64,000 nt of DNA, taken from positions 1-64,000 of the forward strand of contig VFGW01000009.1 in NCBI GenBank assembly GCA_009392295.1, read 5' to 3'. Below are positions 1 through 64,000 of this stretch, one piece after another; the stretch's first letter is position 1, and each line of letters begins with the position of its first letter. The notes below the pieces were generated by a model. That model did no database searches. It was not told the DNA's origin and was given only the letters and a program-made list of their open reading frames with translations. The DNA is from SAR202 cluster bacterium. Lineage in GTDB: Bacteria > Chloroflexota > Dehalococcoidia > Lucifugimonadales > GCA-2719675. Both the position numbers and the translations under genes were made by a program.

Positions 1-173
1 GGGTTGCTGTCGGTGGAACAGGGGTTGCTGTCGGTGGAACAGGGGTTGCTGTTGGAGGAACAGGGGTTGCTGTTGGTGGAACAGGGGTTGCTGTCGGTGG
101 AACAGGGGTTGATGTTGGTGGAACAGGGGTTGCTGTCGGTGGAACAGGGGTTGATGTTGGTGGAACAGGGGTT
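1..173. repeat. 21-bp coding minisatellite, about 8 copies
   Basis: A direct repeat with period 21 fills the first 173 bases, with variants differing at a few positions (gctgtcggt, gttgttggt and gatgttggt types). Because 21 is a multiple of three, each unit codes seven residues of the lipoprotein linker on the minus strand. Copies at the window edge are nearly identical, so the array probably continues outside. Copy number is likely to vary by slippage; that is inference. Confidence 0.9.
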
Positions 174-325
174 GGATCCACTTGATCAGTCGTAGATTTT
201 GGTGCCTCAGAAGCTACCGGTGGAAGTGTATCCTTGGGAGTTGAACTGCAAGAAACAGCAAATACTAATAATAATAAATATATAAAATAAAATTTCATAC
301 GATACAAATTAAGTAAAGAAAACAT
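1..325 (-). CDS. Repeat-linker lipoprotein (partial, runs off the window)
   Basis: Only the N-terminal part of this gene is present; the rest lies before base 1. Read on the minus strand it gives a hydrophobic signal segment ending in the lipobox AVSC, so the product should be lipidated at that Cys and exported (Lgt and LspA are encoded in this window). After a short Ser/Thr-rich stretch it enters a 7-residue repeat of the type TPVPPTA, coded by a 21-bp tandem repeat. Such Pro/Thr linkers usually hold an extracellular domain away from the membrane and are common in Chloroflexota. The ATG at 325 has GAGGG about 10 nt upstream; an in-frame ATG at 298 would also leave an intact signal peptide. 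The functional domain is not visible, so no function is assigned. Confidence 0.72.
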
Positions 326-534
326 TTAATTACTACCCTCTTGCCAATTAAAAGTAATTTATAACTGATAGAATAAAAACTAATAGTAATATTAAATTTA
401 AATCCAACTTAAAAATGATTCTAACTAAATTTTTAAAAATTAAAAATATAAATTCATACATTTTTAAGATTTTTTTTTAAAAATCACAATTTTAGGAAAA
501 AATTAGATCCAAACAAATAATTTCTGAATTATTA

Positions 535-540
535 TATAAT
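535..540 (+). promoter_or_regulatory. -10 box for tRNA-Arg
   Basis: A perfect TATAAT lies 22 bases before the mature 5' end of tRNA-Arg, the right distance for a short 5' leader. No good -35 hexamer is visible at 16-18 nt, so the call rests on the -10 box and position. Confidence 0.4.
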
Positions 541-562
541 CATATTTACTTAACTCTCATAA

Positions 563-638
563 GCGCCCGTAGCTCAGCGGATAGAGCATTGGTCTTCGGA
601 ACCAAGTGTCGGGGGTTCGAATCCCTCCGGGCGTGCCA
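563..638 (+). tRNA. tRNA-Arg (anticodon TCG)
   Basis: A complete 76-nt cloverleaf can be folded by hand. The acceptor arm is GCGCCCG with CGGGCGT (a terminal G-U pair), followed by discriminator G and an encoded CCA. The D arm contains GCTCAGCGG. The anticodon stem TTGGT/ACCAA encloses the loop CTTCGGA, giving anticodon TCG (Arg, CGA codons). The T arm has the usual GGTTCGAATCC core. It stands alone between the lipoprotein gene and the MFS gene. Confidence 0.95.
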
Positions 639-716
639 AAAAACTACAATTTAATACTAGAAAAAATATTATATTTCTACAATCATGTAATTATAAAAAC
701 TTAAGAAATATATAAA

Positions 717-1922
717 ATGTTGAGAAATAAAAACTTATTAAAATTATTTTCTGGAACAATAATTAGTAGCTTTACACAACATATGAGCTTTGTAATTACT
801 GGCTCTTTAGCATACCAATTAACAAAATCTGAATTTTTTTCCAGTATTGCTTGGGCAGGAAATGCTTTAGCACAAATAATTGCTTTTCCAATTTCAATAC
901 TAATTACAGATACCAAACCAAAAAACCTAAACCTATTCTTTTCATATATTATTGGAGCATTAACAGCAATTTTGTTTGCTATACTAATATATACAAATGT
1001 AGTAAATATTTGGCTAGTAATTTTCTACATTGTCATTCTTTCAAGTGCACAATTTGTTGGAGACACTTCAGGAATGTCATTAGTACCATTTATTGCACCT
1101 AAAATACAAACCCAAACAACTTTTTCTCTAATTGGATTAGCATATTTTTTTAGTTCAACTCTTGGCCCTTTAGCAACAGGTCAAATTGTAGCATCTTTTG
1201 GAAACGCATCATCCATTTTATTAAAATCAACATTACTAATTTGTGCAGCCTTAATTTACAGAAGTTTGAAAATAGAAAATTCAGATTTGAAAAATAACAA
1301 AAAGTCTATAGTTGATAGTATAAAATCAGGATATATACTAATTACAAAAAATCAAAATGTATTAAATTTATTCTTTATTCATTGGTTAATATATATGCTT
1401 GCAGTTCCTGGTATTCATGGACTTTTACCCGTACATGCAGATGAAAAATTTGGACTAGGTGTTCAAGGTGTTGGATATTTATTCACCGTAATAGGAATGG
1501 GCGGTGTTTCATCAACAATGCTCCTTACTATTTTAGGTGACAAAATAAAAAATAAAACAAAATTAATAGCTTTAAATACTCTTTCAGCTGGAATATGCAT
1601 GATATTATTCGCACAAAATGATTCGCAAATTATTAGTTTGACATTTTTGTTTTTATTCAGTTTTTCAATAATAAATATTCTGACCCTAAGACTAGGATTA
1701 TTGGGAGAATTAATGCCTAAAAATGACTTAGGCAAAGTTTTTTCTATAAATTTCCTGTCATCTTCTACGAGTATTATTGGAAGTAGTTTTATTGGGATAG
1801 TATCAAACTCATTTGGTGCAGTTTTTGGCACAACAATATCTGGAGCAATCATAATAATTTTATTACTATTTATGATTATTTTACTTAAAAGCTTTAGGGC
1901 AAATGTATTGGGCCATCAATAA
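717..1922 (+). CDS. MFS transporter
   Basis: A 401-residue integral membrane protein with about 11-12 hydrophobic segments and a hydrophilic central loop near residues 183-200, the usual two-bundle layout of major facilitator superfamily permeases. The first half resembles the MFS_3/enterobactin-exporter-like group (a GDTSGMSLVP stretch near residue 115 and repeated small-residue helices), but the substrate cannot be told. No strong Shine-Dalgarno precedes the ATG. The last 29-49 bases overlap the 3' end of the convergent threonine dehydrogenase gene. It is probably transcribed alone, or by read-through from tRNA-Arg. Confidence 0.85.
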   Translation: MLRNKNLLKLFSGTIISSFTQHMSFVITGSLAYQLTKSEFFSSIAWAGNALAQIIAFPISILITDTKPKNLNLFFSYIIGALTAILFAILIYTNVVNIWLVIFYIVILSSAQFVGDTSGMSLVPFIAPKIQTQTTFSLIGLAYFFSSTLGPLATGQIVASFGNASSILLKSTLLICAALIYRSLKIENSDLKNNKKSIVDSIKSGYILITKNQNVLNLFFIHWLIYMLAVPGIHGLLPVHADEKFGLGVQGVGYLFTVIGMGGVSSTMLLTILGDKIKNKTKLIALNTLSAGICMILFAQNDSQIISLTFLFLFSFSIINILTLRLGLLGELMPKNDLGKVFSINFLSSSTSIIGSSFIGIVSNSFGAVFGTTISGAIIIILLLFMIILLKSFRANVLGHQ

Positions 1923-2874
1923 GCTTGGCAGTCAAATTTTCAAACATATCATCAACCATTCCAGACAAATTAAATTTTGGATCCCAATCCCATTCAGCAC
2001 GTGCCGCAGAATCATCTAAACTACTTGGCCATGAATCTGCAATTTCTTGCCTAGAATAATCAATTTCATAATTCATTTCAAAATCAGGAATTTTTCTTTT
2101 GATTTCTATAGCCAGTTCCGCAGGAGTAAAATCCATACTGGCAACATTATAATCTACCCTATGCTTTAATCTACTAGAATCACATTCAGATAAAGAAATT
2201 AATGCCGAAATTGCATCTGGCATGTACATCATAGGCAAACGAGTATCTGGAGCTAGAAAACAAGTATAACTTTTGTTAAGTATAGCACCATAAAATATCT
2301 CTACAGCATAATCTGTAGTCCCAGCAGTAGGTTCAACTTTCCAACTAATAATTCCAGGAAATCTAACCCCGCGAACATCTAAACCTTTTTTTTCGAAATA
2401 ATAATTCCCCAACAATTCAGTAAAAACTTTTGAAATACCATATATAGTATTTGGATTCTGAATAGTATCGTTTGGCGTATTAATTTTTGGAGAACGATCA
2501 CCAAAAGCAGCAATAGAACTTACTGCAATAAGTTGTTTAACTTCTGTATTTCTAGTAGCTTCAAAAACATTTAATGTACCATTAAAATTCACTTCATATG
2601 CTAATTGAAATTCTTTTTCAGCCAAAGTGGAAAGAATTGAAGCTAAGTTGTAAACTACATCAATTTTATTATCTATAATTGCCTTCTCTATTTGATCATA
2701 TTTAGTCACATCAATAGAAACATCTGGGATAATGTTTTTCAAATCATCTGGTAATTCACAATTATATACACCAGCAACCACATTGTTATTCCCATATCTA
2801 TCAATCAATCTCGGGATTAAATCAGAACCAATTTGCCCTGATGCACCAATTACTAAAATTCTATTTTTTGACAA
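1894..2874 (-). CDS. tdh: L-threonine 3-dehydrogenase, SDR type
   Basis: Short-chain dehydrogenase/epimerase-fold enzyme that oxidises L-threonine to 2-amino-3-ketobutyrate with NAD. The Rossmann motif GASGQIG is at residues 10-16, the catalytic pair YGISK is at Tyr145/Lys149 with Ser119-120 before it. The family-specific stretches RGVRFPGIIS, GTTDYAVEIFY and LPMMYMPDA separate it from generic sugar epimerases. I start at the TTG at 2874, because AGAGG lies 7 nt upstream and the Rossmann strand then begins normally; an ATG at 2889 would add five residues. The gene overlaps the convergent MFS gene by 29 bp and lies 50 bp downstream of a winged-helix regulator on the same strand, which may control it. 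Length (326 aa) fits the family. Confidence 0.9.
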   Translation of the reverse strand: MSKNRILVIGASGQIGSDLIPRLIDRYGNNNVVAGVYNCELPDDLKNIIPDVSIDVTKYDQIEKAIIDNKIDVVYNLASILSTLAEKEFQLAYEVNFNGTLNVFEATRNTEVKQLIAVSSIAAFGDRSPKINTPNDTIQNPNTIYGISKVFTELLGNYYFEKKGLDVRGVRFPGIISWKVEPTAGTTDYAVEIFYGAILNKSYTCFLAPDTRLPMMYMPDAISALISLSECDSSRLKHRVDYNVASMDFTPAELAIEIKRKIPDFEMNYEIDYSRQEIADSWPSSLDDSAARAEWDWDPKFNLSGMVDDMFENLTAKLIDGPIHLP

Positions 2875-2924
2875 AAAAAAACCTCTCATTAATTAGATTG
2901 GAAAATCAAATAAAACAAAAAATT

Positions 2925-3224
2925 TTAACTCGATATATCTCTATTGCCAGAAGTGAGTGCGTCCAATAATTCAGATACCGAAATATCTTTGTTGCTGTGG
3001 TGCCTAAGTGGCAATTCTGGATCTATGTAATATATATTCTTTCTTCCATCTTTTTGTCTACCAACATAGCCTGCAGTTTCTAAATCAGAAATAATTTTAT
3101 GAATCGCTCTCTCAGTAATTCCAACATCAGAAGCAATCTCTCTAGCCGTATGACTAGGATATTGATAAATATAGTTCAAAACTAAACCATGATTAGTAAT
3201 AAAAGTCCAAGGCTTTAGCCCCAT
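2925..3224 (-). CDS. Winged helix-turn-helix transcriptional regulator
   Basis: A small (99 aa) DNA-binding protein. Residues about 15-65 form a MarR/ArsR-like winged helix: the HTH is TAREIASDVGITERAIHKI, and the wing is VGRQKDGRKNIYYIDP. There is no obvious ligand or metal domain. I use the ATG at 3224, which has GGTGA 5 nt upstream; a GTG at 3233 is in frame but lacks a ribosome site. It sits between pepA and tdh on the minus strand, so it may regulate tdh, itself, or amino-acid catabolism more broadly; this is inferred from position only. Confidence 0.78.
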   Translation of the reverse strand: MGLKPWTFITNHGLVLNYIYQYPSHTAREIASDVGITERAIHKIISDLETAGYVGRQKDGRKNIYYIDPELPLRHHSNKDISVSELLDALTSGNRDISS

Positions 3225-3288
3225 AGAATTCACCCAAGATAATACTTAATAAGTCCGACTCAAAAAAACACAATAAAATCATACCATA

Positions 3289-4788
3289 TCATTTTGGAAT
3301 TTCAAATGATCTAGCAAGTTGAATTAAAGTTCTAACCGAAAATCCAGTTGCACCTTTTCGAAAATAAAATTTATCTGAATTAATTCTCGACATAGCAGCA
3401 ATATCGAGATGTGCCCATGGAATATCCCCAGCAAACTCCCCAATAAATTGCGCCCCTGTAATAGATCCTGCATCTCTTCCACCAGTATTTTTAAAATCAG
3501 CAACCTGACTTTTATATTGATTATCATAATCATGATCTACTGGCAGTTTCCAAATTTTTTCTGCAACAACTTGCCCGCTATTCAAAATATTTTCAGTAAA
3601 TTCATCATCATTTCCAAAAAGGCCAGCATAATTTGTACCTAAAGCAATCCTGATCGCGCCTGTCAATGTAGCCACATCCAATATTTTTGAAACTCCAATT
3701 GAACGAGCATAGCTAATAGCATCAGCAAGAACCAATCTCCCTTCTGCATCAGTATTATCAATTTCAATATTTGTTCCATCCATAGCAGTCACGACGTCTC
3801 CAGGTTTTTGTGCTGACCCGCCTGGCATATTTTCTGTTGCAGGAACAATCACAACTAAATTAATTTTTAATTCCAATTTAGCAATCGCTTGAATTGCAGC
3901 AATCACTGAAGCTCCGCCAGCCATATCGGCTTTCATATCACCCATGTTCAATGCAGGTTTTATAGAAATCCCTCCAGAATCAAAAGTGATCCCCTTACCT
4001 ATAAAGCATAAAGGTGTCAATTCTCTATCTAAACCAAAGTATTTTAATACAATAAACTTTGGTTTCTGAATACTGCCTGAAGCAACACCAAGCAAAGCAC
4101 CCATACCAAAATTTATCATATCTTCTTCTTCATAAACTTCAGATTCAAAACCTCCTTCAAGTGCAATATCAGTAGCAATATCAGCCAAAATAGAAGGAGT
4201 CATTTTGTTAGAAGGCTCATTGGTTAAATCTCTACTTAGGTTTACTGCATCTGAAATTATTTGTCCTTGTCTGACAGCATCCTTAACTAGTTTTTCATCT
4301 CCAATACCAAAACCTAGTAAATTGATATCCTGAATTGAAACAATATTAGATTTTGACTTATATTTATCGAATCTATAAAGACCCATAATAGCACCTTCAG
4401 AAATAGACTTTGCAGAATTAAAAATCCCAATCAAATCACTGCCAAGAAGAGAAAAAGAAATTTGCTTTAAGTTAATTGAATTCAACTTATTTAAAGCTAA
4501 AGCAGATACCTTTCTAACTATATCGTCATCAAAGTCTTCACGCTTTCCTAATCCAACTACAACCAAACGTTCTGAAGAAAAACCAACAAAATTATGAATT
4601 ATCGTAACTTCACCTATACGCCCTCTGATTTCATTTTCAAAATATAAACTAGAAATTTTATTTTTAAAAACATCATCCAATTCACCAACCAAGCCTTGAA
4701 ACTTTTCTGTTTTTTCAAAAACACCTATGACAAAAGCATCTGTTTTAAATCCAAATATATTTGATGTACTTACATTTATATTAATCAT
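3289..4788 (-). CDS. pepA: Leucyl aminopeptidase (M17)
   Basis: Cytosolic zinc/manganese exopeptidase of family M17 that removes N-terminal residues from peptides. The C-terminal catalytic domain has the GKGITFDSGGISIKP stretch near residue 265 (metal and catalytic Lys), the DMKADMAGG segment and the hallmark NTDAEGRL near residue 340. The N-terminal macro-like domain is also present, and 499 aa is normal. An AGGT ribosome site lies 8 nt before the ATG. Its gene is divergent from the aminotransferase gene at 4933 and upstream of the winged-helix regulator and tdh, a plausible amino-acid recycling group. Confidence 0.95.
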   Translation of the reverse strand: MININVSTSNIFGFKTDAFVIGVFEKTEKFQGLVGELDDVFKNKISSLYFENEIRGRIGEVTIIHNFVGFSSERLVVVGLGKREDFDDDIVRKVSALALNKLNSINLKQISFSLLGSDLIGIFNSAKSISEGAIMGLYRFDKYKSKSNIVSIQDINLLGFGIGDEKLVKDAVRQGQIISDAVNLSRDLTNEPSNKMTPSILADIATDIALEGGFESEVYEEEDMINFGMGALLGVASGSIQKPKFIVLKYFGLDRELTPLCFIGKGITFDSGGISIKPALNMGDMKADMAGGASVIAAIQAIAKLELKINLVVIVPATENMPGGSAQKPGDVVTAMDGTNIEIDNTDAEGRLVLADAISYARSIGVSKILDVATLTGAIRIALGTNYAGLFGNDDEFTENILNSGQVVAEKIWKLPVDHDYDNQYKSQVADFKNTGGRDAGSITGAQFIGEFAGDIPWAHLDIAAMSRINSDKFYFRKGATGFSVRTLIQLARSFEIPK

Positions 4789-4865
4789 TTTATTTACCTG
4801 TAAAAATTTTTAAAAATCTAATAATCAAGTCCAGAAAAAATTAAAAAACACTTTGCATAAAACTC

Positions 4866-4874
4866 TGCTATAAT
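4866..4874 (+). promoter_or_regulatory. Extended -10 promoter for the aminotransferase/MBL pair
   Basis: TGCTATAAT is a perfect extended -10 element (TGn followed by TATAAT) in the divergent intergenic region between pepA and the class III aminotransferase. The predicted start site is near 4881, giving a leader of about 50 nt. No convincing -35 is present, as is usual for extended -10 promoters. Confidence 0.6.
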
Positions 4875-4932
4875 CTAATCATACAAATATCATAATTCCT
4901 TAGAAATAAAAAATAAATCCCTTAAACCTTTA

Positions 4933-6201
4933 ATGACTACTAAAGAGAAAAATTTACTCGATTTAGCAAAATTATATCTACCTGGAGGTAGTAATGGTAA
5001 CAACATTACTATGGATATAATAATCGATAGGGGTTTAGGCTCTAAAGTTTGGGATACCAACGGAAATGAATATCTAGATTACAGTCTGGGTTCAGGCCCA
5101 ATGTTACTCGGCCACTCTCACCCAGAAGTAGTAGATGCAGTCTCATCTCAGATATCAAAAGGTACTACGTATTTTGGACTAAATAAACATATGATAGATC
5201 TAGCTGAAGAAATTATTTCTGCTGTTCCTTGTGCTGAATCCGTTAGATTTGCTAATTCAGGTTCAGAAGCAACATTTTTTGCAATGCGAGCTGCAAGAGC
5301 CTTCACTCAAAAAGAAAAAATATTAAAATTCGAAGGTGGATTCCATGGAATGAGCGATTATGCCTTAATGAGTATGATGCCCAATCAACTGCAAGATTTT
5401 CCTAGCCCTACTCCTGATTGCGAAGGAATTCCTGAATCAATTCGTAATAGCGTTTTAGTAGCACCATTTAATAACACTGAAATCACAAAACAAATCATCG
5501 AAAACCAACACAATGAAATTGGTGCTATAATTGTTGAACCTATTCAAAGAGTTATACCGCCCAAATTAGAATTTTTAAAATCATTGAGAAAACTTGCAAC
5601 TAAATATAAAATCCCATTAATTTTCGACGAGATTGTTACAGGTTTTAGACTAGATTATGGAGGTGCACAAACATATTATGGAATTACTCCAGACATTTGC
5701 ACACTTGGAAAAGCTCTTTCTGGCGGTTTCCCAATTGCAGCGATTACTGGTAAAAAAGAAATTATGGAATATTTTTCGATTCAAAATAAATCTGAAAAAG
5801 AATTAGTACTCCAAGAAGGCACAATGAATGGGAATCCATTATCTTCAATTGCTGCGTTAACAACATTAAAAATTCTTAAGCAAAAAAATACCTATGCCAA
5901 TTTAAAGAAAAATGGAACTCAATTAATCAATTCCATCAAACAAAAATTGATAGAATTAGAAATATCAGCTCAAGTGATAGGTGAATTTTGCTTTTTTGAC
6001 ATTATATTCCAAAAAGAACCTATAATTGATTATAGATCAATGCAAAATAGAAACAAAAATAAAACTAAACAACTCAATAAATTACTACTTTCGAAAGGAA
6101 TTTATAAAAACCATTCAAAATATTATCTTTCAACTGCACATAGTGAGAAAGAAATCGAAAAAACAATTGATGCTATTCAATTAAGTTTTCAAAAAATCTA
6201 A
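4933..6201 (+). CDS. Class III PLP aminotransferase, glutamate-1-semialdehyde aminomutase-like
   Basis: A 422-residue fold-type I PLP enzyme. Visible motifs are NSGSEA (108-113), FEGGFHG (134-140), FDEI with the pyridine-binding Asp at 232, and the Schiff-base Lys260 in TLGKALSGG. The closest family pattern is glutamate-1-semialdehyde 2,1-aminomutase (HemL) and related aminotransferases. The middle and C-terminal parts diverge, and no other haem gene is nearby, so I do not call it hemL. An MBL-fold hydrolase gene starts 16 bp downstream, and both should be read from the extended -10 promoter near 4870. A role in metabolism of an unusual amino acid or amine is possible. Confidence 0.8.
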   Translation: MTTKEKNLLDLAKLYLPGGSNGNNITMDIIIDRGLGSKVWDTNGNEYLDYSLGSGPMLLGHSHPEVVDAVSSQISKGTTYFGLNKHMIDLAEEIISAVPCAESVRFANSGSEATFFAMRAARAFTQKEKILKFEGGFHGMSDYALMSMMPNQLQDFPSPTPDCEGIPESIRNSVLVAPFNNTEITKQIIENQHNEIGAIIVEPIQRVIPPKLEFLKSLRKLATKYKIPLIFDEIVTGFRLDYGGAQTYYGITPDICTLGKALSGGFPIAAITGKKEIMEYFSIQNKSEKELVLQEGTMNGNPLSSIAALTTLKILKQKNTYANLKKNGTQLINSIKQKLIELEISAQVIGEFCFFDIIFQKEPIIDYRSMQNRNKNKTKQLNKLLLSKGIYKNHSKYYLSTAHSEKEIEKTIDAIQLSFQKI

Positions 6202-6216
6202 TAATAAGGTAGAAAA

Positions 6217-7053
6217 ATGCAACTTGGAAATATCAAAATCAATACAATCACAGATGGAAGTTTATCTGTTGACGGAGGATCAATGTTCGGTAAAACCCCA
6301 AAAATAGTTTGGGAAACTATAGTGAAACCGGATAGGAAAAATAGAATCAGGTTAGATATGAATTCAATAGTAATTCAAACTCCCAACCAAAATATTCTTA
6401 TCGATACTGGTGCTGGATCAAAAAGAGTAGAAAAATTAAAAGAAACTCATCTTTTAAACGGAAATAAATTAATAAAAAATATGAAAAGATTGGGGTTAAC
6501 AGCTAGAGATATTGATACAGTAATTTTAACCCACCTACATTTTGATGTTGCTGGTGGATGTACAAAACTAGACAGAACTGGTAATTCAGTACCCACTTTC
6601 CCTAATGCAACCTATATCGTACAAAAGAAAGCTTTTGAAGATGCCGTTTCTCCAACTGAGTTCAATAAGAAATCTTTTTTTGAAGATGACTTTCTACCAA
6701 TTCAAGAAGCAGGTCAAATAAAATTAATTGAGGGTGAAGAAGAAATCTGCCCTGGAGTAGTAGCATCTGAAGCTGGAGGACACTCAATTGGCCATCAAGT
6801 TGTAAAAATTTCGGTTGGAAGTGAAAGAATAGCATTTTTAGGTGAATTAGTTCCTACACATCACCATCTTAGCCTAGATCATATTTCAGGATTTGATCAA
6901 TTCCCAAATGAAACATTAGAAAAGAAAAAAATGTTTATTGAAAATGCTGTAAATAATGGTTGGATAATAGTCTTTAGTCATTCAACTGGAATTGTGTCTG
7001 GTTATATACAACATAAAAACAAAAAGTTTATTCTTCTACCTGTAGAAATTTAA
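6217..7053 (+). CDS. MBL-fold hydrolase with altered metal site
   Basis: A 278-residue metallo-beta-lactamase-fold protein, close in layout to N-acyl-homoserine-lactonase-type enzymes. The core motif HxHxDH reads HLHFDV here: His106, His108 and Asp110 are present, but the usual next His is Val111. A later ligand His189 (AGGHSIGH) is present. The Asp expected after strand LG is Glu210 (FLGEL), and a His pair follows at 215-217. A C-terminal FSHST supplies a further His. The changes affect the second metal site, so a one-metal or non-hydrolytic variant is possible. It follows the class III aminotransferase by 16 bp (AAGGT ribosome site), suggesting a two-gene pathway unit. Confidence 0.82.
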   Translation: MQLGNIKINTITDGSLSVDGGSMFGKTPKIVWETIVKPDRKNRIRLDMNSIVIQTPNQNILIDTGAGSKRVEKLKETHLLNGNKLIKNMKRLGLTARDIDTVILTHLHFDVAGGCTKLDRTGNSVPTFPNATYIVQKKAFEDAVSPTEFNKKSFFEDDFLPIQEAGQIKLIEGEEEICPGVVASEAGGHSIGHQVVKISVGSERIAFLGELVPTHHHLSLDHISGFDQFPNETLEKKKMFIENAVNNGWIIVFSHSTGIVSGYIQHKNKKFILLPVEI

Positions 7054-7088
7054 TTTTAATTCAAATAAACTTTTTTGAACCCTGAATA

Positions 7089-8390
7089 TTAAATGGGTTT
7101 AGCAAAAATTTTATCCCTAATTCTCTTATCCAGTGAAACTTGAGAAATAGAATTAGCTAAATCTAGATCTTGGTCAAAATAAACTTTTAGATAATTTTTA
7201 GTGTATCCAGACCAGTAGTATTTCCCTTGAATATTTTCTGATTTCTCCCATAAAACTTCTTCTACTTTTCCATAAGACTTATCTGCAAATGAATTCCAAT
7301 GGGACCTTGAAATTGTTCTAAGTATATTTGCTCTATTTGACTTTGATTCTGAAGGAATCTTATTTTTATCGTAATAACTACTAGTTTTAAATCTGTCTGA
7401 GTATTTAAAAACATGTAATTTCAAGAAATCTAAATCTTCACACAATGTTTTTGATTCTTCAAAATCATTATCTGTTTCACCAGGATATCCAACTATCACA
7501 TCAGTAGTGATAGTTGGTGATTCAACATGTTCATAAATCATACGAATTGAAGAAATATATTCCTGAATTGAATACCTCCTACGCATCATTTTCAATATTT
7601 GATTACTACCGCTTTGCAACGGGACATGAAAATGAGAACATAAACGATCATTCTCCCATAATTTCAAAAGATTAGAATCAATTTCATGAGCCTGAATAGA
7701 TGATACTCTTAATCGAGTAACTGAAGTTTCTTGAAGTATCTTTTTTATTAATGAAGTAAGATCTACGTCATTTAGATCAAAACCATAAGTTCCCAATTGA
7801 GTTCCGGTCAATACAACTTCCTTAAATCCAGAATCCACTAAACGCTGAATATTTTCTATGATAACCCTAGGATGTAAACTTCTTTCCCTACCCCTAACAA
7901 TTGGTACAATACAATAAGAGCAGATTTGATCACAACCTTCTTGAATTTTGACCATTGCCCTTGTTCGTAATTTTTCAGATGAGATTTTCAAAACATTATC
8001 ATAAGTGGATTTAGGAATATTTCTAGAAGAAAAATGATTTAAAATTTTTGAAACAATTTGATGTTTCTCAGTATTTCCAAAAACAAAATCAATTTCCTCA
8101 AGTTTTAAAAGATCATCTTTTGCTCTTTCAGCATAACACCCAGAAGCTACAACAATGGAATTAGGGTTCCTCTTTTTTGCAGCCCGAAGTGATTGTCTAG
8201 CTTTACGATCTGCAATATGGGTAACAGTACATGAATTCAATACATAAAAATTTGGATTTTCGTCCAAATCTACGACTTTAACTCCATTTTTTTCAAATTC
8301 ACCAATTAGTTTCAAAGTGTCAGCTTGGTTAAGTTTACAACCATGAGTTTCCAAAGCTACAGTTGGTGATTCAGGAACACTATTGATCAA
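7089..8390 (-). CDS. mtaB: tRNA t6A37 methylthiotransferase MtaB
   Basis: Radical-SAM enzyme that adds a methylthio group to t6A37 of ANN-decoding tRNAs. The N-terminal UPF0004 domain carries the auxiliary 4Fe-4S cysteines (ETHGCKLNQ, LNSCTVTH, ASGCYAE), and the radical SAM cluster is GCDQICSYCIVP; a TRAM-like tail follows. The THGCKLNQ form and VRGRERS stretch favour MtaB over MiaB. I start at TTG 8390, which has GGAG 6 nt upstream and gives the family's normal N-terminus. The ATG at 8504 would add 38 AT-rich residues unlike any family member and would share its start bases with the divergent kinase gene. Confidence 0.88.
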   Translation of the reverse strand: MINSVPESPTVALETHGCKLNQADTLKLIGEFEKNGVKVVDLDENPNFYVLNSCTVTHIADRKARQSLRAAKKRNPNSIVVASGCYAERAKDDLLKLEEIDFVFGNTEKHQIVSKILNHFSSRNIPKSTYDNVLKISSEKLRTRAMVKIQEGCDQICSYCIVPIVRGRERSLHPRVIIENIQRLVDSGFKEVVLTGTQLGTYGFDLNDVDLTSLIKKILQETSVTRLRVSSIQAHEIDSNLLKLWENDRLCSHFHVPLQSGSNQILKMMRRRYSIQEYISSIRMIYEHVESPTITTDVIVGYPGETDNDFEESKTLCEDLDFLKLHVFKYSDRFKTSSYYDKNKIPSESKSNRANILRTISRSHWNSFADKSYGKVEEVLWEKSENIQGKYYWSGYTKNYLKVYFDQDLDLANSISQVSLDKRIRDKIFAKPI

Positions 8391-8502
8391 ATCAATCTCC
8401 AAAAAAATAATATTAAAAATGTTAATAAAGAAATTATCGATCAAATAGTATAAAATTTCTAGATCAATTTTAATTAAAAATATTTCTAGATGGAAATTAT
8501 TC

Positions 8503-9447
8503 ATGGCAGATTTAATATCAGTTGGAGAATGCTTAATAGAGTTATCTAGCGAAAAACCTTTAGCAAATTCTGAAATTTTTCAAAAATCTTACGCAGGCGA
8601 CACATTAAATGTAATCTCAATGGCTAGCGCCTTGGGTGTATCCTGTGGTTATATTACACGAGTTGGCAAAGATCCATTCGCGGAATATTTAATATCAAGC
8701 TGGAAAAATCAATTAATTGATACTTCCCAAGTAAAATTAGTTCCTGGATATAACGCAATACATTTCATTTCATTACTTTCAGAAGGTAATAGAGAGTTTG
8801 TTTATTATAGAAAAAATAGCGCTGCTAGTACATTATGCAAAGAAGATATAGACGAACAATTTATTGTTAATAGTAAAATTCTTCACCTTAGCGCCATTTG
8901 TCAAGCTATATCAGAAACTTCAAATGAGTCTATACTATTCGCTGCACAAATTGCGAAAAAAAACCAAGTGAAAATTTCATTCGACACAAACTTACGATTA
9001 AATTTAACAAGTTCAAAAAATGCTCTCAAAAATATCAACAAAATCTTGCCTTATGTAGATATAATTTTCCCTAGTTACCCTGATGAATCATTCAATTTAC
9101 TAAAACTTAAATCAAAAAAAGATGTAGCGCAATACTTCCTTGATCAAGGAGTGAAATTAGTGGTATTAAAATGCGGAAATGAAGGAGCAACAGTTGTATC
9201 TAAAGATTCGACTTTTTCAGTACAATCAATTTCGCCAAACGGAGTATTAGATACTTCAGGAGCTGGGGATGCATTTGTAGGTGGGTTTTTATATGGTCAA
9301 ATAAACAAAATGACCACTATTGAAAGCTCAAAATATGGAATTGCTTGTTCGGGATTAAAAGTTGGAGGTTTTGGTGCACTAAAAAGCCAACCATCAAAAA
9401 ATGACGTATTAAAACAAATAAATAATATTGAAATTGTGCACCAATAA
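8503..9447 (+). CDS. kdgK: PfkB-family sugar kinase, 2-keto-3-deoxygluconate kinase-like
   Basis: A 314-residue ribokinase-fold (PfkB) kinase. The N-terminal GECLIEL and AGDTLNV motifs bind the sugar, and the C-terminal DTSGAGDAFVGG holds the catalytic base Asp256 and the anion hole. The YYRKNSAAS segment matches 2-keto-3-deoxygluconate kinases, which phosphorylate KDG in Entner-Doudoroff-type or uronate breakdown. No KDG aldolase or uronate gene is in the window, so substrate assignment is moderate. The gene is divergent from mtaB. Confidence 0.78.
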   Translation: MADLISVGECLIELSSEKPLANSEIFQKSYAGDTLNVISMASALGVSCGYITRVGKDPFAEYLISSWKNQLIDTSQVKLVPGYNAIHFISLLSEGNREFVYYRKNSAASTLCKEDIDEQFIVNSKILHLSAICQAISETSNESILFAAQIAKKNQVKISFDTNLRLNLTSSKNALKNINKILPYVDIIFPSYPDESFNLLKLKSKKDVAQYFLDQGVKLVVLKCGNEGATVVSKDSTFSVQSISPNGVLDTSGAGDAFVGGFLYGQINKMTTIESSKYGIACSGLKVGGFGALKSQPSKNDVLKQINNIEIVHQ

Positions 9448-9473
9448 TTACCAAACTTTGAATCAATCAAAAG

Positions 9474-9502
9474 TTAATGTAATTATATCTTTATTTTATA
9501 AT
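9474..9502 (+). promoter_or_regulatory. Promoter of fabF
   Basis: TATAAT at 9497-9502 with a weak -35 (TTAATG, 9474-9479) at 17 nt spacing. The predicted start is near 9509, shortly before fabF. Confidence 0.45.
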
Positions 9503-9573
9503 TAAGTTGTTGTAGCCTAATCATACTTCTGATGATTAACTTGAAAAATCAGAATAGAAATGAATTTAATAAT

Positions 9574-10821
9574 ATGAAAAAAAACAAAGTAGTAGTTACA
9601 GGAATAGGAATCGTAAGCCCCGTAGGCTTGGATAGAGAAACTACATGGAACAGTATCGTAAAAGGTCAATCTGGAATCAACACAATCAACTCTTTTGATA
9701 CAGAAGGCCTAGAAACAACAATAGCAGCTCAAGTAAATGATTTCGATCCTACAAATTACATTTCCCTAAAAGAATCAAAAAGAATGGATAGGTTTGTACA
9801 ATTTGCTGTCGCTGCATCGTTGGAAGCAGTTTCTCAAGCTGATTTAAACATAAATTCTTCTAATGAAGAGGATATAGCTGTGGTGATTTCAAGTGGAATT
9901 GGAGGAATTATTACTTTATCAGAACAAATCCAAGTCATGTTGAACAAAGGTGCTAGAAGGGTTTCCCCATTCCTTGTACCAATGATGTTGCCAGATATGG
10001 CATCTGGCCAAGTTTCAATGTTACTAGGTGCTAAAGGGCCAAATTTTGCAACTGTTTCTGCATGTGCAAGTGGAGGAGATGCGATTGGACAATCTGTAAA
10101 AATGATATCTGACGGCACAAGTAAAATAGCTATCACAGGTGGTACTGAAGCAGCAATTTGTCCAATTGGAATCGCAGGCTTCAACTCTTGTAAAGCTCTA
10201 TCAAAATTAAATCAAGATCCACAAAAAGCTTCAAGACCTTTTGATGCACAAAGAGATGGCTTTGTTTTAGGTGAAGGTGCTGCAATATTAGTTTTAGAAA
10301 GTCTTGAAAATGCTCATCTAAGGGGAGCAAAACCTCTAGCTGAAATTATAGGATACGGTGCAACTGGCGATGCCCATCATATCACCCAACCAGCACCCGA
10401 AGGAGAAGGCGGTGCAAGAGCAATGAAAATAGCTATCCAAGATGCTAAAATTTCTGCCAAAGACATTGATTATATTAATGCACATGGCACATCTACACCT
10501 ATGAATGATAAATACGAAACTGCAGCTATGAAAACTGTATTTGAAGAAGAGGCATATAAAATTCCAATTTCTTCAACAAAATCAATGACTGGACATCTTT
10601 TAGGTGCTAGCGGAGCATTAGAAGCAGCTCTTACTTTATTATCAATAATTAACGGAACAGTACCTCCTACTATCAATCTAGAAAACCCAGATCCTGATTG
10701 TGACCTTGATTACACGCCAAATTTATCCAAAAAAGGGAAAATTAAATCTGCTATGAGCAATTCCTTTGGATTTGGTGGACACAATTGTAGTCTTATATTC
10801 AAAGAATTTGACAATAAATAA
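9574..10821 (+). CDS. fabF: 3-oxoacyl-ACP synthase II
   Basis: Condensing enzyme of type II fatty-acid synthesis: it joins malonyl-ACP to acyl-ACP and releases CO2. The thiolase fold has the nucleophile in VSACASGG (Cys164 from this start) and the two histidines in NAHGTSTP and MTGHLLGASG. The C-terminal FGFGGHN motif is typical. From the ATG at 9574 the protein is 415 aa and begins with KKNKVVVTGIG like other FabF proteins; an in-frame ATG at 9532 would add 14 residues. Neither start has a strong ribosome site. No acpP or other fab gene is adjacent. recJ follows by 17 bp and is probably co-transcribed. Confidence 0.94.
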   Translation: MKKNKVVVTGIGIVSPVGLDRETTWNSIVKGQSGINTINSFDTEGLETTIAAQVNDFDPTNYISLKESKRMDRFVQFAVAASLEAVSQADLNINSSNEEDIAVVISSGIGGIITLSEQIQVMLNKGARRVSPFLVPMMLPDMASGQVSMLLGAKGPNFATVSACASGGDAIGQSVKMISDGTSKIAITGGTEAAICPIGIAGFNSCKALSKLNQDPQKASRPFDAQRDGFVLGEGAAILVLESLENAHLRGAKPLAEIIGYGATGDAHHITQPAPEGEGGARAMKIAIQDAKISAKDIDYINAHGTSTPMNDKYETAAMKTVFEEEAYKIPISSTKSMTGHLLGASGALEAALTLLSIINGTVPPTINLENPDPDCDLDYTPNLSKKGKIKSAMSNSFGFGGHNCSLIFKEFDNK

Positions 10822-10838
10822 ATTATCTGAGAAATTTC

Positions 10839-12491
10839 ATGCGTCCAAAATGGGAAATTCAAGAAACAATTCATCCTGATATTTCAATTGACGTAGCTAT
10901 AAAAAATATAAAAAATAGATTACTTCAAAATCGTAAAATACTCTCAATTGATCAATTAAATTCTTCGTTTGACCACAATTTATCTGATCCTTTTTTACTA
11001 CCTGATATGAAAAAGGCAGTAAACAGAATATCTGAAGCTAGGAATAATCAAGAAACCATAGGGATTTTAGGCGATTTTGATATGGATGGTTTATCAGGTA
11101 CGGCATTATTATATCGTACACTCCAACAACTTGATATTAAAGTGATCCCATATATACCTGACAGAATCAGCGAAGGGCATGGCTTAAGTAAACAAAGTGT
11201 AGATATCTTTAAGTCTCAAAACACTTCATTAATTATCACGGTTGACTGTGGAAGTGATGCAATTAAAGAAGTGGAATATGCATATTCACTTGGAATAGAA
11301 ACTATTATTACAGACCACCATACTGTTACTGGAGAATTACCTAAAGCTATTGCTATAGTTAATCCATTAAAAAACAAATCTCTAAACCAATTTAATAAAT
11401 TAACTGGTGCTGGTTTAGCATATAAACTTTCACAAGCATTGTTCATTTTTTTAGGCTTAGAATACCCTAACAATTTAATTCAACTGGCAGCACTTGGAAC
11501 AATTGGTGATGTTGCACCGTTAATAGAAGAAAATAGATACATTGTTAAAAAAGGTATCGAAGAAATAAAAAACAACCCAAATCCTGGAATTCAAGCTATT
11601 ATTGAATTAAACAGATTCACTCAAGAAATTAATTCAGAGTTAATTTCATTCCAAATCATTCCAAAACTCAATGCTGCAGGACGATTAGAAAATCCTCACC
11701 TAGCTCTAGAAATTTTACTTACAAATGATTACACAAAAGCTAAAACAATTTCTAGGCAACTAGACTTTATTAACGACAAAAGAAAATTCCTGACAGATCA
11801 AGTAATGGAAGAAGCACTTAATCAAATTGACCCTGAATCAAAAATTATTTTCCTAGAAAATAAGAACTGGCCAATTGGAATAATTGGATTAGTAGCCAAC
11901 AAAATACAAGAACAATTCAATAAACCTGCATTCATAATTAGTACAGGTAATGAAACTAGTAGAGGTAGTGCGAGATGCCCTGAAACATTTAATTTAGTTA
12001 AATCGTTAGAAAAATGTTCAAATTTTCTTGAAAATTTTGGAGGACATCCTCAAGCTGCTGGTTTTTCAATCAAAAATAATTCAATTAATGAATTCAAAAA
12101 ATCGATAGAAAAAATTGGAGATCAACAAAAGGATCTCATCGAAATTACACCCAAAAAATCAATTGATTGTAATATACCAATAAAATTTCTAAAAAAGGAA
12201 ATTTTTGACTTCATTAAGTTACTAGAACCTTTCGGGAAAGCAAATCCTGAGCCAACATTCATGACAAGTAAAGTATATGTGACAGATATGGAGAAAATTG
12301 GCTCAAACAAAAACCATCTGAGATTGAAACTAAAACATGAAAATTGGAATGGAAGAGCAATCGGATTTAATCTATCACATATCAATGTAGAACCTGGTGA
12401 TTTTATTGAAATTATTTACCACGCAAAAAGCAAAAACTGGTCTGGTAAACAATTCGTTGAGTTGCAACTAATTGACTTGAAAAAACTATAA
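10839..12491 (+). CDS. recJ: Single-stranded-DNA-specific exonuclease RecJ
   Basis: DHH/DHHA1 phosphoesterase that degrades single-stranded DNA 5' to 3' in recombination and mismatch repair. The metal-binding motifs are visible: GDFDMDG with Asp79/81/83 (Phe in place of the usual Tyr), VDCGSD with Asp136, and ITDHHT with DHH at 159-161. The DHHA1 part carries NAAGRL and, near the C-terminus, FGGHPQAAGFS. An OB-like domain ends the 550-residue protein, which is a normal length. It follows fabF by 17 bp and ends 7 bp from convergent lgt. Confidence 0.93.
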   Translation: MRPKWEIQETIHPDISIDVAIKNIKNRLLQNRKILSIDQLNSSFDHNLSDPFLLPDMKKAVNRISEARNNQETIGILGDFDMDGLSGTALLYRTLQQLDIKVIPYIPDRISEGHGLSKQSVDIFKSQNTSLIITVDCGSDAIKEVEYAYSLGIETIITDHHTVTGELPKAIAIVNPLKNKSLNQFNKLTGAGLAYKLSQALFIFLGLEYPNNLIQLAALGTIGDVAPLIEENRYIVKKGIEEIKNNPNPGIQAIIELNRFTQEINSELISFQIIPKLNAAGRLENPHLALEILLTNDYTKAKTISRQLDFINDKRKFLTDQVMEEALNQIDPESKIIFLENKNWPIGIIGLVANKIQEQFNKPAFIISTGNETSRGSARCPETFNLVKSLEKCSNFLENFGGHPQAAGFSIKNNSINEFKKSIEKIGDQQKDLIEITPKKSIDCNIPIKFLKKEIFDFIKLLEPFGKANPEPTFMTSKVYVTDMEKIGSNKNHLRLKLKHENWNGRAIGFNLSHINVEPGDFIEIIYHAKSKNWSGKQFVELQLIDLKKL

Positions 12492-12498
12492 ATAAAAT

Positions 12499-13398
12499 CT
12501 AATTTCTACGTCTCTGTGCTCTTGTTGTAGTTTGATATTGAGGAATAGAAAGACCCTTAACTGGAATTAAACTTGGACGAATAATTTTTGCTTTCAAAAT
12601 TAATATAGGCAAACAAATTAATAATACCAATAATGCTATAAAATGAGCTTCTTGGAGTCCCCACATCCAAATCCTGTCTTCTCTGAACAAAGAAACAACA
12701 AACCTTCCAACTGAATATAAAGATAAATACAAGGCAAACAACATTCCGTCTGGTTTAATTCGATTCCTTAAGTTCCAAACAATAAAAAGGGCAAATAAAT
12801 TCCAAAAAATTTGATAAGCTATAACTGGATGAGCAGAATATGCCTCTCCACCGGGAATAGAATAGCCGTTATTACAAAAAATTCTTGCTAAAGAGTCTGG
12901 ATGTGTCCACACAAAACCAAATATACTATCAATAGATTTAGCACAATGTTCACCATTAACTATATCACCCAATCTTCCAATCGACTGTACAAAAAGCATC
13001 ACTGGAGCTGCTAAATCGGCTATAGCTCCAACAGGATATTTGTTCCAAGCGGCATATGTAGCTCCACCTATAAATCCACCCAAAATTCCACCCCACATAC
13101 CAATGCCACCTTGCCAAATAGCAAATGACAATAATGGTTTTTGTGAATAAATTGAACCCCAATGATCAATAACATGCACTACCCTAGCCCCAATAATTCC
13201 ACCAATAATACACCAAATTGCAATAGAATAAACTATATCTGCATTAATATCTGTTCTTCCAGATATATTAGCCCACCTTCCTACTAATAAAACTGCAATC
13301 AAAACAGCTACAAAACTAAAAAACCCGTGCCAACTAAAAATAATACTAGCTCCGAATAAACCTGCAATAATATTAGGACCTATATCAATTTCAACCAT
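12499..13398 (-). CDS. lgt: Prolipoprotein diacylglyceryl transferase
   Basis: Inner-membrane enzyme that attaches diacylglycerol to the lipobox Cys of prolipoproteins, the first step before signal peptidase II (lspA, at 19263). It has about seven membrane segments, an early HGFFSF segment with the conserved His, and the Lgt signature as GRLGDIVNGEH (usually GRxGNFxNxE, so the Asn is Asp here). The Tyr/Arg-rich C-terminal YSVGRFVVSLFRED is also typical. An AGGT ribosome site precedes the ATG. Substrates encoded in this window include the lipoproteins at 1-325 and 52989. Confidence 0.92.
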   Translation of the reverse strand: MVEIDIGPNIIAGLFGASIIFSWHGFFSFVAVLIAVLLVGRWANISGRTDINADIVYSIAIWCIIGGIIGARVVHVIDHWGSIYSQKPLLSFAIWQGGIGMWGGILGGFIGGATYAAWNKYPVGAIADLAAPVMLFVQSIGRLGDIVNGEHCAKSIDSIFGFVWTHPDSLARIFCNNGYSIPGGEAYSAHPVIAYQIFWNLFALFIVWNLRNRIKPDGMLFALYLSLYSVGRFVVSLFREDRIWMWGLQEAHFIALLVLLICLPILILKAKIIRPSLIPVKGLSIPQYQTTTRAQRRRN

Positions 13399-13598
13399 TT
13401 TTTACCTCATATTTTTAACAATGTAATTGAAGTTTTGCTTGTTTGTAATAATACCAAAAATATTGTGTTTTAAAAAACAATAATTTACAACAACGTACAA
13501 ATACACTAATTAGTTAATAAAAAAATTATCTAATTCACACGTGCGTCAACAATACTATATAAGTTACAATGAATCTATATTTTTTAAAAGGCTAATGA

Positions 13599-14486
13599 TT
13601 GAACAACGATATAAAAAAATTTATTAATTTCATGAATATTGAACGTGCAGTTGCAAAAAACACTATTGTTGCTTATAAAAGCGACTTGGTTCAATTCAGT
13701 AAATTTTTAATCAAAAAAAGAATTACAGCCTGGAAAAATGTTTCAGTGGATGATATAAAAAAATTCACTTTAGAAATGACACAAATTTCATACTCTAAAA
13801 GTACTAAAGCAAGAAAAATTGCAGCCATAAAATCATTTTTTGATTTTCTAGTACAAGAAGGTGAAATAATTGAAGACCCAAGCTCAAAAATCAAACTTCC
13901 TAAATCAGGTGTAAAACTACCCAACACTCTTAATCCGGAAGAGATTGATTCTCTAATTAATGCTGCTGAATCATCAACAATTATTGGAATTCGTGACTCA
14001 GCGATGATTGAATTAATGTACGCAACTGGAATCCGAATAAGTGAATTGATTTCATTAAATACTGAAGATATCAAAATTGAAAATGGCTATATAAGATGTT
14101 TTGGTAAAGGAGGAAAAGAAAGAATCATACCTATTCATGAAAAAGCTAAAAACAAACTTTATAGATATTTAATTTATTCCAGAACTGAACTGCTAAAAGG
14201 TCAATTAAGTAATGCACTTTTTCTTAATTACAAAGGGGAAAGAATTTCTAGACAAACATTTTGGGTTCTATTAAAAAAACTGGTGCTAAAAACGCAAATT
14301 ACAAAAACAATCACACCTCATACTATAAGGCATAGTTTTGCAACTCACCTTTTAGAAGGAGGAGCACCTTTAAGGCATGTTCAAGATTTACTAGGCCATT
14401 CTAATATCAGTACTACTCAAATATATACCCACCTTTCTAACGAATATACAAAAAATGAATACATAGATGCTCATCCAAGATCATAA
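13599..14486 (+). CDS. Tyrosine recombinase, XerC/XerD type
   Basis: Site-specific recombinase of 295 aa. An N-terminal SAM-like core-binding domain (about 1-100) precedes the catalytic domain with all key residues: Arg146 (ATGIRISEL), Lys170, HTIRH with His241/Arg244, His267 (LLGHSNI) and nucleophile Tyr276 (IYTHLS). Length and motifs fit XerC/XerD, which resolve chromosome dimers at dif, rather than a phage or integron integrase. Only one copy is seen, so C or D cannot be chosen. The start is TTG with AAAAGG about 8 nt upstream. No attachment site is visible beside it, and it is divergent from lgt. Confidence 0.9.
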   Translation: MNNDIKKFINFMNIERAVAKNTIVAYKSDLVQFSKFLIKKRITAWKNVSVDDIKKFTLEMTQISYSKSTKARKIAAIKSFFDFLVQEGEIIEDPSSKIKLPKSGVKLPNTLNPEEIDSLINAAESSTIIGIRDSAMIELMYATGIRISELISLNTEDIKIENGYIRCFGKGGKERIIPIHEKAKNKLYRYLIYSRTELLKGQLSNALFLNYKGERISRQTFWVLLKKLVLKTQITKTITPHTIRHSFATHLLEGGAPLRHVQDLLGHSNISTTQIYTHLSNEYTKNEYIDAHPRS

Positions 14487-14502
14487 AAAGATTTATATTA
14501 AT

Positions 14503-14530
14503 TTGAAAAAAATATATAATTCGTTACAAT
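14503..14530 (+). promoter_or_regulatory. Promoter before the small membrane protein and uvrC
   Basis: TTGAAA (14503-14508), 16-nt spacer and TACAAT (14525-14530). The predicted start near 14537 leaves a very short leader before the ATG at 14548, so the exact start site is uncertain. Confidence 0.45.
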
Positions 14531-14547
14531 TATTATAGGAGTGTAAC

Positions 14548-14859
14548 ATGCCAAGTAAATCAAAAAAAATTGCAGCCCGACAGGCAAATCTTCGCAATAA
14601 GCGAAAAAAAGAAAATAAAACACACAATCTTACAGCCACACAAATAAATAGTACATTTACTGAAAATAATCAAGTTACAATTGAACCTTCAAATGAAATT
14701 GAAAGCCATGTGCCAAAAAATACTATTAAAACTGACCAACAAAATCTCGCTAATAATAATACAGTCACAAGTTCTATTAATTTAAAATCTGAATTGATCA
14801 GAATCGGAATATCAGCATCAATAATCTTTTTAATACTAATTGGATATTCTCTCATTTAA
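14548..14859 (+). CDS. Small basic protein with C-terminal membrane anchor
   Basis: I do not recognise this 103-residue protein. The first 27 residues are strongly basic (MPSKSKKIAARQANLRNKRK), the middle is Asn/Thr/Ser-rich and probably disordered, and the last 20 residues form one hydrophobic helix (ISASIIFLILIGYSLI) ending at the C-terminus. That is a tail-anchored layout with a positively charged cytoplasmic head that could touch nucleic acid, ribosome or lipid. A good GGAG ribosome site precedes the ATG. It lies directly upstream of uvrC and may be co-transcribed with it. Confidence 0.65.
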   Translation: MPSKSKKIAARQANLRNKRKKENKTHNLTATQINSTFTENNQVTIEPSNEIESHVPKNTIKTDQQNLANNNTVTSSINLKSELIRIGISASIIFLILIGYSLI

Positions 14860-14899
14860 TAATAATTTTTCTTCCAAAAAATAATATGGTGAAGTTGAA

Positions 14900-16759
14900 A
14901 TTGTAGTCACAAAAAATATTAAATTATCTGAGAAGATAAAATCTACTCCAGAAAAACCTGGCGTATATCTTATGAAAGATATTTCTTCTTCTGTACTATA
15001 CGTAGGAAAAGCGCTAAACTTACGTAATAGAATCAAGTCGTATTTTTCTACACATAAATCTTTGCCTCAAAAAACCCAACATCTTGTGAAAAATATTCAT
15101 GATTTCGATTTGATTTTTACAGCTACAGAGCAAGAAGCGTTAATCCTAGAAAATAACATGATCAAATGGCATCAGCCGAAATTCAATGCTAGACTGAAAG
15201 ATGACAAAAGCTACCCTTTCATTAAAATCAACTTATCTGAAGAATTCCCTCAAATATATTTCACTAGAAAAATCCAAAATGACGGCGCAAGATATTTTGG
15301 CCCATTCGCTAGTGCAAAAAGTGTAAGAAATACTTTAACTCTATTAAAAAAACTTTTCCCATATAGATCATGTACCAAAGAAATTACCGGACAAGACACA
15401 AAAGCATGCCTTGATTTCCACATACAACAATGTATGGCTCCTTGTATAGGTAATATAGATAAAAGTGGTTACTTACAAATAATTGATGAAGTAATTTTAT
15501 TCCTAGAAGGCAATACTTCAAAAGTAACTAATTCACTAACAAAAAAAATGCAAACTGCATCAAAAAATTTAGAATTTGAAAAAGCAGCCATATTTAGAAA
15601 CCAATTGGAATCTATAGAATTAATTAAAGAAAAACAAAAAGTTGTTCAAAATGAATCTTCCAACTTTGACTCTATTGCAATCACATCAATTGGACGAAAT
15701 TCATGGATAGAAATATTTTTCATTCGCCAAGGAAAACTTATAGGACAAGATAATTTCACAATGAACAATGGATTTAACTCTGAACCCAATAAGATTTTGA
15801 AAGCCTTCATAATGCAATTCTATGAAATCAATCCATACATTCCACCTGAAATATTTATTCAAACAGAAATCGAAGATATGATTTCGATCGAAAACTGGCT
15901 AAGTATAAAAAAAGAATCAAAAGTTTCAATTAAAATACCTTTAAAAGGGAACAAACAAAAAATACTATACATGGCTTTAGAAAATTCAAAACAACGAGCA
16001 GCTATTGAAAAATCTAGCACAACATTTGAATCAAAAGATACAAAAAAAATCTTAAAAGATTTACAAGAAATCCTAAATTTGCCAAATTATCCAGAAAGAA
16101 TCGAATGTTATGACATCTCAAATATCAGTGGTACTAACTCTGTAGCCAGTATGGCTGTTTTTCAAAATGGTAAACCAGCACCTAATTATTATAAAAAATT
16201 CAAAATCAAGTCAGTTAAGACAATCAATGATTACGCTATGATCAAAGAAGTTCTAAGAAGACGATTCAAATCAATACCTGGAAAAAAAGTTATACCCGTC
16301 GAAAAAAATCAAAAAAACTTACAAACACCTGATTTAGTTCTGATTGATGGTGGTAAAGGACATTTATCTTCGGCTGTTCAGGTTTTTTTAGAACTAGGTA
16401 TAAATAATATCCCACTTGCTAGTATTGCTAAACAAAAAGAAGAAATCTTTGTGCCAAATTTTTCTGAACCTGTAGAATTTTCATCAAATTTTGACTCATT
16501 AAATATTCTACAAAAAATTAGAGATGAAGCACATAGATTCGCGATCAATTATCATAAAAATTTAAGGTCTAAAACCGCTTTATTTTCCGCAATTGATACA
16601 ATCCCTGGAATTGGACCAAAAAAACGCAAAGTAATTCTCAATAAATTTGGATCAATAAAAAATATCAAAAAATTATCAATTGAAGAAATAACCGAAACCC
16701 CAGGAATTTCAAGAAAATTAGCTGAGCAATTAAGCTCGATTTCAAAAAATATGCAATAA
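14900..16759 (+). CDS. uvrC: Excinuclease ABC subunit C, probable ATT start
   Basis: Dual-incision nuclease of nucleotide excision repair; its partner uvrB is at 40932. It contains an N-terminal GIY-YIG nuclease (3' cut), a UVR helical pair near 215 that binds UvrB, an RNase-H-like nuclease with CYDISNISG and LVLIDGGKGH (5' cut), and C-terminal tandem HhH motifs. The first ATG in frame (14972) would begin after the conserved PGVYLM, deleting half of GIY-YIG. The frame is open back to a stop at 14882 and contains no ATG, GTG or TTG. I therefore place the start at ATT 14900, 7 nt after GGTGA, giving 619 aa. A sequencing frameshift is the alternative. Confidence 0.88.
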   Translation: MVVTKNIKLSEKIKSTPEKPGVYLMKDISSSVLYVGKALNLRNRIKSYFSTHKSLPQKTQHLVKNIHDFDLIFTATEQEALILENNMIKWHQPKFNARLKDDKSYPFIKINLSEEFPQIYFTRKIQNDGARYFGPFASAKSVRNTLTLLKKLFPYRSCTKEITGQDTKACLDFHIQQCMAPCIGNIDKSGYLQIIDEVILFLEGNTSKVTNSLTKKMQTASKNLEFEKAAIFRNQLESIELIKEKQKVVQNESSNFDSIAITSIGRNSWIEIFFIRQGKLIGQDNFTMNNGFNSEPNKILKAFIMQFYEINPYIPPEIFIQTEIEDMISIENWLSIKKESKVSIKIPLKGNKQKILYMALENSKQRAAIEKSSTTFESKDTKKILKDLQEILNLPNYPERIECYDISNISGTNSVASMAVFQNGKPAPNYYKKFKIKSVKTINDYAMIKEVLRRRFKSIPGKKVIPVEKNQKNLQTPDLVLIDGGKGHLSSAVQVFLELGINNIPLASIAKQKEEIFVPNFSEPVEFSSNFDSLNILQKIRDEAHRFAINYHKNLRSKTALFSAIDTIPGIGPKKRKVILNKFGSIKNIKKLSIEEITETPGISRKLAEQLSSISKNMQ

Positions 16760-16800
16760 TAATTAAAATCTTGATTTGCGATTCAATTTAAAAGGACATC

Positions 16801-17988
16801 ATGACATCTATATCTAATAAAACAGAAAAATTCTTAGAAGAAGGTTCTTGGATTAGAAAAATGTTTGAACAAGGTATTGCCTTGAAAAAAGAATTCGGTG
16901 AAAACAATATTTATGACCTCTCGCTAGGTAATCCAATTCTTTCACCACCAAAAGAATTTTTTCTTAATTTATCTAAAATTGCTAATGAAAAAAATCCATC
17001 AAACCATAGATATATGCCCAATGCAGGCCTAGATGAAACTAAAGCAGCCATAGCTTCCAATTTAAATAAAAGTACTACCACTAACATAAACAAAGAAAAT
17101 ATTGTAATAACTTGTGGTACAGGAGGAGCATTAAACGTTGCTCTAAAAACCTTGATTGACCCTAATGATCAAGTCATAATTTTTTCTCCATATTTCGTAG
17201 AATATAAATACTATATAGATAATCATTCAGGTAAAACAATTATTATTGGCCACGATGAAAATTACCTCCCTAATTTTCAACAATTAGATTCTGCAATCAA
17301 TAAAAAAACAAAAGTTATTCTAATCAACTCACCCAATAATCCAACTGGCGTTTTATACAAAAAAGAAACTCTAACTAAAATTGGAAACTTAATACGCCAG
17401 AAACAAAAACAATTTAATTCGGAAATATTTATTCTAAGTGATGAACCTTACAGAAAAATAGTTTTTGACAATTTAGAAACCCCAAACATATTTGAATTCC
17501 ATGATCAATCTATTATTGCTACATCCCATTCAAAAGACTTAGGAATTCCTGGTGAAAGAATAGGTTTCATTGCAACAAATCCATTATATTCGCAATCAAA
17601 TAAATTGATTAATGGGATGACTTTTTGGAATAGAGCATTAGGTTTCGTAAATGCACCAGCATTAATGCAAAGAGTTATTGCAATGATTCAAGATTCAGCA
17701 GTTGATATAAAAAGTTATGAACAAAAAAGAGATTTTTTATATTCTTCATTGAAAAAAATTGGTTACTCTGTAATCAAACCTGAAGGTGCTTTCTACATGT
17801 TCCCAAAATCTCCAATTCCAGACGATGTGAAATATTCTGAAATGCTACAAAAAAATAAAGTTTTAGTTGTACCAGGAGTGGGCTTTGGTGCACCAGGGCA
17901 CTTCAGAATAGCTTATTGCACAACTGACGAAATAATTGAAAAATCAATCGAGGCTTTCAAAAAAACATTCGATAATATAAAAAGATAG
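16801..17988 (+). CDS. Class I/II PLP aminotransferase
   Basis: A 395-residue fold-type I aminotransferase of the aspartate-aminotransferase branch. It shows NSPNNPTG (177-184), Asp214 and Tyr217 in SDEPYRKI, the Schiff-base Lys245 in SHSKDLGIPGERIG, and a C-terminal FRIAYC carrying the substrate-carboxylate Arg. The substrate is not clear: related proteins act on aspartate, alanine or aromatic amino acids. A strong AAAGGA lies 5 nt before the ATG. It ends 4 bp from convergent thrC and 41 bp after uvrC. Confidence 0.85.
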   Translation: MTSISNKTEKFLEEGSWIRKMFEQGIALKKEFGENNIYDLSLGNPILSPPKEFFLNLSKIANEKNPSNHRYMPNAGLDETKAAIASNLNKSTTTNINKENIVITCGTGGALNVALKTLIDPNDQVIIFSPYFVEYKYYIDNHSGKTIIIGHDENYLPNFQQLDSAINKKTKVILINSPNNPTGVLYKKETLTKIGNLIRQKQKQFNSEIFILSDEPYRKIVFDNLETPNIFEFHDQSIIATSHSKDLGIPGERIGFIATNPLYSQSNKLINGMTFWNRALGFVNAPALMQRVIAMIQDSAVDIKSYEQKRDFLYSSLKKIGYSVIKPEGAFYMFPKSPIPDDVKYSEMLQKNKVLVVPGVGFGAPGHFRIAYCTTDEIIEKSIEAFKKTFDNIKR

Positions 17989-17992
17989 ATAT

Positions 17993-19123
17993 TCAAACAA
18001 ATAACTTATCTTTTAATCCAAATCCCGTAATTGGGAGCAACACAGAATCTTTTTTACTTATTGCATTAGAATCAAATAATTTTTTCAAGGCTGCAAAAAC
18101 AGTAGCTGAAGTAGGTTCACAAAATACTCCTTCCTTTCTAGCTAAAAATTTCTGCCATTCTATTATTTCCTCATCTGTCACAGAAACACCGATTCCAAAT
18201 GAATCATTAATTATTTTAGCTACTTCTTTTTTTCTTGCTGGAAACGAAACAGAAATTCCTCCAGCTACACTAAATGGATTATCATTCATTCTATAATCTG
18301 AATCTCCATTAATTTCTTGTATCACAGGAATAAATTGCTCAGCTTGAACACAATGTAATCTAGGGATCTTATCTATAATATTCTGCTCAAGCAATTCATT
18401 TAAACCTTTCCAACAACCAATAATTAAAGAGCCATTTCCAACAGGGAATATTATGTTTTCAGGTAAATCAAAAGCAAACTGTTTAGCTATTTCATAGGCA
18501 AAAGTTTTAGTTCCTTCCACGTAATACGGACTCAAAACATGTGATGCATATATATAATTATTTTCTTGATAAAATCTCTTAGCTTTTTTAGTTACTTCAT
18601 CTCGTGAACCTTTAATTAAATGTACTTTAGCTCCGTAAGTTTTTATTTGTCCAAGCTTAGATACAGGTGCTGACTCAGGTGCAAAAATATGTGCTTCCAA
18701 ACCTGTTTTTGCACAATATGCAGACAAAGAGGCCCCAGCATTTCCTGAAGAATCTTCAACTACAGAAGAAATTTTTTCTTCTATGGCCATTGAAATCATC
18801 ATGAAAGTACCTCGATCCTTAAATGATCCTGTAGGATTCATAAATTCTAATTTTCCAAAAATTTTATCCAAATTTAATTGTTTTTCAACATTAGGCAATC
18901 GAATAATGGGAGTATTGCCTTCCCCTAATGAAACGAATTTTTCAGGATACTTCAAAGGTACAATCATTTCCATTCCATTGTTTAAAACAATCTTATTTTG
19001 AACATCCTTTGATTCAACATATTCAACATCAACTGTACCGCCACAAGACTTACAATTTAATATAGACATATTTGAATCATGACTGTAAAAACAATCATTG
19101 CATTTGAGCTTAATATGTGACAA
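17993..19123 (-). CDS. thrC: Threonine synthase
   Basis: PLP lyase (fold type II) that converts O-phospho-L-homoserine to L-threonine. A short N-terminal zinc-ribbon-like segment has four cysteines (CNDC at 8-11 and CKSC at 24-27). SLGEGNTP and the PLP lysine in NPTGSFKDRG (Lys102) follow, with a GNGSLI glycine-rich loop for the phosphate. I start at TTG 19123, which has AAAGGA 6 nt upstream; a TTG at 19141 would add six residues and has no ribosome site. Family length is normal (376 aa). Threonine made here is the substrate of the tdh product at 1894. Confidence 0.93.
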   Translation of the reverse strand: MSHIKLKCNDCFYSHDSNMSILNCKSCGGTVDVEYVESKDVQNKIVLNNGMEMIVPLKYPEKFVSLGEGNTPIIRLPNVEKQLNLDKIFGKLEFMNPTGSFKDRGTFMMISMAIEEKISSVVEDSSGNAGASLSAYCAKTGLEAHIFAPESAPVSKLGQIKTYGAKVHLIKGSRDEVTKKAKRFYQENNYIYASHVLSPYYVEGTKTFAYEIAKQFAFDLPENIIFPVGNGSLIIGCWKGLNELLEQNIIDKIPRLHCVQAEQFIPVIQEINGDSDYRMNDNPFSVAGGISVSFPARKKEVAKIINDSFGIGVSVTDEEIIEWQKFLARKEGVFCEPTSATVFAALKKLFDSNAISKKDSVLLPITGFGLKDKLFV

Positions 19124-19262
19124 GAAATTTCCTTTATACAATTAATTTAAATTTTTTAGACAATATACAAATCAATATATCTTATGATTACTACACACAT
19201 AATATATTTTAGATTATCATAATATAACTGACTAACAAATTATTCACGAAAATACAAATATC

Positions 19263-19808
19263 TTGTTAAAAAAAATTTCATATAAAATAGCAGAATTTAA
19301 TCAATCAAAAATTCAATGGTATAGGGATATTTATTTCATACCTTTATTGTTTTTTATATTTTTTTTAGATCAAATAACAAAATTCCTTGTTAAAACTAAC
19401 CTTGATATGTACCAATCTTGGCCAGAAGAGGGATTTTTTCGAATAACTTATGGCATTAACACGGGAATTGCTTTTGGATTACTTGAAAATCAGTCAACAA
19501 TTTTAATTACTATATTACCCATTATAGCTATAGGGTTTTTAATTTTTTACTATAAAAAACAGGTGAAATCTAATCGAGTAATCAGAATAATTTTTGGTCT
19601 ACAACTTGGTGGAGCATTTGGAAATATTTCAGACAGAATTTTTTTAGGGTCTGTAATAGATTTTATAGACATTGGGCCATGGTACATTTTCAACATTGCA
19701 GACTCGTCAATTGTTTGTGGACTAATTCTATTAATTTTCTTCATAATCATCCAAGATAATTACACACAAAAAATCAATAAAACTCCTCAAATACCTAATG
19801 AAAAATAA
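19263..19808 (+). CDS. lspA: Lipoprotein signal peptidase II
   Basis: Membrane aspartyl protease that cleaves diacylglyceryl-prolipoproteins before the lipid-modified Cys. It has four membrane helices with the family boxes DQITK (36-40), NTGIAFG (66-72), GGAFGNISDR (116-125), VIDFID with catalytic Asp133, and FNIADSSI with catalytic Asp147. A cytosolic N-terminal stretch of about 20 residues and a Lys/Pro-rich tail are slightly long. The start is TTG. The last 11 bases overlap the start of the pseudouridine synthase gene, so the two are translationally coupled. Confidence 0.93.
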   Translation: MLKKISYKIAEFNQSKIQWYRDIYFIPLLFFIFFLDQITKFLVKTNLDMYQSWPEEGFFRITYGINTGIAFGLLENQSTILITILPIIAIGFLIFYYKKQVKSNRVIRIIFGLQLGGAFGNISDRIFLGSVIDFIDIGPWYIFNIADSSIVCGLILLIFFIIIQDNYTQKINKTPQIPNEK

Positions 19809-20733
19809 TTCATACGACGTTACTTCGAAACATTTTAATGTTACAAAAACTGAATCTGGGCAAAGATTAGATAAATTTATTACTGACAAGCTTCCAGAAC
19901 TATCCAGAAATCAGGTTCAAAAGTTTATAGATGGTCAACAAATAACAATTAATGGTATATTACCAAAATCTTCTCAAATAATTTCATGTAATGACCAAAT
20001 AGAACTAAAAATACAAAAAACATCCTCTGAAGATTTTATATTACCCCTAAATTTAAAACTAAATATTATTTATGAAGACAATCAAATTTTAGCTATTTGT
20101 AAGCCTCATGGTTTAGTTGTTCATCCAGCTAAAGGTCATAGAAACGATACATTAATCAATGCAATAGTAAATTATTTACCCTCTACAAAAAATCTATCTC
20201 CTCAAAAAAGAAATGGAATTGTACATCGTTTAGATAAAGATACATCAGGAATAATAATCATAGCCAAGACTGATTTTGCTCATTCACATCTGTCATACCA
20301 ATTCAAATCACGCCAAGTGATAAAAAAATATACAGGATTGATTCATGGTGTCCCAAAATCACGCAAAGCAGTTATTTCCGGAAAAATTTCTAGGCATCCC
20401 AAAAGTAGACAAAAAATGGCAATCACTGAAAATGGTAAACCAGCAGAAACATCATTTGAAATCATTGAAGAAATTAAAAATTATTCACTACTAAATATTG
20501 AACCAAAAACTGGTAGGACACACCAAATTAGAGTCCATCTATCGTCTATAGGGCATCCAATCGTAGGCGATTCAACTTATGGAAAATCCAACCAATATAT
20601 TAACAGACATTTTCTTCATGCTAGTAGTATAATTATCAAACATCCTGAATCAAATAAAAATATAAATTTAGAATGTGAATTACCCCCTGATTTAAAAGAT
20701 TTCTTAAAAACTCTTAAAGAACAGCAAATTTAA
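19798..20733 (+). CDS. RluD-family pseudouridine synthase
   Basis: RNA pseudouridine synthase (311 aa) of the RluA/RluD family. An S4 RNA-binding domain (about 20-75) precedes the catalytic domain, with the Asp nucleophile Asp146 in GIVHRLDKDTSG, the KPHGLVVHP loop at 102-110 and the GRTHQIRVHL motif near 240. The S4 domain favours RluD (23S rRNA) over RluA, but the target is not proven. The gene overlaps lspA by 11 bp, an lspA-rluD arrangement found in many bacteria, and gltX follows 18 bp later. Confidence 0.9.
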   Translation: MKNNSYDVTSKHFNVTKTESGQRLDKFITDKLPELSRNQVQKFIDGQQITINGILPKSSQIISCNDQIELKIQKTSSEDFILPLNLKLNIIYEDNQILAICKPHGLVVHPAKGHRNDTLINAIVNYLPSTKNLSPQKRNGIVHRLDKDTSGIIIIAKTDFAHSHLSYQFKSRQVIKKYTGLIHGVPKSRKAVISGKISRHPKSRQKMAITENGKPAETSFEIIEEIKNYSLLNIEPKTGRTHQIRVHLSSIGHPIVGDSTYGKSNQYINRHFLHASSIIIKHPESNKNINLECELPPDLKDFLKTLKEQQI

Positions 20734-20751
20734 AATTTCGGAGTTAAAAAT

Positions 20752-22212
20752 ATGCAAAATCAAATTCGAGTAAGATTTGCACCTAGTCCTACTGGAGATC
20801 CCCATTTAGGCAGCATTAGAACCGCTCTATTTAATTGGTTATTTGCTAGACAACAAAATAATGGGAAATTTATATTAAGAATTGAAGATACCGACCAATC
20901 AAGAATGCAACATAATTCAGACCAAAAAATGATTTCAACTTTAAAGTGGCTGGGTTTAAATTGGGATGAAGGTCCCTACTATCAATCTAAGAGGTTAGAA
21001 AAATATCATTCAGCAATCAATACTCTTATAAAAAATAACAAAGCATACAAATGTTACTGTACTCCTGAAAGATTAGCCGATTTAAAAACACAAAAAAACA
21101 AAAATCCCCTTACTGAATCCAGCAATAAATATATAGGCTATGATAAATTATGCAGGGAAAATCCTCAGCCAAAAACTTCAAAATCTTATGTAGTTAGATT
21201 CGCAATGCCTGAAACTGGTGAAACTGTTTTTAACGATTTAGTAAGACAACAAGTGACTTTTAAAAATGCACTATTAGAAGATTTTATTATTCTGAAAAGT
21301 GATAATTTCCCTACTTATCATCTGGCAAATGTGGTCGACGATCATGACATGAACATCTCTCATGTTTTCAGAGCAGAAGAATGGCTACCTAGTACACCGA
21401 AACACATTAATTTATATAATGCACTAGGTTATACAATACCAAAATTTGGACACTTACCAATGCTTTTATCTCAAGACAGAACAAAGCTTAGTAAAAGACA
21501 TGGAGCAACTTCAATTATGGAATTAATTAATATCGGATATATTCCAATTGGATTAATCAATTTTCTTGCTTTACTAGGTTGGTCACTTGATGACAAAACA
21601 GAAATTTTCCAAATAGAAGAATTAATTAAAAATTTTGATATAAACAATTTAACAAAATCGGGTGCAATAGTTGATTATGAAAAATTATCATGGATCAACG
21701 GTCATCATATAAAATCATTGGACATTGAAACCTTAACTACACAAATCTTCGAATTTTGGGAATCAAACCCTCCCAAAAATTTCGAAATATCTCCAACGAT
21801 CGAAAAAATTAAAAAAATTGTACCACTAATTCAAAATAGAATAAAAATACTTAGCGAAATCCCACAATACATTAATTTTTATTTTCAAAAAACAATTAAT
21901 TACAATATCGAAGAGTTAATTCAAAAAGGTATGGATTTGCAATCTACAAAGATAGCTCTTGATGCTTCTAAAAATTCTTTGAATTCCTTGGAAAAATTTG
22001 ATTCAAAATCTATAGAAATATCCCTGAGAAATACAGCAAAAGAGCTTAAAATAAAACCTGGACAATTACTAAGTACAATTAGAGTTGCATTAACAGGGCA
22101 AAAAATATCTCCATCTTTATTTGAAATTATAGAACTAAATGGAATTGGTTTAACTATAGAAAGAATCAATTCTGCTATTGAGAAAATATCAAAATTCAAT
22201 AATATTAAATAA
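20752..22212 (+). CDS. gltX: Glutamate-tRNA ligase
   Basis: Class I aminoacyl-tRNA synthetase that charges tRNA-Glu. The HIGH-like motif is PSPTGDPHLGSIR (11-23) and the KMSKS-like motif is KLSKRHG near residue 245. The C-terminal helical anticodon-binding domain is present, and 486 aa is normal. The ribosome site is GGAG. Whether it is discriminating or also charges tRNA-Gln cannot be told here. It is the last gene of the lspA-rluD-gltX group. Confidence 0.95.
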   Translation: MQNQIRVRFAPSPTGDPHLGSIRTALFNWLFARQQNNGKFILRIEDTDQSRMQHNSDQKMISTLKWLGLNWDEGPYYQSKRLEKYHSAINTLIKNNKAYKCYCTPERLADLKTQKNKNPLTESSNKYIGYDKLCRENPQPKTSKSYVVRFAMPETGETVFNDLVRQQVTFKNALLEDFIILKSDNFPTYHLANVVDDHDMNISHVFRAEEWLPSTPKHINLYNALGYTIPKFGHLPMLLSQDRTKLSKRHGATSIMELINIGYIPIGLINFLALLGWSLDDKTEIFQIEELIKNFDINNLTKSGAIVDYEKLSWINGHHIKSLDIETLTTQIFEFWESNPPKNFEISPTIEKIKKIVPLIQNRIKILSEIPQYINFYFQKTINYNIEELIQKGMDLQSTKIALDASKNSLNSLEKFDSKSIEISLRNTAKELKIKPGQLLSTIRVALTGQKISPSLFEIIELNGIGLTIERINSAIEKISKFNNIK

Positions 22213-22256
22213 ACATTATCAAAACATTAATTAAGATTGATTTTTTATTCTTATTA

Positions 22257-22285
22257 TTGACATCAAATATTTATATCAATATACT
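22257..22285 (+). promoter_or_regulatory. Promoter of the yqeY-pur operon
   Basis: A near-consensus sigma70 promoter: TTGACA at 22257-22262, 17-nt spacer, TATACT at 22280-22285. The predicted start is near 22292, 25 nt before the yqeY ATG. Confidence 0.82.
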
Positions 22286-22316
22286 CGAAAAATCTGGATA
22301 TTTTATAGGTGGCTAA

Positions 22317-22769
22317 ATGAAAATCAAAGAACAACTGAGTCAGAACTTAAAAGAAGCTATGATTGCAGGAGAAAAAGAACGTAGAGACACGATTAGATAC
22401 TTAATTGCCCAAATAAAAAATGCTGAAATTAAAAAACAAAACCCATTAGAAGAAAGTGAAATTTCAGAATTATTGCTTAAACAATGCCAACAAAGAACAG
22501 AGAGTATCGAAGCTTATTCTGAAGCAAACAGGTCTGACCTTGTTAACAAAGAAAAAATTGAGCTCGAAATAATTAAGCAATATCTACCCAAACAATTAAC
22601 TCCCGAAGAAATTGCAGAATTAGTTTCGGCATCTATAACAACTTTAAACATCAGCTCTATGAAAGAAATCGGAAAACTGATGTCTGATATTATGCCAAAA
22701 CTAAAAGGCAAAGCATCTGGAAAAGAAATTAACAAAATTGCCATGCAAATACTTAATTCAAAATCATAA
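22317..22769 (+). CDS. GatB/YqeY-domain protein
   Basis: A 150-residue helical protein of the YqeY family, which resembles the C-terminal tRNA-binding part of GatB. Characteristic features are the N-terminal KEQLSQNLKEAMIAGEKERR, the IKQYLPKQLTPEEI block and the MKEIGKLMSDIMPKLKG/ASGKEINKI ending. The family's role is poorly defined, possibly tRNA-dependent amidation or RNA binding. It is the first gene behind a strong promoter and overlaps the upstream region of purQ. Confidence 0.88.
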   Translation: MKIKEQLSQNLKEAMIAGEKERRDTIRYLIAQIKNAEIKKQNPLEESEISELLLKQCQQRTESIEAYSEANRSDLVNKEKIELEIIKQYLPKQLTPEEIAELVSASITTLNISSMKEIGKLMSDIMPKLKGKASGKEINKIAMQILNSKS

Positions 22770-22785
22770 AAAATCAGAGGGAATA

Positions 22786-23496
22786 TTGACAAACAAAAAA
22801 ATTAACTTCGGAATAGTTGTGTTTCCAGGCACATGGAGTGATGTAGATTGCCACAATGTCGTTACAAATGTACTTAATCAATCAGCAAAATACGTCTGGC
22901 ATAAAGACACAAATCTTTCAGAATTTGATTGTATTATTCTACCTGGTGGTTTTTCATATGGAGACTACTTACGTACTGGTGCAATTGCAAAATTATCTCC
23001 GGTAATGAATGCAATAAAAAATTTCGTCGAAAAAGGAAAACTAGTTCTAGGAATTTGTAATGGATTTCAAATACTTTGCGAATCTGGTCTACTACCAGGA
23101 ACTTTAATCAGAAATAAAAATTTAAAATTTAAATGTTCGTGGGAAAACTTGAGAATTGAAAATGTCAATTCACCATTTACAAATTCTTGTCAAAAAAATG
23201 AAGTTATTAAAGTACCCATTTCACATGGCGAAGGAAACTATTTTGCAGACCCAAATACTCTGGAAGAACTAACTATCAACAACCAAATAATTTTCAAATA
23301 TTCTTCCCAATCTGGAAAAATTTCCGATACCCACAATCCTAACGGCTCCGTAGAAAATATTGCTGGAATTTCAAATAAAAATGGCAATGTTCTTGGTATG
23401 ATGCCACACCCTGAAAGATGTTGTGAAAAAATACTTGGAGGTACAGACGGGAAAAAAATATTCCAATCAATTTTAAACCAATTAGCTTCAAATTAA
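22786..23496 (+). CDS. purQ: FGAM synthase subunit PurQ (glutaminase)
   Basis: Class I glutamine amidotransferase subunit that supplies ammonia to PurL for step four of purine synthesis. The nucleophile is Cys91 (LGICNGFQ) and the His/Glu pair is His208/Glu210 (MPHPERCCE). The start is TTG 22786 with GAGGG about 5 nt upstream, which gives the family's usual N-terminus ahead of FGIVVFPG. Opening at 22738 would overlap yqeY and add 16 unrelated residues. The separate PurQ implies a PurS/PurQ/PurL complex, but no purS is seen in the window. Confidence 0.92.
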   Translation: MTNKKINFGIVVFPGTWSDVDCHNVVTNVLNQSAKYVWHKDTNLSEFDCIILPGGFSYGDYLRTGAIAKLSPVMNAIKNFVEKGKLVLGICNGFQILCESGLLPGTLIRNKNLKFKCSWENLRIENVNSPFTNSCQKNEVIKVPISHGEGNYFADPNTLEELTINNQIIFKYSSQSGKISDTHNPNGSVENIAGISNKNGNVLGMMPHPERCCEKILGGTDGKKIFQSILNQLASN

Positions 23497-23508
23497 AGGT
23501 TTCATAAT

Positions 23509-23952
23509 TTGTTTGGAATAATTATTAGCTTAACTGCATCTATTGGTTTTGGATCCAGTTCTGTATTCGCAAAAATCTCTATGCAAAAAATGCAATCAGG
23601 TACTACAACCTTAATTTCTTTAATCACTAGCACGATAATAACTTTATTTGTATCTACTCTATTTACACAAACAGAAGAATACAACAAACTAAATATTGAA
23701 ATATTGATGTTATTATTTTACATTGGAGTTTTAACATATTTTTTTGGCAGATTGTTAAACTATACAAGCGTCCAATATATAGGCGTAAATAAAGCAACAC
23801 CTATCATAGGAACCACTCCTCTTTTTGCAAGTTTAACCGCAATAATATTCATGAATGAAAAAATTACTACTCCTATAATGATTGGTACTGCATTAATTAT
23901 TATGGGAATAATATTAATTACTAGAAAAACAATTGATGCAACTAAATATTAA
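23509..23952 (+). CDS. EamA-type transporter, N-terminal half
   Basis: A 147-residue membrane protein with about five helices, corresponding to one EamA (drug/metabolite transporter) repeat. It starts with TTG 8 nt after AAAGGT and ends inside the next gene. Full EamA permeases are about 300 aa with two such repeats, and the second repeat is coded by the overlapping gene in another frame. Either the two halves form a heterodimer, or one gene has been split by a frameshift near the A5 run before 23935. Its place between purQ and purL suggests transport of a purine-related or regulated solute, but this is speculative. Confidence 0.75.
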   Translation: MFGIIISLTASIGFGSSSVFAKISMQKMQSGTTTLISLITSTIITLFVSTLFTQTEEYNKLNIEILMLLFYIGVLTYFFGRLLNYTSVQYIGVNKATPIIGTTPLFASLTAIIFMNEKITTPIMIGTALIIMGIILITRKTIDATKY

Positions 23953-24406
23953 AACTAGACAAAACAAGGTAATTATTGGATACATACTAGCATTCATGTC
24001 TGCAATAGGATATGGAACAGGAACAGTTGTCACAAAACATGTGATCAATATTTTCCCTAACCCAATATTAGTTTCTAGTATTTCACTAATAATTGGAACA
24101 GCTATAATTAGTATTTTCTATATTAAAAATTTAATACAAGATTTGAGTAATGAAACACCAATCAAAGAGCTGAGCAATGCAATATTTGCAGGAATTTCGT
24201 CTGCACTTGGAGTAAATTCTCTATTTATAGGCCTAAAGTTTGTTCCTGTATCTGTGGCTTCTCCTGTAGCAAATACATTCCCATTAGTCACAATAATAAT
24301 AATGAAAATTTTTTACGGAAAGCTTGAAAAAATTTCGCTAGAAACTATTTTAGGAAGTTTATTAATTGTCTCCGGAATTATAATCATTACCATATACACA
24401 TCTTAA
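23933..24406 (+). CDS. EamA-type transporter, C-terminal half
   Basis: A 157-residue membrane protein with about five helices, the second EamA repeat. After a short basic linker (KTRQNK) it has GYGTGTVVTKHVI, which echoes GFGSSSVFAKISM of the first half. The start is TTG 23933 or ATG 23936, inside the 3' end of the first half, in the +1 frame. The linker before the first helix is what one expects in the middle of a continuous two-repeat EamA protein, so a natural or artefactual frameshift is possible. purL follows 43 bp downstream. Confidence 0.75.
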   Translation: MMQLNIKTRQNKVIIGYILAFMSAIGYGTGTVVTKHVINIFPNPILVSSISLIIGTAIISIFYIKNLIQDLSNETPIKELSNAIFAGISSALGVNSLFIGLKFVPVSVASPVANTFPLVTIIIMKIFYGKLEKISLETILGSLLIVSGIIIITIYTS

Positions 24407-24449
24407 TTAATTTCATATTATTATAGGATAAATATTTTAAGGAAAATAA

Positions 24450-26651
24450 ATGGTAACAATTGAAGAAAAATTATCTGAACTAGCACTTTCAATTGAAGAA
24501 TACAAACTCATATTAGCAAGATTAAAAAGGAATCCAACTGATCTTGAACTTGGATTATTTGGTTCTTTATGGAGTGAACACTGTAGCTATAAACATTCAA
24601 AACCATTACTAAGATCTTTCACTACATCATCAGAAAAAATTCTAATCAAAAGTGGTGAAGAAAATGCTGGTGCTGTGGATATTGGAGACAATCAAGCTAT
24701 AGTAATGAAAATTGAATCACATAACCATCCATCAGCAATCGAACCTTATGAAGGTGCAGCTACAGGTATAGGTGGCATAGTTAGAGATATTTTAGCTATG
24801 GGAGCAAGACCAATCGCTCTGCTCAATTCATTAAGATTTGGAGAAATTTCTCAACCTCGAAATAAATTCTTACTCAATGGTGTTGTTGCTGGTATTTCTG
24901 GATATGGTAATTGTATAGGGGTACCAAACGTTGGAGGAGAAGTAAACTTTTCTGAATCTTACTCAAATAATCCACTGGTAAATGCTATGTGCGTTGGATT
25001 GGTAGAAAAAGATAACATCATAAAAGCTAAAATGGGAAAAAATAACATCATAATATTAGCTGGATCTGATACTGGTAGAGATGGAATACATGGCGCATCA
25101 GGCTTAGCATCACAGTCATTTGAAGATTCCAATGATTTGAGACCTGCTGTACAGGTGGGGGATCCTTTTACAGAAAAACTACTTATTGAAGCTTGTTTAG
25201 AAATATCAAATCTAAAAATAATCGATGGAATACAAGATCTTGGTGCTGGAGGATTATCTACGGCAATTATTGAAGCAGCCGAACGTTCAAATTGTGGTGT
25301 TGAAATTAATGTGCAAAACATTATTGCACGGGAAGAAAAAATGTCCCCATATGAATTAATGCTTTCAGAATCTCAAGAAAGAATGTTAATTTTCTCAGAT
25401 CCTGAACACGAAAAGCAAATCCGTAATTTATTACAAAAATGGGGACTGCAATCATCAGTAATTGGACGAGCTATCCCAGAAAAAGTAATCAAAATCAAAA
25501 ATAAACATAAAATTGAAGCTGAAATAAATATTACTGATATTACAAAAACACCTGAATATATCTTGAAAGATACTAAACCTTTATGGTTATCTCAATTACA
25601 AAATGAAAATTTAAATCAATTTCAAATTCCTAATATTTCTCCAAATGAAATATTATTAAAATTATTATCCTCGCCAAACATCGCGAGTAAAAAATTTATA
25701 TTCGAACAATTCGATCATCAAGTTCAAACAAATACAATTGTTGGCCCTGGAAGTGATTCAGCTATACTCAGATTAAAATCTCGTGATATAGGGATAGCTT
25801 TAACAACCGACGGCAACAGTAAACTTTCTTATTTAGACCCTTATACAGGTGGTTTAATATCTGTAGCAGAAGCGTGTAGAAACATTTCATGCTCAGGTGC
25901 TAAACCAATAGCAATCACTGATTGTTTAAATTTTCCTGATCCAGAAAAACCTGGAAATTATTATATATTATCTGAATCAGTTAAGGGAATTTCTGAGGCA
26001 AGTGAAAAATTCAATGTTCCTGTAATTAGTGGTAACGTAAGTCTTTATAATCAATCAGGAAACAAGGCAATATTCCCTACTCCAATTATAGGTGCACTTG
26101 GAATAATTGATGATACAAACAAAGCAATTTCTATAGGATTTAAAAATGAAAACGACTTAGTAATACTTCTAGGTACAAGCACAATAGAAGATTCAATAAA
26201 TTCACTCGCTGGATCAGATTTTATGGAATTAATCCATCAAAAAATTATTGGTAAACCTCAAATCAATTTAGAACACGAACTATTGGTTCAAAAAACTATA
26301 TTATCTGCAATTGAAAAAAATCTTGTTGAATCTGCTCATGATTTATCTAACGGAGGGTTAGCAGTTGGAATTGCAGAATCTTGCATCTCCGGAAACAAAG
26401 GTTTTAATAGCACTACTGAAATATCATCTAGATGGGATACTGCATTATTTGGGGAAACTCAATCAAGAATCATAATTTCTGTACAACTCAAAAATCTTTC
26501 AAAAATTGAATCCATTTTATCAAACATGAATTGCCCTTTTATTAAAATAGGTACTGTTGGCGGCAATAAATTAACATTTGGAAAAACTTTAAATTTAGAT
26601 CTAAATGAAATTTCTAATTATTGGGAAAATGGATTAAAACAAAAAATATAA
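24450..26651 (+). CDS. purL: FGAM synthase subunit PurL
   Basis: ATP-dependent synthetase subunit (733 aa, small PurL type) that converts FGAR to FGAM using ammonia from PurQ. The N-terminal region has LWSEHCSYKHS, followed by the catalytic ESHNHPSAIEPYEGAATG with the conserved His. The tandem AIRS-like domains include DLGAGGLSTAI and, in the second half, SAHDLSNGGLAV. AAGGAA precedes the ATG. It closes the operon begun at 22292. Confidence 0.96.
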   Translation: MVTIEEKLSELALSIEEYKLILARLKRNPTDLELGLFGSLWSEHCSYKHSKPLLRSFTTSSEKILIKSGEENAGAVDIGDNQAIVMKIESHNHPSAIEPYEGAATGIGGIVRDILAMGARPIALLNSLRFGEISQPRNKFLLNGVVAGISGYGNCIGVPNVGGEVNFSESYSNNPLVNAMCVGLVEKDNIIKAKMGKNNIIILAGSDTGRDGIHGASGLASQSFEDSNDLRPAVQVGDPFTEKLLIEACLEISNLKIIDGIQDLGAGGLSTAIIEAAERSNCGVEINVQNIIAREEKMSPYELMLSESQERMLIFSDPEHEKQIRNLLQKWGLQSSVIGRAIPEKVIKIKNKHKIEAEINITDITKTPEYILKDTKPLWLSQLQNENLNQFQIPNISPNEILLKLLSSPNIASKKFIFEQFDHQVQTNTIVGPGSDSAILRLKSRDIGIALTTDGNSKLSYLDPYTGGLISVAEACRNISCSGAKPIAITDCLNFPDPEKPGNYYILSESVKGISEASEKFNVPVISGNVSLYNQSGNKAIFPTPIIGALGIIDDTNKAISIGFKNENDLVILLGTSTIEDSINSLAGSDFMELIHQKIIGKPQINLEHELLVQKTILSAIEKNLVESAHDLSNGGLAVGIAESCISGNKGFNSTTEISSRWDTALFGETQSRIIISVQLKNLSKIESILSNMNCPFIKIGTVGGNKLTFGKTLNLDLNEISNYWENGLKQKI

Positions 26652-26749
26652 ACAAAATTCATTTCAATAATCAAGCTTCTCTCCAAACTATTTCCACCTA
26701 GAAGTAATTCTATATCAAATACTAACTTTAAATTTTTATAAGTAATCTA

Positions 26750-26755
26750 TATAAT
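26750..26755 (+). promoter_or_regulatory. -10 box before the FmdB-like gene
   Basis: A perfect TATAAT with only a weak -35 (TTTAAA, 17 nt upstream) in the gap after purL. The predicted start is about 30 nt before the TTG at 26793. Confidence 0.4.
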
Positions 26756-26792
26756 AGTATTTGAATTTTCAAATTCCAATAAGGAGATACTT

Positions 26793-27134
26793 TTGCCAAG
26801 ATACGATTATAAGTGCAATTCATGCGGTAATTTATTCGAATTAAAACAAAGCTTTAGTGCAAAACCTGAAGCAAATTGTCCCGATTGTAATAATATTGCT
26901 AACCGAGTGATTCAGTCTGTACCAATCGTATTTAAAGGAAGCGGTTTCTACGTTAACGACTATGCTAGAAGTGGTAAAACTTCTACTACAGAATCAACTT
27001 CAAAAAATAAAACAGAAACAAATACAAAAACAGAAAAATCTAAAGATTTGAAAAAATCACCTGATTCAAAAGACACGAAAAATTCTTCAAGTAATAATTC
27101 AACTGACAAACAAAAAACAGCTCCCAAAAGCTAA
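26793..27134 (+). CDS. FmdB-type zinc-ribbon protein
   Basis: A 113-residue protein whose first 60 residues form the FmdB/CxxC regulatory ribbon: YDYKCNSC with Cys8/Cys11 and CPDC with Cys29/Cys32, followed by IQSVPIVFKGSGFYVNDYA. The C-terminal 50 residues are a low-complexity Lys/Ser/Thr tail. FmdB was named for regulation of formamidase genes. An acetamidase/formamidase gene lies at 51102 in this window, but far away and with no evident link. The start is TTG with AAGGAG 7 nt upstream. dtd follows by 6 bp. Confidence 0.85.
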   Translation: MPRYDYKCNSCGNLFELKQSFSAKPEANCPDCNNIANRVIQSVPIVFKGSGFYVNDYARSGKTSTTESTSKNKTETNTKTEKSKDLKKSPDSKDTKNSSSNNSTDKQKTAPKS

Positions 27135-27140
27135 TAAAAA

Positions 27141-27584
27141 TTGAAAGCTATAGTACAAAGAGTCTCTCAAGCATCTGTTTCCGTAAGTGGTACTTTAGTT
27201 GGTTCTATAAATAAGGGCCTATTAGTATTTTTAGGTGTCTCACAAAATGACACAGAGCAAGAATGTAAAAAAATAGTTTCAAAAATATTAAATATGCGTG
27301 TTTTCCCTGGTGACAAAGGAAATTTTTGTGAATCGATTCAAGATATTCAAGGAAGCATATTGTTAGTCAGTCAATTCACTTTGTATGGAGATACGACCAA
27401 AGGAACAAGACCTGGATTTAGTAAAGCTGCAAGTCCTGAAAAAGCCAATGAATTATATGAAAAATCAATTGAACTTTTCAAACAAACAGGCCTGAAAACA
27501 GAAACTGGAAAATTTGGAGCAGATATGGATGTGCAATTAAATAATGATGGTCCTATAACTCTGATTTTAGATACAGACATCTAG
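27141..27584 (+). CDS. dtd: D-aminoacyl-tRNA deacylase
   Basis: Homodimeric proofreading enzyme that hydrolyses D-amino acids (and glycine) mischarged on tRNA. The family motifs SQFTLYGDTTKGTRPGF (canonical SQFTLyad..kGrRPsF) and NNDGPITL near the C-terminus are present, and 147 aa is the normal length. The start is TTG 6 bp after the FmdB-like gene, with no clear ribosome site, so coupling is likely. The 3' end overlaps the convergent nadC by 4 bp (CTAG serves as both stop codons). Confidence 0.93.
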   Translation: MKAIVQRVSQASVSVSGTLVGSINKGLLVFLGVSQNDTEQECKKIVSKILNMRVFPGDKGNFCESIQDIQGSILLVSQFTLYGDTTKGTRPGFSKAASPEKANELYEKSIELFKQTGLKTETGKFGADMDVQLNNDGPITLILDTDI

Positions 27585-28456
27585 GCTTTTTTAAGAATTT
27601 CTAAACTCAAATCCATAAATCTTGCTGAATGAGTAATTGCTCCAACTGAAATAAAATCTACTCCAGTTTTTGCTATATCCTGCAAATTTTGTATTTTAAC
27701 CCCGCCTGAAACTTCAAGTACTGCTTTCCCTTTTGACAAATCCACAATATTTTTAATTAAAGAAACTTCCATGTTATCCAAAAGCAAATAAATAGCACCA
27801 TTCTTCAATGCCACTTTAGCTTGATCCAAATTCTCGACTTCAACTTCAATTTTTGTTGAAGAATTATTATTTTTTATAGCATTTTGAACTAATTCTCCTA
27901 ATCGGATATTATTAATTTCACCTGCTAAAATATGATTATCTTTAATCAAAACAGATTCAGTTAAATCAAAACGATGATTAACTCCACCAGCTACTCGAAC
28001 AGCATATTTTTCCAACATCCTAAAACCAGGCAGTGTTTTCCTAGTATCCAAAATTTTTGTTTTATAACCTTCAATTTCCTTAACATATCTAGCAGTTTCT
28101 GTCGCAATACCACTTAAATGTTGCAAAAAATTTAAAGATACTCTTTCAGCAGCTAAAATTGAAAATAGACTCCCTCTTAATTTGATCAAAATAGATCTAC
28201 TATCTTGAACATTAGGATCGAATGGAATTAACTCTGATCCATCACAAAGTAATTTATCAACAATCAAATTTGAATCAATTTGTTTGAAAACTTCACAAGC
28301 TACATCTATCCCAGCCAAAACACCATACTCTTTAGCAACAATCTCTGCATACACATCATAATCCTCAGCAAACAAAGACTTCGTTGTAATATCCTCACCT
28401 GGCAAATCTTCTTGAATAGCCATCTTAATTAGAGATACTATTTGTGGAGTAATCAT
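27581..28456 (-). CDS. nadC: Nicotinate-nucleotide pyrophosphorylase
   Basis: Quinolinate phosphoribosyltransferase: quinolinate plus PRPP gives nicotinate mononucleotide. Type II PRTase with EDLPGEDITT at the N-terminus, TRKTLPGFRMLEKYAV in the middle, then IKDNHI and EVEVENLDQA. I use the ATG at 28456 (GGAAG 5 nt upstream, 291 aa); a TTG at 28483 would add nine residues. It follows nadA by 43 bp and completes the quinolinate-to-NaMN step; nadB (aspartate oxidase) is not in the window. Confidence 0.94.
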   Translation of the reverse strand: MITPQIVSLIKMAIQEDLPGEDITTKSLFAEDYDVYAEIVAKEYGVLAGIDVACEVFKQIDSNLIVDKLLCDGSELIPFDPNVQDSRSILIKLRGSLFSILAAERVSLNFLQHLSGIATETARYVKEIEGYKTKILDTRKTLPGFRMLEKYAVRVAGGVNHRFDLTESVLIKDNHILAGEINNIRLGELVQNAIKNNNSSTKIEVEVENLDQAKVALKNGAIYLLLDNMEVSLIKNIVDLSKGKAVLEVSGGVKIQNLQDIAKTGVDFISVGAITHSARFMDLSLEILKKA

Positions 28457-28499
28457 GAAATCTTCCAAAGCAAAAATTCGCAATAATTAATAATATCAA

Positions 28500-29705
28500 T
28501 TAAAGTTTCAACATACGATTCAACGCCAATATTGAATCATTTTTTACATCCGATTCAACAGAAATTTGATTAACAATTTCATTATCTAATAAGGACTCTA
28601 ACACCCAACATAAATAAGCAGGGTGGATACGGTACATAGTGCTACATGGACAAACTGCAGAATCTAAGCAGAAAATATTTTTATCTGGAAACATTTTATT
28701 AATTCTATTTACTAGACTAATTTCAGTACCTACAGCCCAAGTAGATCCTGCAGGTGCATTTTCTATCATATCTTTAATATATTCGGTAGAACCAACATAA
28801 TCTGCAGAATTAACAACCTCCATAGTACACTCTGGATGCACAATCACGTTAACATCAGAATACTTAGATCTAGCTAAATTAATTTGATCAGTATTAAACC
28901 TAGTATGTACAGAACAGTGGCCTTTCCATAAAATAATTTTGGACTTCTCAATTTCAGATTCTGTATTTCCTCCAAGAGGCTTGAATGGATTCCATACAAT
29001 CATTTCATCTAATTCAAAACCTAATTTCAGTCCAGTATTTCTTCCTAAATGTTGATCGGGTAAAAATAAAATTCTCTCATTACTTTTCAAACTCCATTTA
29101 AATGCATCTTCAGCATTTGAAGATGTACAAACAATTCCCCCATTTTTACCACATAATCCTTTAATCGCTGCTGAAGAATTCATATAAGTAATAGGAGTTA
29201 CACCACCTTTGTCGGAAAGTAAACCTTCCAAATCATTCCAACAATCAATAACATCATCTTCTTCAGCCATATCTGCCATAGAACAACCTGCAGTTAAATT
29301 AGGTAAAATTACTTTCTGATCATTACCACTTAAAATATCAGCTGTTTCAGCCATAAAATGAACTCCACAAAAAACAATATATTCTGCAGACTTATTTGAA
29401 GCAGCAAATTTTGATAACTTGTAAGAATCTCCAGTATAATCAGCGTATTGAATTACTTCATCTCTTTGATAGTGATGCCCTAGAATAAGTAATTTCTCAG
29501 ACAATTTAAGCTTTGCATCACGAATTTTGCGATCTAAATCCCCAACTTCCATCTTAATAAATTCTTTAGGTATTTTTTGCCAACGCACACCTACAGCAAA
29601 TTCATCTCTCAGTGTTTTAGCCTTCAAATCTTCTTTATCATCTGAACAAAAAGCAGGCTGCTCGAGTTCAGTTATAGGAATAGTAAATTTTGTAGAAACG
29701 TTCAT
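28500..29705 (-). CDS. nadA: Quinolinate synthase
   Basis: A 4Fe-4S enzyme that condenses iminoaspartate with dihydroxyacetone phosphate to quinolinate. The three cluster cysteines are in CGVHFMAE (Cys113), VCTSSNA and CPCSTMYR. The triplicated Rossmann-like fold includes LGHHYQRDEV near 75, TYMNSSAAIKG and HPECTMEVV. The N-terminal extension of about 45 residues and 401 aa total fit the longer family form. It lies between miaB and nadC in a minus-strand group rich in Fe-S proteins. Confidence 0.95.
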   Translation of the reverse strand: MNVSTKFTIPITELEQPAFCSDDKEDLKAKTLRDEFAVGVRWQKIPKEFIKMEVGDLDRKIRDAKLKLSEKLLILGHHYQRDEVIQYADYTGDSYKLSKFAASNKSAEYIVFCGVHFMAETADILSGNDQKVILPNLTAGCSMADMAEEDDVIDCWNDLEGLLSDKGGVTPITYMNSSAAIKGLCGKNGGIVCTSSNAEDAFKWSLKSNERILFLPDQHLGRNTGLKLGFELDEMIVWNPFKPLGGNTESEIEKSKIILWKGHCSVHTRFNTDQINLARSKYSDVNVIVHPECTMEVVNSADYVGSTEYIKDMIENAPAGSTWAVGTEISLVNRINKMFPDKNIFCLDSAVCPCSTMYRIHPAYLCWVLESLLDNEIVNQISVESDVKNDSILALNRMLKL

Positions 29706-29732
29706 TTTATATATCTCACCTAAAATAAAAAT

Positions 29733-31037
29733 TTAATTTAAAATTGTACCTTGTAAAGACCATGCTGTCGAACTATTAATTTTAACATTGACAAATTCAT
29801 TAATTCTATCTGTGTCAGTATCAATAAAAACTAATTTATCACTTCTAGTCCTGCCAAAAAATTTTTCTTTCTTTTTTCCTTCAATTAGAACCTCAAACTC
29901 TTGACCAACTAAGTCCTTATTAATTTCTGACTGAACAGATTCTTGGAGCTCCCAAATTGATTCTAATCTATCTCTTTTTATTTCTTTTGAAACTGAATCC
30001 TCCATCATTCTGTCAGAAATAGTACCTTTGCGAGGTGAATATGCAGCTGCATGAACTTTGTCAAAACGCATTTCTTGAACCAAATCTAAAGTTTCTTGAA
30101 ATTGCAGTTCAGTTTCACCACAAAATCCAACTATAATATCTGTAGCAAAAGAAGCTTTTGGAATATAATTCCGAATTTTCTCAACTAAATTTCTAAATTC
30201 TAAGTTTGTGTATCCTCGTCTCATAGACTTCAATATTTCATCATCACCTGCTTGAAATGGCAAATTAAAATGCTCACAAACTTTATCTAACTTCGATACA
30301 GCTTTAATTATCTGATCACTCATATCGTTTGGATGTGAAGTTAAAAATCTTATTCTTTTTATACCTTTAACTTCATTTACTGCTGATAACAAATCCTCTA
30401 ATCTATTTCCAGGTTCTAAATCGTGCCCATAAGAATCAACATTTTGCCCGAGTAATGTAACTTCTTGTACTCCCCTAGCTGTTAAAAGTTCTACCTCATT
30501 AACAATGTCTTTTATTTCACGACTTACTTCTCTACCTCTTCGATATGGAATTATACAAAACGAACAAAATTTATCACACCCATGAATTATAGGGATATAA
30601 GCAGCAACATCAGGAGCAACAGTAATAGATTCTAAACAGCCTTCAGAATCCACTCCCATTTTATTAGATATAAAATCAACAATAGGTTCAAGTTTTTGCG
30701 GCTGAGCAAAGATATCTACATACGGAAAACGTTTCTTCAAATCATCTGTTTTAGGCCCCACCATACAGCCCATTAAAACAAAGATTTTTTCAGGAAATAA
30801 TGTCTTAACAGATTTTAAAGTCCCCAACATACTTTCGACTTTAGATTCTGCACTTTTACGAACTACACAACTATTTAAAACTACTACCCTAGCATCTTGT
30901 ACCGAATCAGATTTACCTAATCCCATATTGTCAAATGCGCTTTCAAGTTTTTGAGAATCTGCAATATTCATTTGGCAGCCAATTGTCCAAACGAAATAAT
31001 TCTTAGAGTTTTTTATTTCACTCTTTAAATTTAACAT
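29733..31037 (-). CDS. miaB: tRNA ms2i6A37 methylthiotransferase MiaB
   Basis: Radical-SAM methylthiotransferase that converts i6A37 to ms2i6A37 in UNN-decoding tRNAs. The UPF0004 cysteines are TIGCQMN, LNSCVV and MGCMVG; the radical SAM cluster is GCDKFCSFCIIPYRRG; a TRAM domain ends the protein. The GCQMN form is the MiaB signature. AAAGG precedes two ATGs (31043 and 31037); the second has the workable 4-5 nt spacing, so I use it. tRNA-Ser(GCT) ends 33 bp upstream on the same strand, and nadA follows 27 bp downstream. Confidence 0.93.
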   Translation of the reverse strand: MLNLKSEIKNSKNYFVWTIGCQMNIADSQKLESAFDNMGLGKSDSVQDARVVVLNSCVVRKSAESKVESMLGTLKSVKTLFPEKIFVLMGCMVGPKTDDLKKRFPYVDIFAQPQKLEPIVDFISNKMGVDSEGCLESITVAPDVAAYIPIIHGCDKFCSFCIIPYRRGREVSREIKDIVNEVELLTARGVQEVTLLGQNVDSYGHDLEPGNRLEDLLSAVNEVKGIKRIRFLTSHPNDMSDQIIKAVSKLDKVCEHFNLPFQAGDDEILKSMRRGYTNLEFRNLVEKIRNYIPKASFATDIIVGFCGETELQFQETLDLVQEMRFDKVHAAAYSPRKGTISDRMMEDSVSKEIKRDRLESIWELQESVQSEINKDLVGQEFEVLIEGKKKEKFFGRTRSDKLVFIDTDTDRINEFVNVKINSSTAWSLQGTILN

Positions 31038-31075
31038 TATCATCCTTTATTTATTTCATTAAAAATAACAAAAAA

Positions 31076-31167
31076 TGGCGGAGGGAATGGGATTCGAACC
31101 CATGAGAAAGATTTCTCCTTCTAAGCGCTTAGCAGGCGCCCGCACTAGACCACTATGCGACCCCTCC
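31076..31167 (-). tRNA. tRNA-Ser (anticodon GCT)
   Basis: A 92-nt class II tRNA on the minus strand. The acceptor is GGAGGGG with TCCCTCC, discriminator G and encoded CCA. The anticodon stem GGCGC/GCGCT encloses CTGCTAA, giving anticodon GCT (Ser, AGY codons). A long variable arm (GAAGGAGAAATCTTTCTC) and the T loop GGGTTCGAATCCC are clear. Confidence 0.95.
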
Positions 31168-31183
31168 AATTAAAAAATTTTAT

Positions 31184-31211
31184 ATTATAATAAACATTTT
31201 ATCTCATACAA
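31184..31211 (-). promoter_or_regulatory. Promoter of tRNA-Ser
   Basis: On the minus strand, TTGTAT (31211-31206), a 16-nt spacer and a perfect TATAAT (31189-31184). The predicted start is about 10 nt before the mature tRNA 5' end. Without a terminator before miaB it could also drive miaB-nadA-nadC. Confidence 0.6.
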
Positions 31212-31220
31212 TAAAAATTT

Positions 31221-31251
31221 TTAACATATTTATTACACTTAATACTATACT
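31221..31251 (+). promoter_or_regulatory. Promoter of the creatininase gene
   Basis: TTAACA (31221-31226), 19-nt spacer, TATACT (31246-31251). The spacer is long and the leader would be about 80 nt, so this is moderate support only. Confidence 0.4.
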
Positions 31252-31337
31252 GGCATTAAGAAAACTTAAATATTATCATTTAAATTAATATTTTAACGAA
31301 AAATATAAACTGCTCTTTAACAAGGAAAGGAAAGGAA

Positions 31338-32111
31338 ATGAAATCAAAAATATTTGAATTACCTAAACTAACTAGAAAGGAATTCAAAAACCATATTGAT
31401 CTTGGCCATTTTGAAAGTGTAATAATTCCTACAGGAAGTATTGAACAACATTTAGATCATCTATCAATGAATTTGGATATTGAAATGAGTAGATATATAG
31501 CAACACAAGCTGCAAAAAAACTATATCCAAAAACTTTAATCGTATCTCCTATTTCTTTCGGAATAGCTGAACACCATATGTACTTTCCAGGTACATTAAG
31601 TGCAAAACCTGGAAGTTGGTTATCTATTTTATTTGACATTCTTGAAAGCCTCCTAAGACACGGACTCAAAAAAATTTTAATCCTAAATGGTCATGGTGGA
31701 AATATTCAACCTATAAATGGAATTCTTGAACAATGGCAACTAAATTTATATGCTACACAAAACCCAACAATAAAATCTCAATTTCCTAATTCGATAGAAA
31801 ATCACTATGAATACCTTGATGTAGTTTTAAAAAATAAAAATAATAATATAGATATTAAATTCCTTAGCTATTGGGATTTAATTCCCGAAAACTTCATTAA
31901 TTCCATACTTGACACAAAAGAATACCCAGACCATGCAACTGAATTCGAAACATCATTAGCTATGTATGCAATACCTGAATCTGTAAGATTTGAAAAATTA
32001 AAATCTTCAAAAGAAACCGGAGTTAATAAAGCTTCAGTTTCGAAAGGAGAAAAATTAGCTAAAAAGGCAATCGCAGAAACAATTCAAACTATTAAAAAAA
32101 TGACTGAATAA
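31338..32111 (+). CDS. Creatininase-family amidohydrolase
   Basis: A 257-residue metal-dependent amidohydrolase of the creatininase/MftE-like family. The metal site is visible as PTGSIEQH with Glu36 and His38, Asp47 shortly after (the canonical HLPLxTD reads HLSMNLD), and LNGHGGN near residue 115. The usual EQHGPHLP is EQHLDHLS here, so it is a divergent member. Family reactions include creatinine ring opening and peptide trimming; the substrate is unknown. Duplicated AAGGAAAGGAA precedes the ATG. A carboxymuconolactone-decarboxylase-like gene follows by 19 bp. Confidence 0.82.
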   Translation: MKSKIFELPKLTRKEFKNHIDLGHFESVIIPTGSIEQHLDHLSMNLDIEMSRYIATQAAKKLYPKTLIVSPISFGIAEHHMYFPGTLSAKPGSWLSILFDILESLLRHGLKKILILNGHGGNIQPINGILEQWQLNLYATQNPTIKSQFPNSIENHYEYLDVVLKNKNNNIDIKFLSYWDLIPENFINSILDTKEYPDHATEFETSLAMYAIPESVRFEKLKSSKETGVNKASVSKGEKLAKKAIAETIQTIKKMTE

Positions 32112-32130
32112 AAATTCAACAGGAAATAAT

Positions 32131-32682
32131 ATGGCCAAAGTACCTTATATATCTAGAAATGATATGCATCCTTCTAAACAAAATATTTATGACAAAATTT
32201 CTAGCTCACGTGGAGCAGTACAAAATGTATTTTCTGCACTACTTAACAATCCTGAGGCTACTCAAGCCGTAACTAATCTCGGAGAATATATTAGATACAA
32301 ATCAACTTTACATCCAAGAATTCGAGAAATAGCAATACTTGTTACTGCAAAAAAATTAAAAAACTCATATGAATGGTCTCAACATGAACCAGTTGCTAAA
32401 TCTGTTGGAGTTAGCAATGAAGTTATTGAATATATTTTGGATGAAAATAATCAGAACAAAATAGATGCCAAAGAATCCATTTTTATTGAATCTGCAAAAG
32501 AATTAGTTACTTCTTCTAGACTAAAACAAAAAACTTTTGATTCTTTGATGAAATCATTAGGCATGCAGTCGACTATAGATTTTATTGTGACTGTAGGATA
32601 TTACACAATGTTGGATAAAATCATATCTACTTTAGATGTAGATTTTGATAAATGGATGACAGAAAATCAAAAATTCAATTAA
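32131..32682 (+). CDS. Carboxymuconolactone decarboxylase family protein
   Basis: A 183-residue all-helical protein of the CMD family. The segment SYEWSQHEPVAKSVGVS matches the gamma-carboxymuconolactone decarboxylase-like pattern yEWxxHxpxA. No CxxC pair is present, so it is not an AhpD-type peroxidase. The substrate is unknown; relatives act in aromatic or lactone breakdown. AGGAA precedes the ATG, and it is probably co-transcribed with the creatininase gene. Confidence 0.82.
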   Translation: MAKVPYISRNDMHPSKQNIYDKISSSRGAVQNVFSALLNNPEATQAVTNLGEYIRYKSTLHPRIREIAILVTAKKLKNSYEWSQHEPVAKSVGVSNEVIEYILDENNQNKIDAKESIFIESAKELVTSSRLKQKTFDSLMKSLGMQSTIDFIVTVGYYTMLDKIISTLDVDFDKWMTENQKFN

Positions 32683-32700
32683 ATTTTCTAGTATACAAGT

Positions 32701-33150
32701 CTATGTTGATTCAACCCACTCTTCTCCGTCCACAAAAATCTCTTTCTTCCAAATAGGTACAATTTCTTTAATCCTATCAACTACATATTGACATGCCTTG
32801 AAAGAATCTTTTCTATGAGGTGAAGATACACTAACAACTAAACTAATTTCACCAATCTCTATTGTCCCAATCCTATGACAAATACTAATATCACTAACAG
32901 AAAATTTTTCTTGAACTTCAGAAATAATTTCTGAAATTTTTTGCGAAGCCATTGGCTCATAAGCTTCATATTCTAAACGTAATACCTCTCGGCCTTTTGT
33001 TTCATTCCTTGTAGTACCCAAAAAAGTTATTACAGCACCATTAGAGTTAGAACGTACATTTTGAGTAACATTTTCTGGGGAAATTTTATTTGAAGTGATT
33101 ATTACTTGATTAGACATGGCATTTACATGAATATTTAAAATTTTTATCAT
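32701..33150 (-). CDS. moaE: Molybdopterin synthase catalytic subunit
   Basis: Large subunit of molybdopterin synthase, which moves sulfur from the thiocarboxylated C-terminus of MoaD onto cyclic pyranopterin monophosphate. Family hallmarks are GAVITFLGTTRNETKGR, HRIGTIEIGE, SSPHRKDSF and the catalytic lysines in PIWKKEIFVDGEEW. An ATG at 33150 has GGTGG 8 nt upstream; an ATG at 33117 gives a more typical N-terminus. The gene overlaps the annotated end of moaD. No moaA/moaC is in the window. Confidence 0.92.
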   Translation of the reverse strand: MIKILNIHVNAMSNQVIITSNKISPENVTQNVRSNSNGAVITFLGTTRNETKGREVLRLEYEAYEPMASQKISEIISEVQEKFSVSDISICHRIGTIEIGEISLVVSVSSPHRKDSFKACQYVVDRIKEIVPIWKKEIFVDGEEWVEST

Positions 33151-33400
33151 TTATCATTCCACCACTAACTGGTGGAATAAAAGCAACTTCATCATTATCT
33201 CGCAAAACAAAATTTAAATCTTGATACTCTTGATTTACCGCCGCAACTAAAGATTCAGGTTTTTTAGAAAATCCTGGATTAGTCTGGTTGATTTTCTCAA
33301 TTAGATTTATAATTTTAGAACCTTCACTCAATTCCAACAATAAATTTGAACATCCAATTCTTTCCTTATGACTAGCAAAAAATCTTACATGAATTCTCAT
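33110..33400 (-). CDS. moaD: Molybdopterin synthase sulfur carrier MoaD, extended past Gly-Gly
   Basis: Ubiquitin-fold sulfur carrier whose C-terminal Gly-Gly is thiocarboxylated by MoeB and inserted into MoaE. The expected ending FIPPVSGG is present at residues 74-81. The frame then continues for 15 more residues, including a CKC, and overlaps moaE by 41 bp. Directly after the second Gly codon the DNA reads ATGATAA; removal of a single A would give an in-frame TGA followed by TAA exactly after Gly-Gly. Either the extension is cleaved, or this is a one-base insertion (real or an assembly error). Confidence 0.88.
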   Translation of the reverse strand: MRIHVRFFASHKERIGCSNLLLELSEGSKIINLIEKINQTNPGFSKKPESLVAAVNQEYQDLNFVLRDNDEVAFIPPVSGGMINDKNFKYSCKCHV

Positions 33401-33503
33401 AAATAAACTACTTATTATGTATAAATGATTTATATATAGAATAACACGAGATAGTATATATGATAAATCTACATATATTTAACTTAATTGCTGAGATAAT
33501 TTT

Positions 33504-34631
33504 ATGCAGGAAAACAATTTTAAAAATTTACAAGATTCCCAAAATACCGGAATCACTTTATATACTAAAGAAAATAACAAAAAACAGTTTAAATTCATAG
33601 ATTTAGAAAATGAAAGCAAAAAATTCACAAAGGTGTTGAGCAATTTAGGAGTCAACTCTTCCGACAATATCGTAATTTTATCTGACTTACTGCCTCAATC
33701 TTATACTGCATTTTGGGGCTGTAAAGAACTCGGAAATTCACCAGAAATAATAGATCCCAAAAAAGATATAGATCAAATTAAAGAAAAATTAATTTTTACT
33801 TCTGCAAAAATAGTGATAACAACTCAAAGTCTTAGAAAAAAAATTTCTCAAATCATTTTTCATCTATTCGATCTGCAGCATATCATAATAATTGATGACT
33901 ACAATGACAATTTTAAAGAAATTGACATACAAGATCTCAGCTATAATGAGGAAATAAATAAAATAGAAGAGAGCTTTTCAAACATTGATGTTTTTAACAC
34001 AAATAAATTAGAAAATCTTTCATTAATAAAAAATTTCATCCAAGATAATGAATCTCCCAAAATATGGTCGCTATACAAATTCAATACACCTGTAAATATT
34101 TTATTCAGTTTGGTAGCTCCAAAAATATTTAAATTACATCAATTAATTGTTATAAACAAAATATCTTCGAATGAATATTTAGACTTCCTATCCAAAGAAA
34201 AAATTTCTATCTGGTGTGTTTACCCAGAAGTTTTATACTCATTAATAAACAAATCGTACATTAAAACTAAAATTCCAAATTTAAATTTGAAAACAATTAT
34301 TACAGAACCAGGATTATTAAAAATAAATGACATCTTGAAAATTGAAAAACTCTTGAACGTGAAAATTTTTTATTTCTGGGAAAACCAAGAAATAAATGAA
34401 ATTATTTCTGCAAATCACCCTAACCAATACAAACTAGGGTCTGTAGGAAAACCAAAAGAAAAATTCAACATAAAAATTCTTAATAATAATTCGAAACAAA
34501 AAAACAAAAAAGAAGGAGATATAGCTTTAAGAATAAAAACAAACTCTCTGCATCAAAAAAGGGTAATTACAAACCAAAAAGGCATGCTAGATCAGGATGG
34601 ATTTTTATGGATTAAAAACAAATTAACTTAA
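33504..34631 (+). CDS. Truncated AMP-binding (acyl-CoA synthetase-like) protein
   Basis: A 375-residue relative of the ANL adenylating enzymes (normally 500-600 aa). The N-terminal part keeps the fold pattern DLENESKKFTKVLSNLGV, the middle has a Rossmann-like core, and residues about 310-375 match the KLGSVGKP, EGDIALRI and DQDGFLWI signatures. The ATP phosphate-binding loop (TSGTTGxPKG) is absent, and the protein stops at the hinge, so the C-terminal lid with its catalytic Lys is missing. It is intact as a reading frame and so may be a retained non-adenylating protein rather than a pseudogene. Its end overlaps the convergent CehA-like gene by 9 bp. Confidence 0.68.
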   Translation: MQENNFKNLQDSQNTGITLYTKENNKKQFKFIDLENESKKFTKVLSNLGVNSSDNIVILSDLLPQSYTAFWGCKELGNSPEIIDPKKDIDQIKEKLIFTSAKIVITTQSLRKKISQIIFHLFDLQHIIIIDDYNDNFKEIDIQDLSYNEEINKIEESFSNIDVFNTNKLENLSLIKNFIQDNESPKIWSLYKFNTPVNILFSLVAPKIFKLHQLIVINKISSNEYLDFLSKEKISIWCVYPEVLYSLINKSYIKTKIPNLNLKTIITEPGLLKINDILKIEKLLNVKIFYFWENQEINEIISANHPNQYKLGSVGKPKEKFNIKILNNNSKQKNKKEGDIALRIKTNSLHQKRVITNQKGMLDQDGFLWIKNKLT

Positions 34632-37217
34632 AATCCCTCTCTCAGCAAGGCGCTTATGTAAATTCTGTTTAGCTTCAAGAAAAGGTTTAGACAAAAATTC
34701 TAAATGATCTTTCATACCGTGCCTGTGAGTAGTAACTTCTTCATCTTGTTGTGGTGAAATTTCTCTTAAATACAACAAGTCAGCATCCAAAACTGCAATC
34801 ATTTCTTTAATAACACCTTCATCGAACATTTGAGTTTCACCATTAAAAGAAATATATATTGGTGATGAATGAGCAAAAATACCTTTACGTTGTCCATCAT
34901 AATGCACATCCTTCATTGGCCTTAGAACAGCTTTATTACTGCTTGAAAAGTTTCCATCTGACCAATATTCTTTTCCTCCACATCTAACTGCAATCCATGA
35001 ACATCGATCGATATTGATTTTTGTTGAAATTTCAATTTTGTTCACAGGTTTTTCAGAAATTTCAGAAAATACTACTTCACCATTTAAAACTATATCTAAC
35101 CTACGAATTGGAAATATACTTTCAGCACTAGCTTCAACATTTACTTTCGTTTGATCATCAAAATTTAAAGTATCTCCAATATCAAAGCCATTAACCTTAA
35201 AATCTATTATTGGGCCAGATGTTAAAAATGTTTTCCCTTTAGTCACTGCTTTGCACCAATTATCATAATTAAACTCTTGCCCTTCCTCTAACTTTGCATA
35301 AGTCCTAAACATACCAACAGGAACATCAGATGACATTTTATCTGTACCTCCAACTAATGGAATCTTATATCCTGCATTTAATGCTTTATAATAATCTTTA
35401 TGTTGGCTTTCTTTTAAATAAATAAATTCTAGTCCCTGAGCTCTACCTGTAGCTATTAATGCAACACATTCACCATTAAGACCTCCAAAATGAGGAAGTA
35501 TTACAGTAGCACCCTGTGCAAGTGCTTCATCTGCCCAATGACATAAACCCGTTTCAAGAGTGGCTCCTAGTTCACATTCACCTCCCTCTCCTGTACACCA
35601 TGGCATCACTGGTTCCTTTAAACCCCACAAAATCAAATGTCCCATAGGAGTTTGACGATTTTCTTGACATGTATAAACTATATTCTTGCCAGATTGAGAA
35701 ACAAAAGGCTCTCCAATAAAATCCTCTGTATTTGTAAAAACAGTACCCCACTGAGATTGTAATAAATTTACTACGTTAAGATCTTCACCTTTTGCTTCAA
35801 GCATAGCCCCCATTGTTGACAAAAAATGTACATGTGCATCCCCACTATACCAACCTAAATCATTCATATTTATCCATCTATCAAGAATAAATTTTAAATT
35901 TTGTTGATCTGGAGCTATATTTACTTTGATTCTTTGAGGTAAATATTCAAAACCTCGTGCAATATCAACAATTACATCTCCCCTAGGTAACCATCCCTCA
36001 CATTTTCCATCTATATAAGCATATGAAATTTGACCCATTCGAACATCTGCACCAATGTCAAAATTAAAAGTCCCTAAATTAGAATTCACATGATTGTGAT
36101 GGCCATAAGGCTGATATGGTATGCCTTCTGGTGACCTAAAATGAATTCTACAAGGTAAAAGATTATCATCACGATCAACAACTTCAACTTTAACCCAATT
36201 TCTACCTTCTTCAGGAAAAGACAACAATGCTTTCCCAACTTTTTTGTTACGTATTTGTTTTAATTCACCCCAATTAACTTCACCAAGAATTTGACCTTGG
36301 CTTTTAATCAAAACAGTTGCAGAAGGATTAGCTGATATTTCAGAATAAATTGGGCTGTTTGATGGATTCTGAGATTCACCCCAACCTTTAAAATCATCAG
36401 ACAAAAAATCTTCCAATGATTCTTTAGGTAAAGGATGAGTATAGGTAGCATTACCACGATCTACTTCGATTTCTAAATCAAAAGGTGCTTCAGCATCTTT
36501 TGAATCAATCATAGATATCACAATTGGCTTTCGTCCTGTACGAGTAATAGGATGTTCCTGAATACTACTAGATGTAATACCAGCAATAATAAATTCTTGT
36601 TCCAAAGGCTTTATTTCAATAGATTCTAATATATCGCCAGTAGTATTTTTCCAAATCCACAAATGGAAAACTTTCTTGGATTTTTGAGATCTTTCAGTTT
36701 GTCGCCAACCAGAATTTCCCCATTCACCTTCATATCTTGGTCTTAAAGAATCTTCTACATCTGAAAAAGTTCCCATAGCACCACCACCAATAGAACCAAT
36801 TTCAATTGATGATCTTATTAAGACTGATTCGGATTTATTGTCCTTTTTGTGAAAAACATATTCAGCAACATCCTGACCAAAAATATTTTTTTCAATTCCA
36901 GAAATACATTGAGCAAAAATCAACCAATTAACTTTTCTATCAACAGGAATATTTATAGATTCATCGCCAGGCTTTAATCTAACAAGAGAATTTCCAGAAG
37001 AATCATTATTGTTTCCAATCAAAAATGGCAAACCTCTTATATTTTGTTCACCACTAACACGTAATGGCAAATCCAATTTTGAATTACCAAAAGTATGTCC
37101 TTTCCATTTAATTTCATTGGTATTAAGTCTTTCGTCTTCTTTTTCAAAAGGAGCTAATATATCCTCTATTTTTTCATTACATAAGCTAGACAAATCAAAT
37201 GTTTTATAGTCTGACAT
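34623..37217 (-). CDS. CehA/McbA-family metallohydrolase domain protein
   Basis: An 864-residue protein without a signal peptide. The first half is mostly beta-structure, with repeated sandwich-like segments. The second half is a PHP-fold hydrolase of the CehA/McbA type: DLGWYSGDAHVHF (metal-binding HxH, near 450), ILPHFGGLNGE, a GGTDKMSSDVP loop, and the strand TSGPIIDFKVNG that follows the active site in this family. CehA and McbA hydrolyse carbamates such as carbaryl, but most members have unknown natural substrates. AAGGAG lies 6 nt before the ATG. It is divergent from an MFS permease gene. Confidence 0.8.
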   Translation of the reverse strand: MSDYKTFDLSSLCNEKIEDILAPFEKEDERLNTNEIKWKGHTFGNSKLDLPLRVSGEQNIRGLPFLIGNNNDSSGNSLVRLKPGDESINIPVDRKVNWLIFAQCISGIEKNIFGQDVAEYVFHKKDNKSESVLIRSSIEIGSIGGGAMGTFSDVEDSLRPRYEGEWGNSGWRQTERSQKSKKVFHLWIWKNTTGDILESIEIKPLEQEFIIAGITSSSIQEHPITRTGRKPIVISMIDSKDAEAPFDLEIEVDRGNATYTHPLPKESLEDFLSDDFKGWGESQNPSNSPIYSEISANPSATVLIKSQGQILGEVNWGELKQIRNKKVGKALLSFPEEGRNWVKVEVVDRDDNLLPCRIHFRSPEGIPYQPYGHHNHVNSNLGTFNFDIGADVRMGQISYAYIDGKCEGWLPRGDVIVDIARGFEYLPQRIKVNIAPDQQNLKFILDRWINMNDLGWYSGDAHVHFLSTMGAMLEAKGEDLNVVNLLQSQWGTVFTNTEDFIGEPFVSQSGKNIVYTCQENRQTPMGHLILWGLKEPVMPWCTGEGGECELGATLETGLCHWADEALAQGATVILPHFGGLNGECVALIATGRAQGLEFIYLKESQHKDYYKALNAGYKIPLVGGTDKMSSDVPVGMFRTYAKLEEGQEFNYDNWCKAVTKGKTFLTSGPIIDFKVNGFDIGDTLNFDDQTKVNVEASAESIFPIRRLDIVLNGEVVFSEISEKPVNKIEISTKINIDRCSWIAVRCGGKEYWSDGNFSSSNKAVLRPMKDVHYDGQRKGIFAHSSPIYISFNGETQMFDEGVIKEMIAVLDADLLYLREISPQQDEEVTTHRHGMKDHLEFLSKPFLEAKQNLHKRLAERGILS

Positions 37218-37374
37218 AAATGCTCCTTATAAATTAGATATTTGAATTGAATATTATGCATAATTAGAGTTCAATAAACAATAACAAACTTCATAATTCA
37301 TCCAATATGTCAGAAAGTGTTATCACTTGAAAACATCTCAACCTAAAATATCAAAAATCTCTACCTATAATTAA

Positions 37375-38631
37375 ATGCAAAGCAAATTAGTTTACTTACA
37401 TCAATATCACAAATTTATTATCTTACTTACATTATTTCTAGCTTCTGCTATTACAACAGGTCCAGTATATGGCTTTGGCCTATTTTTAGAACCCTTACAA
37501 AATCATTTTGATTGGCAAAAATCAGTAATAATGGCCTCTCTTTCATTCGGTGCTGTTGGAAGTATTACAACTCCTATAGTTGGCAGAATATTGGATAGAT
37601 CAGGTTCGAAAATCACAATGACAATATCTTTATTGTTTTTTTCCATTAGCTATCTACTTAGACCTATGATGTCTCAAATTTGGCATTGGTATTCCTTAAG
37701 TCTTTTACAATCAATTAGTTACTCAGGAACAGCTAATTTACCTGCGGGTAGACTAATTGGAATTTGGTTTCCAAAACATAGAGGAAGAGCATATGGGATT
37801 GCTACAATGGGAAATAATTTTGGAGGTCTAACAGTACCTTTATTTACTGGTTTTTATATCGCCAAAGGTGAATGGCAAACTGCGTTCTTACTCATAGGTG
37901 GAATAACATTATTAATCTCGTTTTTATCTATGTTATTCATTTCAGACACCCCACAAACTTCAAAAAAAGGCAACGATACTGAAAACAAAATAAAAATAAA
38001 CAATTTATCTGGAGACGCTTTGAAATATACGATTAAATCAGAAACTTTTTATCTAATATTTTTTTCAGCACTCTTAGGCACTTTCTTATACAGTGCTGTA
38101 CTTCCTCAAATGGGCGACCATTTAATTTCTCTCAATATACAAATAGAAATGGCTCCTCTATTTATAAGTATTTTAGCTACATTTGGGATGACTGGAAAAC
38201 TTATTTTTGGATATCTTGCAGAAAAATATACAGCAAGAATTGCAATGATATTAAGCCTTTCTGGGCAAATAATATTCCTAATCATATTATCAACTGTTGT
38301 AAACAAAAATACCATCCCAATTTTCTTAGCAATATTTGGTATTTTCATGGGTGGATACGGTGCTTTGTTTTCATTAGTTATACAAGAAGCTTTTGGTTTA
38401 AAAAATTATGGTTCTATAGCAGGTGTTATCGGATTTTCTTCAATCATTCCTTTATTTTTTGGCCCACTTCTATCTGGTTTTTCCTTTGATCATTTCGGTA
38501 GTTACACATTCTCTTTTTTAATAATTTCATTATTCTTTTGCTTTGCAATATTATTATTATTCTTAGTAAAATTAAGAAATCCTAAATATCCTAAATATCC
38601 AATTCAAGCGAAAAAAAATTTGGAGGAATAA
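37375..38631 (+). CDS. MFS permease, oxalate/monocarboxylate-like
   Basis: A 418-residue, 12-helix major facilitator protein. The first helix region GPVYGFGLFLEPLQ and the loop GRILDRSG resemble the oxalate:formate antiporter/monocarboxylate porter branch, which moves small organic acids. The loop between helices 6 and 7 (about 195-215) is hydrophilic. A PanE-like reductase gene starts 5 bp downstream (the two share an operon), and the divergent neighbour is the CehA-like hydrolase. A uptake-and-breakdown unit for an organic acid or ester is a reasonable guess. Confidence 0.85.
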   Translation: MQSKLVYLHQYHKFIILLTLFLASAITTGPVYGFGLFLEPLQNHFDWQKSVIMASLSFGAVGSITTPIVGRILDRSGSKITMTISLLFFSISYLLRPMMSQIWHWYSLSLLQSISYSGTANLPAGRLIGIWFPKHRGRAYGIATMGNNFGGLTVPLFTGFYIAKGEWQTAFLLIGGITLLISFLSMLFISDTPQTSKKGNDTENKIKINNLSGDALKYTIKSETFYLIFFSALLGTFLYSAVLPQMGDHLISLNIQIEMAPLFISILATFGMTGKLIFGYLAEKYTARIAMILSLSGQIIFLIILSTVVNKNTIPIFLAIFGIFMGGYGALFSLVIQEAFGLKNYGSIAGVIGFSSIIPLFFGPLLSGFSFDHFGSYTFSFLIISLFFCFAILLLFLVKLRNPKYPKYPIQAKKNLEE

Positions 38632-38636
38632 CTTAA

Positions 38637-39656
38637 ATGAAAATTGGCATAATGGGAGCAGGAGCTATTGGCGGACTTATCGGTGGTTATTTAAAACAAG
38701 CAAATTTTGACGTAACATTAATTGATTCTTGGTATGAAAATATTTCAACAATCAATAATTCCGGATTGAAAATTACTTCAGTAGAAGATATTTTTGAAAT
38801 ACATCCAAAAGCTTTACATATTGGTGAAGTTTCAACACACGCCCCTCTATTTGACTTTGTAATATTATCTGTTAAATCTTATGATACGGAATGGGCTACT
38901 GCATTCATAAAAAGATTCCTAAAAAAAGATGGTTTTATCGTTTCTGCTCAAAACGGTATTAATGAAGATAAAATCAAATCTGTAACAGGACAAAATAACG
39001 TTTTAGGCTGTGTAATCACATTAGGAGCAGCTATGGAATCTCCTGGTCATGCTAAAAGAACAACAACCATTAAAAAACCTGCATTCGCATTAGGTGAAAT
39101 AGACGGATCAAATACAGATCGTGTTAATAAATTAACCCAAATTTTTAGCAATGTTGGAATTTCTAGAGTGACAGAAAACCTACTCGGAGAAAGATGGTCA
39201 AAACTTGTAACAAACTGTATGAGTAACCCAATTTGTAGTTTAACTGGTTTAACATCTGAACAAGTCCGAATAAATAAAATTTCAAGACAGGTTTCTATCA
39301 ATATTGCAACAGAAATTATTTCGATAGGTTTTGAAAAAGGAATTCAAATAGAAAAAATTGTTGGCATTGATCCAAATCTATTCCTTACAGCAAATGAATC
39401 TAAACAAAACTTTTCTATGCTAGAAGAAAAAATTATTAATGGAGCAAAAACATTTGGTTCAGGAAAACCTTCAATGTCTCAAGATATCGTGAAATCTAGA
39501 AAAACAGAAATTAATGAATTAAATGGATATGTATTAAAATTGTCTCAAAATACTAAAACAAATCCAGTGACAAATGCTGCCATAGTAGAACTTATTAAAA
39601 AATTAGAAAAAAGAGAAATTAACCCAACAATTAATAATCTTAATGAATTAATTTAG
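38637..39656 (+). CDS. Ketopantoate reductase-family (PanE/ApbA) oxidoreductase
   Basis: A 339-residue NAD(P)H-dependent reductase. The N-terminal Rossmann motif GAGAIGG (7-13) binds the nucleotide. The C-terminal helical domain has GERWSKLVTNCMSNP, which carries the catalytic Lys typical of 2-dehydropantoate 2-reductase-like enzymes, and PSMSQDIVKSRKTEI, where the usual SSMxQDxxxGRxTEID reads slightly differently. True PanE is about 300 aa, and no pan genes are nearby, so it may reduce another 2-oxo acid, fitting the carboxylate-type permease 5 bp upstream. GGAGG precedes the ATG. Confidence 0.85.
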   Translation: MKIGIMGAGAIGGLIGGYLKQANFDVTLIDSWYENISTINNSGLKITSVEDIFEIHPKALHIGEVSTHAPLFDFVILSVKSYDTEWATAFIKRFLKKDGFIVSAQNGINEDKIKSVTGQNNVLGCVITLGAAMESPGHAKRTTTIKKPAFALGEIDGSNTDRVNKLTQIFSNVGISRVTENLLGERWSKLVTNCMSNPICSLTGLTSEQVRINKISRQVSINIATEIISIGFEKGIQIEKIVGIDPNLFLTANESKQNFSMLEEKIINGAKTFGSGKPSMSQDIVKSRKTEINELNGYVLKLSQNTKTNPVTNAAIVELIKKLEKREINPTINNLNELI

Positions 39657-39665
39657 AATACTCAG

Positions 39666-40502
39666 CTAATTTTTTTCGACAATCTCTATAGAAGATTGTA
39701 AATTTTCTACCAAAATTTCATACTCTTTTAAAATATCGTCATTGGATAAAACAACGGGCTTACTAAGATCCATATATTCTTCTCTTAAAGCTAAACTTCC
39801 CAAAAATGGTACTTTCATTTCATCTGCAAGAGATTTCCCGCCACCTTGCCCAAAAATTGAACCTGAAAAGTTTTCAACAATTCCTAATAAATCTACTTTC
39901 ATAGTTCTAATCATATTAATTGAGCGTTTTGCATCAATTTTTGCTAAATCCTGTGGAGTCGTAACAATTAAAAATCCATCCACTGTTAAAGTTTGCATAA
40001 CTGTTAAAGGTGAATCAGATGTTCCAGGCGGTAAATCAATAAACAAATAGTCTAAATCACCCCATTTTGTAGCTTGAAGAAGTTGATTAATTGCATTATG
40101 AATCATTGGCCCTCGCCAAATAATTGCTTCTTCTTCATTTTTTTGAAAAAAGCCCATAGACATCACCGAAACATTCCACCTATTTGGAGGAATCATTTTC
40201 TGATCATCATCTTGTTCTGGAAGGCCTGATACATTAAGAACTTTTAAAACATTTGGACAATCAATATCAACATCCATTAAACCAACTTTTAATCCTGCCT
40301 GAGCAAAAGTAACAGCCAAATTTACAGCTACAGTAGTTTTTCCAACCCCACCTTTACCACTATAAACACCAATAATTTTTTTAATTCCAGTCAAATTATC
40401 AGAAATTTTCCTCTTTTCCTCAAATTGTCTTTTCATTTGTTCAATTTTTGCACGAGCCTGAGCAGGATTTGGAACCTGTCTTTCAGGCTTTGATTCATTC
40501 AT
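39666..40502 (-). CDS. Mrp/NBP35-family P-loop ATPase lacking the CPxC motif
   Basis: A 278-residue deviant Walker ATPase of the Mrp/ApbC family, which carries Fe-S clusters to apoproteins. The Walker A is YSGKGGVGKTTVAVNLA (47-63), and DVDIDCPNV and FIDLPPGTSD follow. In the family a CPxCG cluster-binding pair sits between ENMS and the IFGxGGG loop; here the sequence goes straight from ENFSG to SIFGQGGG, so the pair is absent. Cluster carriage must use other residues or a partner. The upstream gene, 18 bp away, codes a MIP18-like assembly factor, which keeps the Fe-S context. Confidence 0.88.
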   Translation of the reverse strand: MNESKPERQVPNPAQARAKIEQMKRQFEEKRKISDNLTGIKKIIGVYSGKGGVGKTTVAVNLAVTFAQAGLKVGLMDVDIDCPNVLKVLNVSGLPEQDDDQKMIPPNRWNVSVMSMGFFQKNEEEAIIWRGPMIHNAINQLLQATKWGDLDYLFIDLPPGTSDSPLTVMQTLTVDGFLIVTTPQDLAKIDAKRSINMIRTMKVDLLGIVENFSGSIFGQGGGKSLADEMKVPFLGSLALREEYMDLSKPVVLSNDDILKEYEILVENLQSSIEIVEKN

Positions 40503-40520
40503 AAATTTTCACCATATTTT

Positions 40521-40838
40521 CTAATCATCCATACCTAGTTGAGCTTTACCGTCCTCAGAAATCATTTCCGGATTCCAAGGTGGATCAAAAACCATCTCAA
40601 CATTAACTTTATCAATTTCCTCAATTTCTAAAACACGCCATTCAGCTTGCTGGGCAATATGAGGCCCCATTCCACAACCTGGAAAAGTAAGTGTCATTTG
40701 AATATCAACATTTGAGCCATCAACTTTACATTCATAAATTAATCCCAAGTCAACTACATTAATCGGTATCTCAGGATCATAAACGTCTCTTAAAGCTTCA
40801 AAAACATCTTCTTCTGTAATTAAATTTGATTCTGCCAT
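40521..40838 (-). CDS. MIP18/SufT-like Fe-S assembly factor
   Basis: A 105-residue DUF59 (MIP18) protein. The N-terminal part has the signature LRDVYDPEIPINVVDLGLIY, and MTLTFPGCGMGPHIAQQ carries the conserved Cys. The C-terminal VEMVFDPPWNPEMIS is also typical. DUF59 proteins act in Fe-S maturation (SufT, yeast MIP18, or the N-terminal domain fused to some Mrp proteins). Here the DUF59 and ATPase parts are separate adjacent genes, as if an Mrp fusion were split. It has GGAGG before the ATG and its own strong promoter. Confidence 0.9.
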   Translation of the reverse strand: MAESNLITEEDVFEALRDVYDPEIPINVVDLGLIYECKVDGSNVDIQMTLTFPGCGMGPHIAQQAEWRVLEIEEIDKVNVEMVFDPPWNPEMISEDGKAQLGMDD

Positions 40839-40860
40839 TATGTAAAGCCTCCATAATCGG

Positions 40861-40890
40861 ATTCTAATATTTCTTATATTATAGTGTCAA
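40861..40890 (-). promoter_or_regulatory. Promoter of the MIP18-mrp operon
   Basis: On the minus strand, TTGACA (40890-40885), 18-nt spacer, TAGAAT (40866-40861). The predicted start is near 40854, with GGAGG and the ATG at 40838 shortly after. An internal TATAAT lies in the spacer. Confidence 0.8.
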
Positions 40891-40931
40891 CAATAAAGTT
40901 TGATCCTTAATAATAATACAAACCTAAAAAA

Positions 40932-42926
40932 TTAATCTATATCCATATCCATTTTAGCCATAATTTTAAGCTCCTTAATTTGATCTCTAATTAATGCAGC
41001 TTCTTCAAATTTCAATTCCTCAGCAGCCTCGTGCATTTTAGCTTTCAAATCTATAATAATACTATTTAAACTTACATCTGGATTTTCTTTCAAAATCTTA
41101 TCTAGTTTATCTGTAGTATCTAAATCACCAGAAATTCTTTCCGTAATATCATGAACACTTTTAAAAATACTTTTAGGTTCTATACCATTTTGCAAATTAT
41201 ATTTTTCTTGAATGTCTCTTCTCCGATCAGTTTCATTAATTGCATTCAACATCGAAGAAGTTATTTGGTCTGCATACATAATGACTTTGCCTTCAACATG
41301 TCTAGCTGCACGACCGATAGTTTGAATCAAAGATGTTTCAGAACGTAAAAAACCTTCTTTGTCAGCGTCAAGAATAGCTACTAAACTAACTTCTGGTAAA
41401 TCCAAACCTTCTCTAAGTAAATTAATTCCAACTACAACATCATATGTCCCCAATCTTAAATCACTTAAAATTTCACTTCTTTGTAAAGTTTTAATTTCTG
41501 AATGTAAATAATGAGTTTTTACACCAGCTTCAGATAAATATTGTGATAATTCTTCAGCCATTCTTTTTGTTAAAGTTGTAACTAAACATCTTTCATTTCT
41601 ATTTGATCTATTCTTGATTTCAAATAATAAATCATCAATTTGTCCTTGAATAGGCTTAACTTCTACCTTAGGATCAAGTAATCCAGTAGGCCTAATAACC
41701 TGTTCCACAATTTGATCAGATTTCTCATATTCATATTTTGCAGGAGTAGCTGATACATAAATTACTTTTTCTATCTGATCATTAAATTCATCAAAATTCA
41801 GAGGTCTATTGTCTAATGCTGACGGCAATCTAAATCCATGTTCAACTAAAACTTCCTTTCTAGATCTATCTGCAAAATACATTCCTCTTAATTGAGGTAA
41901 AGTCATATGCGACTCATCAACAAACATTAAATAATCATTCGGGAAATAATGTAATAATGAGAAAGGTGTGCTTCCGGGTTCTCTATCAGATAAATGCATA
42001 GAATAATTTTCAACCCCAGAACAAAATCCAGTCTGCCTTAACATTTCTATATCGTATCTGGTTCTAGATTCTAAACGAGATGCTTCCAAAATTTTACCTG
42101 ATTTTTTAAAATTCTTTAATTGACCTTCTAACTCACTCTCAATTCCGTTAATAGCTTTATCCAAATTGTCTGGATCTGTAACAAAATGTCTAGCTGGATA
42201 TATCGAAATTTCGTCTTCTTCTGTGATTATTTCGCCAGTTAATGGATCAAATTTTAAAACTTTTTCTACTATATCTCCCCAAAATTCAACCCTGAATCCA
42301 ACTTCTTTTTCATAAGCCGGTAATAAATCAATCGTATCGCCTCGAACACGAAATTTACCTCTAGAAAAATCAAAATCATTTCTCTCATAATGCATGTTAA
42401 TCAATTGCCTGATAAAAGAATTTCGTCCTAAATTTTGATCTTTCTTAACCAAGCAAACAATATTCTGATAATCAATAGGAGACCCCAAATTAAAAACACA
42501 AGAAACAGAAGCAACAATCAATACATCTTTTCTGCTAGCAAGAGATCTAGTGGCAGAAAGTCTTAATTCATCTAATTTATCATTTATACTTGAATCTTTC
42601 TCAATATAAACATCGGTCTTAGGCATATAAGCTTCTGGCTGATAATAATCATAATAGCTGACAAAATATTCAACAGCATTATTTGGAAAGAATTCTTTGA
42701 ATTCAGTTGCCAATTGAGCTGCCAAAGTCTTGTTATGCGCTATAACCAAAGTTGGACAATTAATTGATTCAATAACACATGCCATTGAATAGGTCTTACC
42801 ACTACCAGTCACACCTAAAAGTGTCTGTCTATTCAAACCATTTTTGATTCCATTGACCAATTTTTCAACAGCTTTTGGCTGATCCCCTGACGGAATAAAA
42901 TTTGATTCAATCTTAAATATTGCCAT
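40932..42926 (-). CDS. uvrB: Excinuclease ABC subunit B
   Basis: Damage-verifying helicase-like subunit of nucleotide excision repair, partner of UvrC (14900). Walker A is [11 protein letters not shown] (38-48). The DNA-binding beta-hairpin lies in [16 protein letters not shown] near residue 92, the DEAD-like box is VDESHMT, and helicase motifs V/VI are [16 protein letters not shown] and QTIGRAARH. The C-terminal UVR pair is [17 protein letters not shown]. Length 664 aa is normal. It is last in the yebC-ruvC-ruvA-methyltransferase-uvrB run, 6 bp after the methyltransferase gene. Confidence 0.97.
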
Positions 42927-42932
42927 AAAAAC

Positions 42933-43712
42933 TCAACAATCAATAGGAGCTTTAGCTACCCAAATCATTTCAGTACTATCTTGATCATATGGTGAAGATG
43001 AAAAATCACCAAAAATTTCTTCAACTTTGAATCCATACCTATTTAGCAAATGGAAAATTTCCCATCTAAATGAATATCTTATTTCAAATTCTCTATCAAA
43101 ATCTTTAATTATTTTGTGTTTTTTATAAGTACTTTTTCCTGAAAGACGAATATGCATGATTTGATTATATGTATCAATTTGTCCTTCATGCCATAAACTA
43201 ACAGTTTCACCAGTAATTGGATCTTTAACATCCCGAAAATGAGACAATGGTATATAGCCTTCAGCTATCATCAAAATATCTGGTACAAAAACACTAAAAA
43301 TCAACTTGCCATCCGGTTCCAAATGTTTTTTTATTGCTTTTAAAGTGGATGCTTGATCTTCCACGCTCAAAAGAGATTGAAAACCTCTAAATGGAATGAA
43401 AATCCTTGAAAATTTTTTTTGCAAATCAAAATCTCGCATATCTTTTTGGAGAAAAGTTAAATTCCTAGAATTTGGTAAAACACAAGAAGCTTTTTGTGTA
43501 GCTAAAGCAACCATTTTAGAAGAAAAGTCGATACCAGTAATCTTACATCCAGCAATTGCAATTGGTAAAGTTATCCTACCAGTACCTGAGCCAAGCTCTA
43601 AAATTTCACCACTACATAATTTCGATTCTTTAACAAAAAAACCAATATCATCTTTAACATATGAATACACTAAATCATAGACATCAGCCCATTTGTCATA
43701 GTTAGATTCCAA
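42933..43712 (-). CDS. Class I SAM-dependent methyltransferase
   Basis: A 259-residue Rossmann-type methyltransferase. Motif I is ILELGSGTGRI (37-47), with acidic ITGIDFS at the end of strand 2 and the IFIPFRGFQSLL stretch of the SAM pocket later. The C-terminal half has beta-strands typical of small-molecule methyltransferases. The substrate is unknown; relatives are often labelled UbiE/Methyltransf_25. It lies in the ruvA-uvrB DNA repair run with gaps of 6 bp on both sides, so it is co-transcribed, but nothing ties it to DNA. Confidence 0.85.
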   Translation of the reverse strand: MESNYDKWADVYDLVYSYVKDDIGFFVKESKLCSGEILELGSGTGRITLPIAIAGCKITGIDFSSKMVALATQKASCVLPNSRNLTFLQKDMRDFDLQKKFSRIFIPFRGFQSLLSVEDQASTLKAIKKHLEPDGKLIFSVFVPDILMIAEGYIPLSHFRDVKDPITGETVSLWHEGQIDTYNQIMHIRLSGKSTYKKHKIIKDFDREFEIRYSFRWEIFHLLNRYGFKVEEIFGDFSSSPYDQDSTEMIWVAKAPIDC

Positions 43713-43718
43713 AAGAAA

Positions 43719-44291
43719 CTACCCGCCTAATTTCTGCACACAAAATCTAACCTTATCTTCAAAAGACATTTTCTCATCTGTTGCAATTTCAGAAGCAACA
43801 TTGAAAGATTCAGATCTAGTATACCCAAGAGCCATCAAAGCTTCAATCAAATCCGTATTTTGACTATCTTCTAAACTTAAATATGATATCTCTTCAAATT
43901 TATCTTTAAGTTCTAAAACAATTCTATTAGCAGTTTTCATTCCAATTCCAGGTACACCTTTTAAGGCAACTGCATCTCCTGAAGATATAGCTAAAGATAA
44001 GTCCTCAACGTTTAAAATTGATAGAATATTTAATGCAGCTCGAGGGCCAACACCGTTAACAGTAGTTAATAATTCAAAGGATTGACGCATTTCTTCATTT
44101 GTAAAGCCATAAAGAATTAAATTTTCATCACGCATTTGGAAAATAGTTAATAAACTAACTTGATCACCTAAATCTCCAATTGAATCCAAAATGTTTTTTG
44201 GAATTAATGCTCTTACTCCAAAACCGCCAACTAATAAGTCAACAAAATCTTCTCCCTTATTAAAAATTTCACCCCTAATCGATGTAATCAT
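43719..44291 (-). CDS. ruvA: Holliday junction protein RuvA
   Basis: Tetrameric protein that binds Holliday junctions and loads RuvB. It shows the N-terminal OB domain, then the two HhH motifs (TTVNGVGPRAALNILS near 75 and LKGVPGIGMKTANRIV near 109) and a C-terminal three-helix UBA-like domain that would contact RuvB (LIEALMALGYTRSES). Length 190 aa is normal. ruvC is immediately upstream; no ruvB is seen in this window. Confidence 0.95.
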   Translation of the reverse strand: MITSIRGEIFNKGEDFVDLLVGGFGVRALIPKNILDSIGDLGDQVSLLTIFQMRDENLILYGFTNEEMRQSFELLTTVNGVGPRAALNILSILNVEDLSLAISSGDAVALKGVPGIGMKTANRIVLELKDKFEEISYLSLEDSQNTDLIEALMALGYTRSESFNVASEIATDEKMSFEDKVRFCVQKLGG

Positions 44292-44309
44292 TGTTCCTCC
44301 ATATATATT

Positions 44310-44840
44310 TCAATTATCTTTTAAAAAAGCAACAACATCCATTTGATTTGCATGACATATTGCTACAGCTAAAGCATCACTTGAATCATACGACAATAAA
44401 TCATTTCCAATATTTAAAATTATTTCCACCATAGATTTGACTTGCTCTTTTGAAGAAGCTCCATAGTCAGTAACAGATTGTTTCACAGTCATAGGAGGAT
44501 ACGTAGATACAGGTATTCCAAATTGTGCTGCTGCTAACATAGCAACAGCTTGTGAATTACCTATAGCCATAGCAGCTTTAACATTTTTTGACACATATGG
44601 TTGTTCAATTGCAATTTCTTTGGGATTAAAATCTTTTATCACTACAATTAATCTATCAAAAATCAACTTCAATCTTTTGGGCAACACTAATTTCCCAACC
44701 TCAATCACTTCACTATGGTCAAAAGTAATATTTGTTCCTTCTTTTTGGATTATACCTATACCCATTTTATAAGTACCTGGATCAATCCCTAAAATTCTAT
44801 GAGTATTCGAAGAAATTGTATTTAAGTTTTCAGAATTCAT
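44310..44840 (-). CDS. ruvC: Holliday junction resolvase RuvC
   Basis: RNase-H-fold endonuclease that cuts Holliday junctions. The acidic residues are in place: Asp20 in ILGIDPG, Glu79 in IAIEQPYV, and the C-terminal pair in YDSSDALAVAICH (about Asp152/Asp155). A Phe/Thr-containing wedge region is less clear. The N-terminus is about 12 residues longer than usual. The start is 3 bp from the yebC stop codon with no own ribosome site, so translation is coupled to yebC. Confidence 0.94.
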   Translation of the reverse strand: MNSENLNTISSNTHRILGIDPGTYKMGIGIIQKEGTNITFDHSEVIEVGKLVLPKRLKLIFDRLIVVIKDFNPKEIAIEQPYVSKNVKAAMAIGNSQAVAMLAAAQFGIPVSTYPPMTVKQSVTDYGASSKEQVKSMVEIILNIGNDLLSYDSSDALAVAICHANQMDVVAFLKDN

Positions 44841-44843
44841 AAA

Positions 44844-45596
44844 CTAGGCATTGTTTTGATAGGAAGCCAAAACTTCTTCTGGAAAATCAGCATTAGTAAA
44901 TACCTTTTGGACATCCTCAGAATCTTCAAATTCGTCAAGTAATTTCAAAATTTTTACTGAAATATTATCGTCCAACATGACTGTATTATTTGGCATCATC
45001 GAAATATCTACTGAAATATTATCCACTGAAGAATCTAAAGCATTTTGGACGCTACTAACTTTATCTAAAGAACAAAAAACATCAAAAGAAGTATCAGTAC
45101 TCTCAAAATCATCAGCTCCAGCATCTATACAAAGAAGAGCTAATTCATCTTGCTGCTCATTTGAAACATTTACCGAAATTACGCATTTTTGATTAAATTG
45201 CCAAGAAACAGCACCTACTTCAGCTAAACTACCACCTGCTTTTGTAAATATAGACCTAATTTGAGCGCCAGTCCTTTTACGATTGTCAGTAACAGCTTGA
45301 ACGAGTATAGCTGTACCACCAGGCCCATAACCTTCATACACTATCTCTTCCATATCCGAATTTGAGCCATCGCCAGCAGCTTTTTTTATAGCACGATCTA
45401 TATTATCAGAAGGCATATTACTATCTTTAGCTTTCTGGACAGCCATACGCAACCGAAAATTTGCATCTAAATTAGAACCACCATTTTTTGCTGCAACAAT
45501 AATTTCTTTAGATAATTTTGTGAATAATTGTCCTCTTTTAGCATCATTAGAAGCCTTAGCACGTTTAATTGTAGACCACTTAGAATGTCCTGACAT
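44844..45596 (-). CDS. yebC: YebC/PmpR-family protein
   Basis: A 250-residue protein of the YebC family: SGHSKWSTIKRAKASNDAKRG at the N-terminus (a near-invariant start), the VYEGYGPGGTAILVQ block at about 85, and an alternating beta/alpha C-terminal half. Family members have been described as transcription regulators and recently as ribosome-associated factors that help translate proline-rich stretches. The Pro-rich lipoprotein at 1-325 is the sort of product that would need such help, though this is only a suggestion. It heads the yebC-ruvC-ruvA run. Confidence 0.93.
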   Translation of the reverse strand: MSGHSKWSTIKRAKASNDAKRGQLFTKLSKEIIVAAKNGGSNLDANFRLRMAVQKAKDSNMPSDNIDRAIKKAAGDGSNSDMEEIVYEGYGPGGTAILVQAVTDNRKRTGAQIRSIFTKAGGSLAEVGAVSWQFNQKCVISVNVSNEQQDELALLCIDAGADDFESTDTSFDVFCSLDKVSSVQNALDSSVDNISVDISMMPNNTVMLDDNISVKILKLLDEFEDSEDVQKVFTNADFPEEVLASYQNNA

Positions 45597-45640
45597 TTAA
45601 ATCATTCCTTTTAAAAATTATTTAGATTGATGAAATTTAG

Positions 45641-45649
45641 ATTCTAGCA
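45641..45649 (-). promoter_or_regulatory. Extended -10 promoter of yebC-ruvCA-uvrB
   Basis: On the minus strand TGCTAGAAT forms an extended -10 box (TGn plus TAGAAT) about 45 nt before the yebC ATG. No good -35 is visible. Confidence 0.45.
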
Positions 45650-45684
45650 TGCATTAACATGAGGGTCTATATTATATGTAATAT

Positions 45685-46206
45685 CTATTCAATACCAATT
45701 GGTAAATCTACATACATTTGAGCATTATATAAATCAATTTTTTTAATAACTTCTTTTATCGCAGGAATTAAAATTTGTTTCCCTGATTTTGGTTGAACAA
45801 TATAAACATCATTTGCGCCAGTCTTAAGTATATCTTGTAAAATCCCTACTTCTTCTAAATCTTGATTGATAACTTTCAGGCCTATCAAATCATAATGATA
45901 AAATACATTCTCGGGCAAAGATTTGAGAAATTCAGAAGGTATTGTAATATCACAACCAAAAAATCTTTCAGACTTTTTCAAAGAATCTAAACCTTCAAAT
46001 AATAATATCCAATATCCTTTAGACTCTAAAAATCTAGAATTCAAAATTTTCTTTTTTTCAGATAAAAGCCAAACAAAACCACCTAATTGAAATCTATCTT
46101 CTATATCTGTAAATGGTTTAACTTTTAAATGACCTTTAACACCCCAAGATCCAATTACAACTCCTACAAGAACTTGTTCGAGTGAATCATTGTTATTACT
46201 TTTCAC
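45685..46206 (-). CDS. rimM: 16S rRNA processing protein RimM
   Basis: Ribosome maturation factor that binds S19 and helps assemble the 30S head. The N-terminal beta-barrel has VGVVIGSWGVKGHLKVKPFTD, and the PRC-like C-terminal barrel has YDLIGLKVINQDLEEVG and LIPAIKEVIKKID. Length 173 aa is normal. It is third in rpsP-khpA-rimM; trmD and rplS, which usually follow, are absent and yebC comes next. Confidence 0.93.
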   Translation of the reverse strand: MKSNNNDSLEQVLVGVVIGSWGVKGHLKVKPFTDIEDRFQLGGFVWLLSEKKKILNSRFLESKGYWILLFEGLDSLKKSERFFGCDITIPSEFLKSLPENVFYHYDLIGLKVINQDLEEVGILQDILKTGANDVYIVQPKSGKQILIPAIKEVIKKIDLYNAQMYVDLPIGIE

Positions 46207-46239
46207 GGTAATAACACCTAAACAGTTAAGGAAATAAAG

Positions 46240-46470
46240 TTACACAATTTCAAGGTTAATTTTAACACCTTGTTTTACCGCTGCTACCCTAGCAACTGTA
46301 CGAATTGCTTGAGCAAGTTTACCTTGTCTTCCAATAATCTTACCTCTATCATGTTCAGCAACGTTTAAAATAATTTTGATAACACCAGAATCCATTTCTT
46401 CCTCTGATACATTTACAGATTCAGGATCAGACACTATAGATTTCGCAATATAATCAACTAACTCAATCAC
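46240..46470 (-). CDS. khpA: KH-domain RNA-binding protein KhpA
   Basis: A 76-residue single KH type II domain with the nucleic-acid loop GRQGKLAQAIRTV, matching the KhpA/YlqC family between rpsP and rimM in Gram-positive and related bacteria. KhpA acts with KhpB as a global RNA chaperone. The start is GTG, and its GTGA overlaps the rpsP stop codon by 4 bp, so it is translated by coupling. Confidence 0.92.
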   Translation of the reverse strand: MIELVDYIAKSIVSDPESVNVSEEEMDSGVIKIILNVAEHDRGKIIGRQGKLAQAIRTVARVAAVKQGVKINLEIV

Positions 46471-46739
46471 TTTTTATCCTCAACAGAAGGTTTTTCATCG
46501 CTAGAATTCAAAACTTTATCTAAAATACTCTTTGCTGTATCAGAAGGCCTAGCACCATGAGAAAGCCATTTTTCAGCCTTAGCCTGATCAATTTCAATTT
46601 TAGGTGGATCAGTTTTAGGATCATAGAACCCTAAATAATCTACAAAAGAACCGTTTCTAGCTGCTCTTTGGTCAGCAACAACTAATCTGTATGTAGGTCT
46701 ATTTTTATTACCCTCTCTTCTTAACCTTATCCTTAACAT
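46467..46739 (-). CDS. rpsP: 30S ribosomal protein S16
   Basis: Small-subunit protein S16. The N-terminus LRIRLRREGNKNRPTYRLVV and the block DYLGFYDP are the family signature, and the C-terminal tail is Lys/Asp/Ser-rich. I place the start at ATG 46739: GGAG lies 6 nt upstream, and the promoter at 46809-46781 predicts transcription from near 46774, which would exclude the upstream ATG at 46775. It heads rpsP-khpA-rimM. Confidence 0.95.
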   Translation of the reverse strand: MLRIRLRREGNKNRPTYRLVVADQRAARNGSFVDYLGFYDPKTDPPKIEIDQAKAEKWLSHGARPSDTAKSILDKVLNSSDEKPSVEDKK

Positions 46740-46780
46740 TATATCTCCAAACTTAATTTGTTTTATATTCCACATAAAAA

Positions 46781-46809
46781 ATTCTAGCCCTAAACAATAC
46801 CACTGTCAA
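46781..46809 (-). promoter_or_regulatory. Promoter of rpsP-khpA-rimM
   Basis: On the minus strand, TTGACA (46809-46804), 17-nt spacer, TAGAAT (46786-46781). It is one of the best promoters in the window and places the start near 46774, giving a leader of about 35 nt for rpsP. Confidence 0.82.
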
Positions 46810-46875
46810 ATATCAGAAGACTCTATTAAATATGTGAAAACAATAATTGTAATAAATTACTATTTAACATTAACG

Positions 46876-46884
46876 TGATATAAT
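46876..46884 (+). promoter_or_regulatory. Extended -10 promoter of rplI
   Basis: TGATATAAT on the plus strand is a perfect extended -10 element. The predicted start near 46891 leaves about 60 nt of leader before rplI. It probably also drives the downstream DegT-nitrilase gene set, since no terminator is visible between rplI and 47519. Confidence 0.6.
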
Positions 46885-46952
46885 CTTCTAGTAAAATTAT
46901 GTTTTAATTAATAGAGAAAAATACTTTTAAAATAGGAAGGAATTCAAATCCA

Positions 46953-47498
46953 ATGAAGGTTGTATTCTTAGAAGATGTTCCTGGTGTTGCTAATGGCGGA
47001 GAAATTAAAAATGTTAAACTCGGATTTGCTAGGAACTATTTATTACCAAAAAACCTAGCTACCCCTGCAACAGCAGAATCTTTACAGAGAATCAGCTCTC
47101 TAAAGAAAAAATCTGATGAAACAAGGTCACTTTTAACCAAAAACATGAATGAATTGTCAGAAAAACTAAGTGGTCAAAAAATTTCAATAGAAGCCAGGTC
47201 AGGAGCCAACGGAAAATTATTTGGTTCAGTTACTGATGCCATGATCGCATCTGAATTAAACAACAATTTCGGTTGTAAGTTAGATAGAAAATCTATACAA
47301 ATTTCAGAATCAATTAGAGAAGTTGGAATACAAGAAATACCAATAAATTTATTCCAAGATATACATACAACTATAAATCTGATTGTACATCCAGTTGGTA
47401 CCGATCCATCTGAAATTGAAAAAATGGTTGCAGAAAAACAAACTAAAGAAAACCAACCTGAAGATCCTGATATAAATCCATCATCAGATCAAGATTAA
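46953..47498 (+). CDS. rplI: 50S ribosomal protein L9
   Basis: Large-subunit protein L9, which spans the L1 stalk base. The N-terminal domain is typical (MKVVFLEDVPGVANGGEI, LGFARNYLLPKNLA), followed by the long connecting helix and the C-terminal domain with GKLFGSVTDAMIA. After about residue 155 it has an acidic, Pro/Asp-rich tail not found in most L9 proteins (usual length about 150; 181 here). AGGAAGG precedes the ATG. A DegT-family gene follows 20 bp later with its own good ribosome site. Confidence 0.94.
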   Translation: MKVVFLEDVPGVANGGEIKNVKLGFARNYLLPKNLATPATAESLQRISSLKKKSDETRSLLTKNMNELSEKLSGQKISIEARSGANGKLFGSVTDAMIASELNNNFGCKLDRKSIQISESIREVGIQEIPINLFQDIHTTINLIVHPVGTDPSEIEKMVAEKQTKENQPEDPDINPSSDQD

Positions 47499-47518
47499 AT
47501 ATTAGAAGGAGAATACAT

Positions 47519-48823
47519 ATGACTAAAAAATTAGCAATCCATGGCGGTACACCAGTAGTATCAAAGGCTAATATTTCTTCCCTTGGAACTGGTAGAGTTT
47601 CTTCTGATTTTCCTGCACCTTATAGTTTCGACGAGAAAGATATTGCTGCAGTCACAAGTGTTTTGCAAAAAGCTAATCAAGACGGAACTAGCATGACTAG
47701 AGGTCCTGAACAAAGGCAATTTGAAAAAGACTTTGCAGATTTACATGATTCAAAATACGGAATTTTAGTCAACTCTGGAACATCAGCATTTAACACAATT
47801 TATGGTGCAATTAATCCTGATCCTGGTACAGAAGTAATTTGTACACCTTGGACCTCTGCTGGCAGTGTAGTTGGTGGAGTTTTCCATGGAATGGTACCTG
47901 TTTTTGCCGACATTGACGAAACATTATGTATTGACCCAGAAGACGTAGAAAGAAAAATCACATCTAAAACTAGGGTGATAATTGCTGTTCATATGTTTGG
48001 AAACGCATGTGATATGGATAGACTGCAAGCGATTGCTGACAAACACAATTTATTTCTGGTTGAAGATTGCAGTCAAGCAACCTTTTCAGAATATCAAGGA
48101 AAAGTTGTAGGATCTATGGGTGATATTGCTGGATGGAGCTTTAGTGGAAAACATATGACTGGTGGTGGTGGTGGAATGATAACAACCAACAATATCAAAT
48201 TATACGAACGAGGATTTGGATATTCTGATCAAGCTTTAAATAGATCAGATGGTCCTTATAGAGACTATCCATATGTTCATAACTTTTTAGCACAAAATTA
48301 TAAACCAAATGAATTAACCGCTGCTGTTTTAAATGTTCAACTCACAAAAGTTCACGGTTATATTGAAAATAAGATAAGAGATGCTAAAAATATTTTATCT
48401 GGAATTTCAGATATTCCTGAATTAATTCCTCAAAAAGTTCGTCCTGATGACAGGCATACATACTGGAACCTATCAATTATGTTAGAAAAAGATGCTTACA
48501 ATTGTAGTTCAAAAGAATTTGCAAAAGCTGTAGAAGGTGAAGGAATTCCTATAGCTGGACCTTATATAGGTACAGCCACTCCTGGGCAAGGTCCTTTGTA
48601 TAATCATCCAGTTTTTGCTAATTTGGATGCATTTGGCAAAAGCAAATATCCGTTTGACTATAACCGAGACAGACCTGTGGATTACAAACTAACAAAGTGC
48701 CCAAATGGTGAAGATTTAATGGGTAGAGGAATGAATTTTTCTATGAGAGGTAGTTTTACTGAAGAGAATGTTGGAAATATTATAGAATCTATCAGAAAAG
48801 TTTCTGCTCACTATAAAAAATAA
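47519..48823 (+). CDS. DegT/DnrJ/EryC1/StrS aminotransferase (PLP lysine present)
   Basis: A 434-residue PLP sugar- or cyclitol-type aminotransferase. It begins with KKLAIHGGTPVV like AHBA-synthase and scyllo-inosose aminotransferase relatives. NSGTSAF (85-91) binds the phosphate, Asp183 in VEDCSQA binds the pyridine nitrogen, and Lys211 in SFSGKHMTGGGGG is the Schiff-base lysine. A strong GGAGA ribosome site precedes it. The next gene is a tandem paralogue without the lysine. Family members aminate keto-sugars or cyclitols; which one acts here is unknown. Confidence 0.88.
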   Translation: MTKKLAIHGGTPVVSKANISSLGTGRVSSDFPAPYSFDEKDIAAVTSVLQKANQDGTSMTRGPEQRQFEKDFADLHDSKYGILVNSGTSAFNTIYGAINPDPGTEVICTPWTSAGSVVGGVFHGMVPVFADIDETLCIDPEDVERKITSKTRVIIAVHMFGNACDMDRLQAIADKHNLFLVEDCSQATFSEYQGKVVGSMGDIAGWSFSGKHMTGGGGGMITTNNIKLYERGFGYSDQALNRSDGPYRDYPYVHNFLAQNYKPNELTAAVLNVQLTKVHGYIENKIRDAKNILSGISDIPELIPQKVRPDDRHTYWNLSIMLEKDAYNCSSKEFAKAVEGEGIPIAGPYIGTATPGQGPLYNHPVFANLDAFGKSKYPFDYNRDRPVDYKLTKCPNGEDLMGRGMNFSMRGSFTEENVGNIIESIRKVSAHYKK

Positions 48824-48873
48824 TTAATTCCAATTTTTAAATCTCTAATTTCAATACTAATTGATATTTTAAA

Positions 48874-50157
48874 ATGAGAAAAAAATTAGCTATACATGGC
48901 GGCAAACCTGTAACAAAAATTAAGTTTCCAGCTTCTCACCATTTTGGAGATGATGACATTGCTGCCATAACAAAAGTTTTAAAAAAAGCAAATTCTCATG
49001 GTTCCAAACCAATAGAAATTTTACAACGAGGAACTGAACGTCATAAATTTGAGAGAAATTTTTCAAATTTACATGATTCAAAATATGGAATTTTAGTTAA
49101 CTCAGGCACATCAGCTATAAATTCGATTTATGGTGCAATTAATCCTGATCCTGGCACAGAAGTAATTTGTACACCTTGGACCTCTATTGGAAGTGTTTCA
49201 GGTGCAATTTTTCATGGTATGGTTCCAGTTTTTGCCGATATCGACGAAACTCTTTGCATTGATCCCATAGATGTAGAAAGTAAAATTACTAACAAAACAA
49301 GAGCTATAGTTGCTGTACATATGTTTGGCAATCCATGCGATATGAATAAACTTATACAAATAGCTGAAAAATACAACCTTTTTCTTATAGAAGACTGTAC
49401 CCAAGCACATTTTTCAAAATACCAAAACAAATTAGTTGGTTCTATAGGAGATATTGCCGCCTGGGGGTTAAGTGAACATCAACATTTTACTGGTGCAGGT
49501 AATTGTGGCATATTAGTCACAAACAACACAAAATTATATGAAAGAGCTTTTGGATATTCAGATCAAGCTTTAAATAGAGCAGATGGACCTTTTAAAAACT
49601 ATCCATATGTTCATAATTTTCTAGCACAAAATTATAACGCAAATGAATTAGCTGCTTCGATTTTAAATGTTCAATTTTCAAAAGCAATAAAAAATATAGA
49701 AAAAAAAATTAACCATGCTAAAAATATTCTAAAACAAATTTCAGAAATACCTGAATTGATACCACAAAAAGTTAGAAATGGAGATAAGCACACATATTGG
49801 AATATGTCTTTAATACTGAAAAAAAATGTATTCAATTGTGACGCAAATAAATTCGCAGAATCTATTGTGGCTGAAGGAATTCCATTTAGTGGACCATATC
49901 TAGGAACCGGCAAATACCCTTTGGGTCCCATCAATAAACATCCAATATTCACAAACCTAGATGCATTTGGGAAAAGCAAATATCCATTTGATTACAAAAG
50001 AACCAGAGCAGTAGATTATAAACTATCAAAATGCTCTAATGGGGAAGATTTAATGAGTAGAACAATTAATTTCTCGCCTTTAAGCACTTTAACTGAAGAG
50101 AACGTTGAGAATACAATAGAGGCAATAAAAAAAGTTGCTAATTTTTATAAAAAATGA
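48874..50157 (+). CDS. DegT-family paralogue lacking the PLP lysine
   Basis: A 427-residue tandem paralogue of the preceding gene, clearly homologous over its whole length. One 57-bp stretch (47801-47857 versus 49129-49185) differs at a single base. Asp174 (IEDCTQA) and NSGTSAI are kept. The lysine site instead reads LSEHQHFTGAGNCG: counting from either side gives His202 or Gln203, and no Lys is near. In the family, Lys-to-His replacement turns transaminases into PMP-dependent sugar dehydratases (ColD, AscC/E1). It may be such an enzyme or a regulatory partner of the intact paralogue. Confidence 0.87.
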   Translation: MRKKLAIHGGKPVTKIKFPASHHFGDDDIAAITKVLKKANSHGSKPIEILQRGTERHKFERNFSNLHDSKYGILVNSGTSAINSIYGAINPDPGTEVICTPWTSIGSVSGAIFHGMVPVFADIDETLCIDPIDVESKITNKTRAIVAVHMFGNPCDMNKLIQIAEKYNLFLIEDCTQAHFSKYQNKLVGSIGDIAAWGLSEHQHFTGAGNCGILVTNNTKLYERAFGYSDQALNRADGPFKNYPYVHNFLAQNYNANELAASILNVQFSKAIKNIEKKINHAKNILKQISEIPELIPQKVRNGDKHTYWNMSLILKKNVFNCDANKFAESIVAEGIPFSGPYLGTGKYPLGPINKHPIFTNLDAFGKSKYPFDYKRTRAVDYKLSKCSNGEDLMSRTINFSPLSTLTEENVENTIEAIKKVANFYKK

Positions 50158-50173
50158 AATTGGATAATTTAAA

Positions 50174-51100
50174 ATGAGAAACCCATTAAATCGATTAAAT
50201 GTAGGAATAATAACCATGGAAGCAGATCCATGGGAATTAGAAAAAAACTTTAAAAGATTAGAAAAATATACAAGAGAAGCTGTAAATAGGCGAGCAGATC
50301 TAGTAATAGCACCTGAAGCTATTCTAGATGGGTATGCATACGGAGCAGATCACGAAGCCGAATTTAAAAAATTAGCGTCTATTGCTCAAAAAATTCCTAC
50401 TGGTGAATATATAAAAAAAGGGGCAAAACTTGCCAAAGAATTAAAAATTTATTTCATATTCGGATTTTTACAAATTTCAAATAACAAGCTATACAATAGT
50501 GTTGTAATGTTTGACCCTGAAGGTGAAATTATTTCTACATATAGTAAAGTTCACCCAAAAAATGAATCATTTATAACTCCAGGGGAAGAATTGAAAATCA
50601 CTACCACTGATTTTGGGAAAATAGGTTTTTTGATTTGTAGTGACAGAGGAGTTACTGATAATTTTTCTACCCTAGGTGTCCAAGGTGTACAAATAATTTT
50701 CTTGCCAATGGATGGAGACGGAGGTCCCGAAAATATAGATGCTTTAAGGTACAAAGCAATGGACAATCATTGCTGGATTGTTGTTGCAAACACATGGAGT
50801 TGTGCATTAATAAACCCCCAGGGGCAAATAATTTCTCAAAGATATGAATGTGAATGCGTTACTTTACAAAGAATTGACATATACACATATTTATTCGAAG
50901 GAAATGAAACTAAAACAGCATTTTCAGATACCATTTCTGAACCTAGAAGAAAATTTTTAGCAAGAAGACCTGACTTATACAAACCATTAACAGAACCTCC
51001 TGGGGAAAATTCTTATTTTGATTCAGAAGGTCAACCTACGTTAAAAGAAATTAAATCTAGAAAATCATGGAAAGATAATCTTAGAAAAAAGAAAAGATAA
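50174..51100 (+). CDS. Nitrilase-superfamily C-N hydrolase
   Basis: A 308-residue carbon-nitrogen hydrolase with the full catalytic triad: Glu49 (APEAILDGY), Lys125 (TYSKVHPKN) and Cys155 (FLICSDRGV). A second conserved Glu lies near residue 136 (TPGEE). Substrates in the superfamily include amides, nitriles and N-carbamoyl compounds; the lack of a membrane domain and the gap of only 1 bp to the next amidase gene favour an amide or carbamoyl substrate. It follows the DegT paralogue by 16 bp. Confidence 0.88.
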   Translation: MRNPLNRLNVGIITMEADPWELEKNFKRLEKYTREAVNRRADLVIAPEAILDGYAYGADHEAEFKKLASIAQKIPTGEYIKKGAKLAKELKIYFIFGFLQISNNKLYNSVVMFDPEGEIISTYSKVHPKNESFITPGEELKITTTDFGKIGFLICSDRGVTDNFSTLGVQGVQIIFLPMDGDGGPENIDALRYKAMDNHCWIVVANTWSCALINPQGQIISQRYECECVTLQRIDIYTYLFEGNETKTAFSDTISEPRRKFLARRPDLYKPLTEPPGENSYFDSEGQPTLKEIKSRKSWKDNLRKKKR

Positions 51101-51101
51101 A

Positions 51102-52010
51102 ATGAAGTACACATCTACAGATAAATTATATTTTGAAACTGGGCCTGATAATCCACCTACATTGTATGTTGACCCAGGTGAAAAAATAGAAATCCAAACA
51201 CAAATTAACAAAGGACCTTGGGTAGATGACCATCCTAACAAGGAACAATTGAAAAAAAAATTATCTGGTGCAAATCCTTCTTCTGGAGCAATATATATTA
51301 ATGGTGCAACCCCAGGTAACGTTCTAAATGTGTCAATTGAAAAAATTACTCTAGACCCTATAGGGTACACTCAATTTACAAAATATAATCCTCTGATACC
51401 AAATTGGATGTTAATGAAAAATTTATCTAAACAACACAAAATTGTCGAAATAAAAAATGGCCTAATACATTGGGACAATAATCTAAAAATACCAGCCCAA
51501 CCAATGATTGGATTTGTTGGTGTTTCTCCACGATCTACAAGATGGGATAATCGATGGGCTGGAGAATGGGGTGGCAATTTTGATATCCAAGAAATTACTG
51601 AAGGTGCAACAGTACAACTACCTATAAATGTTAATGGTGCTTTATTACACATAGGGGATATGCATGCTATCCAAGGTGATGGTGAGATTTGTGGTGCTGG
51701 TGGCATTGAAGCTGGCGGTAAAGTCATTATAAAATGCTCATTATCTAAGAAACCAAAAAATATGACTTGGCCAAGAATAACAAATAAAACACATATAATG
51801 ACTACTGGGCAAGCTAGACCATCAGATAATGCTTTCAAAATTGCTCTTTCAGAAATGCTACTTTGGCTAGAAGAAGACTATGGCTATTCATCTGAAGATG
51901 CTTACATGTTACTAGCGCAAGTGCTAGAAGCTAGATGTACTCATTTTATTAATCCAACTTTTAGTTATGTTGCTAAATTGAACAAAAAATACCTAAAAAC
52001 TTCAAAATAA
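51102..52010 (+). CDS. Acetamidase/formamidase family protein
   Basis: A 302-residue FmdA/AmdA-family amidohydrolase, which hydrolyses short amides such as formamide or acetamide to the acid plus ammonia. Family patterns are VDPGEKIEIQT, PITGPIYINGATPGN-like GAIYINGATPGN, the HIGDMHAIQGDGEICG block with its metal-binding His/Asp residues, and a C-terminal MLLAQVLEARC. Length is slightly short (family about 320-400). Stacked directly after the nitrilase gene (1 bp gap), it could complete release of ammonia from a two-step amide breakdown. Confidence 0.87.
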   Translation: MKYTSTDKLYFETGPDNPPTLYVDPGEKIEIQTQINKGPWVDDHPNKEQLKKKLSGANPSSGAIYINGATPGNVLNVSIEKITLDPIGYTQFTKYNPLIPNWMLMKNLSKQHKIVEIKNGLIHWDNNLKIPAQPMIGFVGVSPRSTRWDNRWAGEWGGNFDIQEITEGATVQLPINVNGALLHIGDMHAIQGDGEICGAGGIEAGGKVIIKCSLSKKPKNMTWPRITNKTHIMTTGQARPSDNAFKIALSEMLLWLEEDYGYSSEDAYMLLAQVLEARCTHFINPTFSYVAKLNKKYLKTSK

Positions 52011-52060
52011 TATATATATCATTATAATAATTCATTCTGCGTAGGTAACAGTAATATCTT

Positions 52061-53005
52061 TTGAAAAAATCGTTAAATCAAAATCCAACATGTTGTGTTA
52101 AAAACAACGAATCAATATCTAGCATTGATGAACGTATCAGTGAACTTGAATCCATACCAGCAAAAAAATTAAACACCAATAATATGGTTAAATTATCTGG
52201 TAAATTTTTAATGGGTTCACGTGATAAAGAAATAATCGAATCTGATGGAGAAGGCTTTATACGTGAAGTAGAATTGAATAGTTATTATATAGACAAAACT
52301 ACTGTAACAAATTCAGAATTTTCAAAATTTGTTACAGATTCAAATTACATCACTGATGCAGAACGATTTGGCTGGTCATTTGTTTTCAATATGTTTATTT
52401 CAAAAAACACCAAGAAAAATGTAACTGAAATTGTACAAGAAACACCTTGGTGGTGGAAAGTAGAAGGAGCAAACTGGAAAAACCCCGAAGGTCCAGGCTC
52501 CTCGATTAAAGACAGGATGGAACATCCAGTAATCCACGTATCCTGGTATGATGCAGTCTCATACGCAAAATGGTCTGGAAAAAGGTTGCCAACTGAAGCA
52601 GAATGGGAATTCGCAGCAAGGGGAGGCTTAATTCAAAATAAATTTCCGTGGGGAAATAATTTAAAAATCCAAGGAAAGCATATGTGTAACATCTGGCAAG
52701 GCAAATTCCCATATATTAATACTAAAGATGATGGATATTTAGGAACTGCACCATCAAAATCATTTAATCCAAACCAATATGGCTTATTCAACACTTCTGG
52801 AAATGTATGGGAATGGTGCAATGATTGGTTCAATATACAAAATAAAAAAAACACATCAAATATGAATGTGTCCAAAATAATGAAGGGTGGCTCCTATCTT
52901 TGTCATGCTTCATATTGTTGTAGATATAGAAATTCTGCAAGGACTTCATCAACACCAGATTCAACTACAGGACATTTAGGATTTCGCTGTGCCGCAAACA
53001 ATTAA
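52061..53005 (+). CDS. Formylglycine-generating enzyme (SUMF1/FGE-type)
   Basis: A 314-residue FGE-sulfatase-fold protein. FGE oxidises a Cys in the CxPxR motif of sulfatases to formylglycine with copper and oxygen. Unlike many SUMF1-domain proteins, this one keeps both catalytic cysteines, Cys281 and Cys286, in GGSYLCHASYCCRYR, and the NTPDS-like segment TSSTPDSTTGHLGFRCA follows. The N-terminus has a TCC pair and no clear signal peptide, so the product is cytosolic. The start is TTG. No sulfatase is coded in this window. The last 17 bp overlap the next lipoprotein gene. Confidence 0.9.
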   Translation: MKKSLNQNPTCCVKNNESISSIDERISELESIPAKKLNTNNMVKLSGKFLMGSRDKEIIESDGEGFIREVELNSYYIDKTTVTNSEFSKFVTDSNYITDAERFGWSFVFNMFISKNTKKNVTEIVQETPWWWKVEGANWKNPEGPGSSIKDRMEHPVIHVSWYDAVSYAKWSGKRLPTEAEWEFAARGGLIQNKFPWGNNLKIQGKHMCNIWQGKFPYINTKDDGYLGTAPSKSFNPNQYGLFNTSGNVWEWCNDWFNIQNKKNTSNMNVSKIMKGGSYLCHASYCCRYRNSARTSSTPDSTTGHLGFRCAANN

Positions 53006-53981
53006 AATAAAACAATTAATCATACTAATTATTCTTTTTTCAACGTTAGCTTCATGCAGCAATAACGACAATGAGAGTGGAAAATGGGAAATAGTACATG
53101 AACAATTACCTGCTGCACTGACTGCTATTTGGGGAATAAATTCACAAGATATATGGGCTGTTGGTGGAAATACTGTAGATAACAAAGGAAGTTTAATTCT
53201 ACATTTTGATGGAGAAAAATGGGAAAGATTGTATTCAAATTCTGATTCAGATCTATGGTGGATTTTTGGTTTTGCAGAAGGACCTATATTTTTTGGAGGT
53301 AGCAAAGGTCTAATACTAAAATATTTTGAAGGCCAATTTGAAACTATGGAAACTCCTGGAGATGCAACAGTATATGGAATTTGGGGAACTTCTGAAAATG
53401 ATTTATGGGCTGTTGGTGGCAATATTATTAATGGTGCATTTGCATGGAGATATAATGGAGAAAAATGGGAAAATGCAGAAAGATTCCCTGCCGGACTTTC
53501 TAGGACACAATCATTATTTAAAGTTTGGGGAGAAAATCCAGAAAAAGTTTGGTTAATTGGAACTAATGGCAAAACAATATTTTTTAATGGTAAAGACTTC
53601 ATTGGTCAAGCAACAAAAACTCAATATCCTTTATTTACAATTCATGGTAATAATGTTTCTAACCCTGTCATTGTTGGTGGATTAGTTAAAGGAGTTATAT
53701 TAGAAAACATTAATGGAGAATGGGTGGATAAATCCCCAAAAAACACCCCCCACTTAATGGGAATATTTAGTAGAAATAACCAATCGTATGCAGTAGGAAT
53801 TAATACAAGCATATTACGCCAAATAAACAATGAACAATGGGGGGAAATTCAGACTGGAATAAAGTCTGAAAAAGGACTCCATTCAATTTGGATCGATGAA
53901 AAAGGCGGCGTATGGACTGTTGGCGGAAATGTTTTAGCACCACCTTTAACTGAAGGAATAATGTTATATAGAAGTCCATAA
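52989..53981 (+). CDS. Exported beta-propeller-like lipoprotein
   Basis: A 330-residue lipoprotein. A hydrophobic signal segment (residues 8-20) ends in the lipobox LASC with Cys23. The rest repeats a block of about 45-55 residues with IWG....D(I/L)WAVGG, W...G and a glycine turn, about five or six times, as in WD-like or Kelch-like propellers; one typical unit is IWGTSENDLWAVGGN. It starts at GTG 52989 inside the FGE gene, so translation is coupled to FGE. It may bind a polysaccharide or protein at the cell surface. No enzyme motif is seen. Confidence 0.8.
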   Translation: MPQTIKIKQLIILIILFSTLASCSNNDNESGKWEIVHEQLPAALTAIWGINSQDIWAVGGNTVDNKGSLILHFDGEKWERLYSNSDSDLWWIFGFAEGPIFFGGSKGLILKYFEGQFETMETPGDATVYGIWGTSENDLWAVGGNIINGAFAWRYNGEKWENAERFPAGLSRTQSLFKVWGENPEKVWLIGTNGKTIFFNGKDFIGQATKTQYPLFTIHGNNVSNPVIVGGLVKGVILENINGEWVDKSPKNTPHLMGIFSRNNQSYAVGINTSILRQINNEQWGEIQTGIKSEKGLHSIWIDEKGGVWTVGGNVLAPPLTEGIMLYRSP

Positions 53982-53983
53982 TT

Positions 53984-54013
53984 AAAAAGGCCCCTTAAAA
54001 AAGGAGCCTTTTT
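53984..54013. terminator. Bidirectional intrinsic terminator
   Basis: A hairpin of two 13-base arms (AAAAAGGCCCCTT and AAGGAGCCTTTTT, one C-A mismatch) with an AAAA loop. A-tracts on one side and T-tracts on the other give a run of U on both strands, fitting the convergent lipoprotein and groEL genes. Confidence 0.85.
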
Positions 54014-54028
54014 AAAAATTGCATTTTC

Positions 54029-55669
<1,641 letters not shown>

Positions 55670-55697
55670 TTAAATTTTTTAAACGTTGATAAATCAA

Positions 55698-55994
55698 TTA
55701 GACAGTTAATAAAACATCTTCGTCACGTAAAACTAAATACTCAATATCTCCTACCTTGTATTCAGTACCGCCATACTTAGAATAAACAACTTTGTCTCCA
55801 ACTGATACTTCCATAGGAACACGCGTACCATCTTCAGCAAGTTTTCCTGGACCTACTGCAACAACTTTACCTTCTTGTGGCTTCTCCTTTGCAGTATCAG
55901 GAATATAAATACCCCCAGCACTCATCTGAGCTTCTTCTTCAAGTGGTTGTACAACGATACGATTACCCAATGGCTTAAAATTAACATCTGCCAT
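55698..55994 (-). CDS. groES: Co-chaperonin GroES
   Basis: Lid of the GroEL chamber (98 aa). The N-terminal strand [16 protein letters not shown], the mobile loop with [16 protein letters not shown] and the C-terminal [14 protein letters not shown] are standard. AGGAGG lies 9 nt before the ATG, one of the strongest ribosome sites in the window. A strong sigma70 promoter is at 56104-56075; no CIRCE element is seen. Confidence 0.98.
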
Positions 55995-56074
55995 ACGACA
56001 ATTCCTCCTAATGAATTTTTTATATTAAGCATACTAGCTACAGATATTTTGTCATACCTATAACCGTATAACTT

Positions 56075-56104
56075 ATTCTACTGAATCTTAAGTATTTGAG
56101 TCAA
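56075..56104 (-). promoter_or_regulatory. Promoter of groES-groEL
   Basis: On the minus strand, TTGACT (56104-56099), 18-nt spacer, TAGAAT (56080-56075). The predicted start is near 56068, giving a leader of about 70 nt. No inverted repeat of the CIRCE type (TTAGCACTC/GAGTGCTAA) lies in the leader, so control by HrcA is not supported. Confidence 0.78.
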
Positions 56105-56125
56105 GAATTTAATGAATATCCAAAA

Positions 56126-56452
56126 CTACCATTCAAGATCATATACCTTTTCTAGTTGATGCCACCATTCCCCTGGCCTAACAGTTGAAACTGGAACTTG
56201 TAAATTATTCATTATTTTATTCCATTCTCTAGTCTCATCGGACGCATTTGCTAACAAACTAAAATCAAAGTTATCAGATGTTTCCATATACATAAATAAA
56301 GTTGATTCAAATATGAAAATTTTCATATTTTTGACCCCTGAACTTATAAGGTCTTTTTTTACCTGCGGCCAAACCGAATAATGAAATTTTTTATACTTTG
56401 CAATTACACTTTGGTCATTTTTAAGAGAAATAACTAAACCGTAAGACTGCAT
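56126..56452 (-). CDS. L-rhamnose mutarotase-family protein
   Basis: A 108-residue RhaM/DUF718 protein: the dimeric ferredoxin-like fold with the conserved His24 in KKFHYSVWPQV, a middle NMKIFIFESTLFMYME and a C-terminal WWHQLEKVYDLEW. RhaM interconverts anomers of L-rhamnose; related proteins act on other 6-deoxysugars. No rhamnose genes are near. It lies 12 bp after argG on the same strand and is likely the last gene of the arg operon transcript. Confidence 0.85.
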   Translation of the reverse strand: MQSYGLVISLKNDQSVIAKYKKFHYSVWPQVKKDLISSGVKNMKIFIFESTLFMYMETSDNFDFSLLANASDETREWNKIMNNLQVPVSTVRPGEWWHQLEKVYDLEW

Positions 56453-56464
56453 AAAAACCTCAAT

Positions 56465-57742
56465 CTAATCATCTAACCAGCTATTTTTTATATATTTGAA
56501 TTGTTTTTTACCAATATTTTTAGCTGAAACTCCAAGAACTTGCAAAAATCCTTCAGCATCTAAATGATTGTATGATCCAACTGCTTCCATAGACGAATCG
56601 TCTGTATATAGAGAATAAGGAATCACTTCGGGTTTATTTTCTATAGAATCAAACTCAATTTTACCTTTATATAATCTTAAAGCAATCTTACCAGTAATTA
56701 ATTGAGTGATAGGTTTCAAGGCATTCAAAGCAGAAGTTGTGGCCAAATCCAACCAATAACCCTGATAAATTTGTTTACTAATAACACTTGAAATAATATC
56801 AAAAAATTCTCTTGCTCTTCTATCAATAATAAATTGTAATAAATATTCGTAACTAGTACCTAATAATTCCATCCCAGGAGATTCATATAATCCTCTAGAT
56901 TTAACTCCAACAAACCTATTTTCAACAACATGATTTCCAATTCCCACACCATTTCTACCAGCAATAGAGTTTGCTTCCTCGAAAATACCTGTCAATTCCA
57001 ATTTTTTACCATTAATTTCTATAGGTACTCCTTCTAACCAATCAATAGTTACAATCTCTGGTACATCAGGTGCATCAATAGGCCAAACTCCCATTCCAGG
57101 TGTTACAAAAGAGGGCGGAATTTCAACATCCTCTAAATCTCCTGCTTCATGAGTTAAGCCCAAAAGATTCGCATCAGTAGAGTAACTTGCATCAACCTTA
57201 GAACCTATAGGTATTCCATTTGTATGGCAATAATCAATCATTTCTTGCCTACCTGGAAACTGTTCTATAAATTCAGAATCACGCCAAGGGGCATATATAG
57301 TCATTTTTGGATTAATCATATTAACTGCTAACTGGAATCTAACTTGATCGTTACCTCTACCAGTTGCGCCATGAAAAAATATTTTAGTATCTGTATCACG
57401 AATTTTATCTAAAATAACTTGAGTTGTAATTGGTCTTGCAATTCCGGTTGTATTCCAATAACCTCCTTCGTATTTAGCTTGTGCTTGTATAACTTTCAAA
57501 CCAGCTTTTGCTAAAATCTCTTTACCGGGTAAAATCTCTGAAGAAATTGCACCTGAAGCAAGCATCCTGTTCTTAATAGAATCAATATTTGATTCATCTG
57601 GTTGGCCTAAATCAACGGTATAACAATTAACTGAAAAACCTTTTGCTGTTAGCCAATGAGTAACAGTACAACTATCTAAACCACCTGAAACTGCCCCAGC
57701 AACCAAATTCATACCCTCATTTAATAAAGCTTCACCCTTCAT
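56465..57742 (-). CDS. argG: Argininosuccinate synthase
   Basis: Condenses citrulline and aspartate with ATP to argininosuccinate in arginine synthesis. The PP-loop AVSGGLDSCTV sits at 17-27, and the GATGRGNDQVRFQLA and YSTDANLLGLTHEAGDL segments are in place. This is the longer E. coli-type ArgG (425 aa) rather than the 400-aa Bacillus form. The start overlaps the argD stop codon by 1 bp (TAATG). argH is not in the window. Confidence 0.95.
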   Translation of the reverse strand: MKGEALLNEGMNLVAGAVSGGLDSCTVTHWLTAKGFSVNCYTVDLGQPDESNIDSIKNRMLASGAISSEILPGKEILAKAGLKVIQAQAKYEGGYWNTTGIARPITTQVILDKIRDTDTKIFFHGATGRGNDQVRFQLAVNMINPKMTIYAPWRDSEFIEQFPGRQEMIDYCHTNGIPIGSKVDASYSTDANLLGLTHEAGDLEDVEIPPSFVTPGMGVWPIDAPDVPEIVTIDWLEGVPIEINGKKLELTGIFEEANSIAGRNGVGIGNHVVENRFVGVKSRGLYESPGMELLGTSYEYLLQFIIDRRAREFFDIISSVISKQIYQGYWLDLATTSALNALKPITQLITGKIALRLYKGKIEFDSIENKPEVIPYSLYTDDSSMEAVGSYNHLDAEGFLQVLGVSAKNIGKKQFKYIKNSWLDD

Positions 57743-58944
57743 TAAATTAAATCTCCTTTTGTTTTATTTAGACCATCTTCAAATCTTTTAATGCCTTCAT
57801 CAATTTCATCTTGATTAATAGTTAAACAAGGCATAATTCTTACTGCATTAGTAGATAACAATCCAAGTAAAACTCCTGTTTCATTACAGTTTAAATATAT
57901 TGAAGGAGCTACATCAATATCAAATTCAACACCCCAAAGTAATCCCATACCTCTAACATCTTTAATAAATGAATTCCTATTTTTAAGATCTAATAACCTA
58001 GATCCTAAATATGCACCTATCTCTTCAGTATTTTTACAAAGACCTTTATCAATTATATATTTTGTTGAGGCATAGGCAGCTGCACAAGTTAAAGCATTAC
58101 CGCCAAAAGTAGATCCGTGTTCACTTTTAGGTTCAAAAACAGAAGCCTTTCGATTAGACAAAATTGCACCTATAGGAACTCCTCCTCCAAGACCTTTTGC
58201 TAAAGTAATAACATCTGGTTGAGCATTAAATTTTTCATACCCAAATAAAGAACCTAATCTTCCCATACCTGTTTGAACTTCATCCATCATAAAAAGCAAA
58301 TTATTTTCATCACACCATTTTCGAACCTGTTTAAAATAATCATCATCAGGAATATTTACTCCACCTTCACCTTGCACCGGTTCTAATAAAATAGCTGCAG
58401 TTTTGTTAGTGGTAGCACTTTTAATAGCTTCGATATTATTGTATTCTACGTGAATAAATCCTGAAGGTAAGGGCTGAAAAACATCCTCATCATGAGGTTT
58501 GCCTGTAGCCGACCAAGTTGCAAGAGTTCTACCATGAAACGAATTCTTTGCTGTAATAATTTCATAAGCACCATTTAAGTTGATTTTGCCATATTTTCTA
58601 GCAAGTTTAAATGCACCTTCATTAGCTTCAGCTCCGCTATTAGAAAAAAACACTCTATTGAAAATACTATTAGATATCAAAATTTCAGCTAATTCTAACT
58701 GAGGAACAGTATAAAATTGATTAGAAGTCTGTAACAATGTTTTAGCTTGCAAAGAGATAGCAGAAGCAACATCTTCATTTGAATGACCAACATTATTGAC
58801 AGCCCAACCAGAAGTAAAATCTAAATATTTTTTACCATCATCATCCCAAACCCAATTACCCTCACCTCTTACTAAAACAACTTGCTGTCTATTAACGCAA
58901 GACATGTATAGTTCGCTTTCAATTTTCTTCCAATCAATTAACAT
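57742..58944 (-). CDS. argD: Acetylornithine aminotransferase
   Basis: Class III PLP aminotransferase (400 aa) that makes N-acetylornithine from N-acetylglutamate semialdehyde. It has DFTSGWAVNNVGHS, NSGAEANEGAFKLARK, FHGRTLATWSATG, the Asp in FMMDEVQTGMGR and the Schiff-base Lys in TLAKGLGGGVPIGA. Operon context (argJ, argB, argG) supports ArgD over other class III enzymes. It starts 1 bp after the UPF0182 gene ends and runs into argG with a 1-bp overlap. Confidence 0.93.
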   Translation of the reverse strand: MLIDWKKIESELYMSCVNRQQVVLVRGEGNWVWDDDGKKYLDFTSGWAVNNVGHSNEDVASAISLQAKTLLQTSNQFYTVPQLELAEILISNSIFNRVFFSNSGAEANEGAFKLARKYGKINLNGAYEIITAKNSFHGRTLATWSATGKPHDEDVFQPLPSGFIHVEYNNIEAIKSATTNKTAAILLEPVQGEGGVNIPDDDYFKQVRKWCDENNLLFMMDEVQTGMGRLGSLFGYEKFNAQPDVITLAKGLGGGVPIGAILSNRKASVFEPKSEHGSTFGGNALTCAAAYASTKYIIDKGLCKNTEEIGAYLGSRLLDLKNRNSFIKDVRGMGLLWGVEFDIDVAPSIYLNCNETGVLLGLLSTNAVRIMPCLTINQDEIDEGIKRFEDGLNKTKGDLI

Positions 58945-58945
58945 A

Positions 58946-61756
58946 TTATTTTTCCTCTAAGCTCTCTGTTAAAATATTTAACGAATTTTCTAATTCATTT
59001 AAAGTCTTCTTCAAGCCCTCAATTTTATCCTTCAATGATTCAATCATTTTTTTAACAATATCAGTAGATGAATTGTCTACAGATTGTTGTGCATCAGAGT
59101 CACTATTACTATAAATAACATCTCCACTTGTACCTAATAAGGCGTTTATAGCATTTGGCACACTATCTTCCATAACAACTTTTTCTTGAGTTGCAATAAT
59201 TACTTTTTTCAACTCTGGAAAATCTACACCTTCTGCTTGCAAATATATAGGCTCTACGTAAAGTAGCCCATATTTACCAGCATGACTCAAAGGCAATACT
59301 AACAAATTACCTCTCAAACAAATTGAACCCTGTTGACACAATAAAGTTAGCTCAGGAGAAATTTCCAAGTCATTATCTATCCTTGCCTCTATCTGTCTAG
59401 TACTATCAACTTGCCTATCCTTTGGAAAAAGTAAAGCAGTTAATTTACCATAATCATCACCATCATTTCCAGCAGCCAACCATCCGGACATAATAGGTGG
59501 GTCGTTTCTAGTATATGGAATTAATAAAGTAAATTTCTCAGTATCCATACCTGGAATCTTCATAATTGCATAGTAAGGCAAAACGTCTTGTAGTTCATCA
59601 CTTTGGCCAACTTTTTCATCTGGTATATCCCAAACATCTTCTAAATTATAAAAATCTAATGAATTATCCATATGAAACTTAAGATATTTCTCAGATTGTA
59701 TAGAAAATAAATCTTGAGGATATCTTACATGATTTAAAAGATACTCTGGCATTTCAGACCTATCAATAAATAAATCAGGGAAAATATTTTTATATACTTT
59801 AGCTATTGGATCTGAATCGTCCCATATATATGCATTTATTTTGCCTGAATAAGCATCAACACTAATTTTAATGCTATTACGAATATAGCTAAATTGTGTG
59901 TCTTCCCAGTACGGATTATCTATAGAAGTTTCGCTTTTATCGGAATATGGAAATCGATTTGAAAAAGTATATGCATCTTGCATCCAAACAAGATTGCCAT
60001 CACCAACAACCAAATATGGATCCTTATCTAGCCCAATAAAAGGCATTACATTATTAATTCTTTCTTGTATATTTCTATCATATAAAATTTTTGTATCGCT
60101 ATTAATTTGGTTACTAATAAGAATATTAAGATCACGCATTTCAATCGCATACAATAATTTTCTAAAAAATGACCCGATTCCAACTCCACCACTTCCAGAA
60201 TAATGATTACTCATGATCTCTCCACCTTGTGCTTGAAAATCAAGTTCATCTGTATCTGAATTAGCAATTATATATTCTGTAGTTTTTTCGCCATAATAAA
60301 TTCTTGGATTTTTCAAAATCATATATTCAGAACCAGCTGAATAATCCATGATTTTATACTCCCCATCTAATGGAATATCTTTCGCGAAAAATTTTGGACG
60401 ACCTTCAGAAGTGAATTCTGTTACCGGACTCATAGAAAGACCAAAACCATGTGTGTATCTTAATTTATTATTTACCCAAGTATCAGACTCGTCATCAAGT
60501 TTTTCAACATTAACCTCTCTAGCAGCTAACATTACCTGTCTTAATTTACCATCCAAAGTATACCTATCTACATCAACATCATTAAAATCGTAATAAGGAC
60601 GAATCAATTGTATTTGTTTGTAGACATCTAATAATGGAGCATGATCCCATAACCTAACATTTCCAATAGTTTCAGAACTTGCTTGCACGGTTTCAAGATC
60701 CAATTCATACTCTACAGGATATTCAACTTCTGTTATATTTTGAATTCCAAATCCAATTTTAGTCATTTTAATGGAATGATCTATATATGGAGATTCCTTC
60801 TGATACTCATTTGGCGTTACAGTAAATCTCTGAACTGCATTAGGCCATCCAATTGTTAAAATTATAGCTGCAACACCCCATAATGCTACACCTGCAATCA
60901 ATAACCTAATACCGTTAAAATATATATTTACTAAAATAATTACGGCCACCATTAATGCAATCACACCTAAAATAGTTAAACCAGGCATACGTGCAAAAAC
61001 ATCACTATAAGCAGCACCACTAACAATTTCTCCAGATCCATGAAGAATTTTCCATCTCTGAATAAAATGACTAATAGATACAACCACCATAAATAAAGAA
61101 AAAAGTATCGAAAAATGTATTTTCAATCCCGAGTTAAATTTAAATGCCATTCCTCGGAAAGTATAATTCACAAAATAAACTAACAAACTACCTACAAGAA
61201 TAAGTAAAATGGCAGACAAAATCCAATTTTGCACCAATTCATAAAATGGCAAATCAAAAATGTAAAAAGCTAAATCTTTATTTAATATTGGGTCAACAAC
61301 TCCAAATTTAGAACTATTAAAAAACTTTAAAACTGTTTCCCAAGATCTAGCAAGTAAAACTCCAAAAATAGTACTAGAAACTCCAATAAATATCCCCATA
61401 CCAACAATGATTGCTTTATTCAAAAAATTAAATGTTGATTCAGGCATTAAAATTTCAACTGGTCCCCAAGAAAATTTCCTTGCAAAATAAAAACTTATAA
61501 TAGCAGGAAATGCAAAAATCAAAGCCCCTATAAAAAACAAAATTATTTTATTGGTTAAAACTGTAATAAAAACAGAAGAAAATCCCAAACTAGAAAACCA
61601 TAAATAATCTGTGTATAAACCTTGTAAAAAATATAAAGGCACAAAAATCAAAAAGGCAGCTAATATCACAAAAATCCAACGATAATATCTGCTTATTCCT
61701 AGTTGATTGATTTGACTTAAAGAAAACGGCAATCCGGAATCTTCCTGAAAATTCAT
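58946..61756 (-). CDS. UPF0182 family membrane protein
   Basis: A 936-residue protein of the UPF0182/COG1615 family (function unknown), found in Actinobacteria, Cyanobacteria, Chloroflexota and some others. The first 290 residues hold about seven membrane helices. A large extracytoplasmic part follows with family motifs such as NEYQKESPYIDHSIKMT and the LRYTHGFGLSMSP stretch. The C-terminal 60 residues are Ser/Asp-rich and then a coiled-coil-like helix (SLKDKIEGLKKTLNELENSL). It sits inside the arginine operon, between argB (9 bp before) and argD (1 bp after), and is translated from AGGAGA. Confidence 0.9.
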   Translation of the reverse strand: MNFQEDSGLPFSLSQINQLGISRYYRWIFVILAAFLIFVPLYFLQGLYTDYLWFSSLGFSSVFITVLTNKIILFFIGALIFAFPAIISFYFARKFSWGPVEILMPESTFNFLNKAIIVGMGIFIGVSSTIFGVLLARSWETVLKFFNSSKFGVVDPILNKDLAFYIFDLPFYELVQNWILSAILLILVGSLLVYFVNYTFRGMAFKFNSGLKIHFSILFSLFMVVVSISHFIQRWKILHGSGEIVSGAAYSDVFARMPGLTILGVIALMVAVIILVNIYFNGIRLLIAGVALWGVAAIILTIGWPNAVQRFTVTPNEYQKESPYIDHSIKMTKIGFGIQNITEVEYPVEYELDLETVQASSETIGNVRLWDHAPLLDVYKQIQLIRPYYDFNDVDVDRYTLDGKLRQVMLAAREVNVEKLDDESDTWVNNKLRYTHGFGLSMSPVTEFTSEGRPKFFAKDIPLDGEYKIMDYSAGSEYMILKNPRIYYGEKTTEYIIANSDTDELDFQAQGGEIMSNHYSGSGGVGIGSFFRKLLYAIEMRDLNILISNQINSDTKILYDRNIQERINNVMPFIGLDKDPYLVVGDGNLVWMQDAYTFSNRFPYSDKSETSIDNPYWEDTQFSYIRNSIKISVDAYSGKINAYIWDDSDPIAKVYKNIFPDLFIDRSEMPEYLLNHVRYPQDLFSIQSEKYLKFHMDNSLDFYNLEDVWDIPDEKVGQSDELQDVLPYYAIMKIPGMDTEKFTLLIPYTRNDPPIMSGWLAAGNDGDDYGKLTALLFPKDRQVDSTRQIEARIDNDLEISPELTLLCQQGSICLRGNLLVLPLSHAGKYGLLYVEPIYLQAEGVDFPELKKVIIATQEKVVMEDSVPNAINALLGTSGDVIYSNSDSDAQQSVDNSSTDIVKKMIESLKDKIEGLKKTLNELENSLNILTESLEEK

Positions 61757-61765
61757 TTAATTCTC

Positions 61766-62641
61766 CTATTCAAATTTAGTGCCAATTTTATTACCATTAA
61801 TATAATCAAGCAAAGAATGTGAAATCCTTCCATCAACAATAGATGCGGATTCAACTTTTTCCAAAGAATTTACACACGCTTCAATTTTTGGAATCATACC
61901 ACCTTCAACAACTTTTGAATTAATTAAACCCATAGCTTGTTGTGATGTAAGCCTAGAAATTAATCTCCTATAGGGATCCAAAACACCTTCAACATCAGTC
62001 ATAAATACTAATTTGCCAGCACCAACGGTTTTAGCAATATGACCTGCAGCTGTATCCGCATTAACATTCAACATTTGATCAGTTAAATTACCTAGCTGAT
62101 CAATTTGAATTGAAACAGGAGAAATAATAGGAATAATATTATTTTTAATCAACACCTGTAATGGCTGTGAATTAACGTGCTCAATTTCACCCACAAGACC
62201 TAATTCGGGCTTTGTGATTTTGGCTCTTAAAATACCTCCATCAACTCCAGACAATCCTAAAGCTTGCCCTCCTGAGCTATTGACTTCACTCACTAAAGTT
62301 TTATTTACCAAGCCAGATAAAACAGAAATTACAATATTCAAACTCTCTTGATCTGTAACTCGTAAACCTTTAATAAATTTTGGTCTGGCACCTATTCTAT
62401 TCATCCAATCAGAAATTATTTTTCCACCACCATGAACAACAATAGGATAAAAACCTTCAGATTGTAATTTAACAATATCCTGAATAGTGGTATCGTGTTT
62501 GCCTAAAGTACTACCTCCTAATTTAACTACAACAATCCGTTCAGAAATAATTGTAGAACTCTTAAGAACATTATTAAATTCATCTAATACATTATTTGGC
62601 TCCGAAGAGTAATCAGATTTATCCAATTTTCCTGATTCCAT
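61766..62641 (-). CDS. argB: Acetylglutamate kinase
   Basis: Amino-acid-kinase-fold enzyme that phosphorylates N-acetyl-L-glutamate. VVKLGGSTLG near 39, VVHGGGKIISDWM and the Asn/Gly-rich ATP-site NVNADTAAGHIAK are characteristic, and KVVEGGMIPKIEACV is the conserved C-terminal site. The N-terminus has about 30 extra residues (291 aa total). AAAGGTG precedes the ATG. It is between argJ and the UPF0182 gene. Confidence 0.94.
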   Translation of the reverse strand: MESGKLDKSDYSSEPNNVLDEFNNVLKSSTIISERIVVVKLGGSTLGKHDTTIQDIVKLQSEGFYPIVVHGGGKIISDWMNRIGARPKFIKGLRVTDQESLNIVISVLSGLVNKTLVSEVNSSGGQALGLSGVDGGILRAKITKPELGLVGEIEHVNSQPLQVLIKNNIIPIISPVSIQIDQLGNLTDQMLNVNADTAAGHIAKTVGAGKLVFMTDVEGVLDPYRRLISRLTSQQAMGLINSKVVEGGMIPKIEACVNSLEKVESASIVDGRISHSLLDYINGNKIGTKFE

Positions 62642-62720
62642 TAGAAAAACACCTTTAAAATATCACTCTAATAATTGTCACACTTTATCATAGATTATTC
62701 AATCCAGTAGACAAATTAAA

Positions 62721-62760
62721 TTACGTACTATATGGAGAATTTACGTACTATATGCAGAAT
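62721..62760. repeat. 20-bp tandem duplication across the argJ stop
   Basis: Bases 62721-62740 and 62741-62760 are identical except for one base (TATGGAGAAT versus TATGCAGAAT), both beginning TTACGTACTATATG. The second copy holds the last codons and the stop of argJ (minus strand); the first lies just outside it. A recent slippage duplication explains it. Confidence 0.9.
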
Positions 62761-63973
62761 TGAAAATTACATATTCTTCAGTCATATCACAACCCCAAGC
62801 TGTAGCACTTTCATTTCCTTGATTTATATTAATCTTGAAATTAACTTCATCCACACGCATAGCGCTTACAACAGCTTCTTTCAAGAATGGAATTGAAACA
62901 CCTTCATGTACTATATGGATATCATTTAAATATATGTCAATTTCTGATTCAATAACTTGAATTTCAGATTTCCCTAAAGCCATCATTATTCTACCCCAAT
63001 TTGGATCTCCACCATGAACCATAGATTTTACTAGTAATGAACCTACAACTGACCTAGCTGCTTTTCTTGCATCACTCAATGAATTTGCACCTTCCACAGT
63101 CACTTCAAGCAATCGTTGAGCACCTTCTCCATCTTTAACAAGTTCTTTAGCCAATTGGGTACATATGTAAGACAATGCCTCTTGAAAATCATTAGCTGAA
63201 TTAGAATTGTGATTAATTTCTGAAATTCCTGATACACCATTTGCCATAACAAAAACTGAGTCATTAGTACTTTGATCACCATCTACGTCAATCATGTTAA
63301 ACGAGGTATCCACAGCATTTTTTAAAGAAGTCTGTAAGAAGTTACTTTCCACATTTGCATCAGTTGAAATGAAACAAAGCATCGTTGCCATATTAGGATG
63401 AATCATGCCAACACCTTTTGCAACTGCACCAATAGTTACTCTAGAACCGTCTACTTCAAATGAAACAGCAATTTCTTTTTGTCTCGTGTCAGTGGTCATA
63501 ATTGATTTGGCAAAATCATGTCCTCCATCTTCAGTTAAATTAATATTCCCAATATTGTTGCGAATTAAAGCCATAGGCAACTCAACACCTATCATTCCTG
63601 TGCTAGCTACAAAAATATTTTCAGAAGAAATTGAATAATGAGCTGCAGCTAAATCACACATTTCTTGAGCGTCTAGGTATCCTTGCTTACCAACACAACA
63701 ATTAGCACATCCACTATTTACTATAATAGCTTGAGCTAAATTGCCTAAAGCAATTTTTTCTTTACTAACTGTTACAGAAGGTGAAACAACTTTATTTGAG
63801 GTAAAAGTAGCAGCTACATTTGAAAGATTCTTTGATTTAACAATACCTAAATCCAAATTATTTTCGCTACTTGTTTTTATACCAGCCGAAATGCCCCCAG
63901 CAACAAAACCTTTAGGAGAAGTAATAGTTCCATTTTTAATTAATTCAATCATTTTACAACTCAAAACTTTCAT
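62741..63973 (-). CDS. argJ: Ornithine/glutamate N-acetyltransferase ArgJ
   Basis: Autoproteolytic enzyme that moves acetyl from N-acetylornithine to glutamate (and in some bacteria also uses acetyl-CoA). The cleavage and nucleophile Thr is Thr197 in MIHPNMATMLCF; the KGVGM stretch before it and DVDGDQSTNDSVFVMANG after it are conserved. Length 410 aa is normal, and the start may be the ATG at 63952 rather than 63973. It begins the arg group, with no argC in the remaining 27 bases. A 20-bp tandem duplication crosses its stop codon. Confidence 0.94.
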   Translation of the reverse strand: MKVLSCKMIELIKNGTITSPKGFVAGGISAGIKTSSENNLDLGIVKSKNLSNVAATFTSNKVVSPSVTVSKEKIALGNLAQAIIVNSGCANCCVGKQGYLDAQEMCDLAAAHYSISSENIFVASTGMIGVELPMALIRNNIGNINLTEDGGHDFAKSIMTTDTRQKEIAVSFEVDGSRVTIGAVAKGVGMIHPNMATMLCFISTDANVESNFLQTSLKNAVDTSFNMIDVDGDQSTNDSVFVMANGVSGISEINHNSNSANDFQEALSYICTQLAKELVKDGEGAQRLLEVTVEGANSLSDARKAARSVVGSLLVKSMVHGGDPNWGRIMMALGKSEIQVIESEIDIYLNDIHIVHEGVSIPFLKEAVVSAMRVDEVNFKININQGNESATAWGCDMTEEYVIFNSAYST

Positions 63974-64000
63974 TTTTTATACAAAATATGATTCTGAAAA

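Follow-up and report, generated by a model that had tools for sequence, protein, structure and literature searches.

To our knowledge, the only characterised members of the DegT family that lack the Schiff-base lysine are the His-type dehydratases. In these enzymes, viz., ColD, E1 (RfbH), and SpnQ, a histidine takes the place of the lysine and serves as both acid and base (PMC8987622). Members of the family are dimeric. Most of the active site is built by one subunit, and a loop from its neighbour completes it (PMC8987622). Precedents for a catalytically deficient partner come from serine palmitoyltransferase, whose LCB1 subunit is Lys-less (PMC3794620), and from trypanosomatid deoxyhypusine synthase with its dead paralogue (PMC3663545). 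The window analysed here, a stretch of 64,000 nucleotides from a SAR202 cluster bacterium (contig VFGW01000009.1, forward strand), contains two co-directional DegT-family genes, A and B, both with open reading frames and with 50 bp between them, whose main features are:

47519..48823, + strand: gene A, a DegT-family aminotransferase with the Schiff-base lysine, 434 aa (PF01041, 240.5 bits; K211 in SFSGKHMTGG; AAGGAG-like RBS upstream)
48137..48139, + strand: codon of Ser207 of A, the phosphate-side serine, present in every Lys-type and His-type relative seen (alignments)
48149..48151, + strand: codon AAA of Lys211 of A, the Schiff-base lysine (sequence and alignment)
48874..50157, + strand: gene B, a DegT-family paralogue without the lysine, 427 aa (PF01041, 213 bits; 64% identical to A; DegT fold by AlphaFold2 and Foldseek)
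49459..49509, + strand: rebuilt lysine loop of B, residues 196-212, AWGLSEHQHFTGAGNCG (holding 6 of 9 fixed changes at subfamily-invariant positions, P about 6e-6)
49465..49467, + strand: codon of Gly198 of B, replacing the serine (alignments)
49480..49482, + strand: codon CAA of Gln203 of B, replacing the lysine, between His202 and His204 (sequence and alignments)

Both proteins score far above the curated PF01041 cut-off (19.8 bits) and share 64% identity over 440 columns (BLASTP); they are tandem DegT paralogues, in agreement with the original prediction. A looks like an ordinary member of the DegT/DnrJ/EryC1/StrS aminotransferases, whose solved representatives include Pcryo_0638 (7l7x), KdnA (5k8b), an archaeal sugar transaminase (7b0d), and BtrR (2c7t/5w71). 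B resembles these aminotransferases in its fold and most of its motifs, but its Schiff-base lysine and phosphate-side serine are gone, and its lysine loop is two residues longer than that of A, with two in-frame one-codon insertions. From alignments of 36 rows, AlphaFold2 gave good models of the two proteins (pLDDT 84.5 for B and 84.6 for A; pTM 0.87), and all 50 PDB matches listed in a Foldseek search with the B model are DegT-family or sugar-aminotransferase entries. In the strand-loop-strand that bears the lysine the block means are 94 and 90 in A versus 71 in the B block 201-210, a lower model confidence that would be expected for a rebuilt loop.

The lysine of A is kept as K211 in SFSGKHMTGGGGG, as against WGLSEHQHFTGAGNCG in B, and the loop GWSFS-GKHMT-GGGGG of A has been rebuilt to AAWGLSEHQHFTGAGNCG in B. 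The Schiff-base column is anchored in two ways: the lysine of full-length DegT loops, e.g., SLNYYKTISSGEGG, aligns with Gln203 of B, and so does the position that is His in the E1 structure 3bcx (SFYPAHHITMGEGG) and Lys in the otherwise matching chain 3bb8 (SFYPAKHITMGEGG). The E1 mutant is H220K (review PMC8987622). Gln203 aligns with H220 of E1, and His202 and His204 lie one residue off on each side. The codon at this column is AAA in A (48149-48151) versus CAA in B (49480-49482), and there is no other lysine inside the B loop. Hence, the absence of the lysine, which had been noted as a His/Gln replacement in the second gene alongside a conserved lysine in the first, survives alignment, with Gln203 as the exact residue. 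The serine, which in DegT enzymes contacts the cofactor phosphate and sits five residues ahead of the lysine column in full-length loops, is S207 in A and Gly198 in B; its loss and the two insertions are additions to what had been predicted. The GTSA, EDCxQ, and QNY motifs are retained in B, including Asp174 and Gln177. All other loop-covering DegT proteins examined (Chloroflexota relatives, RfbH/E1 relatives, and 70 viral-contig proteins) have Lys or His at the site and retain the serine; Gln at the Schiff-base column is found only in B and its orthologue.

This orthologue comes from another species in the genus (MAG SP301, contig PBID01000015.1), which has the same tandem pair, the same gene run, and the same B loop (SEHQHFTGAGSCG); both genomes are of marine Chloroflexota. 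Between the two species the orthologues are 92% (A) and 86% (B) identical, with dN/dS values (Nei-Gojobori) of 0.069 for A, 0.137 for B, and 0.037 for the 40-codon segment of B with the loop. B with its altered loop is under purifying selection, and the observation that two intact genes are retained in tandem extends to both species. The B loop codons show synonymous differences between them, and a frameshift or read error, one foreseen way in which the lysine loss might have proved spurious, is thereby excluded; on the dN/dS we likewise reject a pseudogene. Among 98 positions unchanged across 15 Lys-bearing subfamily members, 82 are kept in B, and nine carry a new residue common to both B orthologues. 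Six of these nine changes fall in the lysine loop, which holds nine of the invariant positions (hypergeometric P = 6e-6), a concentration that argues for targeted remodelling rather than decay. By stretch, A and B are 87% identical over residues 66-157, 75% over 213-260, and 53% in the loop.

A search of related genomes for the Lys-minus paralogue recovered it in the second species of the genus; the best matches in 147 order-, 393 class-, and 400 phylum-level genomes (partly overlapping sets) contained no further sequence of the B type. A degenerate DNA pattern of the B loop had no match in viral contigs, and a contig scan with two narrow peptide patterns, which says little about distant relatives, matched the congener only. 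The B-type paralogue is so far confined to this genus among the Chloroflexota genomes sampled; the taxonomic family of the window is represented by only these two genomes in the collection searched.

In both species the pair is embedded in the run rplI - A - B - nitrilase-family hydrolase - acetamidase/formamidase - FGE-domain protein - lipoprotein (50174-53981 of the window after B), with the following genes downstream of B:

50174..51100, + strand: nitrilase-family (carbon-nitrogen) hydrolase, 16 bp downstream of B (PF00795, 114.5 bits; alignment to PH0642)
51102..52010, + strand: acetamidase/formamidase-family protein (PF03069, 104.3 bits; 5ubu, E = 9e-45)
52061..53005, + strand: FGE-sulfatase-domain (EgtB-like) protein of the same run, kept in the second species (PF03781, 254 bits)

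The nitrilase-family hydrolase appears to keep the family Glu, Lys, and Cys (alignment to PH0642); it is distant from Nit2 (2w1v, E = 2e-10) and nearer to PH0642-type enzymes. No NDP-sugar or deoxysugar genes were recognised in the gene run. An AAGGAG-type RBS precedes A (47484-47518 of the window), whereas none stands ahead of B (48839-48873), which, in the same way as the nitrilase gene, begins at TTTAAAATGAGA; this difference between A and B recurs in the second species. Promoter-like matches are at chance level (38 found versus 37.3 expected) and carry no weight here, and a search for Rfam families gave no match. The solved relatives include glutamine:(deoxy)inosose aminotransferases; the 2-oxoglutaramate released by glutamine transaminases is hydrolysed by omega-amidases of the nitrilase family. 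From these relatives and this chemistry comes the reasonable, if unproven, guess of a glutamine-donor transaminase coupled to an amidase; for the pathway as a whole, we infer that the handling of amide or glutamine nitrogen with the downstream amidases is most likely.

Our leading explanation, tentative but to our minds close to an even prospect, is that B might serve A as a partner subunit devoid of the lysine, the two sharing an operon with amide hydrolases. On this view, B would be a copy of A that abandoned covalent PLP chemistry and was retained as its partner. In the proposed A:B dimer, the A half, with Lys211, Ser207, and the Asp, would transaminate, and B would contribute the second-subunit loop NFLAQNY; via its own altered half-site, B might tune stability, substrate choice, or regulation. 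The Asn-Tyr motif completes the site of the neighbouring subunit in the DegT family, and it is contained in residues 213-260 of B, the stretch that is 75% identical to A. As B has altered mainly its own cofactor loop and stays A-like at the second-subunit motif, a partner role is the simplest account. The joint loss of the serine and the lysine fits a half-site that would no longer need ordinary PLP, and a homologous pair with and without the lysine, kept together, occurs in two species of one genus. From these features we infer both a physical complex of A with B and a loss of transaminase activity in B.

LCB1/LCB2 of serine palmitoyltransferase are, like A and B, a homologous pair of PLP-fold proteins in which one member is without the lysine (PMC3794620), but they belong to another PLP subfamily with another reaction, and their complex is known, whereas that of A and B is proposed. 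Within the DegT family, a chain from Serratia sp. ATCC 39006, in PDB entries titled 'heterooligomeric aminotransferase' (8y96-8y98), appears at ranks 13 and 16 when B is used for the fold search; we take this likeness as a lead and not as evidence. A literature search for Lys-less or heteromeric DegT enzymes, including these Serratia entries, found nothing useful.

Several observations count against this explanation. Asp174, Gln177, and GTSA are all kept in B, although a fully dead site could do without them, and the basic residue after the Asn-Tyr motif has changed (NYN versus NYK in A). The absence of an RBS before B in both species means that synthesis in a 1:1 ratio with A is not assured. 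The tandem DegT pairs of this genome also need not be Lys-plus/Lys-minus units, as a second pair has the lysine in both copies. We see somewhat less than an even prospect for the conclusion that A and B form an obligate heterodimeric DegT aminotransferase with one Lys-less and Ser-less half-site or, less likely, that B founds a new Lys-less DegT class with a His-Gln-His motif independent of ColD/E1.

This second tandem pair belongs to the same DegT subfamily (G000:C20:175412-177936; L009:5413-7949) and is also found in the second species (G001:C6:62968-65493; L051). Its second copy is on the longer branch (0.19 versus 0.04), and around it lie, among others, genes for a transport permease and an FAD-binding protein, but not sugar-nucleotide genes.

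First among the alternatives, B could be an independent PMP-dependent enzyme with an origin parallel to that of ColD/E1, either a dehydratase or a catalyst of some other base-needing reaction without an internal aldimine. It would use His202, Gln203, or His204 for acid-base chemistry, and A would perhaps give amino groups or regenerate PMP. Both ColD/E1(RfbH)/SpnQ and B are DegT-family proteins without the lysine. In favour of this reading, two histidines flank the site of B, its loop is strongly selected, and Asp174, Gln177, and GTSA are kept; moreover, tandem pairs of Lys-type and His-type DegT genes do occur in viral contigs (L122, L128, L136). However, the catalytic column of B is Gln and not His, and the serine lost from B is kept by every His-type sequence seen. 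The PMP-dependent 3-dehydratases have His at the site and keep SFxP and, in the RfbH/E1 homologues examined, the GEGG turn, whereas B has Gln203, WGLS with Gly198, and AGNCG. The Cys insert of the E1/SpnQ type is absent from B by alignment, and the gene run has no recognised deoxysugar genes.

The phylogeny concurs: in a maximum-likelihood tree from which the loop columns were excluded, A and B group together (100/100) within a Lys-type Chloroflexota subfamily, with stem lengths of 0.27 for B and 0.10 for A, and the His-type proteins (RfbH and viral) form a clade of their own (99/97) apart from A and B. With B sister to A and the His-type clade elsewhere, the lysine was lost in B independently of the ColD/E1 lineage. 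By family, a ColD/E1-type dehydratase is rejected for B on the residue, the serine, the turn, and the clade, and an independent PMP-dependent enzyme appears to us rather unlikely. The same evidence, together with the lack of recognised sugar-nucleotide genes, weakens one of the two functional proposals of the original prediction, a dehydratase-transaminase unit; the other, an active/inactive heterodimer, seems to suit the evidence better, although it is not proven by sequence.

B might instead be a stand-alone non-enzymatic protein, e.g., a regulator or ligand sensor to which substrate, product, or cofactor would bind without being turned over. A fold and much of a pocket that remain after the loss of the catalytic residues would agree with such a role, but B has no extra or DNA-binding domain and sits within an enzyme operon. 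This also explains the tandem retention with A less directly than a complex would, and we hold it to be unlikely. Far less probable is an ordinary aminotransferase with the Schiff base on another residue: B does have lysines elsewhere, but none in the loop, where the serine is lost too, and those of its lysines that are absent from A and shared with the B orthologue are all outside the conserved cofactor motifs. An artefact or decaying pseudogene is scarcely credible: B does evolve faster than A (86% versus 92% orthologue identity), but its frame is open and its loop identical in two separately assembled species, with synteny kept and the dN/dS at 0.137.

A Gln-type paralogue without the lysine, maintained by selection next to its Lys-plus parent, would be one of two things: part of a DegT heterodimer in which one half is a pseudoenzyme, or another departure from Schiff-base chemistry, independent of the first. 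It also calls for caution in annotation, as both a plain 'DegT aminotransferase' label and the rule that loss of the lysine signifies a dehydratase can mislead.

The similarity between A and B is patchy and differs by species (alignment codons 240-270 in the window at 47519-50157; codons 180-210 and 300-330 in the second species, L056:3653-6281), a hint that the two genes may have undergone gene conversion with the loop left untouched. Pairing of a Lys-plus with a His-type gene, as had been imagined for this locus, exists in phage-type contigs: in three viral contigs (L122:39-2288, L128:2854-5142, and L136:1382-3624), a DegT gene with Lys (SFYGNKT) lies next to another that has His (SFYYGHHMTTMEGG).
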